Shown here in pieces: positions 1-64,000 of a DNA stretch of 64,000 nucleotides; the first letter of the stretch is position 1, and each line of letters begins with the position of its first letter. The stretch lies in contig CP060501.1 in the NCBI GenBank assembly GCA_024760545.1, positions 967,501 to 1,031,500 of the forward strand, in the 5' to 3' direction. The notes beneath the pieces are model-generated. The model ran no database searches, was not told the origin of the DNA, and saw only the letters and a program-made list of their open reading frames with translations. The stretch is from Nitrospira sp. Lineage in GTDB: Bacteria; Nitrospirota; Nitrospiria; Nitrospirales; Nitrospiraceae. The position numbers and the translations under genes are program-made.

Positions 1-254
1 AGCTGATAGGACATGAGCCCATCCAAGAGCGCGATACCCACGGTATCGCTTTCCCTCCCGATCCGCAGACCAGGAGTCGTATGCGGTATTAGCTAACCTT
101 TCGGCTAGTTATTCCCCACTCGAGGGTAGGTTACCCATGTATTCCTCACCCGTTCGCCGCTTTACAAACGTATTGCTACGTCTTCTCGCTCGACTTGCAT
201 GTATTAGGCCCGCCGCCAGCGTTCGTTCTGAGCCAGGATCAAACTCTCAAATAG
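1..254 (-). rRNA. rrs: 16S ribosomal RNA, 5' portion (runs off left edge)
   Basis: Read on the minus strand, the segment starts with the universal 16S 5' motif GAGTTTGATCCTGGCTCAG (complement at about 226-244), followed by AACGAACGC and the helix sequences typical of the first 250 bases of 16S. The rest of the gene lies left of the window. The exact mature 5' end is estimated by counting back from the conserved motif, so it may be off by a few bases. The sequence agrees with what I recall of Nitrospira 16S, but this was not searched. Confidence 0.95.
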
Positions 255-320
255 GTGTTCTTAGAATTTGGACCAAGGGCCACCACTTCAATACACCTTA
301 CACCTTGCTCAACGTCCACT

Positions 321-340
321 ATTCAGTTGTCAAAGAACGA
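321..340 (-). promoter_or_regulatory. rRNA leader boxA-like antitermination element
   Basis: On the minus strand, about 70 bases before the 16S 5' end, the leader reads GTTCTTTGACAACTGAAT. This matches the boxA-type element (…TTCTTTGA(A/C)AACTGAA…) that precedes 16S genes in many bacteria and binds the NusB/S10 antitermination complex. Assignment is by sequence and position only. Confidence 0.65.
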
Positions 341-364
341 TCACGTTCATCACGCGAGCCGCGC

Positions 365-393
365 ACTATACAACGTGCTGCGTCGCGTGTCAA
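365..393 (-). promoter_or_regulatory. rRNA operon promoter (-35/-10)
   Basis: On the minus strand a TTGACA box (393-388) is followed after exactly 17 bases by TATAGT (370-365), a near-consensus sigma70 promoter pointing into the 16S gene. An A/T-rich tract (about 400-418) sits directly upstream of the -35 and could act as an UP element. Predicted start of transcription is near 357, giving a leader of about 100 bases that contains the boxA element. Confidence 0.85.
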
Positions 394-575
394 GGGACCC
401 GCTCGAAATAAATTCGGGTAGTTTCCCTTCGGCACCGCACCGTGACTCGCCGTCAGGCGCGGTCATCAGGCAGGAACACAAAACCAACGAACAGGTGGCA
501 AGATAACAAGGTAGATCCCAAGAGTCAAGAGGCCCACCGATGTATTAATCGCACGGCAGTGTATAATCAAACGCC

Positions 576-1613
576 ATGACAGACTTTCGCGATAGATTTT
601 CAATCCGTCGACGCGCGCTGCTCAAAGCCATCGGTCTTGGAACCTTGGCAGGCAGCGTCGGCGGCTGCGATGCCGTTGGCGGTGTGTTCGGTCGCATGTT
701 CGCCGTTCCTTCTCGTGACACCACGTATTTCACGCCAAACTCCAAATTCTACATAGTCAATTATGCTGATGGGGCCGTCTCCGCCTCGCGTGACCTGAAC
801 ATCGAACAGTGGAAACTGAACATCAAAGGCTCGGTGAAGACGCCGATGTCGCTCGGCTGGCGCGATATTTTGAACCGCGATTCCTACGATCAAATCTCTA
901 CCTTGATGTGCATCGACACGCTGCCGGGGGGCGACAGTATCGGCACGGCGACGTGGCGCGGCATCTCGCTCAAGAAACTGCTGCTTGATTGCGGCGCCGA
1001 CGCGGACACGGCGCGTGATGTTGTGTTCCGCGCCATCGACGGCTACGATGACAGTATCCCGTTCACCCGCGCGATGCAGGACGACGTCATGCTTGCGTTC
1101 CTGATGAATGGCGAGAAGCTCGCGAAGGAGCACGGGTTCCCGCTCAGGCTGATCGTGCCCGGCCTCTATGGCATCAAGAACGTGAAGTGGATCGTGGAAA
1201 TTGAGGTCTATCCGGGGGACTACAAAGGCTACTGGCAGCGCAAAGGCTGGACCGATGACGGCACGATCAAAGTGTTCTCACGTATCGATTCACCAGGGCA
1301 TTACCAAACATTGCGCGGACAAGAGCACACATTTCGAGGCATCGCCTTCGGCGGACCCAACAGCATCAGCAAAGTGGAATTGAGTTTTGATGCCGGACGC
1401 ACCTGGAACGACTGTCAAATCGAGCCCCCCATGTCGCCCTATTCCTGGGTCATATGGAGCTACACGTGGCGGCCGCCAAAGCCCGGAAAGTTTCAGACCG
1501 TCGTCCGTGCAACCGACACAAAGGGACAACTCCAGATTGCCGAAATCGTCCGTCCCCAACCAGCCGGTGCCAGCGGGTATCACACGATTATTTCGGAAGT
1601 AACAGAACTCTAA
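576..1613 (+). CDS. Sulfite-oxidase-like molybdopterin oxidoreductase, Tat-exported
   Basis: A 345-residue protein of the sulfite oxidase / YedY-type molybdenum cofactor family. The N-terminus carries a twin-arginine motif (RRRALLK, residues ~11-17) and a near-lipobox (SVGGC), so export by Tat, perhaps as a lipoprotein, is likely. The oxidoreductase domain spans roughly residues 60-230, with the probable Mo-ligating cysteine in STLMCIDTLPGG and a WRGI segment after it. The C-terminal ~100 residues (FRGIAFGGPNSISKVELSFD, then AGRTW) match the Mo-co dimerisation domain of sulfite oxidases. Substrate is unknown. A TATAAT lies at 562-567, only 9 bases before the ATG, so the message may be nearly leaderless. 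It is divergent from the rRNA operon. Confidence 0.88.
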   Translation: MTDFRDRFSIRRRALLKAIGLGTLAGSVGGCDAVGGVFGRMFAVPSRDTTYFTPNSKFYIVNYADGAVSASRDLNIEQWKLNIKGSVKTPMSLGWRDILNRDSYDQISTLMCIDTLPGGDSIGTATWRGISLKKLLLDCGADADTARDVVFRAIDGYDDSIPFTRAMQDDVMLAFLMNGEKLAKEHGFPLRLIVPGLYGIKNVKWIVEIEVYPGDYKGYWQRKGWTDDGTIKVFSRIDSPGHYQTLRGQEHTFRGIAFGGPNSISKVELSFDAGRTWNDCQIEPPMSPYSWVIWSYTWRPPKPGKFQTVVRATDTKGQLQIAEIVRPQPAGASGYHTIISEVTEL

Positions 1614-1755
1614 AACACGTTACCGCTACCATCCTCGGTCATTAGCCACCTCAACGTTTTCACCACCTACGCTTCAGCGCCCAAACGCTTTGTGTATCGT
1701 AAGCCTTCCTTACTGACCTAAAATTGGAGTACCATGACGCCATTGGAGAACACTG

Positions 1756-2580
1756 ATGGCTGATCCGCCGCTGTCAACTCCAGTTGCGCACGGTGATTAC
1801 CGGCAGAGCGCACTCGAGATTTCGACGGTCCAATCCGCTGACGATGTGCTCAAGCAAGCCGACGCCCTTACGCGGCGCGACTCGCGCGCTGATTTGATGC
1901 AGGCGGCTCAGTACTATCTCTCTGCCGCGCATTTTCTCGAAACCCAAGATCCTCCTAAGTCGATACAAGCCTACCACAATGCCGGGCAGCAACTGCATTG
2001 GTTACAGCACTTCGCGCAAGCCGGACGGGCGTTTTCCAACGCCGGCCGAGTGGCGGAACGAGCGGCGGCGGCAATGTCTGCCGGGCCGGACCAACATCGG
2101 TTGCAGCATCTCGCCGTGCGGGCCTATTCGAGATCGAATAACTCTTTCGCCGAAGCGGGGGAGTTGGATGCGTCAGAAGCAGAATACCTGAACGAGCGAA
2201 ACGCGCGACTCGTCTGGTCCAAAATGCAGGGCAAGCATCCGTTGGCACTCTCGACATGGAAGGCGACGAGCAATTTCGGGACGAGCGTTTCGCGCTGGGT
2301 AGCATGGATCGGCGGGGCGCTCGTAGGATTCAGCTTGCTGTACGAGTTGTTCTTCCGTTTGCATTGGTTCGAACCGATGGGTAACACAACACCTTCACCC
2401 TGGATTCCCTTGTGGTCCGGATTTTATTACACCATCAACGTTACCTCGTCACTGGCGCTTGTGGAATACCAACCGGTTCATCCCATCTGCCAAGCCGTGG
2501 TCATGCTCAACGTGATTGCCGGCTATCTCCTCCTCGGAATCGGCATCGGCATGGTGGGACGCATGATGCGAACCCATTAG
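1756..2580 (+). CDS. SNAP/TPR-like protein with C-terminal two-helix pore-like membrane domain
   Basis: 274 residues, no family named with certainty. Residues ~45-165 are a run of Ala/Tyr-rich helix pairs (YYLSAAHFLE, AYHNAGQQLHW, AGRAFSNAGRVAE, AYSRSNNSFAEAGE) like a TPR or SNAP solenoid. The C-terminal third has a first membrane helix (WVAWIGGALVGFSLLYELFF), a re-entrant-like stretch (GFYYTINVTSSLALVEYQP) and a second helix (AVVMLNVIAGYLLLGIGIGM). This order and the text FYYTINVTSS…VEYQPVHPICQ resemble the pore of two-TM ion channels (YFSxxTxTTVGYGDxxP), but the TVGYG filter is replaced. Cytoplasmic N-domain plus membrane pore-like domain is inferred. Confidence 0.6.
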   Translation: MADPPLSTPVAHGDYRQSALEISTVQSADDVLKQADALTRRDSRADLMQAAQYYLSAAHFLETQDPPKSIQAYHNAGQQLHWLQHFAQAGRAFSNAGRVAERAAAAMSAGPDQHRLQHLAVRAYSRSNNSFAEAGELDASEAEYLNERNARLVWSKMQGKHPLALSTWKATSNFGTSVSRWVAWIGGALVGFSLLYELFFRLHWFEPMGNTTPSPWIPLWSGFYYTINVTSSLALVEYQPVHPICQAVVMLNVIAGYLLLGIGIGMVGRMMRTH

Positions 2581-2658
2581 TGCATCAGGCCAGTCGAAGG
2601 GAACAGCTCGGATTTCGTCGCGAAAGGAATGACGATGATCCCCGCCCGAACCCACTTC

Positions 2659-2895
2659 TTATTGGAGCAGTGAGTCCCGGGCGATCTGGTCCTTGCGGAT
2701 CTCGTATTCTTTTTGATCGATCTTCCCAGCCTTGAAGTCTTGCTCCACCCGATCTTTCTGGCGCTTGAGGTGATACTCATAGCCACCCCCGGCCGCTCCG
2801 GCACCGACTACTCCGCCCAAGATGCCGCTCCCGACTGCACCTGAGCATCCCGTAAGCAGCACCAAACAAACGATGGCCACAGTTAGGTTCTTCAT
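2659..2895 (-). CDS. Small lipoprotein with glycine-zipper and SHOCT-like tail
   Basis: 78 residues from the second ATG, chosen because GGAGG lies 5 bases before it; a start 12 bases upstream is possible. A signal peptide ends in a lipobox (LVLLTGC), followed by a Gly/Ala-rich membrane-like segment (GILGGVVGAGAAGGG) and a basic/acidic tail (DFKAGKIDQKEYEIRKDQI) like the SHOCT short helix motif. It lies downstream of lspA, whose product would process it. Function unknown; similar small glycine-zipper lipoproteins sit in the outer envelope. Confidence 0.7.
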   Translation of the reverse strand: MKNLTVAIVCLVLLTGCSGAVGSGILGGVVGAGAAGGGYEYHLKRQKDRVEQDFKAGKIDQKEYEIRKDQIARDSLLQ

Positions 2896-2949
2896 ACAGA
2901 CCTCCATGGAATCAACAGTCGGATCTCTTGCAGCTGCAAAAATCCAGAC

Positions 2950-3450
2950 CTATCCATTTACGGACGTACGAGGTCGCTGCAACATCTCGAACACCAACAG
3001 CGATAGACCGATCGTAATGCAGACATCCGCCACATTGAAGATGCCGGTGCGCAGGTTGCCGATACCGAGATTCATGAAATCGATGACGCGCCCGTCGTGA
3101 AGCACACGATCCAGGAGGTTACCTATGCCTCCGCTCAGGACGAGACTCCAGGCAGCGGCCGAGAGTAGCGGCACCTGCTTGGCGACGAAGAGAAAGATCA
3201 CCAACCCGGCAAGCCACAACGAGGGGAACACTTGAAACAGAATGACTCGCAACCCCTCGGACAACCCTGTGCCAAGGCTCAAGAAGGCCCCGGTATTCTC
3301 TGCATATTCCAGGCGAACGGTATCGTGGAACCAGGATCGCGGAGGTTCAGTGGACAAGTATTGTTGGGCCACATCTTTCGTGATCTGATCGCAGCCTGCA
3401 CAGAGGATGAGCAACAGAAGAATCAACCAGCTTCGTGTGAACGGAGGCAT
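2950..3450 (-). CDS. lspA: Lipoprotein signal peptidase (signal peptidase II)
   Basis: 166 residues, the usual length for LspA. It cleaves signal peptides of diacylglyceryl-modified prolipoproteins in the inner membrane. Four membrane helices are visible, with the conserved start CDQITKD, the Asn/Gly box (EYAENTGAFLSL), and the two catalytic aspartate boxes GNLLDR…GRVIDF and GIFNVADV. It lies 48 bases downstream of the deaminase gene and is followed by a lipoprotein gene, so the three probably form one minus-strand transcript. Confidence 0.95.
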   Translation of the reverse strand: MPPFTRSWLILLLLILCAGCDQITKDVAQQYLSTEPPRSWFHDTVRLEYAENTGAFLSLGTGLSEGLRVILFQVFPSLWLAGLVIFLFVAKQVPLLSAAAWSLVLSGGIGNLLDRVLHDGRVIDFMNLGIGNLRTGIFNVADVCITIGLSLLVFEMLQRPRTSVNG

Positions 3451-3498
3451 GCTGCTATAGTTTACCCATGCATCGATGCTTTTGACAAAAATCGCTCC

Positions 3499-3969
3499 TT
3501 ACACACCAGATTTCATCTGTTTCCGCCGCCAGCCCTCGAAGAGCTTCACCCCCTCCTCACGAAGGACGTCTGCCACTACGTCCACATTGCTGCGGCTGAG
3601 CTGATTCATCAGCGAGGAAGGAATGTGAATTTGACGGATGCCGGCTTTGTCGGCATCCTCGATTCGGCTGGCGTATACAATCCTCGTGATCTTCGCCCAG
3701 ACACAGGCCGCGAAGCACATTGGGCACGGTTCGCAAGTGCTGTACATCGTTGCTGTGGGGAGTTCGAGCGACTTGATTTTACGGCCGGCTTCTCTGATCG
3801 CCTGAATTTCCGCATGAGCGGTCGTATCCATGCCGGATTTGGCGCTGTTGTGCGCGATCGCGACAACCTGCCCTCGGCTGACAAGACACGCGCCGAAGGG
3901 CATCTCTCCCTTCTCGACCCCCTGCCGGGCCGCTTGAAGAGCCAGCCGGATGAAATCCGCATCAGACAT
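3499..3969 (-). CDS. Guanine deaminase-like nucleoside/base deaminase
   Basis: 156 residues of the cytidine/deoxycytidylate deaminase fold. The zinc site is complete: HAE (TTAHAEIQAIREAG, His ligand and catalytic Glu) and CEPCPMC (two Cys ligands). The Ala-rich stretch after it (AACVWAKITRIVYA) and the overall length fit guanine deaminases of the GuaD type better than the tRNA adenosine deaminase TadA, though TadA-like activity is not excluded. Soluble and cytoplasmic. Upstream of and co-directional with lspA. Confidence 0.8.
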   Translation of the reverse strand: MSDADFIRLALQAARQGVEKGEMPFGACLVSRGQVVAIAHNSAKSGMDTTAHAEIQAIREAGRKIKSLELPTATMYSTCEPCPMCFAACVWAKITRIVYASRIEDADKAGIRQIHIPSSLMNQLSRSNVDVVADVLREEGVKLFEGWRRKQMKSGV

Positions 3970-4049
3970 GGCGACTCGCTGCTGGATGTGGGGCTGATCC
4001 GGATACTTCCCGAAAGGACCTAAGGCTTCTGGAAATCTCGAAACCGTAG

Positions 4050-4283
4050 TTAGGACGACTTATCCTTGCGTGGCCGACCGACGGGCAACTTGCCACGTCT
4101 TTTGCCGAACCGCTTCCCCTTCTCGAGTTTCTTGAGCGTGGATAAAATCGCGGATTCGACGACACCGGTTAGCGTCAGCTTGGGGCTCCAATAGACGACG
4201 GTTCGCAACCGTTCCACCATATCGGCAGAAAGAGACAGTGTGACTCTTTCCTTACGTTTCCTGGTCTGCCGTTTTTGTTTCAT
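4050..4283 (-). CDS. Small basic ribbon-helix-helix-like protein
   Basis: 77 residues, strongly basic at both ends (MKQKRQTRKRKERV at the start, RFGKRRGKLPVGRPRKDKSS at the end). The middle (VTLSLSADMVERLRTVVYW…TLTGVVESAILSTL) has the strand-helix-helix pattern of ribbon-helix-helix DNA-binding proteins. The tail GRPRK is an AT-hook-like motif. It probably binds DNA as a dimer; its target is unknown. It lies 80 bases upstream of the deaminase gene in the same direction. Confidence 0.65.
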   Translation of the reverse strand: MKQKRQTRKRKERVTLSLSADMVERLRTVVYWSPKLTLTGVVESAILSTLKKLEKGKRFGKRRGKLPVGRPRKDKSS

Positions 4284-4558
4284 GCCACGATCTCCTTCAC
4301 GACTGGAGTAATCCTTGGAATCCGAACATATACTTGCATATCATGCCCTATCCCTTCGCGCAAGTACACTTTGCGGGCAATTGCCCAGCTGGCCATTTGA
4401 GACAGGAGGAAGTTACGTAAGCAGACTCTCTGCTCTTTGTCGATAAATCTCAATAGGTAGAGGAATGATCAGCGTGACTCGGATAGACGCGTCACGAAAC
4501 AATCGGACGGAGAATGCGTTCATGCAATCTGCGAATGTCGGTCATGCCCTTCAACGAA

Positions 4559-5113
4559 TCAAAATCCGATACCGAATCCACCGCCGCCGCCCATTCGCCC
4601 CCCCGAGCCTCCGAAGATTCCAAGCGAAAGACCCGGCCGAGGTCGAGCGTAGTTCGGAGATTGCTCCGTCCAGCTGTGCAAATGTTTCACGATCAGGACA
4701 GGGTACCGATACTCGACATCGTCAAGATGCTCGGTCTTTTCCCCGACCACCTCGCCAACAACCGTCATCTTCGTTCCGTTCACAATGGTCGCGGGATCCA
4801 AGAACTCTTGCTGGAGTGCGAGAAATCGGCCTTGTGACTGTTGGCGGTCAAAAATCGGTTTCTCTCCTTTATCAAGCGGTAATTGCAGGAATTCGATTTG
4901 GGTGCCGTCTTTCAGCCGCTTTGCATTTAACACTTCGCCACCCAGTACCAACACCTTCCCTTTATACGCGTGTGGAGCATCCACGACTTCACGAAACGTG
5001 ACAGCTCTATCGACGAGAGGCTCCAGCGATTCAGGGATCACTCGCTGTGATGAACACCCAGCCATCAGAACGATGATCACCAGCCAGCACGGGTTGAGAG
5101 ATTGCAGACGCAT
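4559..5113 (-). CDS. Slp-family outer membrane lipoprotein
   Basis: 184 residues. A signal peptide with lipobox (VLMAGC) is followed by a Slp-type domain: AYKGKVLVLGGEVLNAK, QLPLDKGEKP, QGRFLA, EFLDP and VGEVVGEK all line up with the core of E. coli Slp. The tail is a Gly-rich low-complexity stretch (GGSGGRMGGGGGFGIGF). Slp proteins are outer membrane lipoproteins induced by starvation or acid; the role here is unknown. Single-gene transcript divergent from the gene at 5269. Confidence 0.85.
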   Translation of the reverse strand: MRLQSLNPCWLVIIVLMAGCSSQRVIPESLEPLVDRAVTFREVVDAPHAYKGKVLVLGGEVLNAKRLKDGTQIEFLQLPLDKGEKPIFDRQQSQGRFLALQQEFLDPATIVNGTKMTVVGEVVGEKTEHLDDVEYRYPVLIVKHLHSWTEQSPNYARPRPGLSLGIFGGSGGRMGGGGGFGIGF

Positions 5114-5268
5114 ATCGACACTATAACGCGATGCCTAACCTGTTGCTACTTGTGAAAACCCTGAGTGTGACGACTAACCGTCTTTCCCCTCGTGCCGGCT
5201 TCAGTTATGATGCAGAATCAGGTGTGGTTTGCCGAGTTGTTGGCTGTGTTCCGTTCATAGAGGTGAAC

Positions 5269-5925
5269 ATGCGGAAATTCGTTCTGACCGTCATGCTGCT
5301 GGTCGCACCGTTTGGCCTTTCCTCTTGTGACAAGGCCTATATCGCCACCATGGAAAAGATGGGCTACGCCAAGCGCGACATTCTGAGCAGCCGCGTCAAA
5401 TCGGCGCGCGACGCCCAAGAGGACGCCAAGAAAGACATTCAGAGCACCCTGGATCAGTTTGGGAAAGTGGTCTCTTACGAAGGTGGAGATCTGGAAGCGA
5501 CGTATAAGAAGTTGAGCGGCGAACTAGAGACCAGTGAAGACAGCGCGAAGGCGGTCAGGAAGCGAATCGAGGATGTCGAAAGCGTGGCCGATGCTCTATT
5601 CTCCGAGTGGGAACAGGAGCTCAGCCAATACTCAAGCGCCGATCTACGCCGGAAGAGCCAAGCCAAACTGACCCAGACCAAGAGCCGCTACAAAGATATG
5701 CTGGCGGCCATGAAACGGGCTGAGCAGCGGATCGAACCGGTTCTCAGACCGTTGCGCGACCAAGTGCTTTACCTGAAACATAATCTGAACGCGCGTGCGC
5801 TTGCGGCTATCAAGGGCGAACTTATCAAGGTTGACGCGCAGGTCGATCAGCTGGTCAAAGACATGAACCGTTCCATCGCCGAAGCCGACAAGTTCATTCA
5901 ATCGATGGAGAAGGAATCGGACTGA
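5269..5925 (+). CDS. DUF2959-type coiled-coil lipoprotein
   Basis: Taken from the ATG at 5269 (RBS AGAGGTG, 218 residues); the open frame extends 46 codons upstream without a better start. Signal peptide with lipobox (GLSSC) followed by DKAYIATMEKMGYAKRDILSSRVKSA, then a long helical region (residues ~40-215) with coiled-coil spacing. The pattern matches the DUF2959 family of bacterial periplasmic/outer membrane lipoproteins with unknown function. First gene of an apparent three-gene plus-strand operon with the metallopeptidase and the FUN14-like gene. Confidence 0.75.
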   Translation: MRKFVLTVMLLVAPFGLSSCDKAYIATMEKMGYAKRDILSSRVKSARDAQEDAKKDIQSTLDQFGKVVSYEGGDLEATYKKLSGELETSEDSAKAVRKRIEDVESVADALFSEWEQELSQYSSADLRRKSQAKLTQTKSRYKDMLAAMKRAEQRIEPVLRPLRDQVLYLKHNLNARALAAIKGELIKVDAQVDQLVKDMNRSIAEADKFIQSMEKESD

Positions 5926-5949
5926 TTGCTGGCGTGACGGAGGGCCACT

Positions 5950-6813
5950 ATGCGTACCGACGGCCAACGCGAAAGCGACAACATTGAAGATCGCCGCGGC
6001 ATGGGTCCGGCCCGTATCGGACGCACAGGTGGTCTCGGTATCGGCACCATCGTGCTGGCGCTTGCGGTCAGCTATTTTACGGGCGCCAATCCACTCACTA
6101 TTCTCAACCTCCTCACCGGTGTTCAGAGTATGACCGAGGTCTCCGCGCCCTCGCAATCGGGACCGGTCGGCGCCCCGACCGACCAACTAGGCCGGTTTGC
6201 TTCCGTCGTGCTGGCCGATACCGAAACGACCTGGCGCACCCTCCTCGGTTCCCGTTACGAGGACCCGCGCATGGTCCTCTTCACCGGCGCCGTGCAGTCG
6301 GCATGCGGCACGTCCTCGTCCGCCGTCGGCCCATTCTACTGCCCCAATGATCAGCGAGTCTATTTGGACCTTGCCTTCTTCGACGAAATGGCGCATCGCT
6401 TGGGGGCCGCGGGCGACTTCGCTCAGGCCTATGTCATCGCCCATGAAGTCGGCCATCATGTGCAAAATCTCCTCGGTGTCGCAGAAAAAGTCCACCGTCT
6501 TCAGCGTCAGGTCTCCGAGGCAGAAGGAAATGCTCTGTCGGTTCGAATGGAGCTCCAGGCCGATTGTTACGCCGGAGTCTGGGGCCACCACGCCAAGCGG
6601 GAACGGAATTTGATCGAACCGGGAGATTTCGAGGATGGGCTACGCGCAGCCGCAGCCATTGGAGACGACCGTTTGCAAAAGATGTCACGGGGACACGTCC
6701 AACCGGAAAGCTGGACACATGGTTCTTCTGAGCAGCGGACGACGTGGCTTAGGCGCGGCCTTGAATCCGGCGATCCGTCCGTCTGCAACACATTTGAAGC
6801 CAAACGCCTATGA
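5950..6813 (+). CDS. ypfJ: Putative neutral zinc metallopeptidase (YpfJ family)
   Basis: 287 residues. An N-terminal cytoplasmic part with GMGPARIGRTGG, one membrane helix (LGIGTIVLALAVSYF), then the peptidase domain. The zinc site HEVGHH (in YVIAHEVGHHVQNLLG) and the downstream Glu-bearing helix (RMELQADCYAGVWGHHA) match the neutral zinc metallopeptidase family PF04228. Two cysteines near CGTSSSAVGPFYCPND are also family-typical. Likely anchored in the inner membrane with the catalytic domain outside; substrates unknown. 24 bases after the DUF2959 gene and overlapping the next gene by 4 bases. Confidence 0.9.
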   Translation: MRTDGQRESDNIEDRRGMGPARIGRTGGLGIGTIVLALAVSYFTGANPLTILNLLTGVQSMTEVSAPSQSGPVGAPTDQLGRFASVVLADTETTWRTLLGSRYEDPRMVLFTGAVQSACGTSSSAVGPFYCPNDQRVYLDLAFFDEMAHRLGAAGDFAQAYVIAHEVGHHVQNLLGVAEKVHRLQRQVSEAEGNALSVRMELQADCYAGVWGHHAKRERNLIEPGDFEDGLRAAAAIGDDRLQKMSRGHVQPESWTHGSSEQRTTWLRRGLESGDPSVCNTFEAKRL

Positions 6814-7256
6814 GCGACGCAGCGAGTAAATCTCAAGGAGGAGCCTTCGCTAAGGCGCTCGCAGCGATCCTGGCCAATCCTCCCTGGGCCGCCAAATCAT
6901 TTCTTGCCGCCGGCGCAACGACTGTCGCCGGGTTTGGCGCTTGGTTGAACGATATGATGTCGCCGGCCCTTGCGCGTGGAGGAGCCTGCTTCATCGGAGG
7001 GTTTTTGATCGGGTGGGCACTTCGAAAAACCCTGATGATCGGGCTGTTGATCGCCGGTTCCTTGCTGGCGCTCATCGCTGCCCTCAAGACGACCGGCTGG
7101 ATTCACGTGGAGTGGAGCTTGCTCCAAGCGGATGTCACCCGCAGTCTCGCCTGGGCGCAAGGGAAAGCCGAGAGCCTCAAAGAAGTGTTGACCGGTTACC
7201 TGCCCTCAGTCGGCGCCGGCGGGGTTGGAGCCTTGTTTGGATTTCGGAAGAAGTAG
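6810..7256 (+). CDS. FUN14-like small membrane protein
   Basis: 148 residues, start overlapping the metallopeptidase stop (ATGA), which indicates translational coupling. Hydrophobic segments around residues 25-45, 50-70 and 75-95, and a C-terminal GVGALFGFRKK motif, resemble the FUN14 family found in bacteria and mitochondria (in eukaryotes FUNDC1). The coupling suggests it works with the YpfJ-type peptidase in the membrane, but no function is established for bacterial members. Confidence 0.65.
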   Translation: MSDAASKSQGGAFAKALAAILANPPWAAKSFLAAGATTVAGFGAWLNDMMSPALARGGACFIGGFLIGWALRKTLMIGLLIAGSLLALIAALKTTGWIHVEWSLLQADVTRSLAWAQGKAESLKEVLTGYLPSVGAGGVGALFGFRKK

Positions 7257-7355
7257 GTGGGTAATCCAGCTATTCCGACGCTGTCCCGTACGAAACCTTA
7301 TTCCCCCTCGAGCGTACGATGATCAACCGGAAGTCAGTGCATCGGACTTATTCGT

Positions 7356-7721
7356 TCAGCGTTTCGTCACCGAGCGGACATCTAACATTCCCAGAAAGTG
7401 GCCCTCGATCGTCACTTGATCCCCGTCTTTGAGCAACACGGTTCCCATCTGACAGAGGGTCGCATAGCTGGCATCGACAACGCCGGTCTCATCCTCTACT
7501 GAAAAGGCCTGGATACACTTCTCCAATTTCGTCCTCTGGCCGATGAAGTGATTCATCCGGTAGTTCCGCACTGTGCCTTCCACCTGGACCACTTTCATCT
7601 TGTACGCTTCCGGATACGTGAACAATGAATTGATTTTTACCGGGTCGGCGGCCCATGCGGCAGATGCCAGCAGCCCTATAGTCAGCACCATCAGTCCTCT
7701 TGATCTCATCGTAGTCCTCAT
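7356..7721 (-). CDS. Secreted small OB-fold-like protein
   Basis: 121 residues; a start 12 bases downstream is possible. A Sec signal peptide ends at AWA-ADP. The mature part (VVQVEGTVRNY, KCIQAFSVEDETGVVDASY, GDQVTIEGHFLG) has the strand pattern of an OB-fold of the tRNA_anti / NirD-stress type, likely a periplasmic binding or stress protein. Two cysteines are present in the mature part. It is 27 bases downstream of the Lon-like protease gene and probably co-transcribed with it. Confidence 0.6.
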   Translation of the reverse strand: MRTTMRSRGLMVLTIGLLASAAWAADPVKINSLFTYPEAYKMKVVQVEGTVRNYRMNHFIGQRTKLEKCIQAFSVEDETGVVDASYATLCQMGTVLLKDGDQVTIEGHFLGMLDVRSVTKR

Positions 7722-7748
7722 CGTGGGTTCTCCTGATCTTGAGGGTTG

Positions 7749-8666
7749 TCAGTTGACCGGAACCTGACGCAGCGATTGTCCCGTCGCAGCGCTGTAGGCC
7801 TCCGCCAGCGTGTGCACTTCCATCACCTGGATGGATCGCTCGGCTCCGGTGAAATTGAGATGGCTATTGTCCAATCCGTCCGGCACGATCATCACACTTT
7901 TTTTGAGATCCCGACAGGCACTCATCTTATCCACCAGCCGTCCGACGGGTCTGATCTCAGAATCCGGCTCGATGGTTCCCGACATGCACACGTCTTGGCG
8001 AATCGGATCGCCGAGCAGTGCCGAAGCGATGCCCACGGCAAAAATCCCGCCCGCGCTGGGTCCGTCCAGCCGGGTCGGAACCAGAATGCGCACACTCAGG
8101 TATCGAGGATCATATCCCACCGCCCTTGTGGCAACTGCGACAGCCGTATGAAAAGAGTGGACAGATGCAGGAAGCAGGTTCGAATCGCCCAGAATCTCCG
8201 GCCCCTTTCCGTCGGCTTTGTATGCAACCGTGAGTTGCGCCACCAATCCTGCCCAAGAGCCGGTAATGAAACCGACCTTGTCCTGCCCGATGCTCAAGAG
8301 AGGTAACGGCAGAGATACTTCGGAGAACGGCAATGGTTTCCTACTGGGGAGCTGCCGTGACGGGTCGAGGGAGACAGTTCCGGATAGAGATGGCTGAAGG
8401 GCGTCCGACGGCGAAGGCTTTGGACTTGGGGAAATTTTGAGCGGTGAATAGTTTTTTGGCTCACCAAGTTGCCGGCAACCCGGCGACCCACGGTCAGTAT
8501 AAAGGTCCGTCTGCCCCTGGCGTGGGCAGACCCAGGTTTCAGCCCATCCTGGATGCTCAAGCGTTTGTATCCCTTCCAACATGCACAGCACCACCCACAA
8601 TACAAACCAGTGATGCGGGGGCAGCGGTTTCAAGAGGTCGCGGAACGTGCCCGGCCGGCTTCTCAT
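7749..8666 (-). CDS. Secreted Lon-like serine protease (S16 domain without ATPase)
   Basis: 305 residues. An N-terminal hydrophobic stretch (WFVLWVVLCMLEGIQTL) looks like a signal peptide or anchor; a Pro/Ser-rich linker follows (residues ~75-125). The C-terminal ~190 residues are a Lon S16 proteolytic domain: catalytic Ser in LDGPSAGG, SGTIEPDSEIRPVG in place of Lon's TGEITLRGRVLPVG, and catalytic Lys in RLVDKMSACR. There is no AAA+ domain, so it would act without ATP, outside the cytoplasm. An SH3-like role for residues 40-75 (Cys-containing) is possible. Paired with the OB-fold gene downstream. Confidence 0.8.
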   Translation of the reverse strand: MRSRPGTFRDLLKPLPPHHWFVLWVVLCMLEGIQTLEHPGWAETWVCPRQGQTDLYTDRGSPGCRQLGEPKNYSPLKISPSPKPSPSDALQPSLSGTVSLDPSRQLPSRKPLPFSEVSLPLPLLSIGQDKVGFITGSWAGLVAQLTVAYKADGKGPEILGDSNLLPASVHSFHTAVAVATRAVGYDPRYLSVRILVPTRLDGPSAGGIFAVGIASALLGDPIRQDVCMSGTIEPDSEIRPVGRLVDKMSACRDLKKSVMIVPDGLDNSHLNFTGAERSIQVMEVHTLAEAYSAATGQSLRQVPVN

Positions 8667-8755
8667 AGCGGTGCCTGAAGCCTAGCTCCGAGAATGACAT
8701 TCGTCAAAACAAAGGAATTATTCTGTGGAGGATGTATGAAGAATATGAGAGTACA

Positions 8756-10030
8756 TCAACCCGGCAACGCCTGATACCACCCGTTGGCCTGGACGAGAGT
8801 CATTCTACTATCGAAAAGCCCGCTGACTCGATCATCCGTAAGTAATGTGGATTTGTGGCCATCTGCGATGATCTTCCCTGCCTTCAGGAAAACCACACGG
8901 CCAATCTCAGGGGGAATTTCATGCAGATGGTGAGTCACGAGCAGAACCGTCTTTCCTTTTGCGATCAGAGCGCGCAACAGATCAAGATACTGAAAGCAGG
9001 CCTTGAGATCGAGGCCGCTCGTCGGCTCGTCCAGCACCAGCACCGACGGGTCATGCACCAGCGCCCTCCCGAGCAGAAACCGCCTTTGCTCACCGGTGGA
9101 CAGATGGCCGAACCGTCGTCCGGCCAAGTGCGCAATACCCAACTCCTGCATCAGTTCATGTGCCCTCGCGACGTTTGCTTCGCCGAACTCTTGATACTCA
9201 TAGGTATCGTTGCTTGCATAGAAGCCAGAGAGGATGACGTTCACTCCCTCGGCACAGATCAGATAGTCTCGTTGAAGATCGTGCGAGACAATGCCGATTT
9301 GTTTCCGCACATCCCACACATTCCAGCGCTCTTCACCGAACAGCACAAGACGTGTTTCGTCCTTCGGCATCGCGTGGACTTCGCCCAATAATAACTTGAG
9401 TAGCGTCGATTTCCCCGCTCCGTTGGGTCCCACGATGGCCACATGTTCTCCGGCATGCAGCGCAAAGGAGAAATCCGAAAAGACGTAGGTCTCGCCTCGA
9501 TAGACTGTGGCATGTAGAATATCGAGTATTGGGGGAAGGTCGGCTGAACCGTGAATCTTTTTGGATAGATCGCCGACCGGCCGGCCAACGGATTGACCGG
9601 CGCGGCGAGCCCGCTCAAGGCCGGTGCGCGCCAACCCATCGACTCGTTCATTCTCTGGATGACCGTTGTGCCCCCTGACCCAGTGCCATTCGAGCGTATG
9701 GTCTGTAGCCAAGTTATCGAGACGTCGCCATAAATCCTCGTTCTTCACCGGTTCTTTACCGGCAGTCTTCCATCCTTTCCGTTTCCAGTTGTGGATCCAT
9801 TCGCTGATGCCCTTTTGAACATACTGCGAATCGGTATAGACCCGGGCCGTCACCGGCGAGGTGAACGATTCCAAGGCCTCGATAACCGCGAGCAACTCCA
9901 TGCGGTTGTTCGTCGTCGCCGGCTCTCCACCGCACAATTCTGTTTCCTGATCGCCATCCCGCAACAACACACCCCATCCCCCAGGCCCAGGATTCCCGCT
10001 GCACGCGCCATCTGTATAGATTTCGAGCAT
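8756..10030 (-). CDS. Fusion of ribonuclease HI and an ABC-type ATPase
   Basis: 424 residues in one unbroken frame. Residues ~1-145 are RNase HI with all four acidic active-site positions ([36 protein letters not shown]), which cleaves RNA in RNA-DNA hybrids. After a ~25-residue basic linker, residues ~168-415 form an ABC ATPase: Walker [10 protein letters not shown], variant signature LSTGEQRR, Walker [13 protein letters not shown], and H-loop THHLHEIP. The ATPase has no membrane part and resembles cytosolic ABC ATPases of the ModF/YlmA kind. Role of the fusion is unknown; the parts may simply be joined by loss of a stop codon, so both should be functional by motif. Confidence 0.88.
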
Positions 10031-10165
10031 TCAGTTCTTCCTTGGTTAATTCGCATCCGGATTGTACTACGATGTTTTCCATCCGAACCATGCCTGTCAT
10101 GACACATTCCCCACCATGCCACGTGACTCGATCGAAACACTTCAGTACAATAAGGCGTTAGTCGA

Positions 10166-10576
10166 ATGTGGTCTCTTGGAGCGAGTCATACCCTGCGAAC
10201 CCTTTTCCTTATCGGCACAGGGGGCTTCATCGGCTCAATTCTCCGCTACCTTCTGAGCGGGTACGTTCAACAACTGAGCAACAGCATCCAATTCCCATTC
10301 GGCACCCTTGCCGTTAATATCGTCGGGTGTGCAATGATCGGCTTTCTCGCCGAGCTCGCCGATCATCGTGGTGTCATCTCAGGAGAAGCACGGGCCTTTC
10401 TCATGGTCGGTCTGCTCGGCGGATTTACCACCTTCTCGGCCTTCGGCAACGAAACGATGAACCTGCTGCGCGACGGAGAACTGTGGTTAGCCGGAGGAAA
10501 TGTCATCGGCCATACGGTCCTGGGTCTTATCGCGGTATGGGCCGGCTACTCCACGGCTTATCTTCTCTGGAGATGA
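10166..10576 (+). CDS. crcB: Fluoride channel CrcB/Fluc
   Basis: 136 residues with four membrane helices. Family motifs are clear: GGFIGSILRYLLSG, the Asn-containing TLAVNIVGC, and GLLGGFTTFSAFGNE with the Phe/Thr/Ser track for fluoride. It works as a dual-topology dimer that exports fluoride. No fluoride riboswitch could be recognised in the 130 bases upstream. It is 3 bases ahead of a DUF190 gene, a common partner of crcB. Confidence 0.93.
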   Translation: MWSLGASHTLRTLFLIGTGGFIGSILRYLLSGYVQQLSNSIQFPFGTLAVNIVGCAMIGFLAELADHRGVISGEARAFLMVGLLGGFTTFSAFGNETMNLLRDGELWLAGGNVIGHTVLGLIAVWAGYSTAYLLWR

Positions 10577-10579
10577 TCG

Positions 10580-10924
10580 ATGCGTGTTGAAAGCGGCTGC
10601 CTTCTCAGGATCTTTTCCGGAGAACGGGACAAACACAATGGGCGACCGCTCTATGAATGGATCGTCGCTCAGGCCCATGCGCGGCAACTCGCCGGAGCCA
10701 CAGTTCACCGCGGGCTCATGGGATTCGGACCCCACACTCGCGTGATTCATACATTCAAGATCGAGCGTCTGGCTGAAGATCTCCCCATCACCGTTGAAAT
10801 AATTGATTCGCGCGACAAGATAGACGAGTTTCTCGCCTTCCTCGAACAGCAGGTCGTCTCAGACCTGCTCGCCACCCTCCAGCCGATTGCGATCTGCGTT
10901 CTTGAGCAACCTGCGTCATCGTAG
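10580..10924 (+). CDS. DUF190 family protein, CrcB partner
   Basis: 114 residues. The pattern LLRIFSGERDKHNGRPLYEW, then ATVHRGLMGFG, and VEIIDSRDKIDEFL is that of DUF190, a PII-like ferredoxin-fold family. These proteins commonly stand next to crcB and are thought to sense or modulate fluoride export, but no biochemical role is fixed. Starts 3 bases after crcB and is surely co-transcribed. Confidence 0.88.
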   Translation: MRVESGCLLRIFSGERDKHNGRPLYEWIVAQAHARQLAGATVHRGLMGFGPHTRVIHTFKIERLAEDLPITVEIIDSRDKIDEFLAFLEQQVVSDLLATLQPIAICVLEQPASS

Positions 10925-10982
10925 CGGCTCCGCATCCCGCACAGCCTTCCTCGTGGAAACGAATCATCTGAGCGGGTGATTC

Positions 10983-12146
10983 CTACGCCTCGGCAGGATC
11001 GGAGTTGATTTTCGCAGCTGGAGTCTTGTTCGTGGAAACAGGGGATTTCTTCAATGAGCCTGCGATCTTGGGGGTCTTCGTCGTCACATCGGCATTTTGG
11101 GCGCGATGCAGCAGCGCGTGATCCATCAGGACGAGAGCCATCATGGCTTCGGCAATTGGCGTCGCGCGGATGCCGACACAAGGATCATGGCGGCCGTTGG
11201 TCTCGACCGTCACTGGATTTCCGTGCTTATCGATGGACCGGCGCGGGATACGGATACTCGATGTCGGCTTGATCCCGATCGTCACGACAATATCCTGCCC
11301 CGTGGCAATGCCACCCAGAATACCGCCGGCATGATTCGTCACGAATCCCTCCGGCGTGAGTTCGTCACCATGTTCAGACCCACGTTGGGCAACCGAGGCA
11401 AAGCCCGCCCCGATCTCAACCGCCTTGACTGCATTGATGCCCATCATCGCCGCAGCTAAATCGGCATCCAATTTCGCGTAGACCGGCGCGCCCCATCCAA
11501 CCGGCACATGCTCAGCTACGGTCGTGATCCGTGCCCCCACTGAATCGCCAGCTTTCCGCAGCTCATCCATGAACAATTCCAGCGTGGGCACCAAATCCGG
11601 ATCGGCGGAGAAAAATGGATTCTGCCCCACGACGTTCCAATCTTTGAACGACAATTCATGAGGCCCCAGCTGGCTCAGATATCCCCGAATCACCACACCA
11701 TGCTTCTCGTTGAGCCACTTCCTGGCAATCGCAGCCGCGGCGACGCGAACGGCTGTCTCTCGGGCCGACGCGCGTCCCCCTCCTCGATAATCGCGAATGC
11801 CGTATTTCTGCCAGTAGGTGTAGTCCGCATGTCCGGGACGGAAGGTATCGATCAGATTCCCGTAATCGCGGCTCCGCGCGTCTTCATTGCGAATGAGCAG
11901 CGCAATGGGAACTCCGGTGGTTTGGCCTTCAAACACTCCGGACAGGATCTCCACGCGATCCGATTCCTGGCGTTGGGTCACATGCCGGGAGGTACCGGGC
12001 TTCCGGCGGTCGAGATCCTTCTGAATATCTTCCGAGGAAAGCGCGAGACCAGGCGGGCAGCCATCAACCACACACCCAATTGCCGGCCCATGGCTCTCAC
12101 CGAAGGAGGTGACGGTGAAGATTCTGCCAAACGTATTGCCAGCCAT
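10983..12146 (-). CDS. aroC: Chorismate synthase
   Basis: 387 residues. Last step of the shikimate pathway: EPSP to chorismate, with reduced FMN. Conserved blocks: [19 protein letters not shown] near the start, [29 protein letters not shown], and the later [17 protein letters not shown] with [11 protein letters not shown]. The C-terminus has a ~40-residue Lys/Ala/Pro-rich tail beyond the usual end, probably disordered. Starts 6 bases after aspS, forming the tail of the rluB-aspS-aroC operon. Confidence 0.96.
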
Positions 12147-12152
12147 AGGGAT

Positions 12153-13916
12153 CTACTCCACGAGATCCAGCTTAATCCGCAACTCCTTCAATTGCTCCGG
12201 GCCGACGGTGGACGGCGCATCGGTCAGCGGACATTGCGCCTTCTGGGTCTTGGGGAACGCGATGACATCGCGGATCGAATCGGCATGGCCGAGCAGCATG
12301 ACCAATCGATCCAATCCGAAAGCGATCCCGCCGTGGGGCGGCGCGCCGAAGTCGAGCGCTTCCAGCAGGAACCCGAATTTAGCCTGTGCTTGCTCCTTGC
12401 TGATGCCTAAGAGATCGAGGATTCGAAGCTGCACCTCGCTTCGGTGGTTGCGGATACTGCCGCCGCCGATTTCACTCCCGTTGAGCACCATGTCATACGC
12501 CTTGGCCCTGACTTTCAACGGCTCCGAGTCCAACAGTTTCAAGTCTTCGTCCATCGGCGCAGCGAAGGGATTATGCATGAAGACATAGCGCTTTTCCTCC
12601 GGCGAGTAATCCAGCAGTGGAAATTCGGTGACCCACAGCGGCTTCCAGGCAGTCTTGTCGATCACATTGAGTTCTTCACCCAGCAGCAAACGGATACGAC
12701 CCAGCACGTCGTGCACGACCGCCGGCTTATCGGCACCGAACAGCACGAGATCCCCGGGCTTGGCATCGGGCAACGCGGCGGCAAAGGCCTTCGCATCCAG
12801 GAATTTTGCAATGACTGATTCGAGCTGACCTTCGGCAGTAAGCTTGAGCCAGGCCAAGCCCTTGGCGCCGAAGCTCTTCGCCGTTTCGCCCAGCGCATCG
12901 ATTCGTGTGCGCGAAAGCGACGCTCCGCCCTTCACGATCAACGCCTTGACGATACCGCCCTTCGCCGCCGCATCTTTAAAGACTTTAAACTCGCTCGACG
13001 CGCCAAACGCCGTCACATCGTGAAGCGGCATGTCGAACCGGAGATCCGGTTTATCTGAACCATAGCGGCCCATGGCTTCCGCATAGGTCACCCGTGGAAA
13101 GGGCGCCGGCAGCTCCACACCGCCGGCTTCACGGAACACAGTCACGATCATCTGTTCCATCAAACTCATGACATCCGACCGATCCACGAACGACATTTCC
13201 AAGTCGATCTGGGTGAACTCCGGCTGCCGGTCGTTGCGGAGATCTTCATCGCGGAAGCAGCGCGCAATCTGATAATACCGATCGACCCCGCTCACCATCA
13301 GGACTTGTTTGAACAATTGCGGCGATTGCGGCAAGGCAAAGAACTGCCCGGGATTGACCCGGCTCGGCACCAAGTAATCCCTGGCTCCTTCCGGCGTGCT
13401 TTTCGTCAGGATCGGGGTCTCAATCTCCAGGAACGCTTCCGCATTCAAGAAGCCTCTCGTCGCCTGCATGATCCGATGCCGCAGGCTCAAGAGCTGCTGC
13501 ATTCTCGGACGGCGAAGATCCAGGTAGCGATACTTCAGGCGGATGGCTTCCGTCACTTCCGCCTCGTCTTCAATCAAGAATGGCGGCGTCTTTGCCTCAT
13601 TCAGAATGTCCACCTCATCCACAAAAACTTCGATCTCCCCCGTCGCGAGATTGGGATTCTTCGACTCATCCGGCCGCGCCATGACTGTGCCGGTGACCGA
13701 CACGACACACTCGCTGCGGAGTAAGTGTGCCGCCTGGTGGACCTTGAGATTTCGTTCGGCGTTGAACACGACCTGTGTTAGGCCCGTCCGGTCGCGAAGG
13801 TCGATGAAGATGACCATGCCGTGGTCGCGCCGCCGCTGAACCCAACCGTTCAAGACGACAATTTGGCTCACGTGTTTCTTGTTCAACTCGCCGCAACGGT
13901 GTGTGCGATTCTTCAT
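12153..13916 (-). CDS. aspS: Aspartyl-tRNA synthetase (possibly non-discriminating)
   Basis: 587 residues from the ATG at 13916, which overlaps the rluB stop (ATGA); the upstream frame extends 18 codons but lacks support. OB-fold anticodon domain ([19 protein letters not shown]), class II motif 2 ([20 protein letters not shown]), bacterial GAD insert domain (residues ~290-420) and motif 3 ([15 protein letters not shown]). Charges tRNA-Asp; in bacteria lacking AsnRS it may also charge tRNA-Asn, which the window cannot decide. Cytoplasmic. Confidence 0.97.
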
Positions 13917-14758
13917 ACAGCCTGCACCTTCTTCGCTGATACCTTCTTCGTTTTGTCCGGTTTGGCCCATCCAGCCTGTCTCGCCGGTCGTTTCGATCTG
14001 AACACCTGCTCGTCTCCCCGTTCAACAGCCTCTCGTCGCTCTTCAACCAGTTCCCGCAAGGCATTCGCTTCCCGATCGCTCAAAAACCGGAATTCGCCAG
14101 GCGCAAGATCCCCAAGAGACAGTGGCCCCATCCGAACCCGCATCAACTTGAGCACCGGATGCCCGACAGCTTCCAGCATGCGTTTGATCTGATGTTTACG
14201 CCCTTCGCGGATGGTGATTTCCAACCACGAGTTTTGCTCAGCCTTCTTCACCTTCTTCACGTACGCCGGACCAGTCATCCCATCTTCAAGACGGATCCCT
14301 CGTTCCAACTTCTTGATCTCTTCATCCGTTAAAATCTTTTTGACCTTAATCAAGTAGGTCTTAGGCACATGGTACCGAGGATGCAGTAACGCCTGGGCCA
14401 GGTCGCCGTTGTTCGTCAGGAGCATCAATCCTTCACTATCGAAATCGAGCCGTCCGACCGGGAACACCCGAACATACACACCCCGCAAGAAGTCCTTCAC
14501 CGTCGTCCGTCCGCCCGGATCGTCCAATGTGGACATCACATTCTTGGGTTTATGCAGAATCAGATACACGAACGGCTGCGCCGAATTCAGGTGCTTCCCG
14601 TCCACCTTCACGTGATCACGCGCTGGATCGACCTTCGTCCCAAGCTCAGTGACGACCTTCCCGTTCACCGACACCCGGCCGGCGGCGATCAACAGCTCCG
14701 CCTTTCGGCGCGACGAAAGCCCTGTGCCTGCAATGATTTTTTGGAGACGCACTTCCAT
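13913..14758 (-). CDS. rluB: 23S rRNA pseudouridine synthase (RluB/RsuA family)
   Basis: 281 residues from the ATG at 14758 ([20 protein letters not shown] is the usual start); an ORF extension of 16 codons upstream is unlikely. An S4 RNA-binding domain (residues 1-60), then the RsuA-type catalytic core with the catalytic Asp in [17 protein letters not shown] and the [19 protein letters not shown] block. Basic tail of ~50 residues. Modifies the peptidyl-transferase region of 23S rRNA (or another rRNA position). First gene of the operon with aspS and aroC. Confidence 0.9.
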
Positions 14759-15011
14759 TTCGTTAACTTTAATCTTTAATAGCGAATCGTGAACTGCAAA
14801 ATGCAAGAGTATCTTATGACTGTAGTGCCTCCTGAAATCAAGCCACCTGAGCCGTTTGTTGAGCCTTGCATTGAACCGGGCTACGGTATCCGAGCACTTG
14901 ATGCGGCCGCTCGTGGTTGTACCACTTCAGCTAGAGAGGGCTCCGGAAATTTGGACAGTGTGCTAAGTGGTCGCCTGCCCTCTTGACGTTGGCTCCGTTT
15001 CAAGACAACTC
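14759..15011. other. Intergenic spacer, no gene seen
   Basis: The 250 bases between rluB and the first transposase fragment contain no reading frame with recognisable content. The right end, about 14990-15011, adjoins the IS remnant and may include its decayed terminus. Marks the left border of the accessory island. Confidence 0.5.
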
Positions 15012-15540
15012 TTAACCAAAGGAGAGGGCTTCTTCAACGTTCTGTTCTACATGACTTTGGGCAATAAACTCGCTCAGGGTCAGGTGTCCGAGTGAGCTAT
15101 GGAGGCGGGGCTGCAAATCCATACTAAAATCGACCGTGATCGAACGCGGCCCCGACTCATCCCCCAAGATCCGATCGAGCACCTGCCCCACCTTCTCATC
15201 AGACACGCGAAGCCCTGCCTCTAGCTCGGACTGGAACGACTCCAGTGATCGACGACGATCAGGATCCGATAGGGCCGCCTTTCACCCAAGGTATCATGCA
15301 CGAAATCCATACTCCAGCGTTTCTGTGGACCGGTGGGCATTGGAGCTGGTCTCCGATGCGGCGAGATATGTTTGTGCCTCCGCAGTTCGCTCACGCCAGA
15401 TACGTGTACTTCTTCTTCGAACCCAAAAGGCTGCTCGGCGATTCCGAGTTACCGGCAGAGATCGCTGGCGAGAGGCCTGCTCTCGGCTTGGCGGAGAGCA
15501 CAGACAATCTGCTCATCGGAGAACCTTGACCGCCTCATGA
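15012..15540 (-). pseudogene. Decayed IS3-family (IS407-like) transposase
   Basis: Read on the minus strand. It starts with MRRSRFSDEQIVCALRQAES (15538 leftward), the first residues of IS3-family OrfA, which then hits a stop. OrfB parts follow: KRWSMDFVHDTLGERRPYRI, LIVVDHWSRS, and then VLDRILGDESGPRSITVDF joined directly to RLHSSLGHLTLSEF, the C-terminal motif. The segment between DDE residues and the tail has been deleted, and frame changes join the pieces. No intact reading frame over 64 codons remains. Clearly a dead mobile element. Confidence 0.85.
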
Positions 15541-15919
15541 ATACACTCCTTATCATCGAGGACCGCCGAAGCCACCTTTTACTCTAGTTTTGAACTGCCG
15601 TTATATTAAGAGTAAACTTCAGAGCGGTATCCCGTGCAAAGTCAGGTCGCATGATGACCACAGCCGGAGCGATCAGCGCCATGACCGCTTTTACAGGGAG
15701 AAAGGACTTGACCAGGGAACATTGGTAGGGAGATCCCCCGCATGCATCAGGCAGAGAGGGTAGAACATTCTCGACGGACGCTATATGAAGGGGAAGGCCA
15801 TCGCGTCGTGGGATGGAAAGACCGCTTCCAGAGTGATGCCTTCAATCAGAGCTTTTCTCAGGCTGTGACTTTTGTTGATAAATGAGCGGACGCCGAGATG
15901 TACAAAGGAGGTGACACAC
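15541..15919. other. Intergenic stretch, no gene seen
   Basis: About 380 bases between the transposase remnant and the small twin-arginine ORF. Short frames occur on both strands but none has a ribosome binding site or a recognisable motif. The promoter for the 15920 gene pair presumably lies in the last 100 bases, but no clear -35/-10 pair was seen. Confidence 0.5.
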
Positions 15920-16063
15920 ATGTGTTCACGCAGAGGATTCTTGATCGGATTGTTTTTGTTCACCCAAATGAGTTTGCTCACTCGCATTTCCGACAATATT
16001 CATAGCAGAAGGAGTGGAAAATTCATGAAACAAGGCTGGGTGCTACAAACAGGAGATATTTGA
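15920..16063 (+). CDS. 47-residue peptide with twin-arginine-like signal, coupled to GMC oxidoreductase
   Basis: Too short for routine gene calls, but preceded by a perfect Shine-Dalgarno (AAAGGAGGTGA, 15904-15914, spacing 5) before ATG. The peptide begins MCSRRGFLIGLFLFTQMSLL, a twin-arginine-type n-region followed by a hydrophobic segment, and ends in a basic tail. Its TGA stop overlaps the GMC start by one base (TGATG), so the two are translationally coupled. Some membrane-bound GMC dehydrogenases have a small Tat-targeted partner subunit that carries the catalytic subunit out of the cell; this may be a minimal or shortened version. Alternatively, a leader peptide. Confidence 0.6.
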   Translation: MCSRRGFLIGLFLFTQMSLLTRISDNIHSRRSGKFMKQGWVLQTGDI

Positions 16064-17502
16064 TGCATATTGATTTCAACCTTTCAGTAAACGGCCTCCC
16101 GAAGATAGCAGATTTTTGCGTGGTGGGATCAGGGCCAGCCGGAATGACTGTCGCGTTAGAACTTGGAGACTATGGTCGTTCAGTGATCCTCTTAGAGGGA
16201 GGCGGCCTTAATCGGAGCGCGGAGTCTCAGGAGATTTATAAGGGGGATGTGATAGGTGACCCCTACTTCGAACTTGATTCTGCTCGGTTACGATATCTGG
16301 GGGGTACGAGTGGCCATTGGGGAGGGCACTGCCTACCACTAGCTGAAATTGATTTCCAAAAGAAGGAGGGCTTTGAGGATGCATACTGGCCAATAGAAAA
16401 GAACGCCCTAGACCCCTTCTTGGGGAAAGCACTGTCCATTCTCGAAATTCCAGAACCACCCCATGACGTTGTCGTAGATCGTGAATTCGGCATCAGACAA
16501 ATTGGTGCTTCGCATTCGCTAGTTCGATTTGGTGAAAAATATCGGGAGAGACTTAATTCGTCGACAAACGTCATTTACGTTACAAACGCCAACCTAACGG
16601 GATTGCAGACTGATGGCCAGCGTGTCGTGAGTGTAACCGCTACGAACTATTCGGGGCAATCTACCGACGTAAAGGCGAAACACTTCATTTTGGCGATGGG
16701 CGGGATAGAAAACAGCCGGATGCTTCTGTGGTGTAATCATCAGACGAAGGGGAAAATTGTTGACCCTCGAGCACCCTTAGGTCGGTATTGGATGGAGCAC
16801 CCCGCTTTCACGGTGGGAGAAGCGCTCGTTGATCTCAAATTGACGCCTCTTTATCAGGGGAAGAGCTTGGTTGGTTTGACGGATGCGGTAAAAGGAAAGT
16901 TATCGACGTTAAATTGCACTATTTCAGTGAGAGGAATGTCAACTGAAGGGACACGGGCGCTGCTTCGCGACCTTTTATGCGTCGCGCCGAAAGCCGGCGC
17001 ATGGGCCGCTTCCCTCGTAGGGGAAAACCTCGTGTGTGGGAAAATCCTCAGAGCGCAGTGGGAACAAGAACCCATTTGGAATAATCATGTGAAACTGTCC
17101 GAGACGAAGCGTGACCGTTTCGGAATTCCGATGACGGAGCTTCACTGGAAAAAAACAGGTCGAGATCTCGCCACGCTACGAAAATCCCTTTCTCAGTTCA
17201 ATGATTATGTGATGGCCAGAAATTTCGGACGCATCAAGTTTGCCAATTGGGTGTTTGGCAATGATGGTTTTCCCGATTACCGCGAGACGGATGATGAGGG
17301 CGCTGGTTGGCACCACATGGGCGGCACTCGAATGGCAGACACGGTCAAGAATGGTGTTGTGGATACAAATTGTCGTGTGTTTGGACAAAATAATCTGTAC
17401 GTCGCTGGCTCATCAGTTTTTCCATCTGGTGGAGCGGCCAACCCAACTCTCACGATTGTTCAGCTCGCCTTGCGATTGGCGAAGCATTTGCGGAATGTCT
17501 GA
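16063..17502 (+). CDS. GMC-family FAD-dependent oxidoreductase
   Basis: 479 residues from ATG 16063 (RBS AGGAGA 7 bases before). N-terminal FAD-binding Rossmann motif FCVVGSGPAGMTVALELG with the following Glu (LLEGGG). GGTSGHWGGHC is the GMC signature-like loop that holds FAD. The C-terminal domain (WHHMGGTRMADT, NLYVAGSSVFPSGGAANPT) carries the catalytic His and Asn of glucose-methanol-choline enzymes of the bacterial sugar/alcohol dehydrogenase type. Substrate unknown; a sugar or polyol is likely. No signal peptide of its own, so export would depend on the coupled twin-arginine peptide. Base composition is more A/T-rich than genes outside the island. Confidence 0.88.
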   Translation: MHIDFNLSVNGLPKIADFCVVGSGPAGMTVALELGDYGRSVILLEGGGLNRSAESQEIYKGDVIGDPYFELDSARLRYLGGTSGHWGGHCLPLAEIDFQKKEGFEDAYWPIEKNALDPFLGKALSILEIPEPPHDVVVDREFGIRQIGASHSLVRFGEKYRERLNSSTNVIYVTNANLTGLQTDGQRVVSVTATNYSGQSTDVKAKHFILAMGGIENSRMLLWCNHQTKGKIVDPRAPLGRYWMEHPAFTVGEALVDLKLTPLYQGKSLVGLTDAVKGKLSTLNCTISVRGMSTEGTRALLRDLLCVAPKAGAWAASLVGENLVCGKILRAQWEQEPIWNNHVKLSETKRDRFGIPMTELHWKKTGRDLATLRKSLSQFNDYVMARNFGRIKFANWVFGNDGFPDYRETDDEGAGWHHMGGTRMADTVKNGVVDTNCRVFGQNNLYVAGSSVFPSGGAANPTLTIVQLALRLAKHLRNV

Positions 17503-17508
17503 AATGAC

Positions 17509-17607
17509 TCAGTGATCGCGGAGCAGGTTCATCGACGCAAGGAGAGGTGGCTTCGCTTGGCGAAGCGGATGGACGGCCTGCTCTTTGGTGAACTTCGACC
17601 GCTTCAC
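17509..17607 (-). pseudogene. IS3-family OrfA N-terminal fragment
   Basis: On the minus strand, from a GTG at 17607: KRSKFTKEQAVHPLRQAKPP, which matches the start of IS3-family OrfA (compare RRSRFSDEQIVCALRQAES in the remnant at 15.5 kb). Only 32 codons survive, then a stop. A second copy of the same element class, now reduced to its first ~100 bases. Confidence 0.7.
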
Positions 17608-17731
17608 GAGGTGCGTCCTTTTCCCCTGCCCCTGTTGAAGCAGTACCTTACTCCAAGTGTGAACCGTCCTCTTTTATTGAGATGGCCTTGGACTTTCTCG
17701 GAGATACCCAGTATTTCGTGGAGTATCATAT

Positions 17732-18949
17732 TTATATTGCTTGACCATAGAGCACAGGAACGTTATTTAACCCCAACAGTACCGACAAGCTTACGACCAA
17801 ACCAGCTTTATAGTGATCTGGCAAATGTATCTTAGCTAATCCTCGCGCTGCCAATATGGTCAGTGGGAATAGTACTTGCGACGAATATAAGAACGCCTCT
17901 CTTGGGTTAAAGAACACGTAGAACGCCAACATGGTCAATGCCCAGATGGCTATCGGTAACACCAACTCGTCGGACCGACGGATGGCTTGTCCTATTGCAA
18001 CAACGCCAATGACGAGATATAGAAGCAAGGTCGCCGCAGCAATAGGATTATTAACATAGCCCAGGACCTGATGAAGGGGAATATTGCCGGCTAACGAACC
18101 CACCGGGCTAACTACTGAAAAGAGGAAGAAACTTACTGCTACAGAGGCCACCTTCTTTACTTCCAACAGGTTGCTGAGAGAGGCATAATGGTTTGCGTAA
18201 TCTCGAGAAAAGCCCAGGATTGAACGCCCGTAAATTAACGCATATGGCAGGCAAAACACTAAGCATGCCGCTACCATCGTCAAAATTCCGTAACGAAGGG
18301 CTTCCTTCTCTCTTCCCCAGTTCCATCCATAAACAATACCCACCAGTGAGAGGGATAATAAAGGTGGATTGAGTAACCCAGCAAACCCTGCTGCCGTCCC
18401 AAGCAACACAGTACTACGACCAGTTCGTTTATTTCCAAGCGCAAGCAACAAGCATACATAGGCTTCGACCGCCAAACCAGATAATGAATATGTCTCAGGA
18501 ATGCTGAAAAATGTCAGATTACTAAACATTAAGCCGTACATCACACATAGTGCCAGAGCGAGCGTCTTTGACACTGCAAATCGACTCAGTATCCACCATG
18601 CGAAAGTTACATTGCCTGCTGCTATTAGACCAAGAGTCACGATAACTGACTGATCCTCACCAATCCTAAATAGCCACCCTACGGCATCAACCATCGGCGC
18701 GGTTACTATCGAAAACAACGGGTGTTTGCGCATATCTCCGTCTACGGTCAACGATCGCATAGCGTCAGCGATTTCGACCGTATCGGCCCCAAAAAACGAG
18801 CCGTCATTCCCCACCAGTGTGACCTGTGCTTCATCACTAAAGAATAATGGTGCTAGTTGCGCAAGATTCAGCATGTAAAACACCACAGAGGTCAAAAACC
18901 AGCACGCACCGATTAAGAACGTTGATCGGGAGAGTTTCAAAAGGCTCAT
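17732..18949 (-). CDS. GT-C membrane glycosyltransferase-like protein
   Basis: 405 residues with about ten membrane helices and no other domain. The first periplasmic loop (DEAQVTLVGNDGSFFGADTV, then DMRKHPLFS) has acidic residues and a pattern seen in GT-C enzymes, which transfer sugars from polyprenyl-phosphate donors at the outer face of the inner membrane. There is no clear family name beyond the DPM/ArnT-like group. Flanked by transposase debris on both sides. Together with 19449-21044 and the HAD-UbiA gene it forms a likely glycan-modification set. Confidence 0.6.
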   Translation of the reverse strand: MSLLKLSRSTFLIGACWFLTSVVFYMLNLAQLAPLFFSDEAQVTLVGNDGSFFGADTVEIADAMRSLTVDGDMRKHPLFSIVTAPMVDAVGWLFRIGEDQSVIVTLGLIAAGNVTFAWWILSRFAVSKTLALALCVMYGLMFSNLTFFSIPETYSLSGLAVEAYVCLLLALGNKRTGRSTVLLGTAAGFAGLLNPPLLSLSLVGIVYGWNWGREKEALRYGILTMVAACLVFCLPYALIYGRSILGFSRDYANHYASLSNLLEVKKVASVAVSFFLFSVVSPVGSLAGNIPLHQVLGYVNNPIAAATLLLYLVIGVVAIGQAIRRSDELVLPIAIWALTMLAFYVFFNPREAFLYSSQVLFPLTILAARGLAKIHLPDHYKAGLVVSLSVLLGLNNVPVLYGQAI

Positions 18950-19136
18950 GGTTTGATTATTTCTCTCTTAGCAACACCCCTGCGAAATTTGATGAGCGGC
19001 TGCATCAACGAGACACGATCCAAAGAGAACCCGAGCGCCCGCTCCTGAGCCGAATACGAAAGCCATTTTCTCTCACAACCACGACCTAACCCCTGGGCTA
19101 CTTCTTGACAAGCCGTTACAGTCATCCACGGAGCCC

Positions 19137-19273
19137 CGTTTCCAGTGGGCAATGATCGTCGGGTGTACCCGGTGCGCGGCGCTGAGTTCACTGAGCACTT
19201 GCACGCCCTAGACCGCCTCGACAACCACACGCGCCTTGAACGCTTCCGACTGTGTTTTCCGCTTCTGCCCCAT
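19137..19273 (-). pseudogene. IS3-family OrfA fragment of a second type
   Basis: From ATG 19273 leftward: GQKRKTQSEAFKARVVVEAV, a stop (TAG), then GVQVLSELSAAHRVHPTIIA and HW in the same frame. This is the N-terminal helix-turn-helix of OrfA of IS3-family elements (compare RRxYSAEFKAKVALEALKGE…HPNQISQWK). It differs from the OrfA type at 15.5 and 17.6 kb. The element is otherwise gone here. Confidence 0.75.
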
Positions 19274-19448
19274 ACGTCTCTCCCTCTTGTTTGGACAACA
19301 GTGCCACCAGAAATCTTGGCTTCACCACATGTTCAAAGAGCGGGGAAGCTTCAGGGGAATCTGATTGTTTGCCAAGGCGAAAGGCTACAAGGGCATGGTG
19401 CAGAAAGAAGCCGAGCTGAAAATGGAACTAGATCCTTGAAATTGGCCC

Positions 19449-21044
19449 CTATTGAGATGGCGGGATCGCTCCAGCTTGAGAGGCATCTTCTACTTCTATG
19501 CGATAGATTACCAGTGCCCTTTGCAAGTCCGAATAGACGGGTTTCAGCCATGGTATGGTATTGACAGGTTCGGCGAGCATTTTAAGCTCAGGGCGCCTTC
19601 CCAAGGCAATTGTGTCATACACGAGATAATCAGCCGGCGATTTCTTCAGTGACTCATGTAGCTCATCTAGCGATTTCACCATCGGAAAGAAAACATGTTT
19701 CCCGTCGACCATAAAAGCAAGATGCGACTTTCTAGCCACGATCCTGACGCCGCTGACAGAAACGCCCTTGAGATACTCACTTGCCCCGAAGAGTTCATAG
19801 GGCTGGTCGTTGATATACCGATGTATATTCCTCATGGACGTCAGCGCAGAAATAGAACAAATGGTTAGGCCGATACAGAGCAAGCCAGCCTTGGTCATCC
19901 CGCATGAGAGCCATCCATTGTCTGAAATCCAGTCTGCAGTAGCGATCAACAGATAACTGGCCAGTCCTACATAGCAGACCAGCACATACAGATAATAACG
20001 AGTTTCCCAAACATTGAAACTCATGAGAAGCAGATACAAGAATAACGATAATAAAAAGACCCAGATTTCTCGCTGACGAAGCTTTACGAGGGCCAAAGGT
20101 ATTGCTGCAACAGCCACCACGCCGATGGGTACGAGGAGAAATTCCCCGGACAGGCTTCCTGAAATCGATTTTGCGATATTGGCGAGATAATGCAGAAGAA
20201 ATCGTTTCGGATCGTGAAATAGAACATCCCCGAAACTTTTAAAAACCATGCCAGCCTGTGTAAATCCCTCCCAACTATTTTGATACCCATAAAACACGAC
20301 CGCCATGTTGAGATAATTGGTGCTGGATAGAAGCGTACCGCGATTGACGTAATTGAGCCACAACCAGGGCGAGATGATGACCAGGAAGCCTACTAAATGG
20401 GTCGCCGCGACCTGTACCCGCTTCAGAACCGGCAGGCCAAAGCAGTTGAAAATCACGATACCAGTCACGATGGTTGTCGGCAGAAACACTCCATTATACC
20501 GTGTCAGAGTGGCGAGACCAGCCAACATCCCCGCAAGTATGACCTTCTGCCATAGACCAAGAGTGACACAGGTGATCGTGAACATTGTTGTCACACACAA
20601 CAAGAGGAACATCAGATCGGTCCCAGGCTCAATCGAATACAGCGCATATTCCCCAGCTACCAGCATGATGATTACGGCAAGGATAGCTGTGCGGAAACCA
20701 AATAGGCTCCTGAACAGATAGTAGGCAGCGAGTCCAGACAGGGAAGCAGAGAACGCGGCAATCCATTTTCCAGAAACAAAATAATCGCCAGTTATTGCAG
20801 TAACTGCTGATAAAACGAGAGGGTATCCCGGGCCATTAAATGTGTTTTCTGGGAATTCGCCTTTGGCAATTCGTTTGGCATCCGGAGCATACATGGAATA
20901 GAAATCACTATTATCGTAGGAACCGACGACATAATCCCGTCCCACATACAGTGCCATGACCAGATAGACTAGACAGACCGTGATGGGTAACAGATGTTCC
21001 CAGCTGACTGACCTCGGTTCATTCTGTATGTCAAGAACACTCAT
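19449..21044 (-). CDS. GT39-like membrane glycosyltransferase
   Basis: 531 residues from ATG 21044, chosen for GGAG 5 bases upstream; the open frame extends 13 codons further to 21083. Eleven or so membrane helices. The first loop (SDFYSMYAPDAKRIAKGE…NTFNGPGYPLVLS) has the Asp and Pro-Gly-Tyr-Pro arrangement of the PMT/ArnT (GT39/GT83) family, whose members move sugars from polyprenyl-phosphate carriers to proteins or lipids. The C-terminal ~100 residues form a soluble periplasmic tail. Between IS3 fragments, in the same direction as the other GT-C gene and the HAD-UbiA gene. Confidence 0.75.
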   Translation of the reverse strand: MSVLDIQNEPRSVSWEHLLPITVCLVYLVMALYVGRDYVVGSYDNSDFYSMYAPDAKRIAKGEFPENTFNGPGYPLVLSAVTAITGDYFVSGKWIAAFSASLSGLAAYYLFRSLFGFRTAILAVIIMLVAGEYALYSIEPGTDLMFLLLCVTTMFTITCVTLGLWQKVILAGMLAGLATLTRYNGVFLPTTIVTGIVIFNCFGLPVLKRVQVAATHLVGFLVIISPWLWLNYVNRGTLLSSTNYLNMAVVFYGYQNSWEGFTQAGMVFKSFGDVLFHDPKRFLLHYLANIAKSISGSLSGEFLLVPIGVVAVAAIPLALVKLRQREIWVFLLSLFLYLLLMSFNVWETRYYLYVLVCYVGLASYLLIATADWISDNGWLSCGMTKAGLLCIGLTICSISALTSMRNIHRYINDQPYELFGASEYLKGVSVSGVRIVARKSHLAFMVDGKHVFFPMVKSLDELHESLKKSPADYLVYDTIALGRRPELKMLAEPVNTIPWLKPVYSDLQRALVIYRIEVEDASQAGAIPPSQ

Positions 21045-21101
21045 GGAGACTCCAGCGTCTACGCAATAGCGGCTCCGTTTCATTGGACAGGTTCTGTCTG
21101 T

Positions 21102-21586
21102 TCATATGTGTTGCCTGTGGCGGTTAAGCTGACTGAGCGGAAGGCAAGCTGGCTGGTTTTTCCAGTCCACGGGATCAGGCGTATGCCTGTAAATAGCTTG
21201 ATGGGGTCGAGGCCGATTGTGGCGACTCACATAGCGCTCCGGCCCCTGCTCCGCGGCGCTAACGGTGTCCCGTGTGCGCAAGACACATCCTCGCATTTGA
21301 TGCTTTTCCAGAGTCGTTCCACCAACCTATTGCCTCTCAGCGGCCTTTTCCATTCCATGCTCATCTGAATGTCGTGATGATTCAGGAACCCCATGCACTC
21401 ATGGCAGGTGAACTGACGCACCTTTGGTCGGCATTGAAGATGGTTGGGATGCCATACCGGTCGATGGCCTCCGGCACCGTATCGAGGCAGAAATCTGTTG
21501 CCGGCATGTTGGAGAACCGGCGGACAATACCCGGCGACTTGCCCGGCCGAGAACGGCGAAGCGATCGCAAGCAATGCATTTTGCAT
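21102..21586 (-). pseudogene. Frameshifted IS3-family OrfB C-terminal part
   Basis: Pieces of the integrase core lie in different minus-strand frames: AIDRYGIPTIFNADQ, then GFLNHHDIQMSMEWKRP…NRLVERLWKSIKCEDV, and at the end RPHQAIYRHTPDPV. These match the order FNTDQGSQFTS…HGIQISMDGKGR…VERLWRSLKYEDV…RPHQALGYRTP of IS3-group transposases, including the DDE Glu region. At least two frameshifts and point changes. Pseudogene; it may be the missing 3' part of the element whose OrfA start is at 19.27 kb, with the GT39-like gene between. Confidence 0.85.
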
Positions 21587-23065
21587 TTACACGACAACCA
21601 TCGCAGCCGCAAAGCTTATGCCAATACCAATCAAAACCGCCCAACTTACTTTATCCCTAACGGCAAATATGAGCGGATCATCGCACATATGTCCCCTATG
21701 CGCCTTCAACCATATCCAGCTGATCCAAAACATCAATAGCGGTACGGCTCCCCAAATAAATTCAGGAGTACGGTAATGTGCAGTTGCACTTTCCCCATGC
21801 AGGTAAAGCGCGAGCACCAAGACCGCAGCATACCCTGCAGCAATACCCAGCGTTTCGACAATCGGCGTATCGATCACATAGTAGCCGCGCCCATGTGTTT
21901 GGTTTTTGCCCTCTCGCAAAGAATCTTGTAATTCAGCGTACCGTTTCACAAAGGCCAACGACGTAAATATAAAAACCGAGAAGGCAAGCAGCCAGAACGA
22001 TAGCCGAATCGATACGGTCGCTGCACCTGCGACAATACGCAGAGTGTACAAGGCAGCTAATGTCAAACAATCCACCAAGACAAGCCGCTTGAGTTTTACT
22101 GAATAGGCAAACGTTAACGTGAAATACACAAGAAGCCACACCGTAAAAGCCTTGCCGATGTGGATCGCTAACGCAAGACTCAGCAAGCCACAAACTGGCG
22201 CTAACAGGACTCCATAGTGTATCGGCACCAAGCCAGAAGCGAAGGGACGATATTTTTTGCGGGGGTGTCGCCTGTCACTTTCAAGATCAAGCAGATCGTT
22301 CGTGATATAGACTGCAGAAGCACAGAGGCTGAAAGAACAAAACGCCAAAATAAGCTGCGCCAACAAATTTACTTCGCTGAACCGATGTGCTGCCATCAAC
22401 GGCACGAAGAGCAATATGTTCTTCAACCATTGGTGAATACGAAACACTCGACGCCACGCCGACCAGGCTATCGGTACACGTGGAAAGTAACCGTGAATCT
22501 CCGTAACTTGTTTCGCTTTGGCTAAAACGCTCGATGAAGCGTTGACGACGATGCCTTTCGATGCACCACTCCACACATGAATGTCATCAGCGGAGTTTCC
22601 CGCATAAATGTATCCCCCCTCTCCATACGCTTGATCCAAAGCAGCTTTTTTTCTGGCACCGGCCAAATTGTGATTGCCGTCGCTGGCCATGACTTCATCA
22701 AACAACTGAATGTGGTCTGCTATCCGTTGGGCCACACTCGTATTTGTGGCAGTACAGAGTACGAGCCTATGCCCAAGTTGCTTTTGCTGTTTCAGCCAAT
22801 CGATGAGCCTAACGTTGTAGGGTAGAGTGGCCGGATTTAACTTAATAGAGTCCGCCAACTTCTGTTTGAGGAAAGCCTTTCCAGCTAGCAACCAAAATGG
22901 AAGATAGAGAACGGAAATGCTTTTATCACGAAGGAGTTGCAGAGCAGATTCATGGAGAGTATCGGTGCAGAGCAGGGTTCCATCTAAATCAACGATTATC
23001 GTCTGAGCCTTGTCTCCCAAGGATGAGACGGGATCGGTACAAACTGTGGCTTCTCGTGATGACAT
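21587..23065 (-). CDS. HAD phosphatase-UbiA fusion, polyprenyl-phosphate phosphoribosyltransferase-like
   Basis: 492 residues. Residues ~20-190: HAD hydrolase with DLDGTLLCTDTL (nucleophile and acid Asp), LCTAT, ARKKAA and YAGNSADDIHVW. Residues ~200-492: UbiA membrane prenyltransferase, about eight helices, with NDLLDLESDRRHPRKKYRP and KRYAELQD. Those two motifs are closest to the mycobacterial decaprenylphosphoryl-5-phosphoribose synthase (NDVRDVEADRAHPTKRFRP, KRYAEL). It would attach phosphoribose (or another sugar phosphate) to a polyprenyl phosphate, and the HAD domain could then remove the 5'-phosphate. The last codons touch the IS remnant at 21586, so the C-terminus may be slightly altered. 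Fusion of this type is known from other phyla. Confidence 0.85.
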   Translation of the reverse strand: MSSREATVCTDPVSSLGDKAQTIIVDLDGTLLCTDTLHESALQLLRDKSISVLYLPFWLLAGKAFLKQKLADSIKLNPATLPYNVRLIDWLKQQKQLGHRLVLCTATNTSVAQRIADHIQLFDEVMASDGNHNLAGARKKAALDQAYGEGGYIYAGNSADDIHVWSGASKGIVVNASSSVLAKAKQVTEIHGYFPRVPIAWSAWRRVFRIHQWLKNILLFVPLMAAHRFSEVNLLAQLILAFCSFSLCASAVYITNDLLDLESDRRHPRKKYRPFASGLVPIHYGVLLAPVCGLLSLALAIHIGKAFTVWLLVYFTLTFAYSVKLKRLVLVDCLTLAALYTLRIVAGAATVSIRLSFWLLAFSVFIFTSLAFVKRYAELQDSLREGKNQTHGRGYYVIDTPIVETLGIAAGYAAVLVLALYLHGESATAHYRTPEFIWGAVPLLMFWISWIWLKAHRGHMCDDPLIFAVRDKVSWAVLIGIGISFAAAMVVV

Positions 23066-23079
23066 TGAGGTCGCTCTGA

Positions 23080-23319
23080 GCTAGCTGGGATTTCGTGGAG
23101 ACCCGGTTAAGGCTCACCTTCCTGACGCCCGAATTCCAACGGGCTCAGATAGCCGAGGCACTGAGGGAGCCGCTGGCGACTATAGAATCCTTCAATACAC
23201 GCAAAGATCTGCCGGCCCACCTCATCCCGTGTGTGATACGGCTGATGGTGGATCAGTTCATTCTTAAAGGGGCTCGGCGCGCGCACTCGGAATTCGATCC
23301 CGCCAGGCATAGTAGCCAC
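23080..23319 (-). pseudogene. IS3-family transposase 3' end, copy A
   Basis: The minus strand encodes FKNELIHHQPYHTRDEVGRQ, IFACIEGFYSRQRL, then LGYLSPLEFG, the C-terminus of an IS3-family OrfB. Just beyond the stop is an apparent element end (TAGCTGGGATTTCGTGGA, about 23082). The same end and same coding text recur at 24249. Truncated at its 5' side. Confidence 0.85.
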
Positions 23320-24248
23320 TGGCCTCCTTGTTTCGGCCTATTGCTCGCGCCCAGAAGGGGCAGTGAAAGAATATCTGGAAGATGTGGAACAGCCTCAAAA
23401 CCTAGGTACTTCTCATTCCTTGCTTCGTCTGGGGTGGCTGACCCTACAAAAGCAACATATCCGCAACAACTAGGAGTTGGCTCTGCTTTCAACACTAATT
23501 CTGCTGGGGGAAGAGGCACATACTTGCATTTCCCCCTAGGCCGCAGAACCTACTCAAGCGCCAAGACCGAGTCCCAGAGAGTCCGCTCACGGCCAGCATG
23601 GCACAAAGGTGTGGGATGCGGTGCGGCTGGCGATCTCCTTTTTGCGTGACAAGACCAAGCCGGCATTCCTGTAGCGGCTGCTTGCCGTCAGGTTTGTTGA
23701 GGATCAAAGTCTTAACGCTTCCGGCTCATCTTTTTACGTCCTGAACCATCTCTTCGCCCACACCAAGTAAGGCGCTTGTCGAACACCAGTCCCGACTGTG
23801 CCCATACGATATTCATGCATCTTGAGCAAAAGGAATGCCATTTCGCTTTATGGCCCCATGTTGGTAAAATGGCTTAGGATGTCAGACTATTCGATTCTTC
23901 TGGGGTCTTTTGCCACATCGAGGGGTGATCAGCTGTAGCAGGACTCCTCCTTAGATCTTGCCTAATGGAAAGTGATACTTAAGTATTCAAGCCCCATATG
24001 GCTATAAGAGCAGGAGTGTCTGGCCAGTGAGTCTAAGAGTTTGGTCCGATGAGTCACGGTGTATCGATTCGATACATCATGAATATATAATGATTCTATT
24101 GATCACAAGGACTTGGGTACATGGAAGCCCGGGCGGTCGAGTTTGAAAAAGGTGGTGGGAGGGAGGCTGCAGCGACCGTAACCGTTTAATTCAAATCAGT
24201 ATAAGAAACGCGACAGGCTACTTTTCTGACGGGTTCATAGGCCACCCT
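23320..24248. other. 929-bp gene-poor stretch between two IS3 ends
   Basis: No convincing gene. Several frames of 60-90 codons exist on both strands, none with a ribosome binding site or recognisable domain. One (23495-23707, minus) has KPDGKQPLQECRLGLVTQKG, which could be a scrap of another mobile-element gene but is not identified. Base composition is uneven, with an A/T-rich section around 23960-24110. Probably debris. Confidence 0.5.
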
Positions 24249-24479
24249 AAGCTAGCCCGGATTTCGTGGACCCCCGGTTAAGACTCACTGACCCGACGTT
24301 CGAACTCCAGCGGACTGAGATAGCCGCTGGCGATTATAGAATCCTTCAATACACGCAAAGATCTCCCGGCCCGCCTCCTCTCGCGTGCGATGCGCGTGAT
24401 GATGGGTCAGCTCATTCTTCAACATGCTGGAGAGGCTCTCCGCCACAGTGTTATTGTAGCGGTTGTCCTTTCGACTCAT
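24249..24479 (-). pseudogene. IS3-family transposase 3' end, copy B
   Basis: Minus strand: SRKDNRYNNTVAESLSSMLK, NELTHHHAHRTREEAGREIF, ACIEGFYNRQRL, the well-known C-terminal part of IS3-family OrfB (SRKGNCYDNAVAESFFSTLK…). A short deletion removes the LGYLSPLEF end. The element end (TAGCCCGGATTTCGTGGA) matches copy A at ~23082. Beyond 24480 the similarity ends. The plus-strand frame over the same bases is antisense to it. Confidence 0.85.
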
Positions 24480-24685
24480 ACTCGGTGTGATGCCGAGCGT
24501 GATGAACTGCTGTTGATACGCGACGCAAAGGATGGCGCTGAGAAGCTATTGAAGGACGGCGATTATGCGATGCTTGTGCTGCTAAATCGATTAGGAGTTG
24601 GGATCCAAAAGAGCACCTGATCTACGTCACGCCTTCATCTGATAGGCAATGAACCCCACGACATCAACCGTTTAGGTCAAGACTA

Positions 24686-26242
24686 TTACTCCCACTCGAT
24701 GGTACTCGGCGGTTTCGAACTGATGTCGTACACGACCCGATTCACGCCTTTGACTTCATTGATGATTCGACTCGACATTCGGCCCAGCACGTCGTTCGGA
24801 ATCCTCGCCCAGTCGGCCGTCATACCATCCACGCTGGTGACGGCGCGAATCGCGATCACGTTCTCATAGGTTCGCTGGTCGCCCATCACCCCGACCGTTC
24901 GAATCGGCAACAGGACCGCAAACGCCTGCCAGATCTCCCGATAGAGACCGGCGCTCCGTATTTCCTGATCGACGATCGCTTCCGCCGCCCGCAGAATCGC
25001 CGTCCGCTCCGGCGTCACGGCACCCAGCACACGGATCGCCAACCCGGGACCCGGGAACGGTTGCCGCCAGATGATTTCGTCCGGCAATCCCAGTTCTTTC
25101 CCCAGCACCCTCACTTCGTCCTTGAATAATTCGCGGAGCGGTTCGATGAGCTTCAGTTTCATGCGCGCGGGTAATCCCCCGACGTTGTGATGCGTCTTGA
25201 TGGTCGCCGAAGGCCCTTTGAAGCTGATGCTCTCGATCACGTCCGGATAGAGTGTGCCTTGGACGAGATACTTGACGCCTTTCAGTTTTTTCGATTCGGC
25301 CTCAAAATGCTTGATGAACTGCCGCCCGATGATTTTTCGCTTTCGCTCGGGATCTGTCACATTCTTCAGCCCGGCGAGAAACTGTTTGGTTCCGTCAAGA
25401 ATTCTGAGATTCAGGTGGAGCTGCGAGGCGAACGTCTTCTGCACTTGGTCACGTTCACCGGCCCGCAAGACACCGTTATCGACAAAAATGCAGGTCAACT
25501 GATCGCCGATCGCCCGATGCGTCAGCGCCGCCGCGACCGATGAATCGACGCCCCCGCTCAGCGCGCAGATGACCCGTTCCTTGCCGACCTGCTCTCGTAT
25601 CTGCTTCACCGCCGTCTCGACATAGGACTGCATGGTCCAGGTCGGCTTGCAGCCGCAAATCTCGTACACGAAGTTACGCAGGATTCGCGTGCCCTCCGGT
25701 GTGTGAGCCACTTCGGGGTGGAATTGCAGGCAATAGATTCTCCGCTTGTGATCCTTTCGCTTCATTGCCGCGACGGGCGAATTGCTCGTGTGCGCGATCG
25801 ATCGGAACCCAGGCGGCATCCGTTCGATGCGATCACCATGAGACATCCACACGGCTGTCTGCTTCTCGGTTCCCACTCCTAGAAACAGATCATCCGCGTC
25901 GTCGATCGTGAGATCCGCTCGGCCATACTCTCGATGTGTCGACTTGGCGACGTCCCCACCGGAGAGATGCGTCACCAGCTGCATGCCATAGCAAATACCG
26001 AGGATCGGAATGTTCTGATCGAGAAGTTCCTTGGGCACGAGCGGCGCTTTTTTTTCGTAGACGCTGGATGGTCCGCCGGATAGAACGATGCCCTGCGGAC
26101 GATACGCAAGAATCGTCGCCAAAGAAACCGTGCAGGGAAGGATTTGCGAGTAGACTTGGGCTTCGCGAATGCGGCGAGCGATCAGTTGAGTGTACTGCGA
26201 CCCAAAGTCGAGGACCAGAATTCTATTGTGCCAAAGTTCCAT
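24686..26242 (-). CDS. guaA: GMP synthase (glutamine-hydrolysing)
   Basis: 518 residues, full length. Class I glutamine amidotransferase domain (residues 1-195) with nucleophile in [11 protein letters not shown] and His/Glu in [13 protein letters not shown] pyrophosphatase domain with P-loop [10 protein letters not shown], and the C-terminal dimerisation domain ([32 protein letters not shown]…TIEWE). Converts XMP to GMP in the cytoplasm. 99 bases downstream of guaB and in the same direction, a classical guaBA pair. Confidence 0.97.
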
Positions 26243-26341
26243 AGGGCCGTCGTTCGTGAAGCGTGAAGCGTCGTTCGCTTGGACGAGGAAAACAGAAAGG
26301 TGATTGCGAGATATGCTTCACGAGAGACGTTTCACGCGGGG

Positions 26342-27808
26342 CTATTCCCAATCCATCCGGTAGTTCGGTGCCTCTTTCGTGATAATCACGTCGTGCACAT
26401 GGCTCTCACGCAGGCCAGCGACAGACTGCCTGATGAAGGTCGCATTCTGCTGCAGGTCGGCAATCGTTTTACAGCCGCAATAGCCCATCCCCGACCTAAC
26501 GCCGCCGACCAACTGGTAGACCACGGCCGCCAGCGGACCCTTATAAGGAACACGGCCTTCGATTCCTTCGGGGACCAACTTCTGCGGCGCGCGCCCACCC
26601 TGCCCGTACCGATCTCCGCCCCCTCGCTCCATCGCCCCGATGGAACCCATGCCGCGATAGACCTTATAGGTTCTGGCTTGATAGAGCACCGTCTCGCCCG
26701 GAGATTCCTCCGTTCCGGCAAACAGACCGCCGAGCATGACAGACGAGGCACCGGCAGCCAGCGCCTTCGTGATATCGCCGGAAAACTTGATGCCCCCATC
26801 GGCAATGATCGGCACCCCGCTTCCGCTCAACGCCTTGGCGCAATCCGCGATGGCGGTCAGCTGCGGCATTCCGGCGCCCGACACGATCCGCGTGGTACAG
26901 ATCGATCCAGGTCCGACCCCGACCTTCACGGCATCGACACCGACTTTGAGGAGGTCTTTGGCCGCCTCTGCGGTTCCAATGTTTCCCACAACAAGTTCGA
27001 GAGCCGGATACAGTTTCTTGATCATCTTCGCGGTATCCAGCACCGCTTGCGAATGACCGTGTGCCGTATCGATCACCACCAGATCCACGCCTGATTTCTT
27101 CAGGAGGGTCACGCGCTCTTCGGTATCTTGCCCGACACCGACCGCCGCCCCGACCCGTAATCTGCCATGGCTGTCCTTACACGCGTTGGGATATTTAATC
27201 CGCTTTTCGATATCCTTGATCGTAATGAGACCCTTCAGTTCAAATTGCTTGTTCACGACCGGCAACTTTTCGATCCGATGTTCATGAAGAATCTCTCTCG
27301 CCTTTTCCAGGCTGGTCCCTTCCGGTGCCGTGATCAACCGGTCCCGCTTCATCACCTGCGACACTTTCAAGTCCATTCGGGTTTCAAATCTCAGATCGCG
27401 GTTGGTGAGAATCCCGACCAGCTTGCGTCCCTTCGTGACGGGGATGCCGGAGATTCGATATTTCGCCATCAATTGATGGGCGTCACGAATTGTCTCGTCG
27501 GGAGAGATCGTCACGGGATCCAGGATCATGCCACTTTCTGATTTTTTGACTTTGTCGACCTCGATTGCCTGATCCGCCGGCGATAGGACTCGATGAATAA
27601 TGCCAATCCCCCCTTCACGCGCCATCGCGATCGCCAATCGCGCCTCCGTCACCGTGTCCATGGCGGCACTGAGGAGCGGAATATTGATCCGGATGTTGCG
27701 CGATACGAAGGTGCCGGTATCGACTTCGTTGGGTAGGATCTGTGACTTGGCAGGCACGAGGACCACGTCGTCATAGGTGAGTCCCTGTCTCGGTTCTTTG
27801 TCAAGCAT
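26342..27808 (-). CDS. guaB: IMP dehydrogenase
   Basis: 488 residues from the ATG at 27808; an in-frame ATG six codons upstream is less likely. TIM barrel with two CBS domains inserted (residues ~95-210, [20 protein letters not shown]). Catalytic Cys in [19 protein letters not shown] site [12 protein letters not shown], flap [17 protein letters not shown]. Rate-limiting step of guanine nucleotide synthesis, IMP to XMP. Upstream of guaA. The element at 27822-27949 lies directly before its start. Confidence 0.97.
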
Positions 27809-27821
27809 CGTACCCTCTTCT

Positions 27822-27949
27822 AGCAAGCCGTTGAAAAAGTCCGCCAGCTGCGTTCTCGCGGCGCTCAGAGGTTCAACGTATGGAAAAAAGTACGCGTCGC
27901 CTCTTCGCTTACTGCGGCCTTGCTGGACGGCCTTTTTGAACAGCTTGCC
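27822..27949. repeat. Intergenic inverted-repeat element, copy 1
   Basis: ~128 bp bounded by imperfect inverted arms (AGCAAGCCGTTGAAAAAG at the left; CTTTTTGAACAGCTTGCC at the right), with an inner pair CCGCCAGC / GCTGGACGG. Core text GTTCTCGCGGCGCTCAGAGG, TCAACGTA and CTGCGGCCTTGCTGG is shared with copies at 35680 and 38631 (the latter inverted). Likely a non-coding mobile or REP-like unit that folds into a long hairpin; it may also end transcripts between the NHL gene and guaB. Confidence 0.8.
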
Positions 27950-27967
27950 GGCTCATGTGAGATCCTA

Positions 27968-30934
27968 TTAGACGCTCTGCGTGCGTTGCGTTTTTTCCAA
28001 GTCGGCCAACTCCTCGGCCTCGTCTTGTAACCGCTCGCTGCCCTCTTCCGCCGGCATGAACTGCTGAACTCGCGTGTTGCCGCTATCCACGACGAAGACA
28101 CTGCCCTTTGCATCAACGGCGATCCCGTATGGGAAATTGAATTGCCCGTCACCGTTGCCGAACCCGCCCCACTGAGTGATGAAATTCCCCTCTCGGTCGA
28201 ACTTTTCGATCCGATGATTCCCGGTATCCGTCACATAGACATCTCCGGCTCCATCGATGGTGATGCCCCATGGTGAGCGTAATTGTCCGGCCTCTTGAGC
28301 CAAGGAACTGCTGGCATGCCCCGCCGACGGACTGCCCCCCCATTTCGTCAACAGCTGCGGCAAGACATTGGTGCTGGTGTCGAATTTTTGGATACGGTGA
28401 TTGCCCATATCGACGACATAGACCGACCCGTCTTCTTGATCGACCGCCACCCCGCGCGGGAAATAGAACTGTCCATCGCCGTTTCCGAAGCTGCCCCAAG
28501 CCATAATGAACTCGCCCGCCATGTCGAACTTCTGCACACGAAAATTGGCGCTGTCGACGACGTAGACATAGCCGCGCACACGGTCTACTGCAATACCCCA
28601 GGGGGCATTGAACTGCCCCTCCCCATTTCCACGCGAGCCGAACTTCATGAGGTAGCCGCCGAGTTTTCCGTCGAACTTCTGAACCCGATGGTTGTTGGTA
28701 TCGACGACCCACACGTCGCCCTTGCCGTCGCAGGCAACGCCGGTGGGATTGTGGAAGTTGGAATTCGCCGAACCGAAACTCCCCCAGAGAATGATGAAAC
28801 TGCCGGCGTTGTCGAACTTTTGCACACGATTGTTTCCATTGTCGACGATGAACAGCGATCCCTGCTGATCCACGCAGAGTCCGTACATCGGCGCCAGAAA
28901 CTCGCCGCCATGCAAGAGCGACGCGCCACGTCCGGGTTTGCCCCATTTCGACACGCACAGGTAGCCGGAGGTATTGACGAGAATCGTCGTGCTGGCCGGA
29001 GTGGAGATGTTGTTGCCGATATCCTTGAACCATACATAAATCGTCTTCTGCCCATCCGCGGGGGATAGGAGGAAGGGAATGGTAGCCCCGAACTTGATGG
29101 CCGGCGTCACATCCACCCACCCCGGAGTTCCGGCCACAGGAGTCAACGGACTTTCAGAGATAAAATAGGCTCCGACCCCCGAGTCCAAATCGGTCGCCGA
29201 GATCGTCACCACGATGTCAGGCGAATTGGTCATGAACGCCCCGTGATTGATGACCGCGTACGGATTTTGCGGCGCCGTAATATCAATGAGCACGGGCGTC
29301 GCCGTGACCTCTTCCGATAATCCGCTTTCCGCTTCGTCTTCGAACACCGCCGTCACGGCATAAAAGTACGGCGTATCGTTGGTCAGGCCCTCGTGGGTAT
29401 AGGGATTCGTCACACCCTCGATCTTGGTGGCCCCCTGAGTCGTGAGATGAGGAGCGGTGCTGAAATAGAGATTGTAGGATTGCGCGCCCGCCACCTCCAT
29501 CCAACTCAAGAACGCTTCTGTATCACCGGGCTTCACGGCGAGACTGCGGGGCGGCTGCACGGCCCCGGCTTCCACCGCCTGGGTCGGCTGCTCTTTGCCA
29601 CGATTGATCTCCTCTTCGGTCGGCACATACTTCAGGACACGGTTGTTGCCGCTGTCGGCCACGAAGACGCTGCCTTCCTTATCTACGACGATGCCGTAGG
29701 GGAAGTTGACCTGCCCCTCCGTTTTACCGCGATTGCCGAATGAGCAGAGAAACGTTCCATTGCCGTCAAATTTCTGAATCCGGTGGTTGCCGCTGTCGAC
29801 GACATAGACGTTGCCCAGCGCATCACAGGCAATCCCCCATGGCGCCTTGAACTGCCCGGGCCCGCTGCCCTCGCGCCCCCATTTCGTCAAGAAGCTTCCC
29901 CGCGGATCGAATTTTTGGATGCGGTTATTGCTCTCGTCGGCGACATAGATGTTGCCGACGAAATCGACCGCCACGCCGCGCGGGAAAAAGAACGCGCCGT
30001 CGAAACTCCCGTCACGTCCCCACTTCAGCAGCGGCTGGCCGTCGGCTTGAAACTTTTGAATGCGTGCGTTGCTGGTATCGGAGACGTAGACGTTGCCGTC
30101 TTGATCCGTCGTAATCCCCCACGGCACGTCGAACCGGCCCATGTCGGCTCCGCGCCAGGCGAACCCAAACTTGCCCCAGGCCTTCTGCACGTTGCCTTCC
30201 AGATCGAACTTCTGCACTCGATTGTTCCCGCTGTCGGCCACGTACACGACATCATCCGGCCCCACTGCTAAGCCGCGCGGATAGTAAAACTGGCCCTCTT
30301 GTGTGCCGGGTTCACCACCCCATCGAGCTAAGAACTTTCCGGCCTTGTCGAATTTTTGGATCGAATGGTTGTCGGTATCCGCAACATAGATGTTGCCATC
30401 CTTGTCCAGCGCAATCCCTGTGGGTGAGCTGAATTCACCCTCATCGACACCCTCATGGCCGATGACCATGGCCAACAGATAGGGTGAAGGAATCGCCATG
30501 ACTTCTTGCGATTCAGGGCTTTCCCCCTTCGGGGTCACTACCGTGACGACATAGTGATAACAAGTTCCATTGGCAAGGTCGTCGTGGAGATAGGGGCTCG
30601 TGGCGCCTTCCAAGCACGTCGCCTTGTCTTTCTTGACTCCGATCGCGCTTTTGAAATCCTCGGGGCTGGCGATGGGTCGGGTCAGTTCCGAAAACTTGAT
30701 CTGTACGCCCTTGGTGGTCTGGAAATACAGGTTGTAGTACATGGCGTCCGGAACCGGATCCCACGTGATCGTGATGCGTCCATTACCAGGTTTGGCTTGG
30801 ACATTCTGGGGCGGAGACGGCAGCTCTTCGTCCTCTACCAGCGAATCTCCTCCGCCCCACTCTCCCTGGGTTCCATCGACAAAGAGACGGTGCCGATCGA
30901 ATTGAAACATTTCATCAAAAAGCCAGGCTTTCAT
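27968..30934 (-). CDS. NHL-repeat double six-bladed beta-propeller protein with fibronectin-like domains
   Basis: 988 residues from ATG 30934 (a GTG sits just before). No signal peptide is evident. Order: fibronectin-type-III-like domain (residues ~40-150), six NHL blades (~160-445, each with a G.F..P.GIA.D..GN.YV.D..N.RIQKF pattern), a second FN3-like domain (~455-550), an Ig-like/bacterial domain (DITAPQNPYAVINHG…GQKTIYVWF), then six more NHL blades (~680-970), and a short acidic tail. Two complete propellers of six blades. Such proteins are likely surface or scaffold binding proteins; ligand unknown. Single-gene transcript. Confidence 0.85.
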   Translation of the reverse strand: MKAWLFDEMFQFDRHRLFVDGTQGEWGGGDSLVEDEELPSPPQNVQAKPGNGRITITWDPVPDAMYYNLYFQTTKGVQIKFSELTRPIASPEDFKSAIGVKKDKATCLEGATSPYLHDDLANGTCYHYVVTVVTPKGESPESQEVMAIPSPYLLAMVIGHEGVDEGEFSSPTGIALDKDGNIYVADTDNHSIQKFDKAGKFLARWGGEPGTQEGQFYYPRGLAVGPDDVVYVADSGNNRVQKFDLEGNVQKAWGKFGFAWRGADMGRFDVPWGITTDQDGNVYVSDTSNARIQKFQADGQPLLKWGRDGSFDGAFFFPRGVAVDFVGNIYVADESNNRIQKFDPRGSFLTKWGREGSGPGQFKAPWGIACDALGNVYVVDSGNHRIQKFDGNGTFLCSFGNRGKTEGQVNFPYGIVVDKEGSVFVADSGNNRVLKYVPTEEEINRGKEQPTQAVEAGAVQPPRSLAVKPGDTEAFLSWMEVAGAQSYNLYFSTAPHLTTQGATKIEGVTNPYTHEGLTNDTPYFYAVTAVFEDEAESGLSEEVTATPVLIDITAPQNPYAVINHGAFMTNSPDIVVTISATDLDSGVGAYFISESPLTPVAGTPGWVDVTPAIKFGATIPFLLSPADGQKTIYVWFKDIGNNISTPASTTILVNTSGYLCVSKWGKPGRGASLLHGGEFLAPMYGLCVDQQGSLFIVDNGNNRVQKFDNAGSFIILWGSFGSANSNFHNPTGVACDGKGDVWVVDTNNHRVQKFDGKLGGYLMKFGSRGNGEGQFNAPWGIAVDRVRGYVYVVDSANFRVQKFDMAGEFIMAWGSFGNGDGQFYFPRGVAVDQEDGSVYVVDMGNHRIQKFDTSTNVLPQLLTKWGGSPSAGHASSSLAQEAGQLRSPWGITIDGAGDVYVTDTGNHRIEKFDREGNFITQWGGFGNGDGQFNFPYGIAVDAKGSVFVVDSGNTRVQQFMPAEEGSERLQDEAEELADLEKTQRTQSV

Positions 30935-31188
30935 CACGGTATTGCCTCAGGGTGGTTCGTAAAACGGTTCAGAAACAGTGGAACTTTCAATCGCTTAGAC
31001 TTGGATTGGACACTCTAGCAAAGCGATGGAAATGGAGTCAAGGCAACCGCCATTGGCTCTCTACAACAGAGTAAAAGAGCCTCTATGGTATCCACAGCTG
31101 GATCGATTACAATGCGCCGTTCACTCGATAGCGCAATGAACTGCGGGATGGTGGTCCGAATTCAGAAAGGAGCACGACGGAGGCAGCG

Positions 31189-31398
31189 ATGCGGAATTTC
31201 ATACTTGGCGTCATGATCGGTGTACTGCTGACCTCGATGGGCGTACAGGCAGCCGGGAAAGACGGGTTCGGAGGTAACGCGAGGCCTCCACGCCTGAATG
31301 ATGAACGGGAACGCCAGTTCCAGCTTGAACTCGAGCATATGCGTAAGCAGACCGAGTTGGAACAGGCGCGGATGCAAGGACAAAAGAAGCCTTGTTAG
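31189..31398 (+). CDS. Small secreted protein, helical tail
   Basis: 69 residues. An N-terminal signal peptide (LGVMIGVLLTSMGVQAAG) is followed by a charged helix (NDERERQFQLELEHMRKQTE). Preceded by AAAGGAGCACGACGGAGGCAGCG, giving a GGAG-type site. Family unknown. First of three small plus-strand genes ending with the cytochrome; may belong to the same transcript. Confidence 0.65.
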   Translation: MRNFILGVMIGVLLTSMGVQAAGKDGFGGNARPPRLNDERERQFQLELEHMRKQTELEQARMQGQKKPC

Positions 31399-31504
31399 TA
31401 CACACCCGAACAATGGCACAGCTACTCAATAGTTCGTCACAGAGGAAACAACAACTGAACGAGCTCAGTATCAATAACCATAGCGGATTCAAAGGTGAAC
31501 GATC

Positions 31505-31678
31505 ATGAGGATGTTTCAGGTGAGACAAACGGTAACGTATGAACTGACGACGGCGGCGGGAACGGAGCAAGAAGCCATCCTGAAGGCGAAAGGCATTCCC
31601 CTGACCCAGTGGACCGCCGAGGCCGACGAGATCACGGCGGAAATGCTCGACGAGACCGATGAAATCGACGAATATTGA
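31505..31678 (+). CDS. 57-residue acidic protein
   Basis: ATG at 31505 preceded by AAAGGTG (spacing ~7). The peptide (RMFQVRQTVTYELTTAAGTE…AILKAKGIPLTQW) ends in a strongly acidic stretch (AEMLDETDEIDEY). Codon use agrees with neighbours. Too short for routine calling. Function unknown; looks like a single strand-helix unit rather than a membrane peptide. Confidence 0.6.
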   Translation: MRMFQVRQTVTYELTTAAGTEQEAILKAKGIPLTQWTAEADEITAEMLDETDEIDEY

Positions 31679-31725
31679 GATCCGCTCATCTTGGCTTGCC
31701 TTACAGCTATTAGGGAGAACGCACC

Positions 31726-32235
31726 ATGCTTAAGATTCAGATCATCCGATCTTCAATGCTCTGCTTGCTACTCATCGGAGCAATGATCGCTCCGGCATTC
31801 GCCGGTGACACCGTACGCTCAAGCGGTCAGGCTTCTACATTGGATAAGAAAACCGAGGATCGGGCGAGATATGTCATCAAGATCGCCGGATGCAACGATT
31901 GCCACACAACCGGCTATGCGGAAGCGGCCGGCAAGATTCCCGAGAAAGACTGGCTCAAGGGAGATGCGATGGGATGGCGTGGTCCCTGGGGCACCACCTA
32001 TGCGAGCAACTTGCGTCTCTATATGCAGAATCTTTCGGAAGACGAATGGATCAAGGTCTCACGCTCAGTCGAGCTTCGCCCGCCCATGCCATGGTTTGTG
32101 CTTCGTGTGATGACTGAACAGGATCTGCGGGCGATGTATCGATTCATCAGAAAACTCGGACCTGCCGGCGAACCGGCTCCCAGCTATCTCCCGCCGGATC
32201 AAGAACCGCCGAAGCCGTATATCCAGTTCCCGTAG
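31726..32235 (+). CDS. Monoheme c-type cytochrome
   Basis: 169 residues. Sec signal peptide (cleavage near AFA-GDT). One heme-binding motif CNDCH (AGCNDCHTTGYAEAAG) and a probable axial Met in LRPPMPWF. The middle contains WRGPWGTTYASNLR, typical of the small cytochrome c subunits that accompany dehydrogenases. Periplasmic electron carrier; partner not in the window. Nitrospira-type organisms carry many such cytochromes, which fits the genome type. Confidence 0.88.
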   Translation: MLKIQIIRSSMLCLLLIGAMIAPAFAGDTVRSSGQASTLDKKTEDRARYVIKIAGCNDCHTTGYAEAAGKIPEKDWLKGDAMGWRGPWGTTYASNLRLYMQNLSEDEWIKVSRSVELRPPMPWFVLRVMTEQDLRAMYRFIRKLGPAGEPAPSYLPPDQEPPKPYIQFP

Positions 32236-32608
32236 CTGTAAGAATTTTAGGACAGGATTTGTCTGTCAGGTTTTCGGAGGATCACACCAGCCAATTCTAT
32301 TTACGGAACATTGAAGGAAGATGTGAGAAGTGCACTTGTCAGGGGGTTGATTCAACTGCAACGTGGATCACACTAACGAAGAGATTGAGCTATGAAAGAC
32401 AGCGACGGTCGAAGACAAGAATTCGCTGCAACGAACCTCTAACTCTCCGCCACGCACCGGCGCATACGTGACAAACCTCCCTCACGAATCGCCACCCTCG
32501 TTTTCAATGGCGACTTCAATTGCTGAAGGCTCGGCACACGCTACCGGTGCCCGCGGCCATTGATTCACTACGCGGTCAGGCAACCACCTGGTCACCCCGT
32601 TGGAACTA
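32236..32608. other. Intergenic stretch downstream of the cytochrome
   Basis: About 370 bases with no supported gene. The plus-strand frame 32259-32471 lacks a ribosome binding site and recognisable content. It faces the 3' end of the small minus-strand ORF, so terminators for both directions may lie here, but no clear stem plus T-run was seen. Confidence 0.5.
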
Positions 32609-32689
32609 CTAACTCTTTTTGTACACGACTAAGCCACCGATAAAGATTGCAAGCATGACAGACGCGAACATCAAAAAGGTACTATCCAT
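32609..32689 (-). CDS. 26-residue single-helix membrane peptide
   Basis: Minus-strand ATG at 32689 with a strong ribosome binding site (AAAGGAGTGAGCC, spacing 6). The peptide is MDSTFLMFASVMLAIFIGG followed by LVVYKKS: one membrane helix with a positively charged end, like tiny subunits of respiratory oxidases (CydX/CcoQ class) or other transport complexes. No match can be named. It lies downstream of the structured leader at 32819-33105. Confidence 0.6.
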   Translation of the reverse strand: MDSTFLMFASVMLAIFIGGLVVYKKS

Positions 32690-32818
32690 GGCTCACTCCT
32701 TTCGTTTGTGCCATGAGCTCAGACGTTGCGCTTCTCACATTGCTTTCTCAAAAAAGGCCTTAGACGCTCTGAACCTTTTCCCTCGTCTCAGTCTGGTTCA
32801 TTCCTACGAAACCCGAAT

Positions 32819-33105
32819 GGATTCACTACGGGCGACCCTTTCCCGATGGGTGAGGCCGCCCGTGCATGGCGCTTAGGGCACCAAGGGAATCCTTTAATTT
32901 TTGAGACCCGCGCGAAGAGTGGGCCAATGGGTGGAAGAGTGCTCCATGGGAAGCACTGAGATTCGCTTGCCAGCGTACCGTTACGCCAACCTGAAATCTC
33001 CACAAGGCGTATCTGACATTTGAATCCCCTACGCGGGGAAACGACAGCCGATGGAGAACCGGCTAGCGTGACTGGCGCGGCACCCGCCCATAACTCGGCG
33101 GGCCG
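32819..33105 (-). ncRNA. Structured 5' leader / non-coding RNA with six hairpins
   Basis: Between two tiny ORFs the minus-strand RNA can fold into: a hairpin at 33078-33105 (CCCGCC arm, 9 bp, inside the mini-ORF), 33046-33064, 33026-33038, a long stem at 32958-33000 (GAGATT/AATCTC outer pairs), 32938-32957 (AGTGCT/AGCACT), and a three-way junction at 32819-32892 whose outer stem is GGATTC/GAATCC with arms ACGGGCG/CGCCCGT and GGTGC/GCGCC. One pair in the last arm is G-U only on the minus strand, favouring that direction. It is not recognised as any riboswitch I know. Could be a regulatory leader of the 26-residue peptide or an independent RNA. Confidence 0.4.
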
Positions 33106-33134
33106 ATGTGATCCGGTGGACTAAGGTCTTCCAT
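33063..33134 (-). CDS. 23-residue leader-type ORF with very strong ribosome binding site
   Basis: Minus strand, ATG at 33134 preceded by AGGAGGAGGTGGAA, a near-perfect site. The peptide is MEDLSPPDHIGPPSYGRVPR plus QSR, rich in Pro and Arg. A 9-bp hairpin lies inside its coding sequence. Such an ORF before a folded region suggests translation-coupled control of what lies downstream, as in attenuation or ribosome-stalling leaders (Pro-Pro steps are slow). Start and stop in frame; coding is inferred from the site alone. Confidence 0.45.
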   Translation of the reverse strand: MEDLSPPDHIGPPSYGRVPRQSR

Positions 33135-33362
33135 TTCCACCTCCTCCTGCTACGGAATGACTCGAAGCTTATAGAATGCGACAAGTCAATGGACTATTTT
33201 CTCAATACTCCCGTTCCAGCTTCTTTGTCAACTAAAACAATCCAGCGTGCATCGGTCATAGTTGAAAGCATACAGCATGCCACTCCCAAACGAAGCAAAA
33301 TCTGAAGGGACACCTACAATATGGTCAACACTGTTCAGAATGGTCCGCAGACACGTGCACGA

Positions 33363-34343
33363 TTACCGTTGCACGCGAAGGATGGGACCAAGAGCAAGCC
33401 ATTTTGCTGGTCCTAGGGCAGCCATGTGGGGTAAGTGAGCCACGTACCACAATACGACATCCTGCTCTTGGACTCCCTGATTGTCCTCATCATACCCGAG
33501 TTGCCCACGGGCGCCGAAGCTCCAGGAAATGTCTTCGCTCACATTGGCACGACGAATCGCAACATCAAAATCGGCGAACGTATCCCGTTCGCCATCGTCC
33601 TTTAATGGAGCATACCCGGCACCGGGCAGAACCCAGACTCCATGGCCGTTCACGTGGTCACGAACCAACCAGGTTTTGTACAGCGCAGGAATCTTGACAT
33701 CGTTACGCTCGTTCACATATTTCCGCCAGCCAGGACCCCACCCTTTATCCGGTCCTCCCTCTTCATGAACGAAGACCTGGTCCATGCCGTTGCCGTTGAT
33801 GTCAAAATCAAACCTCCAGTAGGGATGATGGTGATGGTTCGTGTTGCAGGACAACCCCCGGCTCTGAACCACCGGCCTGAGCTCCCCATCATCTGAAAGA
33901 TACCATGACTGATAAATATGATATTCACCGATCCGCGCATACGCCCCCACCTCGAGCCACTTCACATTATTCTGCGTGGCGCTTTCCATACAGACTTTCT
34001 GATTCCCGCAGTTCACGATCGGCACGAGGTCCTGCCATCGCAGACGATCCTGAAATGGCCCGCATCGCCCGCTGTCGGCCCGCGAACCGAACCAGGTAAA
34101 GGGATTCCACCAGACACGTTCTTTGACATATTTGACACGGATCACCGGCATGCTGGCCTTGTTGAGAATCAACTCATCCGCATACTTGACGTTTCGCAAT
34201 GCCAGTCCTGTGTTGTCTCGAACCTCCCAGTCAAAACTCCATCGTCCCCAGTCCACATGCTCGGATTGAGTCTCGGCAAACAAGGGCTCGGACAATCCAA
34301 CGGCACAGAGAATGATCAAGGCGCTCAATAAGATTCGCTTCAT
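33363..34343 (-). CDS. Copper amine oxidase C-terminal-like secreted protein
   Basis: 326 residues from ATG 34343 (signal peptide ILLSALIILCAVGLSEPLFA); the open frame extends 40 codons upstream without merit. Segments resemble the catalytic domain of copper amine oxidases: EYHIYQSWYLSDDGELR, the His-rich NHHHHPYWRFDFDINGNG (compare HQH…R(L/F)D.D.DG), and near the end DVVLWYVAHLPHMA (compare W.T.GFHH.P). The usual Asn-Tyr-Asp/Glu-Tyr site that makes topaquinone is not evident. So a copper-binding or non-enzymatic relative is more likely. 12 bases after the partner lipoprotein gene. Confidence 0.55.
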   Translation of the reverse strand: MKRILLSALIILCAVGLSEPLFAETQSEHVDWGRWSFDWEVRDNTGLALRNVKYADELILNKASMPVIRVKYVKERVWWNPFTWFGSRADSGRCGPFQDRLRWQDLVPIVNCGNQKVCMESATQNNVKWLEVGAYARIGEYHIYQSWYLSDDGELRPVVQSRGLSCNTNHHHHPYWRFDFDINGNGMDQVFVHEEGGPDKGWGPGWRKYVNERNDVKIPALYKTWLVRDHVNGHGVWVLPGAGYAPLKDDGERDTFADFDVAIRRANVSEDISWSFGARGQLGYDEDNQGVQEQDVVLWYVAHLPHMAALGPAKWLALGPILRVQR

Positions 34344-34354
34344 CTCACTCCCTC

Positions 34355-35143
34355 TCACGAACGAGGCGGTTCCTCTCCTGCATCCAGGACTGTATCCTCC
34401 GTCAAATCGACCACGGCCCAATATTTCGGATCTCCGTCCTGTCCTTGGGAAAACGTGATCCAAATCGTGCGGTGGGCATATCCAGGGTCATTCCTGAAGA
34501 ATCCCCGGTCTGGTTGCATGAGTAATCCGTGGCCTTGGAGCTGTTCGACCTTGCCGGCCAAACGTGGGTCCGCCTTGGCTAATTCGATCCCTCGCTGCAC
34601 ATCTTGCTGGCCTTCCGGCGGCTGATACTCTTCAAGACGAGCAGCACTGAGCACATTCATTTCCTTCATGCGAACGTCCACAGCGACGTTTTGTCCATAA
34701 CTGTAATAGACAAGCCGTGTAAGGCTTGTCGTGTGCCGGCAACACCCAAAGGAGATCTTGCCTTCCGGCGGCACCCGGTCGGCCTCGACGAATGCCCAGC
34801 GACTGCCCAGCAACGCCATCACACGAGAGTCGCTCTCGGCCGCTTTCCGCAATGCGGCCACCTCACCGGCGGTCAGGACCGCCGGAGCGTTCGTCGACCG
34901 CTTCACAGCCGCATCCGGGGCGGCACCCGCCATTTTTGGTTTGTGGTGACCGGCGATATCTTCGCCGGTGAATTGGAGGACGTGGGGAGCAGGAGCTTTG
35001 CCGGGGAGTTTGACTTTCTGCACCGCAGTTTCAGGGTCTTCGGGTCCAAACGGACCACGCGAACCGGCATCGAGACTACAACCGCAACCAACCCCGATGA
35101 CGATCCAGAGCAAGAACATCCGTCTAATCGGTCGGAATCTCAT
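34355..35143 (-). CDS. Lipoprotein, partner of the amine-oxidase-like protein
   Basis: 262 residues with signal peptide and lipobox (VGCGC). Middle part begins LTAGEVAALRKAAESDSRV and ends AVVDLTEDTVLDAGEEPPR, the kind of pattern found in the N-terminal (non-catalytic) domains of copper amine oxidases. It is encoded 12 bases upstream of the amine-oxidase-like gene and 3 bases after the coiled-coil gene. So the two may represent an ancestral amine oxidase split into two secreted parts. Function unproven. Confidence 0.55.
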   Translation of the reverse strand: MRFRPIRRMFLLWIVIGVGCGCSLDAGSRGPFGPEDPETAVQKVKLPGKAPAPHVLQFTGEDIAGHHKPKMAGAAPDAAVKRSTNAPAVLTAGEVAALRKAAESDSRVMALLGSRWAFVEADRVPPEGKISFGCCRHTTSLTRLVYYSYGQNVAVDVRMKEMNVLSAARLEEYQPPEGQQDVQRGIELAKADPRLAGKVEQLQGHGLLMQPDRGFFRNDPGYAHRTIWITFSQGQDGDPKYWAVVDLTEDTVLDAGEEPPRS

Positions 35144-35146
35144 GGC

Positions 35147-35665
35147 TCACACCGCGAGCTTCCCGGCAATTCCCAAGGCAAGCTTGGACATTTGGGCAGC
35201 GGCCTTGATGACGGCTGCCCGTTTCTTTCGCGAAGCGGCGTCGAGTATGGCCTCCTTCATGAGTTCTTTGTACGTCTTGATCTCGTCCTTACTGAACGGA
35301 ACGATCTGAGCGATGGTCTCATTGTTGAAGGTGTTGGCCAACTGCAAGTAGAGATTGGAAATCTCCGCCGCGTAGATACCGCGCCGAAGCGGGTCGTTCT
35401 TGTAGGTCTCGAATTTTTTCCGTAGCGCCGCGACGGCTTCCAGGAGCGCCTTCTGGCGGACCTTGGTTTCATCCTGTTTTCCCACAGCGAACTCCACAAC
35501 ACCCAGCTGATCGATCAGCGCTTTGGCTTCTTCACGAGCATGATCCACCTGAACGGATAAATCGCTGATTTCCTGATCTGCGCTTTCAGCCGTTTCCATC
35601 AACTGCTTGATCAGGGTATCGTTGTCTTCGAGAAAACCGACGACCCCGGCGATACTGGTCTCCAT
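35147..35665 (-). CDS. Coiled-coil protein of unknown function
   Basis: 172 residues, no signal peptide, almost entirely helical, with heptad-like segments at residues ~15-60 (ESADQEISDLSVQVDHAREE) and ~70-95. C-terminal ILDAASRKKRAAVIKAAAQM is basic, and the last residues are hydrophobic. Located in the middle of the lipoprotein block between a lipoprotein gene (3 bases away) and the 35680 repeat. A cytoplasmic or periplasmic scaffold is possible; not recognised. Confidence 0.6.
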   Translation of the reverse strand: METSIAGVVGFLEDNDTLIKQLMETAESADQEISDLSVQVDHAREEAKALIDQLGVVEFAVGKQDETKVRQKALLEAVAALRKKFETYKNDPLRRGIYAAEISNLYLQLANTFNNETIAQIVPFSKDEIKTYKELMKEAILDAASRKKRAAVIKAAAQMSKLALGIAGKLAV

Positions 35666-35679
35666 GGTGCCTCCTCTAT

Positions 35680-35801
35680 CAGGATGCTGAAAAAGTCCGC
35701 CAGCGGCGTTCTCGTGTCGCTCCGAGGCTCAACGTACCGCAGCGTACGCCTCGCCCCTTCGCTCGCTGCGGCCTTGCTGGACAGCCTTTTTGATCATCCT
35801 G
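35680..35801. repeat. Intergenic inverted-repeat element, copy 2
   Basis: 122 bp with imperfect inverted arms CAGGATGCTGAAAAAGTCCG and GCCTTTTTGATCATCCTG. Core CGGCGTTCTCGTGTCGCT, GGCTCAACGTACCG and CTGCGGCCTTGCTGG matches copy 1 at 27822 in the same orientation. Lies between the coiled-coil gene and the lipoprotein gene at 35873, so it interrupts an otherwise compact minus-strand block. Confidence 0.85.
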
Positions 35802-35872
35802 AAGGTATTTAGGCGTTCGCATCGTACGGAACATTTTCGGCTATATTGTCGGCATCGTTTTTCCGCAGCCTG

Positions 35873-36583
35873 CTATTGCCCGTCGTCTTTCTTCAGCTTA
35901 TCCAGAAGGTCGACCAAGTCGGCCGTGAAGGTATGCGCGCGTTGCAAGCCCCTCATCCTGACGATGCCCGAACCCACGACCTCCTCCAGCGCGTCATTGA
36001 CGGTCCGGGAATGGTTCACAATCTCCATGATCCGATCCGACTGTCCCGGAGCCTGTTCAATCAAGGCCGACACAAACTCCGGATCGACCGACGCCAGTCC
36101 TGATTTGTCGGCATAGCGCTTCAGCTGGGCATGAAGCGCCGCTGTACGTTTCCATGAGTCGTTCAACGCATTCGCCGCATCGCGCAAGCCGCAGAAATCT
36201 TCCTCAAACTGATCCCAGACGGCCTTTTCCAACCCTTGATAGTCGGCGAGATACATTTGCCCGACGAGGTAGGCTGCCGCGTACGCTGACTCCCCCTTCT
36301 TCCCGGCGGCGTTACGGTACGGGGCGAGGACGAATTGATGTTTGGCTTCGTGCGCCTGCAAGGCCTTGAAGCTCTCGCGCAGAGAGCTGCGCGCCTGCTC
36401 TAGAAACTTGATGCGCACTTCCGTTTCTTTCTGGAATACATCGATGTTCGTCTGAGCGGCATCGATTTTGATCCCTTCTTTCTGAATGAGATCGCGTACG
36501 GCATCGCTATGAATCGAGTGGCATCCTAATGCGCTCATCAGAACGAGTCCGAGACTCCAAACCGTGGTTCCTCGTAGGATCAT
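35873..36583 (-). CDS. Helical lipoprotein of unknown function
   Basis: 236 residues. Signal peptide with lipobox (SALGC). The rest is predicted helical (residues ~30-235) with no recognised domain. Segments such as EVRIKFLEQARSSLRESFKA suggest long coiled coils. One of three consecutive minus-strand genes (this one, 36614-37249 and, past the repeat, 35147-35665) that look alike in style: lipobox plus long helices. Probably envelope structural proteins. Confidence 0.65.
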   Translation of the reverse strand: MILRGTTVWSLGLVLMSALGCHSIHSDAVRDLIQKEGIKIDAAQTNIDVFQKETEVRIKFLEQARSSLRESFKALQAHEAKHQFVLAPYRNAAGKKGESAYAAAYLVGQMYLADYQGLEKAVWDQFEEDFCGLRDAANALNDSWKRTAALHAQLKRYADKSGLASVDPEFVSALIEQAPGQSDRIMEIVNHSRTVNDALEEVVGSGIVRMRGLQRAHTFTADLVDLLDKLKKDDGQ

Positions 36584-36613
36584 GCTGGTCTCCTCCCGCT
36601 CACAAGATGGACA

Positions 36614-37249
36614 TCATCGGCGAAGCGTCCGCACCGCTTCCGCGAGCGACTGCACATCGTTGCGTGACAAGGTGACGTCGATATCCAGGTATTGCTTGAT
36701 GATGGCGTTGATCCGTCGAACCGCTTCGACGTTGGTCCGGTACTGATCGAAGGCCGTCAGATCCACCGCGGACGACGCCTGTGAATCTTTCGCGACACGC
36801 TGCTCGATCCGACCAATCAGTTCAGGAAGCTTTTGCAGCAGACTGTTCATGTCTCCCATACCGGCCTGAAAAATAACCTGCCCGGTCGGTCCCTTGCGCT
36901 CGGGGAGATTCTTCAGCCGAATCTCGTTGACCAGCGCGATGATCTCCGTCCCCAACAGGTCGGCATCGTCTTTGGCCAACTCGGGGTCGGCCACATCGGT
37001 CAGTTTGGGGTTTGTGGTGGCCCATTGCAGCGCCAAGTTGAGCTTGAGCCGAGTTTGAACATAGCGGTACCATTGCTGATGCCGCTCGGTCACGTTGCTG
37101 ACCAGCTCGCGGTACTCCTGCATCAGTCGTTCACTCTCGGCATAGGCCTGGTCTTTGGCGATCAAGGCCTGCTTGACTTCGGGCGGAGTGGCGCAACCGA
37201 CACACAGCAGCAGACTGAGTGAGGCAACAAAGATGTGCGCCGATCTCAT
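36614..37249 (-). CDS. Helical lipoprotein of unknown function
   Basis: 211 residues from ATG 37249 (GGAGGAATCACG before it is a good site); 16 upstream codons are open but not needed. Signal peptide and lipobox (LCVGC). The remainder is helical with heptads (QALIAKDQAYAESERLMQEY). Upstream and co-directional with 35873-36583 at 30 bases. No known family. Confidence 0.65.
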   Translation of the reverse strand: MRSAHIFVASLSLLLCVGCATPPEVKQALIAKDQAYAESERLMQEYRELVSNVTERHQQWYRYVQTRLKLNLALQWATTNPKLTDVADPELAKDDADLLGTEIIALVNEIRLKNLPERKGPTGQVIFQAGMGDMNSLLQKLPELIGRIEQRVAKDSQASSAVDLTAFDQYRTNVEAVRRINAIIKQYLDIDVTLSRNDVQSLAEAVRTLRR

Positions 37250-37426
37250 CGTGATTCCTCCTTCCGACTTATGCCGGAAACGATCATGCACGAACACGAG
37301 GTGCGTACCTACTGAATTCTTTTAAGGATGGCGCAAGGGTAGCGAGAGCAACAGGCGAATGCAAGAAGAATATCGGGCAATACGTACCTTACCCATATGT
37401 AGTTATTGGAGCGTAGCGGGCACCTA

Positions 37427-38623
37427 TTAAGAGCCTCCTTCCTTTGACATGCCGTCGACAATTTCCTGGTAATAGGAATCCACCATCGCCGAGTAGGCCT
37501 CCTCGACGATCACCAATTGCCGTCGGTCAAACGTATTGGCGCAGTACAGGTATTGGAGCCCCCGAGAAGCGCCGCGCTCGACATGCAGTTGTCGACCCTC
37601 CGGTCCTTCGTGCGTCATCTCTCTAGCCACTTCCCGATTTTCCAACTGCTCCCATGCAGCCTGGGCCGATGGCCAATGGTTCTCGTAGAGCGGCGCGCGA
37701 GGATCGGTGGCAACGGGCACAGCGTTCTGAGCAAATACTTGACCGCTATCCTGCTCCGGCCGCTCATCCCAAGCCGCAACGGTCTGTCCCCCCTTCTGCA
37801 TCAGATAGAATGGACCATCTTCCACCGCCTCTTCGATCGATCGGTATTGGATTGGGGCGGAAGTCTCAACCGGCTGTAATCCTCTGTGGGCCAAGGCGCG
37901 CTGAAAGGGCACTCGCCTGGCCAATTGCCGCGTTTTCTCGCTCGCGATCATCCGGCCATTTGGGTGGAGAACCTCGCAGAGCCGATCGAGCCGAGCACCC
38001 AGCCCTGTCCGCCGTTCAAACGACGCCTGCTGTAACACATTGCGCGCTCGCTCGAACGTTCGCCAACTTTGGCTCGGAAGACCGGGGTCGTGCTCGGCCT
38101 GTAACAATGCGTGAGCCGTGAGGATCAGGTCATAGACCCCTGGCAGAGGTTCGGCCTCCGCATCGACACACTCGAAACGAAGATTGTCCAGACCAAGCTC
38201 GTGAGCCTTTTTCCGTGCAACCGCGAGTGAAGCTGCTGAGCGGTCAACCCCCACAAACGTTCGGTCACGAAACTGCCGAGCATAGAAGGTGGTCAGAATC
38301 CCGAGGCCACAACCGAAATCGAGAATATTCTTCGCTTGGCCGAGCGATGCGATCGTCCGTCGCCCGATCGCTTCATAGTACTCATAGCGCTGGCTGTAGA
38401 GGACTGGAAAGATCGTCGGATGCGCGGTGAGATCGTAAAATGCAATTTCGTTGTCACGATCGCCGTTTCGTTTTTGCTCGACGCGTAAGGCCAACAGCTT
38501 GAGATCTTCCGATGAGAGTTGCCGTCTCTGCCACGCAAAGTACTCGCGGTCCGACGTGAAGCGTCTGAGCCCCCACCAGGCAAGATGCTCGCGAAGCGAT
38601 CGCTGCAGGGAATCAGAAACCAT
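37427..38623 (-). CDS. SAM-dependent methyltransferase with extra C-terminal domain
   Basis: 398 residues from ATG 38623 (an ATG 33 bases upstream lies inside the repeat element). Class I methyltransferase fold: motif I ILDFGCGLGILTTF, motif II-like VGVDRSAASL, and DLILTAHALL. The last ~110 residues (ENHWPSAQAAWEQLENREVA and on) form a separate domain rich in Trp/Glu, possibly WGR-like. Function unknown. Repeat element directly upstream, proA-like gene beyond it. Confidence 0.7.
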   Translation of the reverse strand: MVSDSLQRSLREHLAWWGLRRFTSDREYFAWQRRQLSSEDLKLLALRVEQKRNGDRDNEIAFYDLTAHPTIFPVLYSQRYEYYEAIGRRTIASLGQAKNILDFGCGLGILTTFYARQFRDRTFVGVDRSAASLAVARKKAHELGLDNLRFECVDAEAEPLPGVYDLILTAHALLQAEHDPGLPSQSWRTFERARNVLQQASFERRTGLGARLDRLCEVLHPNGRMIASEKTRQLARRVPFQRALAHRGLQPVETSAPIQYRSIEEAVEDGPFYLMQKGGQTVAAWDERPEQDSGQVFAQNAVPVATDPRAPLYENHWPSAQAAWEQLENREVAREMTHEGPEGRQLHVERGASRGLQYLYCANTFDRRQLVIVEEAYSAMVDSYYQEIVDGMSKEGGS

Positions 38624-38630
38624 TTTAACG

Positions 38631-38797
38631 GGCTCGCTCAAAACCGTTGCCAGCAAGGCCGCAAGGAGTGAGAACCACGAGTCGTAACCTTCTTCACCCG
38701 CCCGCCCCGAGCTGCCAGAGCAGCTCTCTCCCGTTGAGGGTACGTTGAGTGGTTCGAACGACTGAGAACGAAGCTGGCGAGCGTTTTCAGCGAGCGC
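38631..38797. repeat. Intergenic inverted-repeat element, copy 3 (inverted, diverged)
   Basis: ~167 bp. Read in reverse complement it shares with copies 1 and 2: GCTGAAAACGCTCGCCAGC, CTCAACGTACC, and TGCGGCCTTGCTGG. Arms GGCTCGCTCAAAACC and GTTTTCAGCGAGCGCC are complementary. The core is longer than in the other copies. It fills the space between the methyltransferase start and the ProA-like gene stop. Confidence 0.75.
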
Positions 38798-40165
38798 CTA
38801 GGGACGTTTCAGCATGATGGCATCGAAGTAAGTGTCGGGCACCGGATGCGGTAATCGAAGCTGCCCCGCCCCAAACGCGACATACTTTTCACAGGTCAAT
38901 TGTTCCAAGCCGATCGGCCCCTTCGCATGCAGCTTGCCCACACTCAGACCGACGTCGCATCCCAGACCGAAACTATCGCCTGCGTGCAGCCGTGTCGAGG
39001 CATTCACGAGCACTGCGCTCGCATCGACTTCCCGCGTGAATCGCAGCGCGGATTCGTAGCGGCTGGTGGCGATCCCCGCGGTCTGACATGCCCCGTGCGC
39101 CGCGATATGTGCCAGTGCCTCATCGATATCCTCCACCATCTTGATGGCCAACACCGGACCGGCAAACTGAGTATGCCAATCCGCATCCGTCGCAGGAACG
39201 ATCGACGTATGGCCCGTCATGGCCATCTGTCCCATGAGGGCGACCGTTTTGGGGCACGCACGCACTTCCACCTTGAATTGATCCAGCAGACGGTTGATCA
39301 ACGGAGGTAAGAATTGCCGTCCGATGACCTGTTGCACCAGCAAGGTATCCAAGGCATTGGAGGCTCCCGGCTGTTGCACTTTGGAGTTGATCACCAAATT
39401 CTGGGCAACCGGTATGTCGGTGTCTTCATCGACAAAAAATTGGGTGAGCCCTCCGTCATCACACAAGATCGGGACCTTCGCTTGCTCCGCGACTGCTTTC
39501 CGCAATCCTGCCCCACCGCGCACGATCATCGCGTCGAGACTTTTGCCCGAACGCATCAGCTCGATCGCGACCTCCTTCTCTTGGCGGTCAATGAGCACCC
39601 ACGCCCCTTGGGGTACGCCGTTTTTTGTCGCCGCCTCCCGTAACCGCACGTCGATCGCCTGATGCGTCAAGCTCCATTCCGGAGCTCCGCGAAAGATACA
39701 GAGATTGCCTGATTTGAGACAGAGCGCGATCGACTCGACGGTCACGAGCGGACTCCGTTCGGAAATCATGCCGACCACCCCGATGGGAACCCTGACCTTG
39801 GATACCTGCAATCCATCAGGACGCTCGTGTCGTGCTGTCACAGCACCGACAGGATCCGGCAGATCGGCGATGAGATGCAACCGCTCGACAATTTCCTTCA
39901 GATGGTCGGTCGACATACGCACGCGGGCCACGGCAGCCTTCATCCGATTTTTGGCTTCGGCGCCATCAAAGGACTTCCCGATGGCATCGACCTCTTTCGC
40001 ATTCACCGCCAGAATGGCTGACTCGTCGCCGGCAATACGATCGGCCATGGCATGGAGCGCCCTCGACTTCACCGGACCCGGAAGCCGAGCCAGTCTTATC
40101 GAGACCTCTCTGCAATCTTTCAATAACCTATCGAGATAGAGCTTAACTGGAACTTCAATCGCCAT
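38798..40165 (-). CDS. Glutamate-5-semialdehyde dehydrogenase-like protein with Ser in place of catalytic Cys
   Basis: 455 residues, ~35 longer than usual ProA. Aldehyde dehydrogenase fold; the C-terminal half is clearly ProA (DASAVLVNASTRLHAGDSFG, LHAKGPIGLEQLTCEKYVAF). But the catalytic Cys block, normally R.G.CNA.ETLLV, reads QQPGASNALDTLLV, with Ser (codon TCC) in place of Cys, and the start of the NADP block reads PIGVVGMISERSPLVTVESI rather than YESRPNVT. So either a second, altered paralog or a divergent, possibly inactive one. No proB nearby. Reduction of gamma-glutamyl phosphate for proline would be the ancestral reaction. Confidence 0.75.
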   Translation of the reverse strand: MAIEVPVKLYLDRLLKDCREVSIRLARLPGPVKSRALHAMADRIAGDESAILAVNAKEVDAIGKSFDGAEAKNRMKAAVARVRMSTDHLKEIVERLHLIADLPDPVGAVTARHERPDGLQVSKVRVPIGVVGMISERSPLVTVESIALCLKSGNLCIFRGAPEWSLTHQAIDVRLREAATKNGVPQGAWVLIDRQEKEVAIELMRSGKSLDAMIVRGGAGLRKAVAEQAKVPILCDDGGLTQFFVDEDTDIPVAQNLVINSKVQQPGASNALDTLLVQQVIGRQFLPPLINRLLDQFKVEVRACPKTVALMGQMAMTGHTSIVPATDADWHTQFAGPVLAIKMVEDIDEALAHIAAHGACQTAGIATSRYESALRFTREVDASAVLVNASTRLHAGDSFGLGCDVGLSVGKLHAKGPIGLEQLTCEKYVAFGAGQLRLPHPVPDTYFDAIMLKRP

Positions 40166-40389
40166 AGGGGCCGTTTTTCGCGGGATATGCCTTCCAAGGA
40201 TTCATTGCAATCAGCCCATCACCCTGAGACAATGATAGGATCATAGGGCGTCGGACTATAGCACGCATTTTTTCGACGAGTAAACAACGGTCAGCGGGTT
40301 TTCGATTCAATCTGTCCCAATTCGATGCTCGATATGGAAAATAAGAAATCGGTGAGCCGACTCGTGTTTGCGCAAGAAAAGGAGGAGTG

Positions 40390-41220
40390 ATGCGGTCTCT
40401 AGCACAGGTGCACGTACGTGGTTTCAGCATGGCTCTCTGGATGTGTTTGGCGCTATCGCTGGGAGCGTGCACTTCTCTTAAGCCCATGAATCCTCTGAAT
40501 CCCCCGACACGAGCGACCCCTGAACAGGAAACCGAACGGGAACGGGAGAGCCAAACTCCCAAAGTGGTTCAAGTTCGTCCAAACGGGAGTAGTCCGCAAC
40601 AATGTGTGGTCAATTTCGACGACGAAGCTGCGCTCTCACAAATCCTTGCCCAGGCTCGATCGACTCTCGCGTTCAAAACAGCCCGATCGCCGTCAGGACC
40701 ATTGCAAATGTGCGATCCCTCCAAGCATAGCGACTGCTGGACCTACCGCCAGCGTTGTCAAAAACATGACGTCAACTTAGACAGCCTGGGACAAAATCAT
40801 TTTCATTTGAGCATGGCGAGAGGAATCGAGTGCTACACCCTTCCGGACCCGGGAGATGGTCTTGGCCGAGGCTTCGGCAAACTTGTCGATTGGAAATGCA
40901 CCGATGTCGATTGGGCGAAGACTCCCAGAGTGCTCTCCTCTCACGACCAAAACCAGTGGATTCGCGTCTGGCTCAGCAACGGCGAGACTCATGCGTTTAC
41001 GTATTTTGACATGGAGTCTATTCGCGTCCTGCCGGATACACCGATCCAACTCTGGTTTCGGAAGCGCGACGGAACTTGGTGGTTCTGGCCGGAGTTGAAC
41101 GCAGGAAGTACATGGAACACCCGTGAGTGGACTCGCGATGTGTCGGAAGTCCGAGTGCGAGGAGCAAGGGCGGGCCGTGCAAGCTCCTATATGATCGGGT
41201 CCGTCACCATTCGCGACTAG
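40390..41220 (+). CDS. Lipoprotein of unknown function
   Basis: 276 residues from ATG 40390 (AGGAGG 6 bases upstream; GTG one codon earlier is possible). Lipobox LGACTSLKPMNP with a Pro/Glu/Arg-rich linker (ATPEQETERERESQT). The C-terminal part is Trp-rich and strand-rich (WIRVWLSNGETHAFTYFDME, ELNAGSTWNTREW, VRVRGARAG), resembling secreted carbohydrate- or ligand-binding folds, but no family is assigned. Stands alone, divergent from the proA-like gene. Confidence 0.65.
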   Translation: MRSLAQVHVRGFSMALWMCLALSLGACTSLKPMNPLNPPTRATPEQETERERESQTPKVVQVRPNGSSPQQCVVNFDDEAALSQILAQARSTLAFKTARSPSGPLQMCDPSKHSDCWTYRQRCQKHDVNLDSLGQNHFHLSMARGIECYTLPDPGDGLGRGFGKLVDWKCTDVDWAKTPRVLSSHDQNQWIRVWLSNGETHAFTYFDMESIRVLPDTPIQLWFRKRDGTWWFWPELNAGSTWNTREWTRDVSEVRVRGARAGRASSYMIGSVTIRD

Positions 41221-41242
41221 ACAGGTCAGGTCGAAGCAACGC

Positions 41243-42562
41243 TCATCCTGTGGAATGAGAACCCGCAATCGTCGATGATGCGGTGGACGACGTCTGATGC
41301 TTGTGCTGACGAGCGAGCATAGCCGCGAGCCATGCCCAGGCCAGCATCAATGGCACCAGTGCCCAGGCGATGTGGGCGGTGGTGGCTCCGAGTGTCTTCA
41401 CGCCGGTGACCAGCCAGGCGGTGGATGCATCTCCTCCGCGTGAAATGGCTGTGTCGATAAAGTTCTTCGCCTTGTACTTTTCTTCACGACTGACGATAGT
41501 AAACAGCACTTCTCGCGACGGTTTGGACAACGCATATTCCCCCACCCTGCGCAGAACCGAAAAGATGACATAGACCATCAGCGTCGGCCACAGGGCGATC
41601 CCTATAAATCCCATCACACTGACCGCCGGGAGAAAGAGCAGGCCCGCTACCAGCCCAAACCGGCTGATTACCCCCTTGGTAATGAATACCTGGGTCAGCC
41701 AGGTCAACAGATTGGTGACAAGATCTAGACTAGAGAAGAGACGCGTACGAGCCTCCGGCTGATCGAGATATTCCGCCACCAAACGAGTCTGTTCAAAGTA
41801 CAAGAAGGTTGCGGTCATGGTCAGCAGGGCCAGGTAGCCGCAGATCCCAAGTAAATAGGGCGAAGAGAATGTCAGACGGATTCCCGCCAGGAAACTTCCC
41901 CTGAGAGGATCGCCCGGGTGCGGTCGATGGTGTTCCGACCGTTGCCGACTCCACTGATCAAGCCGGAATATGCATCCCAGGCACAACAACAGAAACGCCG
42001 TCGAGGCCAACATCAAGACCGGAACCGGGAAAACAGACGTGAGGCCTGTTGTCAGCAGTGGGCCGACTATCGCTCCACTGCTCCCTCCCGCGGCAATGAC
42101 CCCAAACAGCCGCGCTCCCTGCTCCGGTGTAAAGATGTCGTCCATGAAACTCCAGAACACGGACACGACGAACAGATTGAACACCGACAACCAGATAAAA
42201 AACCCACGGGCTACCCACTCCGGGGACACATGACTCGTCATCAACACATAAAACGCAACCAGATTCGTGATGAAGAAGGTGTAGACGGTCAACAGCAGCC
42301 GATCGCGCGTATATCGGGCCGAGAGCCATCCGAAGAGCGGCGTGGCGGCAAGCATGGCCAAAAATGTCCCGGACATCATCCACGGGAGATTCTTCAGCCC
42401 TCCCTCAATGGCCATTTCGTCGCGAACGGGACGGAGAATGGAATACCCGCAAAGCAAACAGAAAAAATATGCAAAGGCCCAGGCCAACGGAACCAATTCT
42501 TCCCGTTTGGCACCAAGAGACTCCGCCCATCGAACAAGAATCGTCTGACTCGGTTCGCCCAT
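41243..42562 (-). CDS. ATP/ADP-translocase-like major facilitator protein
   Basis: 439 residues from ATG 42562 (upstream ATG 12 codons earlier is not needed). Twelve predicted membrane helices. Start [29 protein letters not shown] and later [22 protein letters not shown] match the NTP/NDP exchanger (TlcA-type) and related MFS proteins of unknown substrate found in many free-living bacteria. Whether it moves nucleotides is not shown here. Divergent from the threonine aldolase gene. Confidence 0.75.
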
Positions 42563-42654
42563 GCGTGCCCAGTGTAGCAGGTGTGCTTTCGCCTGCAAGT
42601 GGCATATCTGTTAGAATGCGGCGGGCCGTGTGGAATTCTCGGGAGACACACCAC

Positions 42655-43686
42655 ATGATTGATCTTCGTAGCGACACCGTCACGAAACCGACGGACGAGA
42701 TGCGGAAGGCCATGGCGCGCGCCGAAGTCGGCGACGACGTGTATGGTGAAGATCCGACCGTCAATCGGCTGCAAGACATGGCGGCCAACCTGCTCGGCAA
42801 GCGCTTCGCGCTCTTTGTCCCCTCCGGAACCATGGCCAATCAACTGGCGATTCGGTCACAGACCCAGCCAGGGCAGGAGATTATCGTCGAAAGCAAGAGT
42901 CATATCGTCCGTTACGAGCAGGGGGCGGCCGGGGCACTGGCAGGCGTGCAACTCCATTGGGTGGTCGGTGAACGGGGGATCATGACCGCCGAGCAGGTGG
43001 AAGCCGCGATCAGGCCGAACGATCCCCATAGCATCATGACGGCTTTGATCTGCCTCGAAAATACACACAATGCCGGAGGCGGGACGATTTATTCCCTGTC
43101 CACGATCGAAAGAATCCGCGCCATTGCCGTCAGACATGGGATTCCCATGCATCTCGACGGAGCCAGGCTTTTCAATGCCGTGGCCGCTACGACGCTGCCC
43201 CCCACGGTGTACGCACAGCACTTTGAAACCGTCTCGATCTGTCTCTCGAAGGGGCTGGGAGCTCCCGTTGGATCGCTGTTGATCTCAAACGACCAACGAA
43301 TCATCGATCGCGCCCGCCGCTTTCGGCGCATGTATGGAGGGGCCATGCGGCAAGCAGGCATTCTGGCGGCCGCCGGCATCTACGCCTTGGATCGGCACGT
43401 CGCCCGCCTCAAGACCGACCACGACAATGCAAAAAAACTGGCTCGCCTGCTTCAGCAGATTCCCTCGATCCAGATTGCACCGCAGCACGTGGAGACCAAT
43501 ATCGTCATTTTCGACATCATCGACGAGCCGCGCTCTCCCGCCGAACTGGTCGCTGCTCTGAAAGAGCAGGGGGTACTTATCAACGCGACTGGAGGGAAAT
43601 CCTATCGAGCCGTCACCCATCTCAACATCTCGGAGAAGCAGATCGACGAAGCCTCCGCCGTTTTTTCGAAAGTCCTCTCACGTTGA
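42655..43686 (+). CDS. ltaE: Low-specificity L-threonine aldolase
   Basis: 343 residues from ATG 42655; the longer open frame to 42364 is not credible. PLP-dependent fold type [21 protein letters not shown] is the family start; PLP lysine in [26 protein letters not shown] and [13 protein letters not shown] also match. Cleaves L-threonine (allo-threonine) to glycine and acetaldehyde, or works in reverse. Cytoplasmic. Upstream of the nucleotidyltransferase gene by 70 bases. Confidence 0.95.
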
Positions 43687-43756
43687 ACGTTGACACTCTA
43701 TTTCTTGACCCATAGAATGCCGGAGAGACACCGTCGTTTACTGTTGAAAGAAGGTT

Positions 43757-44542
43757 ATGGATTCAAACACCACGACAAGCACCCCCACGCGAGACGAACT
43801 GAATGCCGAGTTGGTCGAAATCCCGGAACCGCCGGAACAGCCGGAATCACCTTCTCCCCCCGGGTTTGAAGACAATGTGGAAATTGCCTTGCGGCATGTG
43901 AAGGGCCGAAGGGGCGGGGATCTGGTCGGCGTCATACTCGTCGGGTCGGGCGCACGGAGAGCGCTCACTCCGCATAGCGATATCGATCTGATCGCTCTGG
44001 TCAAGGGAGAGGCCGACAGCCACGAGATCCTTCGCGTCGGCGAGCGCTTGGCGGATATCCGCTATCGTGGATACCAGTCTATTGAGGATGACCTCGCCTA
44101 CTCCCTGCGCCTTCCCTCGTTGCTTCGAAAAGGCCGAATCCTTTACGATTATGAGGGCGTCTGTGCGCAGTTGATCGAAAAAGTTCACCAACGATTCCGC
44201 CAAGGCCCGCCGCCGGCTTCCATCAACGAACAGATTCGTCTCAAGGCCGAATGCTTCCACCTGTTGGGGAAAGCACAGGATCTCCTAGAAAAGCCGGGAA
44301 CGGCCCACTATCTATTGACGCTGTTCTACGAAGATTGCATCTCGGCCTTTTTCCGGTTACGAGGGTTTTGGCTGGTCGCCCCTGTGGATGTTCATCGATT
44401 CATGTTTTCGCGTGAACCGGCGCTCGAGCACCTGGCGGGACAATTCCTGACGGCCACCACCCTCGCCGACAGGCTCAACTTTGGACGGCAATTTGCCGAT
44501 CTTCTCTTTAAGGATGTCCCGAATCCTGCCCGCATCGACTGA
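43757..44542 (+). CDS. Nucleotidyltransferase-domain protein
   Basis: 261 residues. An acidic N-terminal tail (~35 residues) precedes a polymerase-beta-type nucleotidyltransferase site GVILVGSGARRALTPHSDID, with the DxD metal pair in HSDIDLIAL. The C-terminal ~120 residues are helical (HEPN/DUF-like, LLGKAQDLLEKPGTAHYLL). Such NT plus helical proteins sometimes act as toxins or modify nucleic acids or proteins; no neighbour gives a clue. Alone between ltaE and gnd. Confidence 0.75.
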   Translation: MDSNTTTSTPTRDELNAELVEIPEPPEQPESPSPPGFEDNVEIALRHVKGRRGGDLVGVILVGSGARRALTPHSDIDLIALVKGEADSHEILRVGERLADIRYRGYQSIEDDLAYSLRLPSLLRKGRILYDYEGVCAQLIEKVHQRFRQGPPPASINEQIRLKAECFHLLGKAQDLLEKPGTAHYLLTLFYEDCISAFFRLRGFWLVAPVDVHRFMFSREPALEHLAGQFLTATTLADRLNFGRQFADLLFKDVPNPARID

Positions 44543-44679
44543 CCGCGGGAATGCGCTGAACCGGTAGCCTCTACGCAAGGACCTTGTTCCCATGCGACGT
44601 GAGAAGAGCCACGCGTGCCCGTGAATAGATCGACGGCTACCGCACCCTCTGTAACCGACATTCATACCAAGGAGCTCTT

Positions 44680-45573
44680 ATGGAACTGGGATTTATCGGA
44701 TTAGGCAAGATGGGGATGAACATGGTCACGCGTCTCCGGCGCGATCAGCACCGCGTGGTCGTCTATGATCGATCCAGTGAACTGATCAAACAGGCGGAAA
44801 GTCACGGGTGTATCAGCTCCACGTCTCTGGCTGATCTTGTGAGTAAACTTGGTGCCCCCCGCGCCGTCTGGATCATGGTTCCGTCCGGATCGCCAACGGA
44901 AGAAACCGTGGAGGCGGTGGCCGCGTTGCTGCAACCTGGAGATACCATCATCGACGGCGGCAATACACGGTTTCATGACGACGTGCGGCGGGCCGCCGAG
45001 TTGAAGAAACGAGGCATCCACTACGTGGACGCCGGAACGAGCGGAGGTATCTGGGGGCTCACCGTCGGCTACTGCCTCATGGTGGGTGGCGAAGCGGCAC
45101 CCGTCCAGCGGCTTGCCCCGGTCTTCAAAACCCTCGCCCCAGAAAACGGGTGGGCGCATGTCGGAGGTGTTGGAGCCGGGCACTATGTGAAGATGGTCCA
45201 CAACGGGATCGAGTACAGTATGATGCAAGGGTATGCGGAAGGGTTTGAGCTGATGTCAAAGAGCGAGTACAAGCTGGACCTGGCAAACATAGCCGACTTG
45301 TGGATGCATGGAAGTGTGGTCCGATCCTGGCTCTTGGAGTTGGCTGCGGGCGCGCTGAAACAGGATCCCAAACTGGAACGCCTGAAAGGATATGTGCAAG
45401 ACTCGGGTGAAGGACGGTGGATGATCGTCGATGCCATCGAGAAAGACGTGCCGGTTCCGACCTTGACGACCGCCCTCTTTACCCGGTTCCGTTCACGGCA
45501 AGACGAATCGTTTACCGAAAAGATGCTGGCCGCCCTTCGCAACGCCTTCGGTGGTCATGCCGTCCGACGATAA
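44680..45573 (+). CDS. gnd: 6-phosphogluconate dehydrogenase (decarboxylating, short NAD type)
   Basis: 297 residues, the short GndA/YqeC type rather than the 470-residue form. NAD(P)-binding MELGFIGLGKMGMNM, catalytic GTSGGIWGLTVGYCLMVGG, and the Lys site VGAGHYVKMVHNGIEYSMMQ. Converts 6-phosphogluconate to ribulose-5-phosphate, producing reduced cofactor and CO2. 26 bases ahead of zwf and co-transcribed, so the oxidative pentose phosphate branch is encoded as one unit. Confidence 0.95.
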   Translation: MELGFIGLGKMGMNMVTRLRRDQHRVVVYDRSSELIKQAESHGCISSTSLADLVSKLGAPRAVWIMVPSGSPTEETVEAVAALLQPGDTIIDGGNTRFHDDVRRAAELKKRGIHYVDAGTSGGIWGLTVGYCLMVGGEAAPVQRLAPVFKTLAPENGWAHVGGVGAGHYVKMVHNGIEYSMMQGYAEGFELMSKSEYKLDLANIADLWMHGSVVRSWLLELAAGALKQDPKLERLKGYVQDSGEGRWMIVDAIEKDVPVPTLTTALFTRFRSRQDESFTEKMLAALRNAFGGHAVRR

Positions 45574-45599
45574 CTCCCGGCAGCATTGAGGAGGCCTTG

Positions 45600-47147
45600 A
45601 TGGCATCGACGAACAGTCAACGGATTGATATCAGCCCCTCTCAGGAACCGCTGCCGCCGGTCGAACCATGTACCTTGGTCATTTTCGGTGGCTCCGGCGA
45701 CCTCGCTCGTCGACGCCTGATTCCCGCGGTCTATAACCTCCTCCTCGACGGGTTGCTCCCGTCGAACTACGTGGTGCTCGGCCTGGGCCGTACTTCGATG
45801 AGCGATGAAGAGTTCCGAGCCAGCGTCCGTGATGGCGTCGTCAAACATTCCCGGCAGGCCTTGATCGACGAGACGTGGAAGGCCTTTGCTCAGCATCTGT
45901 TTTATCTGGCAGGGGGAAACGACGACGATCAGACCTATGTGAGACTGAAGGAGCGCGTGGAAGAACTCGAGCGGACGTTTCAACTGCCCGGGAATCGGAT
46001 TTTCTATCTCAGCATCCCCCCCAGTTCCTTTACATCCGTCTGCGAAGGCTTGTCCCGTTCCGGTCTAGCGGGATCTCCCGGGGCTCGTTCCCCCTATACG
46101 CGCATCATCGTCGAAAAACCGGTCGGGCGCGACCTGGTGTCGGCACAGGCCATCAACGAGGTCACAGGCCGTGTCTTCGATGAATCGCAGATTTTCCGGA
46201 TCGATCATTATCTGGGCAAAGAGACGGTTCAGAATCTCATGGTCGTACGGTTCGCCAACAGCATTTTCGAGCCGATCTGGAATCATAAATACGTCGATCA
46301 CGTTCAAATTACCGTGAGCGAAGCCGAAGGTGTCGGAACCAGAGCGACGTACTATGAGGAGGCGGGCGCTCTCCGGGACATGATCCAGAATCATTTGCTT
46401 CAACTCCTCTGCCTGGTCGCCATGGAGCCGCCCTACTCCCTGGATCCCAACGTGGTGCGAAACGCCAAAATGGAAGTCCTCCGCTGCTTGAGGCCGATCA
46501 CGGCGAAAGACGTGGAAAAGTTCACTGTGCGGGCCCAATACACCGAGGGGACGGCGCATGGGACACCAGTCCCCGGCTATCGACGTGAGAAGGGCGTCAA
46601 CCCGAACTCCATCACCGAAACCTACGTGGCGGTGAAATGTTTCGTCGAGAACTGGCGGTGGTCCGGTGTGCCGTTTTACTTACGAACCGGAAAAGCCTTG
46701 CCACAGCGGGCCAGCGAAGTTGCCGTCCAATTTAAGGAGATCCCGCAGATCCTCTTTAATGCCGGTGGACAGACTCCTCAAGCTCCGAATGTCTTAGCCT
46801 TGAAAATTCAACCGGAAGAAGGGCTCACGCTCCGCATCGTCTCCCGTGTCCCCGGTACCCGTGCTCAGACCCATCCAGTGGAAATGGACTTCAAGTATGG
46901 AGAAGTATTCGGTCGTCCGTCTCCTGAAGCGTATGAGCGCCTTTTACTCGACGTGATGGCGGGAGACGCGTCCCGCTTTATGCGGCGCGATGCCGTGGAA
47001 GCGTCCTGGGCGTGGATCACCCAGATTCTCGAAGCCTGGGACAAGTCGGGACAACGCTGGCTCCCCGAATATCAAGCCGGAACATGGGGGCCGGTGGAAG
47101 CCGACCGGTTGATTCAAAACGACGGCCGCGCCTGGCGGGAGCTGTAG
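45600..47147 (+). CDS. zwf: Glucose-6-phosphate 1-dehydrogenase
   Basis: 515 residues from ATG 45600 (GAGGAGG before it is a good site); the open frame extends 61 codons upstream inside gnd. NADP site IFGGSGDLARRRLIPAVYNL, active-site RIDHYLGKETVQNLMV, and the NADP/G6P core (EKPVGRD, PFYLRTGKALPQ). Oxidises glucose-6-phosphate to the lactone with NADP+. Second gene of the gnd-zwf pair. Confidence 0.97.
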   Translation: MASTNSQRIDISPSQEPLPPVEPCTLVIFGGSGDLARRRLIPAVYNLLLDGLLPSNYVVLGLGRTSMSDEEFRASVRDGVVKHSRQALIDETWKAFAQHLFYLAGGNDDDQTYVRLKERVEELERTFQLPGNRIFYLSIPPSSFTSVCEGLSRSGLAGSPGARSPYTRIIVEKPVGRDLVSAQAINEVTGRVFDESQIFRIDHYLGKETVQNLMVVRFANSIFEPIWNHKYVDHVQITVSEAEGVGTRATYYEEAGALRDMIQNHLLQLLCLVAMEPPYSLDPNVVRNAKMEVLRCLRPITAKDVEKFTVRAQYTEGTAHGTPVPGYRREKGVNPNSITETYVAVKCFVENWRWSGVPFYLRTGKALPQRASEVAVQFKEIPQILFNAGGQTPQAPNVLALKIQPEEGLTLRIVSRVPGTRAQTHPVEMDFKYGEVFGRPSPEAYERLLLDVMAGDASRFMRRDAVEASWAWITQILEAWDKSGQRWLPEYQAGTWGPVEADRLIQNDGRAWREL

Positions 47148-47166
47148 AACTGCTTCATCACGATCG

Positions 47167-47499
47167 TCACCAGCCGACCGCTAACCAGACCTGTTTCACG
47201 ATCTCATCCTTCTTCCCTAGTCCTCCAATACATCTTACGAATTGTCCTTTGTCATATAGCGCCAGCGCGGGGAGCGATGAGATTTCCAATTCTGCGGGGA
47301 TCTGGTGATTCTCCTCCACATTCATGGTGAGGATGACGAGTTTCGATCCCATATCGTCTTGCAACAGTTCGAGCTCCGTCATAAGAGCACGGCAATGGCT
47401 GCAGCCTGGCTTCCAAAATTCCACCAACACGGGGACTGCACTCGCCTCAACGACTTGATCGAACTCTCGATCGGTGATGGCTTGCAGTGAACCACTCAC
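47167..47499 (-). CDS. Thioredoxin-fold protein with CSHC active site
   Basis: 110 residues of the thioredoxin family. The active site is WKPGCSHCRAL (CxxC with Ser-His in place of Gly-Pro), the cis-Pro region SSLPALALYDKGQF is present, and no signal peptide. Overlaps the SGNH gene stop (4 bases), so the two are one transcript. Cytoplasmic thiol-disulfide exchange is likely; the altered pair changes its redox potential. Specific partner unknown. Confidence 0.85.
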   Translation of the reverse strand: MSGSLQAITDREFDQVVEASAVPVLVEFWKPGCSHCRALMTELELLQDDMGSKLVILTMNVEENHQIPAELEISSLPALALYDKGQFVRCIGGLGKKDEIVKQVWLAVGW

Positions 47500-48134
47500 G
47501 ACGATCCGGCCTGTGCCAACAAGGGTTTCAGAATGTGAGCCATGTGCTCCGCAAATAATCGGTATCCGGCCGTGGTCAGATGAATGCCGTCGTTCGAATA
47601 GATCGAAGCCAGCTGCCCGCTTTTTGGATCAGCGGTAAGCGTGAACAGGTCGACCATGGCGATGCCTTTGGAGTCGGCATATTCCCGGATGAGCGTGTTG
47701 AGGTGACGGCGATGGGTGAGATGCTCGGCCACCCACTCGTGCCCGGCTTGACTCTCCGAAGTATCTTCGACGCGAATCGAAGGGACTGTCACCGGAATGG
47801 GCACACCTCCAATCGCGAGCACCTGTTCATACATCTTGACCAAATTGCGCATGATGTGGGGCGGAACCGCATTCCATCCAAGGTCGTTCGTTCCTCCAAG
47901 AATGGGAACGTAGCCGGGCCGATGATCGAGGACATCCCGCCGGAACCGCATGACCATTTCGCCCGTCAATTCACCGCAGATTCCACTGGTGCGAACGTGT
48001 GCGCCGCCATCCAACAACGATTGCAGAAACTCGCCGTACGGAGTCTCCCGCCCGGTCGGATTCTCCCTGGTGGGGGATTGAAACCCAGCCGTCAAACTGT
48101 CGCCGAAACAGATCACCAGCGTAGATCGGATCAT
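47496..48134 (-). CDS. SGNH/GDSL-type hydrolase (arylesterase-like)
   Basis: 212 residues. SGNH blocks: catalytic Ser in VICFGDSLTAGF, block III GGTNDLGW, and block V with Asp and His in NDGIHLTTAGY. No clear signal peptide. Family members hydrolyse acyl esters, thioesters or aryl esters (TesA/arylesterase). Short and complete. Upstream and co-transcribed with the thioredoxin-like gene. Confidence 0.88.
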   Translation of the reverse strand: MIRSTLVICFGDSLTAGFQSPTRENPTGRETPYGEFLQSLLDGGAHVRTSGICGELTGEMVMRFRRDVLDHRPGYVPILGGTNDLGWNAVPPHIMRNLVKMYEQVLAIGGVPIPVTVPSIRVEDTSESQAGHEWVAEHLTHRRHLNTLIREYADSKGIAMVDLFTLTADPKSGQLASIYSNDGIHLTTAGYRLFAEHMAHILKPLLAQAGSS

Positions 48135-48310
48135 AGGTGAGAGAAGACTACGGTGGAAAAGAATTGCGCGTCGCGCCCTATCCAGGATCGATTCTACTGA
48201 TGCTTCTCACAACACACAAGGTGCCGGCGCAGATGATCCTTCTCCGAGGAATGACCGTGAGGAATAGCGATTTTCTTGACGAATATTCGAACTGCCGGTA
48301 ATTCTTACGT

Positions 48311-50110
48311 ATGACCACGGATCTGAAGACCGCACAAGAGATGATGGCTGCCGCAGTAGCCGCACGCGCAGCGGAAGACCCGGAAATTGCCTCCATCAAA
48401 CGCGTTCTGAAACTCTTGGACAAAACGGCCAAATCCAATCGGACCTATGGCTCGACGAACCCCGTGGCGCAGAAGTTTTCCCAGCAACTGTTTGCCGAAT
48501 TGACCACTCACCTCTCCACGTATTCCAAACTGGCTTTTCTCATTCAACGTTCCGAACTGCTGTGTAAGGACTCTGTCGTCTATCAGGCAGAGAAGGATAG
48601 TGGAAGCGAGAGCATCGCCTTTAAACTGTATGCCGACGGCATTCGAGAATTGGTTCTGTATCAAGGCCTGACGGAGGAGGATCTGTCCTTCTTCCTCGCG
48701 TCCTTATGGAGTGGGACCGACTCCAACGAGGATGACGACGATATCGTCACCCGGCTCTGGTCTCGAAATCTTTCGACCATCACGATCGCGACCGCAGAAG
48801 AACTCTCAAAAGCGTCTGCAAGCAACGACGGATTCCTCCGTCTTGATGGAAGTATGAGTTCCTCGGATTCGACGCTCCGAGACTTGCTGGACCGGGAGCT
48901 AGCCAGAAAAAAGCGGTCCGGAGGGGAAACCGATTCCAACAGCGGAGGGACGGGAAACTCCAAAAGCCGATTTCAATCTGGGCTGGCGGGCTATGAAGTC
49001 ACGGAAGAAGAACTCGCAACGCTGAGAAATGAGATCGAAGCAGAGAATAAACAAGATAGTCTCACGTACATCTTGGATACGCTGACGGCAATCCTTGCGT
49101 CCGAGAAGTCACCGGCGTTACTCACAAAACTTTTTGGTCTGTGGGGAAATATCGTCGAAACCCTCCTGCGTGAAGGCAAATGGACGGTGTTGGAGAAGGT
49201 GTTGGGCCTGCTTCATGAATCGGACGCCGTGCGTCCTGACCTCGCTGAGGAACAAAAGCAACAATTAGCCTCCGTCTTCAATGGACTCGGCCGGGCAGAG
49301 CGAATCAAAGCGATCGAAGGCTACCTCAATGGAACACCCAACGCCGGCACCGAAGGACTGTCGACGATTTTGCTGTTGATGAAGCACGACGCCGTACCCG
49401 CTCTGTGCAACCTGCTGGCAAATCTGGAGTCGCCCATACATCAAACCATCGTATCGGAGGCGCTCTTGGTGTTAGCGAAAGATCAGCCTGAACCGCTGCT
49501 GAGAAGTCTGTCGGACCGCCGGCCGACGTATGTTCGAAACCTTCTGTCGATCCTCCTCAAGTGGAATAATCCAAAGTTCATCGATGCCATTGAGAAACTG
49601 ATACGGCATCCTGACGCACGGGTCCGCCGGGAAGTCGTACGGGCGATCGGCCTCTTTCGGCCGAACGGCAACGGCTCGAAACTCATTTCCTGCATGGGAG
49701 ACGCGGATGAAAATGTGCGGATCGCCGCGGTGAAACTGCTCATGTCTGGACAATATAAGGTGTCATTCGACCACTGGACCTCGCTTGTGTCGGGGGAAGA
49801 GTTCCTGGATCTTCCTCCGAGTGAGCGTCGAGCGATTTTCCAGGCTATCCGCGCGACGTGTGGCGACGAGGCGATCCCCTATTGGGAAGGCTTGATGACC
49901 GAATGGGCATGGACGAATCGGAGAAAAAAAGAAGAATTGGCGGTCATGGGCGCCGAAACACTCGGGAAACTCGCCACACCCGCGGCCATCGCGTCCCTCA
50001 CACTCGGCGCCAAAAAGGGAAGCGCTACGGTTCGTCAGGCCTGTGTCACAGCATTGTCGCACGCTCAGCGGCAGCAACGGGGAAATCCTTCCACCGGTTC
50101 GCCGCAATAG
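48311..50110 (+). CDS. HEAT-repeat protein with N-terminal domain shared with the downstream HD-GYP protein
   Basis: 599 residues. Residues ~30-165 (SIKRVLKLLDKTAKSNRTYG, SIAFKLYADGIRELVLYQGL, DLSFFLASLW) form a domain with a counterpart at the N-terminus of the next gene product. Residues ~180-250 are charged linker. Residues ~360-590 are HEAT-type helical repeats (DAIEKLIRHPDARVRREVVR, DADENVRIAAVKLLMSGQY). No enzyme motifs. Ends 12 bases before the HD-GYP gene. Probable scaffold or sensor working with the phosphodiesterase. Confidence 0.75.
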   Translation: MTTDLKTAQEMMAAAVAARAAEDPEIASIKRVLKLLDKTAKSNRTYGSTNPVAQKFSQQLFAELTTHLSTYSKLAFLIQRSELLCKDSVVYQAEKDSGSESIAFKLYADGIRELVLYQGLTEEDLSFFLASLWSGTDSNEDDDDIVTRLWSRNLSTITIATAEELSKASASNDGFLRLDGSMSSSDSTLRDLLDRELARKKRSGGETDSNSGGTGNSKSRFQSGLAGYEVTEEELATLRNEIEAENKQDSLTYILDTLTAILASEKSPALLTKLFGLWGNIVETLLREGKWTVLEKVLGLLHESDAVRPDLAEEQKQQLASVFNGLGRAERIKAIEGYLNGTPNAGTEGLSTILLLMKHDAVPALCNLLANLESPIHQTIVSEALLVLAKDQPEPLLRSLSDRRPTYVRNLLSILLKWNNPKFIDAIEKLIRHPDARVRREVVRAIGLFRPNGNGSKLISCMGDADENVRIAAVKLLMSGQYKVSFDHWTSLVSGEEFLDLPPSERRAIFQAIRATCGDEAIPYWEGLMTEWAWTNRRKKEELAVMGAETLGKLATPAAIASLTLGAKKGSATVRQACVTALSHAQRQQRGNPSTGSPQ

Positions 50111-50122
50111 GAGTATGGACCC

Positions 50123-51673
50123 GTGAATGAACTCAAGTCCAAGATTCCCCGGAGCCAGCCAAGCGAGGACACGACCCAGCCGATCCTGACCCACGAAAAA
50201 TCTTTGTCACAAAAGATCGGCCAGGGTTCGGAAGCCGGCGATATCCTCGACCAACAGCTGGCGATGCTCGGATTCCAGCTGATTACGCAGCTGAACACCT
50301 TGATCAAGACGTCGAGGATTCATGGTCGCGCCAATGCCGCGCTCGACAAGCCCGTCGAAACGATGTTGACGCTCATCGAAACGCTCGCTCATGACCGACC
50401 GGTCGGTTTATGGGTCCAGGATGATTTCCTCTTCTTGGGAGAGCACCATCTGAAAGTGACCTCGCAGCAAATGCTGGTGGTCTCAAGCGTGATTGACGCT
50501 CTGAGGAAGTGGGGCATCGGCGGCTTGACTTTTTCTTCGTCCGTTTCCTCCAAAGACCTTCGAGAGTTCGCCCATCTGTTCGTCAGTCTTGACCCGGCCT
50601 CCAAGTCGATCGAGGACTTCAGACAGGAATTGAAGAACCTGGCCGTCACCGGCATTGAAATCAACGATCCTCGTCAACTCACGTTCAGAGAAGATCCTGC
50701 CGGAGACGGGGATGCAAAGGTCAAGCACAAATCGCAGTCGAAAGCCGCGTATGGGAAAGCAACCGACGCCGTCGGCAACCTGACACAGTCCGCCCGCGAC
50801 GGCAAGACCCTGAGTTTTAAGCTCGCCAAACGTGCCATTCAGAATATCATCGACCTGATGATGCACGATGAGCCTGTCTTGCTCGGTCTCACAACACTCC
50901 GCTGTCACGATCAATACACTCATAATCACTCCGTCAACGTCGCGCTGCTCTCCATGGCTCTCGGTAATCGTGCCGGCTACTCCAAGGTCGACCTTGCCGA
51001 TCTGGGGTTGGGGGCTCTCTTTCACGACGTGGGGAAATGTGCGATCTCCTTGGATATCCTGAATAAGCCCGGCGAATTCACCACAGACGAGTGGGAGATC
51101 ATGCGAAGCCATCCCGTAGAGGGAGTGCTGACCCTCATCGAGCTGCGGAATATCGGGAATGTCCCAACCCGAATGGCCTCAGCTTCCTTCGAGCATCACA
51201 TGAACTATGACCTCTCCGGATACCCCAAACTTGCTGTGCCGTGGAAGCAAAGCTTGCCGAGCCGCATCGTCACGATAGCGGACTGTTATGACGCCATGAC
51301 CTCATCACGAGTCTACCGGCGCGAACCTATGTCGCCGTCGAAGGTCTTGAAATTCATGTTCAGCAAAAGCGGCCAATCCTTTGACCCAATACTTCTGAAA
51401 CTCTTCGTGAACTGTGTCGGCATTATCCCCATCGGAAGCTTGGTCGTCCTCGATTCAGACGAATTCGCCGTCGTGCTCAAACCTGCCGCCGACAAAGCCG
51501 ACGGTGAACGCCCCATCGTCAAAATCATAACCGATGCCCAGAGCAATCCCATCGACGACGGACCGGAGTTGGACTTGACGGAAAAAAACGATACCGGCGA
51601 ATATGGGCACAGCATTATTCGGTTGGTCGACAACACCGAGTACAAATTCGACACCAGCCGCTACTTCGTCTAG
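50123..51673 (+). CDS. HD-GYP domain protein (cyclic di-nucleotide phosphodiesterase type)
   Basis: 516 residues from a GTG at 50123 (AGGAG 9 bases before). N-terminal ~180 residues resemble the N-domain of the upstream HEAT protein (LNTLIKTSRIHGRANAALDK, DALRKWGIGGLTFSSSVSSK). The HD-GYP domain spans ~265-430: HDQYTHNHSVNVALLSMALG, LFHDVGKCAISLDIL, and HHMNYDLSGYPKL (H-H and GYP), with TIADCYDAMTSSR. Metal ligands appear complete, so hydrolysis of cyclic di-GMP is plausible. Co-transcribed with the HEAT gene. Confidence 0.9.
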   Translation: MNELKSKIPRSQPSEDTTQPILTHEKSLSQKIGQGSEAGDILDQQLAMLGFQLITQLNTLIKTSRIHGRANAALDKPVETMLTLIETLAHDRPVGLWVQDDFLFLGEHHLKVTSQQMLVVSSVIDALRKWGIGGLTFSSSVSSKDLREFAHLFVSLDPASKSIEDFRQELKNLAVTGIEINDPRQLTFREDPAGDGDAKVKHKSQSKAAYGKATDAVGNLTQSARDGKTLSFKLAKRAIQNIIDLMMHDEPVLLGLTTLRCHDQYTHNHSVNVALLSMALGNRAGYSKVDLADLGLGALFHDVGKCAISLDILNKPGEFTTDEWEIMRSHPVEGVLTLIELRNIGNVPTRMASASFEHHMNYDLSGYPKLAVPWKQSLPSRIVTIADCYDAMTSSRVYRREPMSPSKVLKFMFSKSGQSFDPILLKLFVNCVGIIPIGSLVVLDSDEFAVVLKPAADKADGERPIVKIITDAQSNPIDDGPELDLTEKNDTGEYGHSIIRLVDNTEYKFDTSRYFV

Positions 51674-51774
51674 TCGTCGTATGTAACGGGACTCTCTCCT
51701 CTCCTGGTTCCCTTGCGCCGTTCTTGTGACGCTCTTGCTTGACACGCTGAAAGACGATCCTCGACAATGCCGGC

Positions 51775-52716
51775 ATGGGCGGGCAGATCGTCATCGAGCA
51801 GTTGGAGTTCCGCGGCCGCTGTGGCGTGACGCCGGAAGAGCGGGCTCGGACTCAGCCACTTGCGGTCGATCTGGAGTTGAGTTTCCAGCTAGAGGATGCG
51901 GGGCAGTCCGACGACCTGCTGCACACGATCGACTACGCGAAAGTGGCTCAGCGCGTGGTTGAACTTGGAGTCGGTCATGATTCTCGGCTGCTGGAATCGA
52001 TGGCTGAACGATTCTTGTCGGCCCTCTTCGACGAATTTCCCGTTGATCGCATCAAGCTATGGCTGCGTAAGCTTCATCCACCGATCTCCCAAGTCACCAG
52101 ATCCGTCGGGATCACTGTGGAACGCAGCAGGCTCGCGCAACAACTTCTCCGAACGGACCCACCGCCGGCACGGTTTCTTATCCAACAGCTCCACCGTCTA
52201 CCCAAAGGGAAGGTCCTCGACGTCGCGGCTGGAAACGGACGCCACGCGCTCTTTCTCGCGTCGTTGGGCTATCAGGTCGACACCGTCGATCGCGATGAGG
52301 ACGCCATCGCGCAACTTTCGTCCAGCGCACGAGCACGGAACCTCACCGGGGTTACGACACGAGCGCTCGACCTGGAGCAACCGCCCCCGTACAAGCCGAA
52401 TCTTGGACATGAAACGTACGACGCTATTCTCGTATTCTTTTATCTGAACCGACCGCTCTTCCCCCACCTGATCGAGGCGCTCAAGCCCGGCGGCATGTTG
52501 TTCTACGAAACCTTTACCATCGACAACCACCTCCAGTATCGACATCCAAGGCGCCAAGAGTTTTGCCTCAACCACGGTGAACTCTTGGACCTCACAGCGA
52601 GCCTCCGCGTGCTTCATTATGATGAAGGGCTGCACGAAGGACATCACGGCTCGGAATCGGTTCACACCGCGCAGCTCGTGGGGCTGAAACCCTTTCTTGC
52701 GAGGTCCTCACCATGA
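51775..52716 (+). CDS. Dihydroneopterin aldolase (FolB) fused to a SAM methyltransferase
   Basis: 313 residues in one frame. Residues ~1-120 are FolB: IVIEQLEFRGRCGVTPEERA, LLESMAERFLSALF (active Glu) and KLWLRKLHPPI (active Lys), for the folate pathway step that splits dihydroneopterin. Residues ~135-313 are a class I methyltransferase with motif I GKVLDVAAGNGRHALFLASLGYQ (shown here in part), resembling TehB-like proteins. Overlaps the PHP gene start by 4 bases. Whether one protein does both steps, or the domains are separately used, is not known. Confidence 0.85.
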   Translation: MGGQIVIEQLEFRGRCGVTPEERARTQPLAVDLELSFQLEDAGQSDDLLHTIDYAKVAQRVVELGVGHDSRLLESMAERFLSALFDEFPVDRIKLWLRKLHPPISQVTRSVGITVERSRLAQQLLRTDPPPARFLIQQLHRLPKGKVLDVAAGNGRHALFLASLGYQVDTVDRDEDAIAQLSSSARARNLTGVTTRALDLEQPPPYKPNLGHETYDAILVFFYLNRPLFPHLIEALKPGGMLFYETFTIDNHLQYRHPRRQEFCLNHGELLDLTASLRVLHYDEGLHEGHHGSESVHTAQLVGLKPFLARSSP

Positions 52717-53561
52717 GCCGCTTGGACCTTCATCTCCATACGACCCACTCTGACGGAAGCTGCACACCCGCCGAAGTGATCGACCTGGCGCACAAAGCGG
52801 GGGTGAGCGCGTTGGCGATCACCGATCATGACATTACAACAGGGGTCGCCGAAGCCATCGCGGCCGGACAGCAGTGTGGAATCGAGGTGATCCCTGGAGT
52901 CGAGATCAGCTCGATCATCGCCAACTCCGAGTTGCATATTCTTGGATACTTCCTCGATTGGCAGGACGCCGACTTGAATCAGCGATTCAAGAGCATGAGA
53001 GACAGTCGCCACCGCCGCAATCCGAAAATCATTGAACGGCTGCAGGCCCTCGGGATCGAGATGACGTACGACGAAGTCCGCGCCGTTGCCGGCAGTGATT
53101 CAGTCGGCAGACCACACATTGCCCGGGTCCTCATGGACAAGGGAGTTGTCTCGTCAGCGAAAGAAGCCTTCGATCGCTTTCTCGCCGAAGGAAAATCCGC
53201 CTACGTTCCTCGCGACCTCCCGAGTCCCGCCGAAGCCATTCAATGGATCAAAGCCGCGCGAGGACTCGCCGTCCTGGCCCATCCGACGTGGGTCAAGCCT
53301 GCGGATCGGTCGCTGGCCGATCTGGTTCGACAGCTCAAAGCCGATGGGCTCGATGGTGTGGAAGTGTATTATAGTACGCACGCCGCGCGGCAAACACGCG
53401 AGTACCTTAGCCTTGCAAAACAACTCGGTCTGTTGGTCACCGGCGGAAGCGACTTTCACGGCCTCACGAAACCCGACATCGAGGTCGGCATCGGCAAAGG
53501 CGCACTGCACATTCCCACCTCGTTGCTTCCCAAGATGAAGGAAGCCGCCGCGCAACTCTAA
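52713..53561 (+). CDS. PHP-domain phosphoesterase (RNase AM / nucleoside bisphosphate type)
   Basis: 282 residues. PHP metal-binding motifs in order: DLHLHTTHSDGSCTPAEVID, ALAITDHDIT, IPGVEISS, LAHPTW and GSDFHG. This set fits the YciV / PAP-phosphatase subfamily that cleaves short RNA ends or 3',5'-bisphosphonucleotides. Cytoplasmic. Start overlaps the FolB-methyltransferase stop (ATGA), so translation is coupled. Confidence 0.9.
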   Translation: MSRLDLHLHTTHSDGSCTPAEVIDLAHKAGVSALAITDHDITTGVAEAIAAGQQCGIEVIPGVEISSIIANSELHILGYFLDWQDADLNQRFKSMRDSRHRRNPKIIERLQALGIEMTYDEVRAVAGSDSVGRPHIARVLMDKGVVSSAKEAFDRFLAEGKSAYVPRDLPSPAEAIQWIKAARGLAVLAHPTWVKPADRSLADLVRQLKADGLDGVEVYYSTHAARQTREYLSLAKQLGLLVTGGSDFHGLTKPDIEVGIGKGALHIPTSLLPKMKEAAAQL

Positions 53562-53591
53562 GATATCCCTGCGCGTATTTCCTCCAATCCA

Positions 53592-55052
53592 TTGACTCTG
53601 CTTCGGTATCCGCTAGACTTTGCTAGTCCTCAGATCTTTTCGCTCATGATCAACGCTTCAAGTTGGGTCTTTCAATATCTTCTCGTCGCGCTCGTGGCGC
53701 TGTTTGCCGGTCCCCTCTTGAGCAAACTACCGGCGGCGCAATCGTTTCCGCTCACGCTGTTCGGCCTGAACGGTTCCCAAATGATCCGCCTCGTGGTGGA
53801 AGAAACCGGCCTGGCCATCCTCTGTATACTCTCGATCCGCGCATTTCGGCAGATGCCCGATAACGGGCGAGGGTCTTCGTTCCTCAGGCAACTGGTCCTT
53901 CCAGTCACGACTCTGTTCATCGTGATTGCGACGGATAGAACCCTTCGCGTGGTCGGACTTTCTTTGATCGACCATTTCGGCCCTGCACGCTATACCCTCG
54001 CGTATACCGCTGGGCTGACGCTGACGGGCCTCTGGATCACCGCTGCATGGCTTTTGAATCTTGACGCACTGCACCGGTTTTTTTCCAAGCCCGTCCCGTC
54101 TCCTCGTCGCAAGGAGGCCACGCCGTCGACTGACGAGACCGACGAAATCCATCCGGACCATGAAGAGGAAGAAGAAGAGGAGACAGAGGCCACAACCGGG
54201 ACGACCGCCGCAAAGAATAGCCCACCCAGTACACTGGGTCGGTATAAGGTGTTGAAGGAACTGGGACGTGGCGCGATGGGTGTGGTGTATCTCGGGAAAG
54301 ACCCGACGATCCAGCGGTTCGTCGCCATCAAGACGATGCAGCTCGACGAGATCGACGATGCCGACACATTGCAAGAGTCGAAAGCGCGGTTCTTTCGAGA
54401 GGCCGAATCCACCGGGCGATTGTCCCACCCGAACATCGTCACGATTTTCGACGCGGGTGAAGAAGATGACCTCGGCTACATCGCCATGGAATTGCTTCAG
54501 GGCACGACGCTCAAAGAATGGTCGCGAAAGCCCAATCTCCTGCCCTTCGAAAAAGTGATCTCGACACTGGCCATCGTCGCCGAAGCGATGGACTATGCCC
54601 ACCAGCAAGGAGTCGTCCATCGTGATATCAAACCGGCGAACATCATGGTGACCAACGATGAGGTTGTCAAAGTCATGGACTTCGGCATCGCCAAGATGGC
54701 GACGTCGTCAAAAACTCAGACGAATATCGTGATGGGAACTCCCACCTACATGTCTCCGGAGCAGATCGCCGGCAAAAAGGTGGATGGTCGATCCGATATT
54801 TTCTCCCTCGCCGTCGTCATGTTCGAACTCCTAACCGGTCGTCCACCGTTCATCGCCGACAACGTTTCGGCCCTGCTGTTCGCAATCGCGCACAATCCCC
54901 ATCCCAGTTTGGCTGCAATCAGACCCGACGTGCCTCCCATCGTCAAAACAGTCCTGGATCGAGCGCTCCACAAGGATCCTGTCCAACGCTATCGTCGCGC
55001 CGGTGAGTTCGCGACGGAACTCCGTTCCTGTGTCGAAGGGCTTGCCGCCTAA
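53592..55052 (+). CDS. Membrane-anchored Ser/Thr protein kinase, kinase domain at C-terminus
   Basis: 486 residues from a TTG at 53592 (an ATG at 53646 gives 468). N-terminal ~165 residues hold about four membrane helices (SWVFQYLLVALVALFAG, LAILCILSIRAF, LVLPVTTLFIVIA, LTLTGLWITAAWLL), then an acidic linker (DHEEEEEEE), then a Hanks-type kinase: GRGAMGVVYLG, catalytic HRDIKPANIM, DFGIAKMATS, and GTPTYMSPEQI. No extracellular PASTA repeats. This order is the reverse of PknB-type kinases, whose helix is C-terminal. 30 bases after the PHP gene. Confidence 0.88.
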   Translation: MTLLRYPLDFASPQIFSLMINASSWVFQYLLVALVALFAGPLLSKLPAAQSFPLTLFGLNGSQMIRLVVEETGLAILCILSIRAFRQMPDNGRGSSFLRQLVLPVTTLFIVIATDRTLRVVGLSLIDHFGPARYTLAYTAGLTLTGLWITAAWLLNLDALHRFFSKPVPSPRRKEATPSTDETDEIHPDHEEEEEEETEATTGTTAAKNSPPSTLGRYKVLKELGRGAMGVVYLGKDPTIQRFVAIKTMQLDEIDDADTLQESKARFFREAESTGRLSHPNIVTIFDAGEEDDLGYIAMELLQGTTLKEWSRKPNLLPFEKVISTLAIVAEAMDYAHQQGVVHRDIKPANIMVTNDEVVKVMDFGIAKMATSSKTQTNIVMGTPTYMSPEQIAGKKVDGRSDIFSLAVVMFELLTGRPPFIADNVSALLFAIAHNPHPSLAAIRPDVPPIVKTVLDRALHKDPVQRYRRAGEFATELRSCVEGLAA

Positions 55053-55106
55053 CAAAGGCTAATGGTGTGTGTCTTCCTGGATGGCCCGGAGCGATGCGGT
55101 GGGAAC

Positions 55107-55775
55107 TTAATTTCGCAGGTTGAGCCGCCCTTTCGGCAGACTTTGGTAGCAGCCCTCTGAGAGATCCTGTTCGTGCTCCTGCAGACATTGCAAGATACGG
55201 CCATCACCGGGCTGTACGTCTCGGCAGACCCGCTTCACGTCTTCGGCGCACGCCAGCTTATAGCCATCGGCTTCTTTCCAGCGCACCAGCTTCTGCCGCA
55301 CGATCTGTTGACAGGGAGCATCTAATCGTTTGAGGCGTTGCATCACGCACCGTCGTCGGTCTTCTCCAGAAAGAGAATCGGGACAGTACTGCTGGACCTC
55401 GGCCTCGCACTTCACTTCCGCGATTTGCCTGGCACGTCCGTCGAGTGGAACGGACAATCCGCCGAGAGTCCTCACGGACCCTGACCCTTCGTTTCCCGCC
55501 GCACTTTCGCTGGGTTGAGCAGGTATGCCGGGGATCGTCAAATCGAGTTCCGGCACGCGCGCCGCTTCGACTCGAGCTGGCGCCGGTTGCGCCGACAAGA
55601 GCTCCTCCTTCGAGGGCAAATTCGCCCATACGATCGTCCAGACGAGGATCAATCCAACCACAGTGACGAGACTCGCAGTGGCCTTTCCGGACTGATCTTT
55701 AGTGCCGGTGGTCTTCATCGAGGAGAGAATAAAGTAAAGCTGTCGGAAAATCACCGAAAGAGAGGTTTTGCGCAT
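55107..55775 (-). CDS. Cysteine-rich repeat (GLG1-type) membrane-anchored protein
   Basis: 222 residues from ATG 55775 (AAGGAGA 6 bases upstream); nine more codons are open. Membrane segment LVTVVGLILVWTIVWANL near residue 45, Pro-rich linker, then two Cys-rich repeats (CEAEVQQYCPDS…RCVMQRLKRLDAPC and CAEDVKRVCRDVQPGDGRIL…CLQEHE…C), each with four Cys, of the GLG1 / cysteine-rich FGF receptor type. Function in bacteria is unknown; disulfide-bonded periplasmic domain is likely. Confidence 0.75.
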   Translation of the reverse strand: MRKTSLSVIFRQLYFILSSMKTTGTKDQSGKATASLVTVVGLILVWTIVWANLPSKEELLSAQPAPARVEAARVPELDLTIPGIPAQPSESAAGNEGSGSVRTLGGLSVPLDGRARQIAEVKCEAEVQQYCPDSLSGEDRRRCVMQRLKRLDAPCQQIVRQKLVRWKEADGYKLACAEDVKRVCRDVQPGDGRILQCLQEHEQDLSEGCYQSLPKGRLNLRN

Positions 55776-55844
55776 GGCCTCTCCTTCGGCCGACACAACC
55801 ACGATCGAGGAACGAGCTGAACAGCATTGACGAGAGCGGCGGAA

Positions 55845-56858
55845 CTAGTTTTCGGGGGTTTCGACGATGTGATTTTCGAACCTGGTGCAGCCTTCCGCAA
55901 GGAGTCTGTTGGTCAACATCTCACCCGGCCATTCAATGGGCAGATCGGCCGTAAAGACCCAGACATCCGGGGACGTCCACACCGGGCCGTGTTCTTCCGG
56001 AAGCTCGGGGTCGAACAGGTCGGTCCACACCGGCATGTAGACCCCGTTTCCACATTGCGTATGCAGATGCACGATGGTGCGTGACCGTACGAGCGGGTCC
56101 AGTTCTCTCCACACGGCCGCAGTTTCATCGGCCAGATGATGTAGACGTACCGCGTTCTGCGCATCGAACATGGCATACGCCGCGTAAACCGGTACCTCGA
56201 TCGTGTCCGGCGCGCAAGCCAACTCCGGACATTGCTTCACCAGTCCTTCCAGAATTTCACGGCGCTGACTGTCCTCCCAGGAATCAGGCAAGCCAGGGTC
56301 CGGGGCTCCTATCAGTTCGAACAAGAGAAACGCCGTGTTTTCGACGGGAGGAAGAAGCCGCGCCGCCACTGATTGCGCACGCCGTGAATCCGCAACCGTC
56401 ACCAAGTGATCATGGAACATTTGAAGATTCAACATCTCGAGCGTCGCATCGGTCAATAGTCGCGACTCGACACGAACGACCGTTCCAGTAGGAAGCTGCA
56501 AATAACGGTGTAGCAAGTCGGCTGTGGCGATCGGGTCGATTTTGAGCTTCAGCGGAGCGGTTAAATTCGCCTGCAGGGGAAGTTCGAGCGCTGCGATCGT
56601 GGCATAGGTCGGCTTTTCATCGTTCGGCCCATCCAGAAGCAACGTGCAACTCGCCTCGGCCACGAGGTCGAACAGCCATTCCGCCATTTCTTCGTCGAGC
56701 GCGGCAAGCACGGTCAAGAGATCGTGCTCGCGGCCCTGTTCAAGAAATGCCTGCAGAGTGTCGATCGCATCATCGGTGTCGCCGTGATCGTGGCGACGGG
56801 CATTGATGAGATGAATGAGATCGCGTGTGAGTGGATCAGGGCGAGACCACGCTAGCAT
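55845..56858 (-). CDS. Conserved-looking acidic protein of unknown function
   Basis: 337 residues, no signal peptide or membrane helix, acidic. Segments such as RRHDHGDTDDAIDTLQAFLEQ and LPDSWEDSQRREILEGLVKQ suggest an alpha-rich domain, and later TIVHLHTQCGNGVYMPVW with EHGPVWTSPDVWVFTADLP suggests strands. No family recognised. Codon use agrees with neighbours, so it is probably a real gene. Opposite in direction to the kinase gene. Confidence 0.6.
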   Translation of the reverse strand: MLAWSRPDPLTRDLIHLINARRHDHGDTDDAIDTLQAFLEQGREHDLLTVLAALDEEMAEWLFDLVAEASCTLLLDGPNDEKPTYATIAALELPLQANLTAPLKLKIDPIATADLLHRYLQLPTGTVVRVESRLLTDATLEMLNLQMFHDHLVTVADSRRAQSVAARLLPPVENTAFLLFELIGAPDPGLPDSWEDSQRREILEGLVKQCPELACAPDTIEVPVYAAYAMFDAQNAVRLHHLADETAAVWRELDPLVRSRTIVHLHTQCGNGVYMPVWTDLFDPELPEEHGPVWTSPDVWVFTADLPIEWPGEMLTNRLLAEGCTRFENHIVETPEN

Positions 56859-56988
56859 TTTCGCTCCCTACGATATGAGCCATGCGTGATGACTCGACAA
56901 CTCAAAATGCATGTTGCCAAACTTTTCTGGCCCGCGCAAGCGTCAAGACGATTATCCACGATGCAGTGGCGCATGGCCGTCGACTCGC

Positions 56989-57402
56989 CTACTCCCCGAT
57001 GATTTTAACGAGAACCCGCTTGCGCCGACGCCCGTCGAACTCGCCGTAAAAAATTTGTTCCCATGGACCGAAGTCGAGTTTGCCCTCGGTGATCGCGACC
57101 ACGACCTCCCGCCCCATCACTTGCCGTTTCAAATGGGCATCCCCGTTGTCTTCCCCTGTGTCGTTATGTCGGTAGCGAGCTTCCTGAGGAGCCAGCCGTT
57201 CCAAAAACTCGTCGTAGTCCTGTAACAGACCCGGCTCATCGTCGTTGATGTACACACTCGCCGTGATATGCATGGCATTGACCAGAACCAGTCCCTCCCG
57301 TATCCCGCTCTTCCTCACCAATCCCTCGATATGTGGCGTGATATTGAGGTAGGCCCGTCTGGTCTTCGTCTCAAACCACAGTTCTTCGCGGTAGGATTTC
57401 AT
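56989..57402 (-). CDS. yjbQ: YjbQ family (UPF0047) protein
   Basis: 137 residues from ATG 57402 (an ATG six codons upstream is possible). Family hallmarks: [60 protein letters not shown], and [18 protein letters not shown]. YjbQ proteins have weak thiamin phosphate synthase activity and bind metal through conserved His/Asp. Cytoplasmic. Divergent from nrdJ. Confidence 0.92.
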
Positions 57403-57519
57403 GGTCGGGGATCGAGGCATTGTGCCTGCCGCCTCACCGGACATGCAAGAGGCACCGGCGATTCCTCTCCCACTACATGCCTCGCCGCAAAAGAAGAGGA
57501 TATAATATTGATCAGCTCT

Positions 57520-59250
57520 ATGAACACTCCTCGACAACCACCGCGCCTTTCGGCCAATGCACTGACCGTCTTGCGCCAACGTTACTTGGCGAAGAATGAA
57601 AAAGGGGTCGTGATTGAATCACCGCGTCAGATGTTCCGTCGCGTGGCCGACGACATCGCCTCCGCCGAACCACGAGCACGACGACGCACGCTCGCACGGC
57701 AATTTTATGAGGTGATGGCTTCGCTTGCGTTCCTTCCGAATTCACCCACCTTGATGAACGCAGGACGGCCGCTTCAGCAGCTCTCAGCCTGTTTTGTCTT
57801 GCCTGTGGACGATTCGCTGGAATCCATCTTCGATGCGGTCAAGCATCAGGCACTCATCCATCAGTCAGGTGGAGGAACCGGATTCTCCTTCAGCCATATC
57901 CGCCCTCACGCCGACCGAGTCACGACCACCAGCGGACTCGCATCAGGCCCTATCTCCTTCATGCGCGTATTTAACATGTCCACCGATGTCATCAAACAAG
58001 GAGGCACGAGGCGGGGCGCCAACATGGGCATCCTGAGGGTCGACCACCCCGACATCCTGGACTTCATCACGTTGAAGCAGCAGCCGAGTGAAATGACGAA
58101 CTTCAACCTCTCGGTCGGTCTCACGGATCGATTCATGCGAGCGGTACACCGAGACCAGTCTTATGCCTTGATCAACCCACGCACTGCGAAACCGGTTCGG
58201 CGTCTTCCCGCCAGGGCGGTCTTCGACCAACTCACAGAGGCAGCCTGGCGATCCGGCGAACCAGGCGTCCTGTTTCTCGACACCATCAACCGGGCAAATC
58301 CCACGCCTCATCTCGGCCAAATCGAAGCCACCAACCCCTGCGGTGAACAACCGCTGCTTGCCTATGAATCCTGTACGCTCGGATCGATCAACGTCGCGCG
58401 CCTCCTCACGGCACAGCGCGGCAGAGTCGCCATCGACTATGAGCGGCTGGCAACTATCATTCCGCTGACAGTTCGATTCCTCGACAACGTACTCGATCGG
58501 ACCTTGTTCCCTCTCACATCGGTTGAACGTCATACCAAACAGACCAGAAAGATCGGTCTTGGCATCATGGGCTTCGCCGATGTCTTGATTCGGCTCGGTA
58601 TTCCGTACGATACCGACGAAGCCTTGCAAGTCGCCGATCAGTTGATGGGATTTATCCGATTGCATGCTCACGAGGCATCTCGCCGACTCGCGCAGGAGCG
58701 GGGAACGTTCCCAGCGTACAAAGGCAGCCGACTCGAATCCAGGGGGTCCCGACTGCGCAACGCCACCGTCACGACGGTCGCCCCCACCGGCACCATCAGC
58801 ATTCTGGCCGATTGCTCTGCCGGAATCGAGCCGCTGTATGGCATCAACGTCGTTCACACCATCATGGAAGATATTCGCCTTGAACGTCTCCATCCCGAAT
58901 TCCTCAAGCAGGCCAAATCCAGAAGACTGCCTCTCGCTGAATTGCGTCAGGAGATCGGTCGTCACGAATCAATTCAGCACCTCTCCGGGATTCCAGTCGA
59001 CCTTCGTCGGTTGTTTGTGACGGCCCACGATATTACTCCCGATCACCATGTTCGGATGCAAGCGGTCTTTCAACGGCACAGCGACAGCGGCGTGTCGAAG
59101 ACGATCAACCTGCCTCCCACGGCAACAACGAAGGAGGTGGCCGCCGCGTTTCTGCTGGCCCACGAGCTCGGGTGCAAAGGCCTGACCGTATATCGATCCG
59201 GCTGCCGAGAGCATCAGGTGCTCTCTTGCTCTCACGTGCAATCCTGTTGA
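57520..59250 (+). CDS. nrdJ: Class II (adenosylcobalamin-dependent) ribonucleotide reductase
   Basis: 576 residues from ATG 57520 (a TTG four codons before has AAGAGGA upstream). Active site: [40 protein letters not shown] with the Asn-Glu-Cys radical site region, and [21 protein letters not shown]-terminal CxxxxC-like tail ([16 protein letters not shown]) for reduction by thioredoxin. Makes deoxynucleotides without oxygen and needs B12. A TATAAT at 57501 lies 14 bases before the ATG. No NrdR box or cobalamin riboswitch was seen upstream. Confidence 0.95.
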
Positions 59251-59369
59251 GTCTGAATCCGCACCTGGATTGGCACTGCTGAATATTCGCACAAAATTGA
59301 CAGCCTATACGCTTGGTGATAAGTACTTTTTCAGATTGTACGATGCTGTCCGCTAGAGGGAGGTGCTCG

Positions 59370-60116
59370 ATGTTCGTTATTGCTGGAGGCCCATCATTGG
59401 CCGGCAGTCCTCTGACTTGGAACCTATTCTTTGCTCGTCAGCCTGAGCCCGATTTGGAATTCACTGAAGAGGAATTGGAGCAGACAACCACGATTCGATC
59501 GCCATCGCCTGTGAAACCCCCCAAGCAATCGGGTGGGCGTCCGGTTCTGTGGGTTCTCTTGTTGGTGCTGATCGGCGGTGGCGCCTACGTTGCGATGGAA
59601 CCGGAGATGATCATGGATTACATCGGTCCGCTCCTCGGCGAATCACCGGCGCCTCAACCGCAGCCGCCGGTCGCTCGAAAGCCGGCGCCCGTTACTCCGT
59701 CCGCTCAGCCTAAAGCTGTCACTCCGCCTCCTGCCATGGCACCAGTCGAGACACCGCAATCAGCAACACCGGCACCAGCTCCCGTTCCCACGCCGCCTTC
59801 TGTTCCACCTATGCCGACCGCTTCTGCTCCCGCACCCGTAACGCCGGCGCCTGCAGCTCCCGTCAGCGCTTCACCGGCTCCTCTGTTCAGCGAAGGGCAG
59901 CGGGTATTCGTACTGCCGAATCCCAGCGCTCCCGGTGAGAAAGTCGTACTTCATCAGGACGCAGAGGGGACAAAGCCCGGACCGGCCATTCCGCCGAGAA
60001 CCGTGCTTACGATTCTCGACGGGGATCTGCAGGGTGACGGCTGGGTGTACTCCGTTCGCAGTGACTTCGGCACCAAGGGGTGGTTGGCCGAGCACCAGCT
60101 GAAATTGAAACCCTGA
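59370..60116 (+). CDS. Membrane protein with Pro/Ala-rich linker and SH3-like domain
   Basis: 248 residues from ATG 59370 (GAGGGAGGTG before it); a longer frame starts at 59313. Acidic cytoplasmic N-terminus (PDLEFTEEELEQTTT), one membrane helix (VLWVLLLVLIGGGAYVAM), a ~90-residue Pro/Ala-rich periplasmic linker, and a C-terminal bacterial SH3-like domain (GQRVFVLPNPSAP, TVLTILDGDLQGDGWVYSV, GTKGWLAEHQ). Probably binds cell wall or a partner in the periplasm. Confidence 0.75.
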   Translation: MFVIAGGPSLAGSPLTWNLFFARQPEPDLEFTEEELEQTTTIRSPSPVKPPKQSGGRPVLWVLLLVLIGGGAYVAMEPEMIMDYIGPLLGESPAPQPQPPVARKPAPVTPSAQPKAVTPPPAMAPVETPQSATPAPAPVPTPPSVPPMPTASAPAPVTPAPAAPVSASPAPLFSEGQRVFVLPNPSAPGEKVVLHQDAEGTKPGPAIPPRTVLTILDGDLQGDGWVYSVRSDFGTKGWLAEHQLKLKP

Positions 60117-60138
60117 TCGTCCGGACCACACACGTCAT

Positions 60139-60175
60139 GCACAGAGGGTGGTGATCGCATCACCACCCTCTGTGC
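60139..60175. promoter_or_regulatory. Perfect 17-bp palindrome next to an extended -10 promoter
   Basis: GCACAGAGGGTGGTGAT and its exact reverse complement flank a 3-base loop (CGC). There is no T-run after it, so it is not a normal terminator on the plus strand. TGCTATAAT begins at 60173, right at its end, so it may be an operator or an mRNA hairpin at the promoter of the HAD gene, or a terminator for the SH3-like gene. Confidence 0.75.
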
Positions 60176-60181
60176 TATAAT
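60173..60181 (+). promoter_or_regulatory. Extended -10 promoter for the HAD-BtuF-hpnDE genes
   Basis: TGCTATAAT (TGN plus TATAAT) directly after the palindrome, 56 bases before the ATG at 60237. The -35 region lies inside the palindrome and is poor, which suits an extended -10. An ATG at 60180 falls inside the box, so a start there would be untranscribed; this supports the start at 60237. Confidence 0.6.
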
Positions 60182-60236
60182 GCCGCCCGTCCACGCCTCC
60201 ATCAAACAGGTGGTCCATCTCAATTCTCAGGAACCC

Positions 60237-60920
60237 ATGCGCGCGGTGATCTTTGATTTCGACGGTGTCATCGCCGACACCGAGCCCCTCCACTTCGAAG
60301 GGCTGCGCCGGACACTTGCGGATATCCAGATCATCTTGACGGAGAAAGACTATTACGCCGACTACCTCGGCTTCGACGATCGCGGATGTATTCGGGAGGC
60401 ACTGCGGGTCAATCACCGCCCAATCTCGACCCCGCTTGTGGAAGATCTGATGGCCAAGAAGGCTGTCGCTTATTTAGCCTCGATCAAAGACCACCTGGTG
60501 ATTTTCCCGGGCGTGAGAGAGTTCGTCGAGGAGGCTGCGGCCGCGTATCCCATAGCGATCGCCTCGGGCGCGTTGCGCGCCGAGATCGAGCTGGTGCTGG
60601 AACGAATCGGCATCCGCAAAGCATTTTGTCATATTACAAGCGCCGAGGACGTGACGAACGGCAAGCCGGACCCTGAACCGTTTCTGCATGCGCTGGCCGG
60701 ATTGAACCGACATCATTCGTCCGCACCGATGACATCCGCCTCGTGCTTAGTCATAGAAGATTCCCGTCCCGGCATCCAGGCCGCAAAATCGGCGGGAATG
60801 AAGGTCTTGGCGGTGACCAATACACACACCGTGCAAGACCTGCACGAAGCCGATGCCATCAGCTATAGTTTGAGTGAGACACGTCTCGCGGACTTGCGGG
60901 CCCGCTTGTGGCCGATATAA
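60237..60920 (+). CDS. HAD-superfamily phosphatase / beta-phosphoglucomutase-like
   Basis: 227 residues from ATG 60237. Motif I IFDFDGVIADTEPLHFEGLR, Ser/Thr of motif II in IAIASGALR, Lys in GKPDPEPFLHAL, and motif IV VIEDSRPGIQAAKSAGMKVL. DxDGV with a cap after it puts it near the beta-phosphoglucomutase/phosphoglycolate phosphatase group. Cytoplasmic; substrate unknown. 13 bases ahead of the next gene. Confidence 0.9.
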   Translation: MRAVIFDFDGVIADTEPLHFEGLRRTLADIQIILTEKDYYADYLGFDDRGCIREALRVNHRPISTPLVEDLMAKKAVAYLASIKDHLVIFPGVREFVEEAAAAYPIAIASGALRAEIELVLERIGIRKAFCHITSAEDVTNGKPDPEPFLHALAGLNRHHSSAPMTSASCLVIEDSRPGIQAAKSAGMKVLAVTNTHTVQDLHEADAISYSLSETRLADLRARLWPI

Positions 60921-60933
60921 CCTCGACACCATC

Positions 60934-61875
60934 ATGAGAATCTGCTCACTTGTGCCCGGAGCTACAGAGGTGATCGCCGCCCTCGGTTTGGCCGATCAGC
61001 TCGTCGGTATCAGCCATGAATGTGATTTTCCTCACTCAGTTCGAGATGTTCCGGTGATGATCGATCCACTGGTCGAGGCGCACCGGACAACAAGCCAGGC
61101 CATCGATCAGCGGGTCAAAGAACTGGTGGCTGCAGGAAGCCCGCTCTACCAACTGAACGAGGAGGCGTTCCATCAGGCTCAACCCGATCTGATTCTCACA
61201 CAAGACCTGTGTCACGTCTGCGCCGTGACGCCCGACCAACTCACACAGGCCATCCAGTCGCTTCAACACCGACCCCACGTGCTGACGCTGGGCCCGACGA
61301 CGTTGGAAGAGATGATCCATGATATTGAACGGATCGCCGGGGCCTCAGGGTGTCCCGCCGAGGGACTGGCGCTTGCGAACAGCCTTCGTCAACGATTGAA
61401 CCGCGTGCACGAACAAATGAGTGCGACTCGCTCGCGTCCCCGTGTGGTATGCCTGGAGTGGCTGGATCCTCTGTACGTCGCGGGCCATTGGGTCCCGGAG
61501 ATGGTCGACTTGGCTGGTGGCTTCAATGTCCTTGGATCCAAAGATACTCCTTCATACCAAACCTCCTGGCGCGCGGTGGAAGCCGCGCAAGCCGATGTGA
61601 TCATCGTGATGCCTTGCGGTTACTCCGTGGATCGTGCCGTCAACGAACTCATGCAGACCGGGCAGCTTCGAGACGCATGGCGACGCGCCTGTGATCATTG
61701 GCCGAATATTTACGTCGTTGATGCGGCATCATATTTCAGCCGCCCTGGCCCTCGACTCGTGGATGGTGTGGAACTGCTCGCTGCCATTCTGCACCCGGAT
61801 CCTGATCATCCAATGGACACCGCGAAAGCAATCAAACTCGAGACCGACACACTCGCCGGGGGCTGCACATCATGA
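60934..61875 (+). CDS. Cobalamin-binding-type (BtuF/TroA-fold) substrate-binding protein without signal peptide
   Basis: 313 residues from ATG 60934. RICSLVPGATEVIAALGLAD, GISHECDFPHSVRDVPV, and LGPTTLEEMIHDIERIAG are typical of the vitamin B12 / iron-siderophore periplasmic binding fold. No export signal, so it is cytoplasmic; such signal-less relatives are common and of uncertain role. The neighbouring hpn genes use no B12, but nrdJ is 2 kb upstream. Overlaps hpnD by 4 bases. Confidence 0.8.
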   Translation: MRICSLVPGATEVIAALGLADQLVGISHECDFPHSVRDVPVMIDPLVEAHRTTSQAIDQRVKELVAAGSPLYQLNEEAFHQAQPDLILTQDLCHVCAVTPDQLTQAIQSLQHRPHVLTLGPTTLEEMIHDIERIAGASGCPAEGLALANSLRQRLNRVHEQMSATRSRPRVVCLEWLDPLYVAGHWVPEMVDLAGGFNVLGSKDTPSYQTSWRAVEAAQADVIIVMPCGYSVDRAVNELMQTGQLRDAWRRACDHWPNIYVVDAASYFSRPGPRLVDGVELLAAILHPDPDHPMDTAKAIKLETDTLAGGCTS

Positions 61876-62732
61876 CGGTCAGGGAAGCGCAGGCCTATTG
61901 CACGGCCTACACGAAGAAAAGCGGCAGCAACTTTTTCTACTCGTTTCTGTTCCTTCCCAAAGCGAAACGTGAGGCCATGTATACGGTGTATGCCTTCTGC
62001 AAGGCAGTCGACAGCGCTGTCGATGAACCGGACGCCGGCAGCAACCCGAAAGACGAACTGAAGCGTTGGCGGAGTGAGCTTGACGCCGTGTACTCGGGCA
62101 CTCCTACCGACCCGATCATGGTCAGCCTGGCCCATCATGTGAAGACCATGGGGATTCCCAAGGCGTACTTTGAAGAGTTGATCAAAGGCGTCGAGATGGA
62201 TCTCTTCAACAATCGCTACGTCACGTTCGACGAGTTGTCCCTCTATTGTTACCGCGTCGCCTCCGTTGTGGGGCTCATTTGCTTGCATGTATTCGGCGTC
62301 ACGTCCGCCCGCGCACAGGACTATGCGGTGGCACTCGGCATGGCCTTTCAAATGACGAATATCCTTCGTGATGTGGGTACCGATGCCGCCGATGGCCGGA
62401 TTTACCTGCCGCTGGAGGACTTGCGGAAATGGAACTACCCTGAAAAGGCCATGCTGAATCGAAGCGATTCCCCGGAATTCCGGGCGTTGATGGAGTATGA
62501 AGCCTCCCGAGCTCACCACTATTATAAAAGAGCCGATGCGGCCCTCATGGGTCTGCCGCCTTCCGAACGTCGGGCGCTGACGGTTGCTGAAATCATGCGC
62601 GGCATATACAGCCGGATTCTGGAACAAATCGAACAGTCGAACTATCAGGTCTTCGGACCTCGGATCAGTCTCACCACGACCCAGCGGGTGGTCATCGCCT
62701 TACGGATTTGGGTCCGTTCCCGGTTCTCGTGA
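61872..62732 (+). CDS. hpnD: Presqualene diphosphate synthase (squalene/phytoene synthase family)
   Basis: 286 residues, start overlapping the previous stop (ATGA). First Asp-rich motif AVDSAVDEPD, second in NILRDVGTDAADGRIYLPLE; EAMYTVYAFCKAVD and VASVVGLICLHVFG match the trans-isoprenyl diphosphate synthase family. With HpnE directly after it (GTG overlapping the TGA), it is the hopanoid-cluster HpnD, which condenses two farnesyl diphosphates to presqualene diphosphate. Confidence 0.93.
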   Translation: MTVREAQAYCTAYTKKSGSNFFYSFLFLPKAKREAMYTVYAFCKAVDSAVDEPDAGSNPKDELKRWRSELDAVYSGTPTDPIMVSLAHHVKTMGIPKAYFEELIKGVEMDLFNNRYVTFDELSLYCYRVASVVGLICLHVFGVTSARAQDYAVALGMAFQMTNILRDVGTDAADGRIYLPLEDLRKWNYPEKAMLNRSDSPEFRALMEYEASRAHHYYKRADAALMGLPPSERRALTVAEIMRGIYSRILEQIEQSNYQVFGPRISLTTTQRVVIALRIWVRSRFS

Positions 62733-64000
62733 CCGCTCCACCCTCACACACGGTGCTCATTCTCGGCGCAGGGCTGGCCGGTCTTACAACGGCGTACCAT
62801 CTGCATCAACAGGGCTATCACGTGACATTGCTCGATCATCCGGACTGGCTCGATGGATTCCGGACCAATGCATCCGAAGCCGCGCCGATTCTGCTTGGAT
62901 GCCACCGGGAAACCAGGCGGATTCTTGACGCCCTGGAGAAGGACCGCGCTCCGGAAGCAGACCGCACCATTCCTCTCGAATTTCGCCTGCCGGATGGGCG
63001 CGTTGTTCCCTATCAGTCCGCCCGTCTTCCCGGAGCCTTCCAATGGATGATGAGTCTCTTCAGCTTCCACGGCCTCGCCTGGCAGGATCGGTGGAGACTC
63101 TTCTCGCACGTCGAACAAATTTGGGAACAAGCACAAACGCTCCCGGCAGACCTGGAGAACCGGACCGCAGACGAGTGGTTGACGGCAACCGGGCAGAGCC
63201 CCGAAGCACGAGAGCGGATTTGGGACCCGCTCGCTCGATGGTTGACCGGCAATACGCTGGCACGTCTCTCCGCCGCAACGTTCGTCCAGTTGCTTTCAAC
63301 CGTATTTCTCAGCGACGCATCGGACGCCAGACTCACACACCTCTCCGGATCCGTCGGCCACCGGTTTATCGCACCGATGAAACAGGCACTCCAGCAAAAC
63401 AATGCGCGGATTCTTCCCCTCACACATCGGCCACACCTCCGGTTTGGGCAGAACGGAGTGAGCGATATCCGGCTTCACGACGGCGCAACGTTGCAGGCAC
63501 AATGGTACATCGTCGCGCTTTCATACCGGCATCTGCTTGCTCTTTTGCCGGATCGACTGCTGACGCGCTATGCCTACTTTGCGCAATTAACCGAACTGAA
63601 CAGCGTGAGCGAGATCGTCGTCCAACTGACATCCCGGACAACCGTCCAGTCTCCTCGATTGCTCTTGTTACCAGGCCGACCATTTCAGCAGCTCACCGGA
63701 TCATCCTTCACGACCGGCGAAATCCGTTATCGGCTGTCCGCCGTCGAAAGCCCGCTTACAGAATGGGACACCGATCAGTTAGTCGACGCAGCGATTACCG
63801 AGCTTGGCCTGTTGTTCCCCACCCTGACCAGGGAAAACCTGACATCCCAGGAGATCTTGCATGAGAGCCACGCCGCCCTGCTGCTTGCGCCTGGAGCGGC
63901 GCGGCTCAGGCCGCTTCAACAAAGCCCGATCCAGAATCTGCTCGTCACCGGTGCCTGGACCGACACCGGATGGCCCGCCGATCTGGAAAGCACTGTGGTG
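62729..64000 (+). CDS. hpnE: Squalene-associated FAD-dependent desaturase HpnE (partial, runs off right edge)
   Basis: Start is a GTG at 62729 overlapping the hpnD stop; it is missed by routine ATG-only calls. At least 424 residues to the edge, no stop yet. FAD motif VLILGAGLAGLTTAYHLHQQ, then WDPLARWLTGNTLARLSAAT and near the edge NLLVTGAWTDTGWPADLEST, the C-terminal FAD block. With HpnC/HpnD it converts hydroxysqualene/presqualene diphosphate to squalene. The remaining hpn genes lie beyond the window. Confidence 0.92.
   Translation, partial: MTAPPSHTVLILGAGLAGLTTAYHLHQQGYHVTLLDHPDWLDGFRTNASEAAPILLGCHRETRRILDALEKDRAPEADRTIPLEFRLPDGRVVPYQSARLPGAFQWMMSLFSFHGLAWQDRWRLFSHVEQIWEQAQTLPADLENRTADEWLTATGQSPEARERIWDPLARWLTGNTLARLSAATFVQLLSTVFLSDASDARLTHLSGSVGHRFIAPMKQALQQNNARILPLTHRPHLRFGQNGVSDIRLHDGATLQAQWYIVALSYRHLLALLPDRLLTRYAYFAQLTELNSVSEIVVQLTSRTTVQSPRLLLLPGRPFQQLTGSSFTTGEIRYRLSAVESPLTEWDTDQLVDAAITELGLLFPTLTRENLTSQEILHESHAALLLAPGAARLRPLQQSPIQNLLVTGAWTDTGWPADLESTVV

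Follow-up and report, generated by a model that had tools for sequence, protein, structure and literature searches.

Proteins that join an N-terminal RNase HI domain to an unrelated C-terminal enzyme have a described representative in the mycobacterial RNase HI-CobC protein (MSMEG_4305 / Rv2228c), whose two domains are connected by a variable linker. The report on this protein (PMC7466739) presents it as one Actinomycetales lineage. According to that report, purifying selection acts on both domains and is stronger on RNase HI, and deleting the second domain had hardly any effect on growth in vivo. The same report states that the CobC domain influenced RNase activity in vitro, and therefore one half of such a protein can affect the other. 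Stand-alone bacterial RNase HI, as encoded by E. coli rnhA, has the same domain and catalytic residues as the protein described below but carries no C-terminal partner domain.

The other half of the protein described below has its own set of known relatives. E. coli ModF (b0760) likewise consists of ABC cassettes without a membrane domain, although it holds two cassettes in one chain and is encoded beside modE, whereas the Nitrospira ABC half has a single cassette and we noticed no mod genes next to the fusion. The proteins of PDB entries 4HZI (Leptospira interrogans, titled ‘orphan’) and 2IHY (Staphylococcus aureus) are single-cassette like the ABC half, but they are stand-alone chains with 26-28% identity to it. 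No established job of ModF-like proteins was found in the literature open to our search.

Nitrospira-type bacteria are known for nitrite and ammonia oxidation. In one of their genomes we examined a window, by which we mean the whole analysed stretch of 64,000 nucleotides (contig CP060501.1, positions 967,501 to 1,031,500), that contains a gene encoding RNase HI followed by an ABC ATPase. The pairing belongs to the known class of proteins in which an unrelated C-terminal enzyme follows RNase HI, and it shares with RNase HI-CobC the N-terminal RNase HI, the variable linker and the restriction to a lineage. However, its C-terminal domain is ABC_tran by Pfam and not CobC, and, unlike what is reported of RNase HI-CobC, its fusion state changed several times, with split versions occurring beside fused ones. 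Our searches of the open-licence PMC literature, as far as its text was accessible, returned no description of an RNase HI–ABC ATPase pairing; an earlier note, made from the letters of this DNA, had likewise recognized no standard family with this domain order.

The fused gene and its parts

The gene lies at positions 8756..10030 on the minus strand, an extent given by the open reading frame and by full-length orthologs. It starts with ATG, is preceded by a Shine-Dalgarno-like AAGGAAG read from the sequence 6 nt before that codon (10037..10043, minus strand), and runs without a stop across 424 residues to its terminal stop codon. Thus the earlier note was correct in placing both enzymes in one continuous frame (10030..8756, minus strand), and its claim that the catalytic motifs are complete in both halves agrees with the profile matches and the alignment of fused genes given below.

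Residues 1-143 (9602..10030, minus strand) form the RNase HI domain, which is recognized by Pfam PF00075 (RNase_H, residues 3-138, 158 bits), by the NCBIfam ribonuclease HI equivalog PRK00203 (224 bits vs a cut-off of 160) and by PDB matches to E. coli RNase HI. Identity to E. coli rnhA is about 55%, and the rmsd is about 1.2 for 1f21. The candidate active-site residues are the acids D7, E45, D67 and D131 and the histidine H121, with roles assigned from the E. coli numbering. A linker of ~20 residues follows (residues 144-163; 9542..9601, minus strand), which stands out by its pLDDT and dN/dS, and this junction (9601-9542) is open in the window.

The remainder, residues 164-424 (8759..9541, minus strand), is a ModF-like single-cassette ABC ATPase domain, as judged from Pfam PF00005 (ABC_tran, residues 185-338, 93.5 bits), identity to ModF and fold. 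Its motif set is complete, comprising Walker A (residues 201-209; 9404..9430), a Q-loop at Q253 assigned by eye, the signature STGEQ (residues 311-315; 9086..9100), Walker B as VLVLDE with the catalytic glutamate (residues 330-335; 9026..9043) and an H-switch at H367, all on the minus strand. Motif positions were read from the sequence and the alignment of fused genes, and their roles are those usual for ABC proteins. No extra nucleic-acid-binding domain was found in the fused chain by Pfam.

Conservation was assessed in an alignment of 76 rows, corresponding to 75 distinct fused genes, that of the window included, plus a query row that repeats the window’s gene; two loci with masked stretches (L093 and L097) were left out of the fused set and of the trees described below, and identical ABC sequences were collapsed. 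D7, E45, D67, D131 and H121 are unchanged in 76/76 rows, and the core residues of Walker A, signature and Walker B vary little or not at all; H367 differs in 1/76 rows and Q253 in 2/76. In 80 pairs of moderate distance, simple Nei-Gojobori counting gave dN/dS values of 0.076 for RNase HI, 0.094 for the ABC half and 0.46 for the linker. By this measure, both halves are under strong purifying selection and the linker is fast-evolving. Linkers span 16-34 aa, are rich in Pro, Ala, Val, Gly and Ser as a family, and align poorly with one another when they come from different groups.

Given the family membership and the intact active site, the RNase HI half very likely cuts RNA/DNA hybrids, like its close homologs, and the ABC half very likely dimerises and hydrolyses ATP. 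An AlphaFold2 model of the single chain built with 98 sequences (mean pLDDT 83.9, pTM 0.60) has pLDDT values below 50 only at residues 145-163. The model therefore resembles two folded domains on a flexible string, with no sign of a fixed interface in the single chain.

We also considered a separate ABC product made from an internal start. An ATG in frame ahead of the ABC half is present in 9/75 fused genes and some ATG, GTG or TTG within the searched stretch in 39/75, while a Shine-Dalgarno-like motif accompanies a candidate ABC start in 1/75. A plausible start is thus mostly absent from the 75 fused genes, the separate product was rejected, and the ABC half is therefore probably hardly made except within the fusion.

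Relatives of each half and gene neighbourhood

The ABC half matches the C-terminal cassette of E. coli ModF with 38% identity over 230 columns (116 bits, BLASTP). ModF is also its best-scoring NCBIfam ABC model, yet the score of 156 bits is far below the cut-off of 459 for PRK10938, a model of the two-cassette protein. Among other ABC proteins of the same genome, the best match reaches 32% identity and 93 bits and one reaches 38% over 200 residues, under a different scoring that makes these values not comparable with the BLASTP figures for ModF. The best four Foldseek matches are to 4HZI and 2IHY (262-264 columns, TM-score 0.86-0.90 by target length), and ECF-type CbiO is also among the nearest folds.

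The fusion is the only close RNase HI match in its own genome (4.81 Mb, 2 contigs). A second, weak RNase_H match (45 bits) is a 267-aa protein on the smaller contig (G000:C2:200424-200831; L119:1147-1950), near a frame that by eye resembles a macro domain. Two RNase HII matches exceed the Pfam cut-off (G000:C1:3464854-3465384 and C1:1352035-1352634).

The gene aroC, for chorismate synthase (identified by Pfam for the window’s copy; 10986..12146, minus strand), is found next to the ABC or rnhA-ABC locus on its upstream side in many relatives. It is directly upstream of the ABC gene in 11/38 rnhA-less loci with a called ABC frame, and a small frame intervenes in 3 more; loci that have rnhA often carry it between aroC and the ABC gene. 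In the window, a plus-strand pair (10166-10924) consisting of crcB, which we take to belong to the fluoride channel family, and a DUF190 gene separates aroC from the fusion, and this pair is absent from many related loci. Directly downstream, at 7749-8666 on the minus strand, is a gene whose 305-aa product contains a Lon-type (S16) protease domain (Lon_C, 32.8 bits) and no other Pfam domain. This gene and one for a 121-aa protein (7356-7721) are found downstream of the fusion in many loci of the genus g1. No constant permease-like neighbour was found in the loci of the window’s own family, where neighbours were clustered and some annotated. The compared loci outside the family yielded no constant neighbour of the ABC gene, and therefore no function can be read from context there. 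In six loci of family f3 (L200-L205), the ABC gene is followed by a gene for a 359-367-aa protein that by eye has many hydrophobic stretches, and for which a scan of one member gave no Pfam match. A protein of ~300 aa that is MetF-like by eye comes after it.

Distribution and history of the fused state

The earlier note proposed that the same fusion be sought in other Nitrospira genomes, and it is indeed common there. In an order-wide sample of 196 genomes, the ABC ortholog was detected at E <= 1e-60 in 119 and RNase HI at E <= 1e-25 in 102, and a genome was called fused when both matches were paired by place and lay in an open frame. By this definition 68/119 genomes with an ABC ortholog have the fusion, including 53/57 in genus g1, 10/25 in g12 and 5/15 in g14. 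It is absent from other genera of the family (0/11) and from family f3 (0/11). One of the 4 other g1 genomes (G019) is masked at RNase HI, and 6 more g1 genomes show no ABC match. The fusion is nearly fixed in g1.

Three further comparisons covered other sets of genomes. Among 35 genomes of the window’s own genus, its own included, 29 have a stop-free match covering at least residues 2-423 and one more (L034, G020) has an in-frame TGA; the same comparison revealed no fused match in other families of the order. A search of 245 genomes of the phylum, in which few candidates were scored per genome at a threshold of 1e-35, returned 34 stop-free full-length matches, all in family f1. In a named genome collection, the fused loci among the best 80 of 165 have Nitrospira, Nitrospirae or Nitrospiraceae titles, with the exception, among these same 80, of two fused contigs titled ‘uncultured Nitrosospira’.

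The states other than fusion are best seen in a set of 198 loci with an ABC ortholog. This set is redundant because the same genome may enter via several searches, and ‘fused’ is defined in it by an open frame. It contains 129 fused loci, 16 in which rnhA is a separate gene ahead of the ABC gene, 51 without RNase HI and 2 cut by a contig end; of the 145 loci where RNase HI precedes the ABC gene, 129 have the open frame. The 16 include L034, which is probably a poor assembly, and the 51 include L096 and L207, which are one genome (RSF1/G019) with masked bases at the RNase HI place. The RNase HI frame of the split pairs stops after 154-156 residues (152 for L034, the doubtful locus), and a spacer with a stop and a new start separates the genes. 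The distance from the RNase HI match to the ABC match is 96-105 bp in all of these pairs but L163. In some genomes RNase HI is unlinked to the ABC gene. Relatives with two separate genes, which the earlier note had named as a refuting result, do exist (16/198 loci in this redundant set, L034 among them). Given these separate, unlinked and ABC-alone states, we regard the pairing as optional.

Two arrangements within the family deserve separate mention. In L163 (G139), rnhA is directly followed by the decayed remains of an ABC gene with stops in its frame, and an intact ABC gene lies ~1.2 kb further on, which looks like a recombination scar at the locus; at about 1320-2500, small frames that by eye are lipoprotein-like occupy the region between the ABC 5' remnant and the intact gene. 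In ten family members (G060, G099, G103, G124, G143, G145, G169, G178, G184 and G198), a distant RNase HI with 51-54% identity is encoded apart from the ABC gene in place of the common type, a pattern suggestive of a past replacement of RNase HI in the family.

A tree of the ABC half requires 11 changes of the fused label; starred branches force at least 5 of these as first counted, and the total falls to 9 once L034, L096 and the edge row are omitted. The RNase HI tree, which resolves little, needs 5 changes (at least 1 forced), or 4 without the same three. An rpoB tree needs 9, at least 5 of them forced as first counted. This tree holds 60 of the 184 genomes with a match, hand-picked to cover all states, and therefore state frequencies in the rpoB set are meaningless. 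Fused and split groups alternate inside g12 and inside g14. Judged from these trees, the fusion state changed several times within the family, with joining and splitting not separable by the trees.

Percent identities among hand-picked loci place the g12 RNase HI closer to g14 and the g12 ABC half closer to g1. The gene that we take by eye to be aspS resembles other g12 in the g12 loci, and the ABC gene and the downstream c4 are more like g1. This pattern suggests that part of the locus may have been transferred into g12. Module swapping, in which the halves would have different histories, was examined as a candidate and set aside, given that none of four groupings was rejected (p-AU 0.17 to 0.66) in tests that used 52 of 88 RNase HI rows and in which, for both ABC tests, the constrained tree outscored the quick free tree.

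What the joined protein may do

The reading we favour, with moderate confidence, is that the fusion is a real and lineage-specific protein in which two largely independent enzymes, derived from neighbouring genes, are tethered to each other. Its starting points are observed directly, namely the frame, the domains, the conserved active sites, the in-frame linkers of many lengths, and the split and unlinked relatives. A housekeeping RNase HI gene would have become the immediate upstream neighbour of a gene for a soluble ModF-like ABC ATPase, and the two frames would then have been joined via a short flexible linker in several lineages. If the ABC half dimerises head-to-tail on ATP binding, as ABC cassettes do, each ABC dimer would carry a pair of RNase HI domains. 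Most likely the activities of the two halves serve largely separate jobs, with joining providing equal amounts and a shared location, and being roughly neutral or mildly useful. The dimer, the activities, the lack of strong coupling and the order of events are what we infer. Because close relatives carry both parts as separate genes, the halves most likely work side by side and not as one machine. In the mycobacterial precedent, the small growth effect of losing CobC agrees with this reading, whereas the in vitro influence of CobC on RNase activity counts against it. The several changes of state and the near-fixation in g1 also count against it, and repeated joining, if that was the direction, would hint at an advantage.

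Other explanations must be weighed against this one. That the fusion is an artefact, arising from a lost stop codon or from the read error at 9540-9600 that the earlier note allowed for, is extremely improbable. Nothing in this window favours it, and the L034 linker, broken by apparent assembly errors, concerns one relative. Against it stand the in-frame linkers, varied in length, of 75 distinct fused genes. Stop-free full-length fused genes occur also in single-contig genomes (G022, G024, G105 and G133 among them), which excludes a read error at 9540-9600, and a fusion so conserved is not a chance lost stop in one strain. Relatives thus rule out both a read error and a fresh stop loss at the junction. 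It is also rather unlikely that the fusion matters for expression only, securing ABC translation or its ratio to RNase HI, and otherwise reflects pure drift. The general absence of internal ABC start signals from fused genes and the spacer with its stop and new start in split relatives would suit this explanation, and drift is favoured by the RNase HI-CobC authors (PMC7466739). However, a single event would be easier to reconcile with drift than the several state changes and the near-fixation in g1.

An ATP-regulated hybrid processor, in which the ABC dimer would sit on nucleic acid or ribonucleoprotein and its ATP cycle would load, move or gate the RNase HI domains, is in our judgement unlikely. 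It is consistent with the retention of both active sites in fused sequences, with the fusion being kept in 53 of the 57 g1 genomes that have the ABC ortholog, and with RNase HI being the direct neighbour in split loci too. But Pfam finds no added domain for nucleic-acid binding, 51/198 ABC loci lack rnhA (a redundant set in which L096 and L207 are one masked genome), and the linker is fast-evolving and unfolded in the model. The ATP-driven hybrid processing or delivery envisaged in the earlier note accordingly finds no support beyond the fusion itself, given the optional pairing and this linker. A more specific form, in which a dimeric ABC ATPase with two RNase HI domains clamps or moves along RNA/DNA hybrids by ATP, is quite unlikely; if true, neighbouring genes would have been joined more than once into an ATP-gated R-loop remover. 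We are very doubtful that the ABC half serves as ATPase to a membrane transporter with its permease gene elsewhere, RNase HI being a passenger. The nearest folds, 4HZI and 2IHY, are titled transporter ATPases, ECF-type CbiO is a further fold neighbour, and the hydrophobic protein follows the ABC gene in the six f3 loci. Even so, loci of the window’s own family, some of whose neighbours are annotated, have no constant permease-like neighbour, and the 38% identity is to ModF, a gene distinct from the transporter ATPase modC in the E. coli locus.

Nitrospira-type bacteria have a conserved RNase HI–ABC pairing for which the accessible open-licence literature gave no description. The fusion also offers one experimental handle on ModF-like ABC ATPases. 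Moreover, the fused, adjacent-split and unlinked versions found in close relatives constitute a natural series for asking what gene fusion does.
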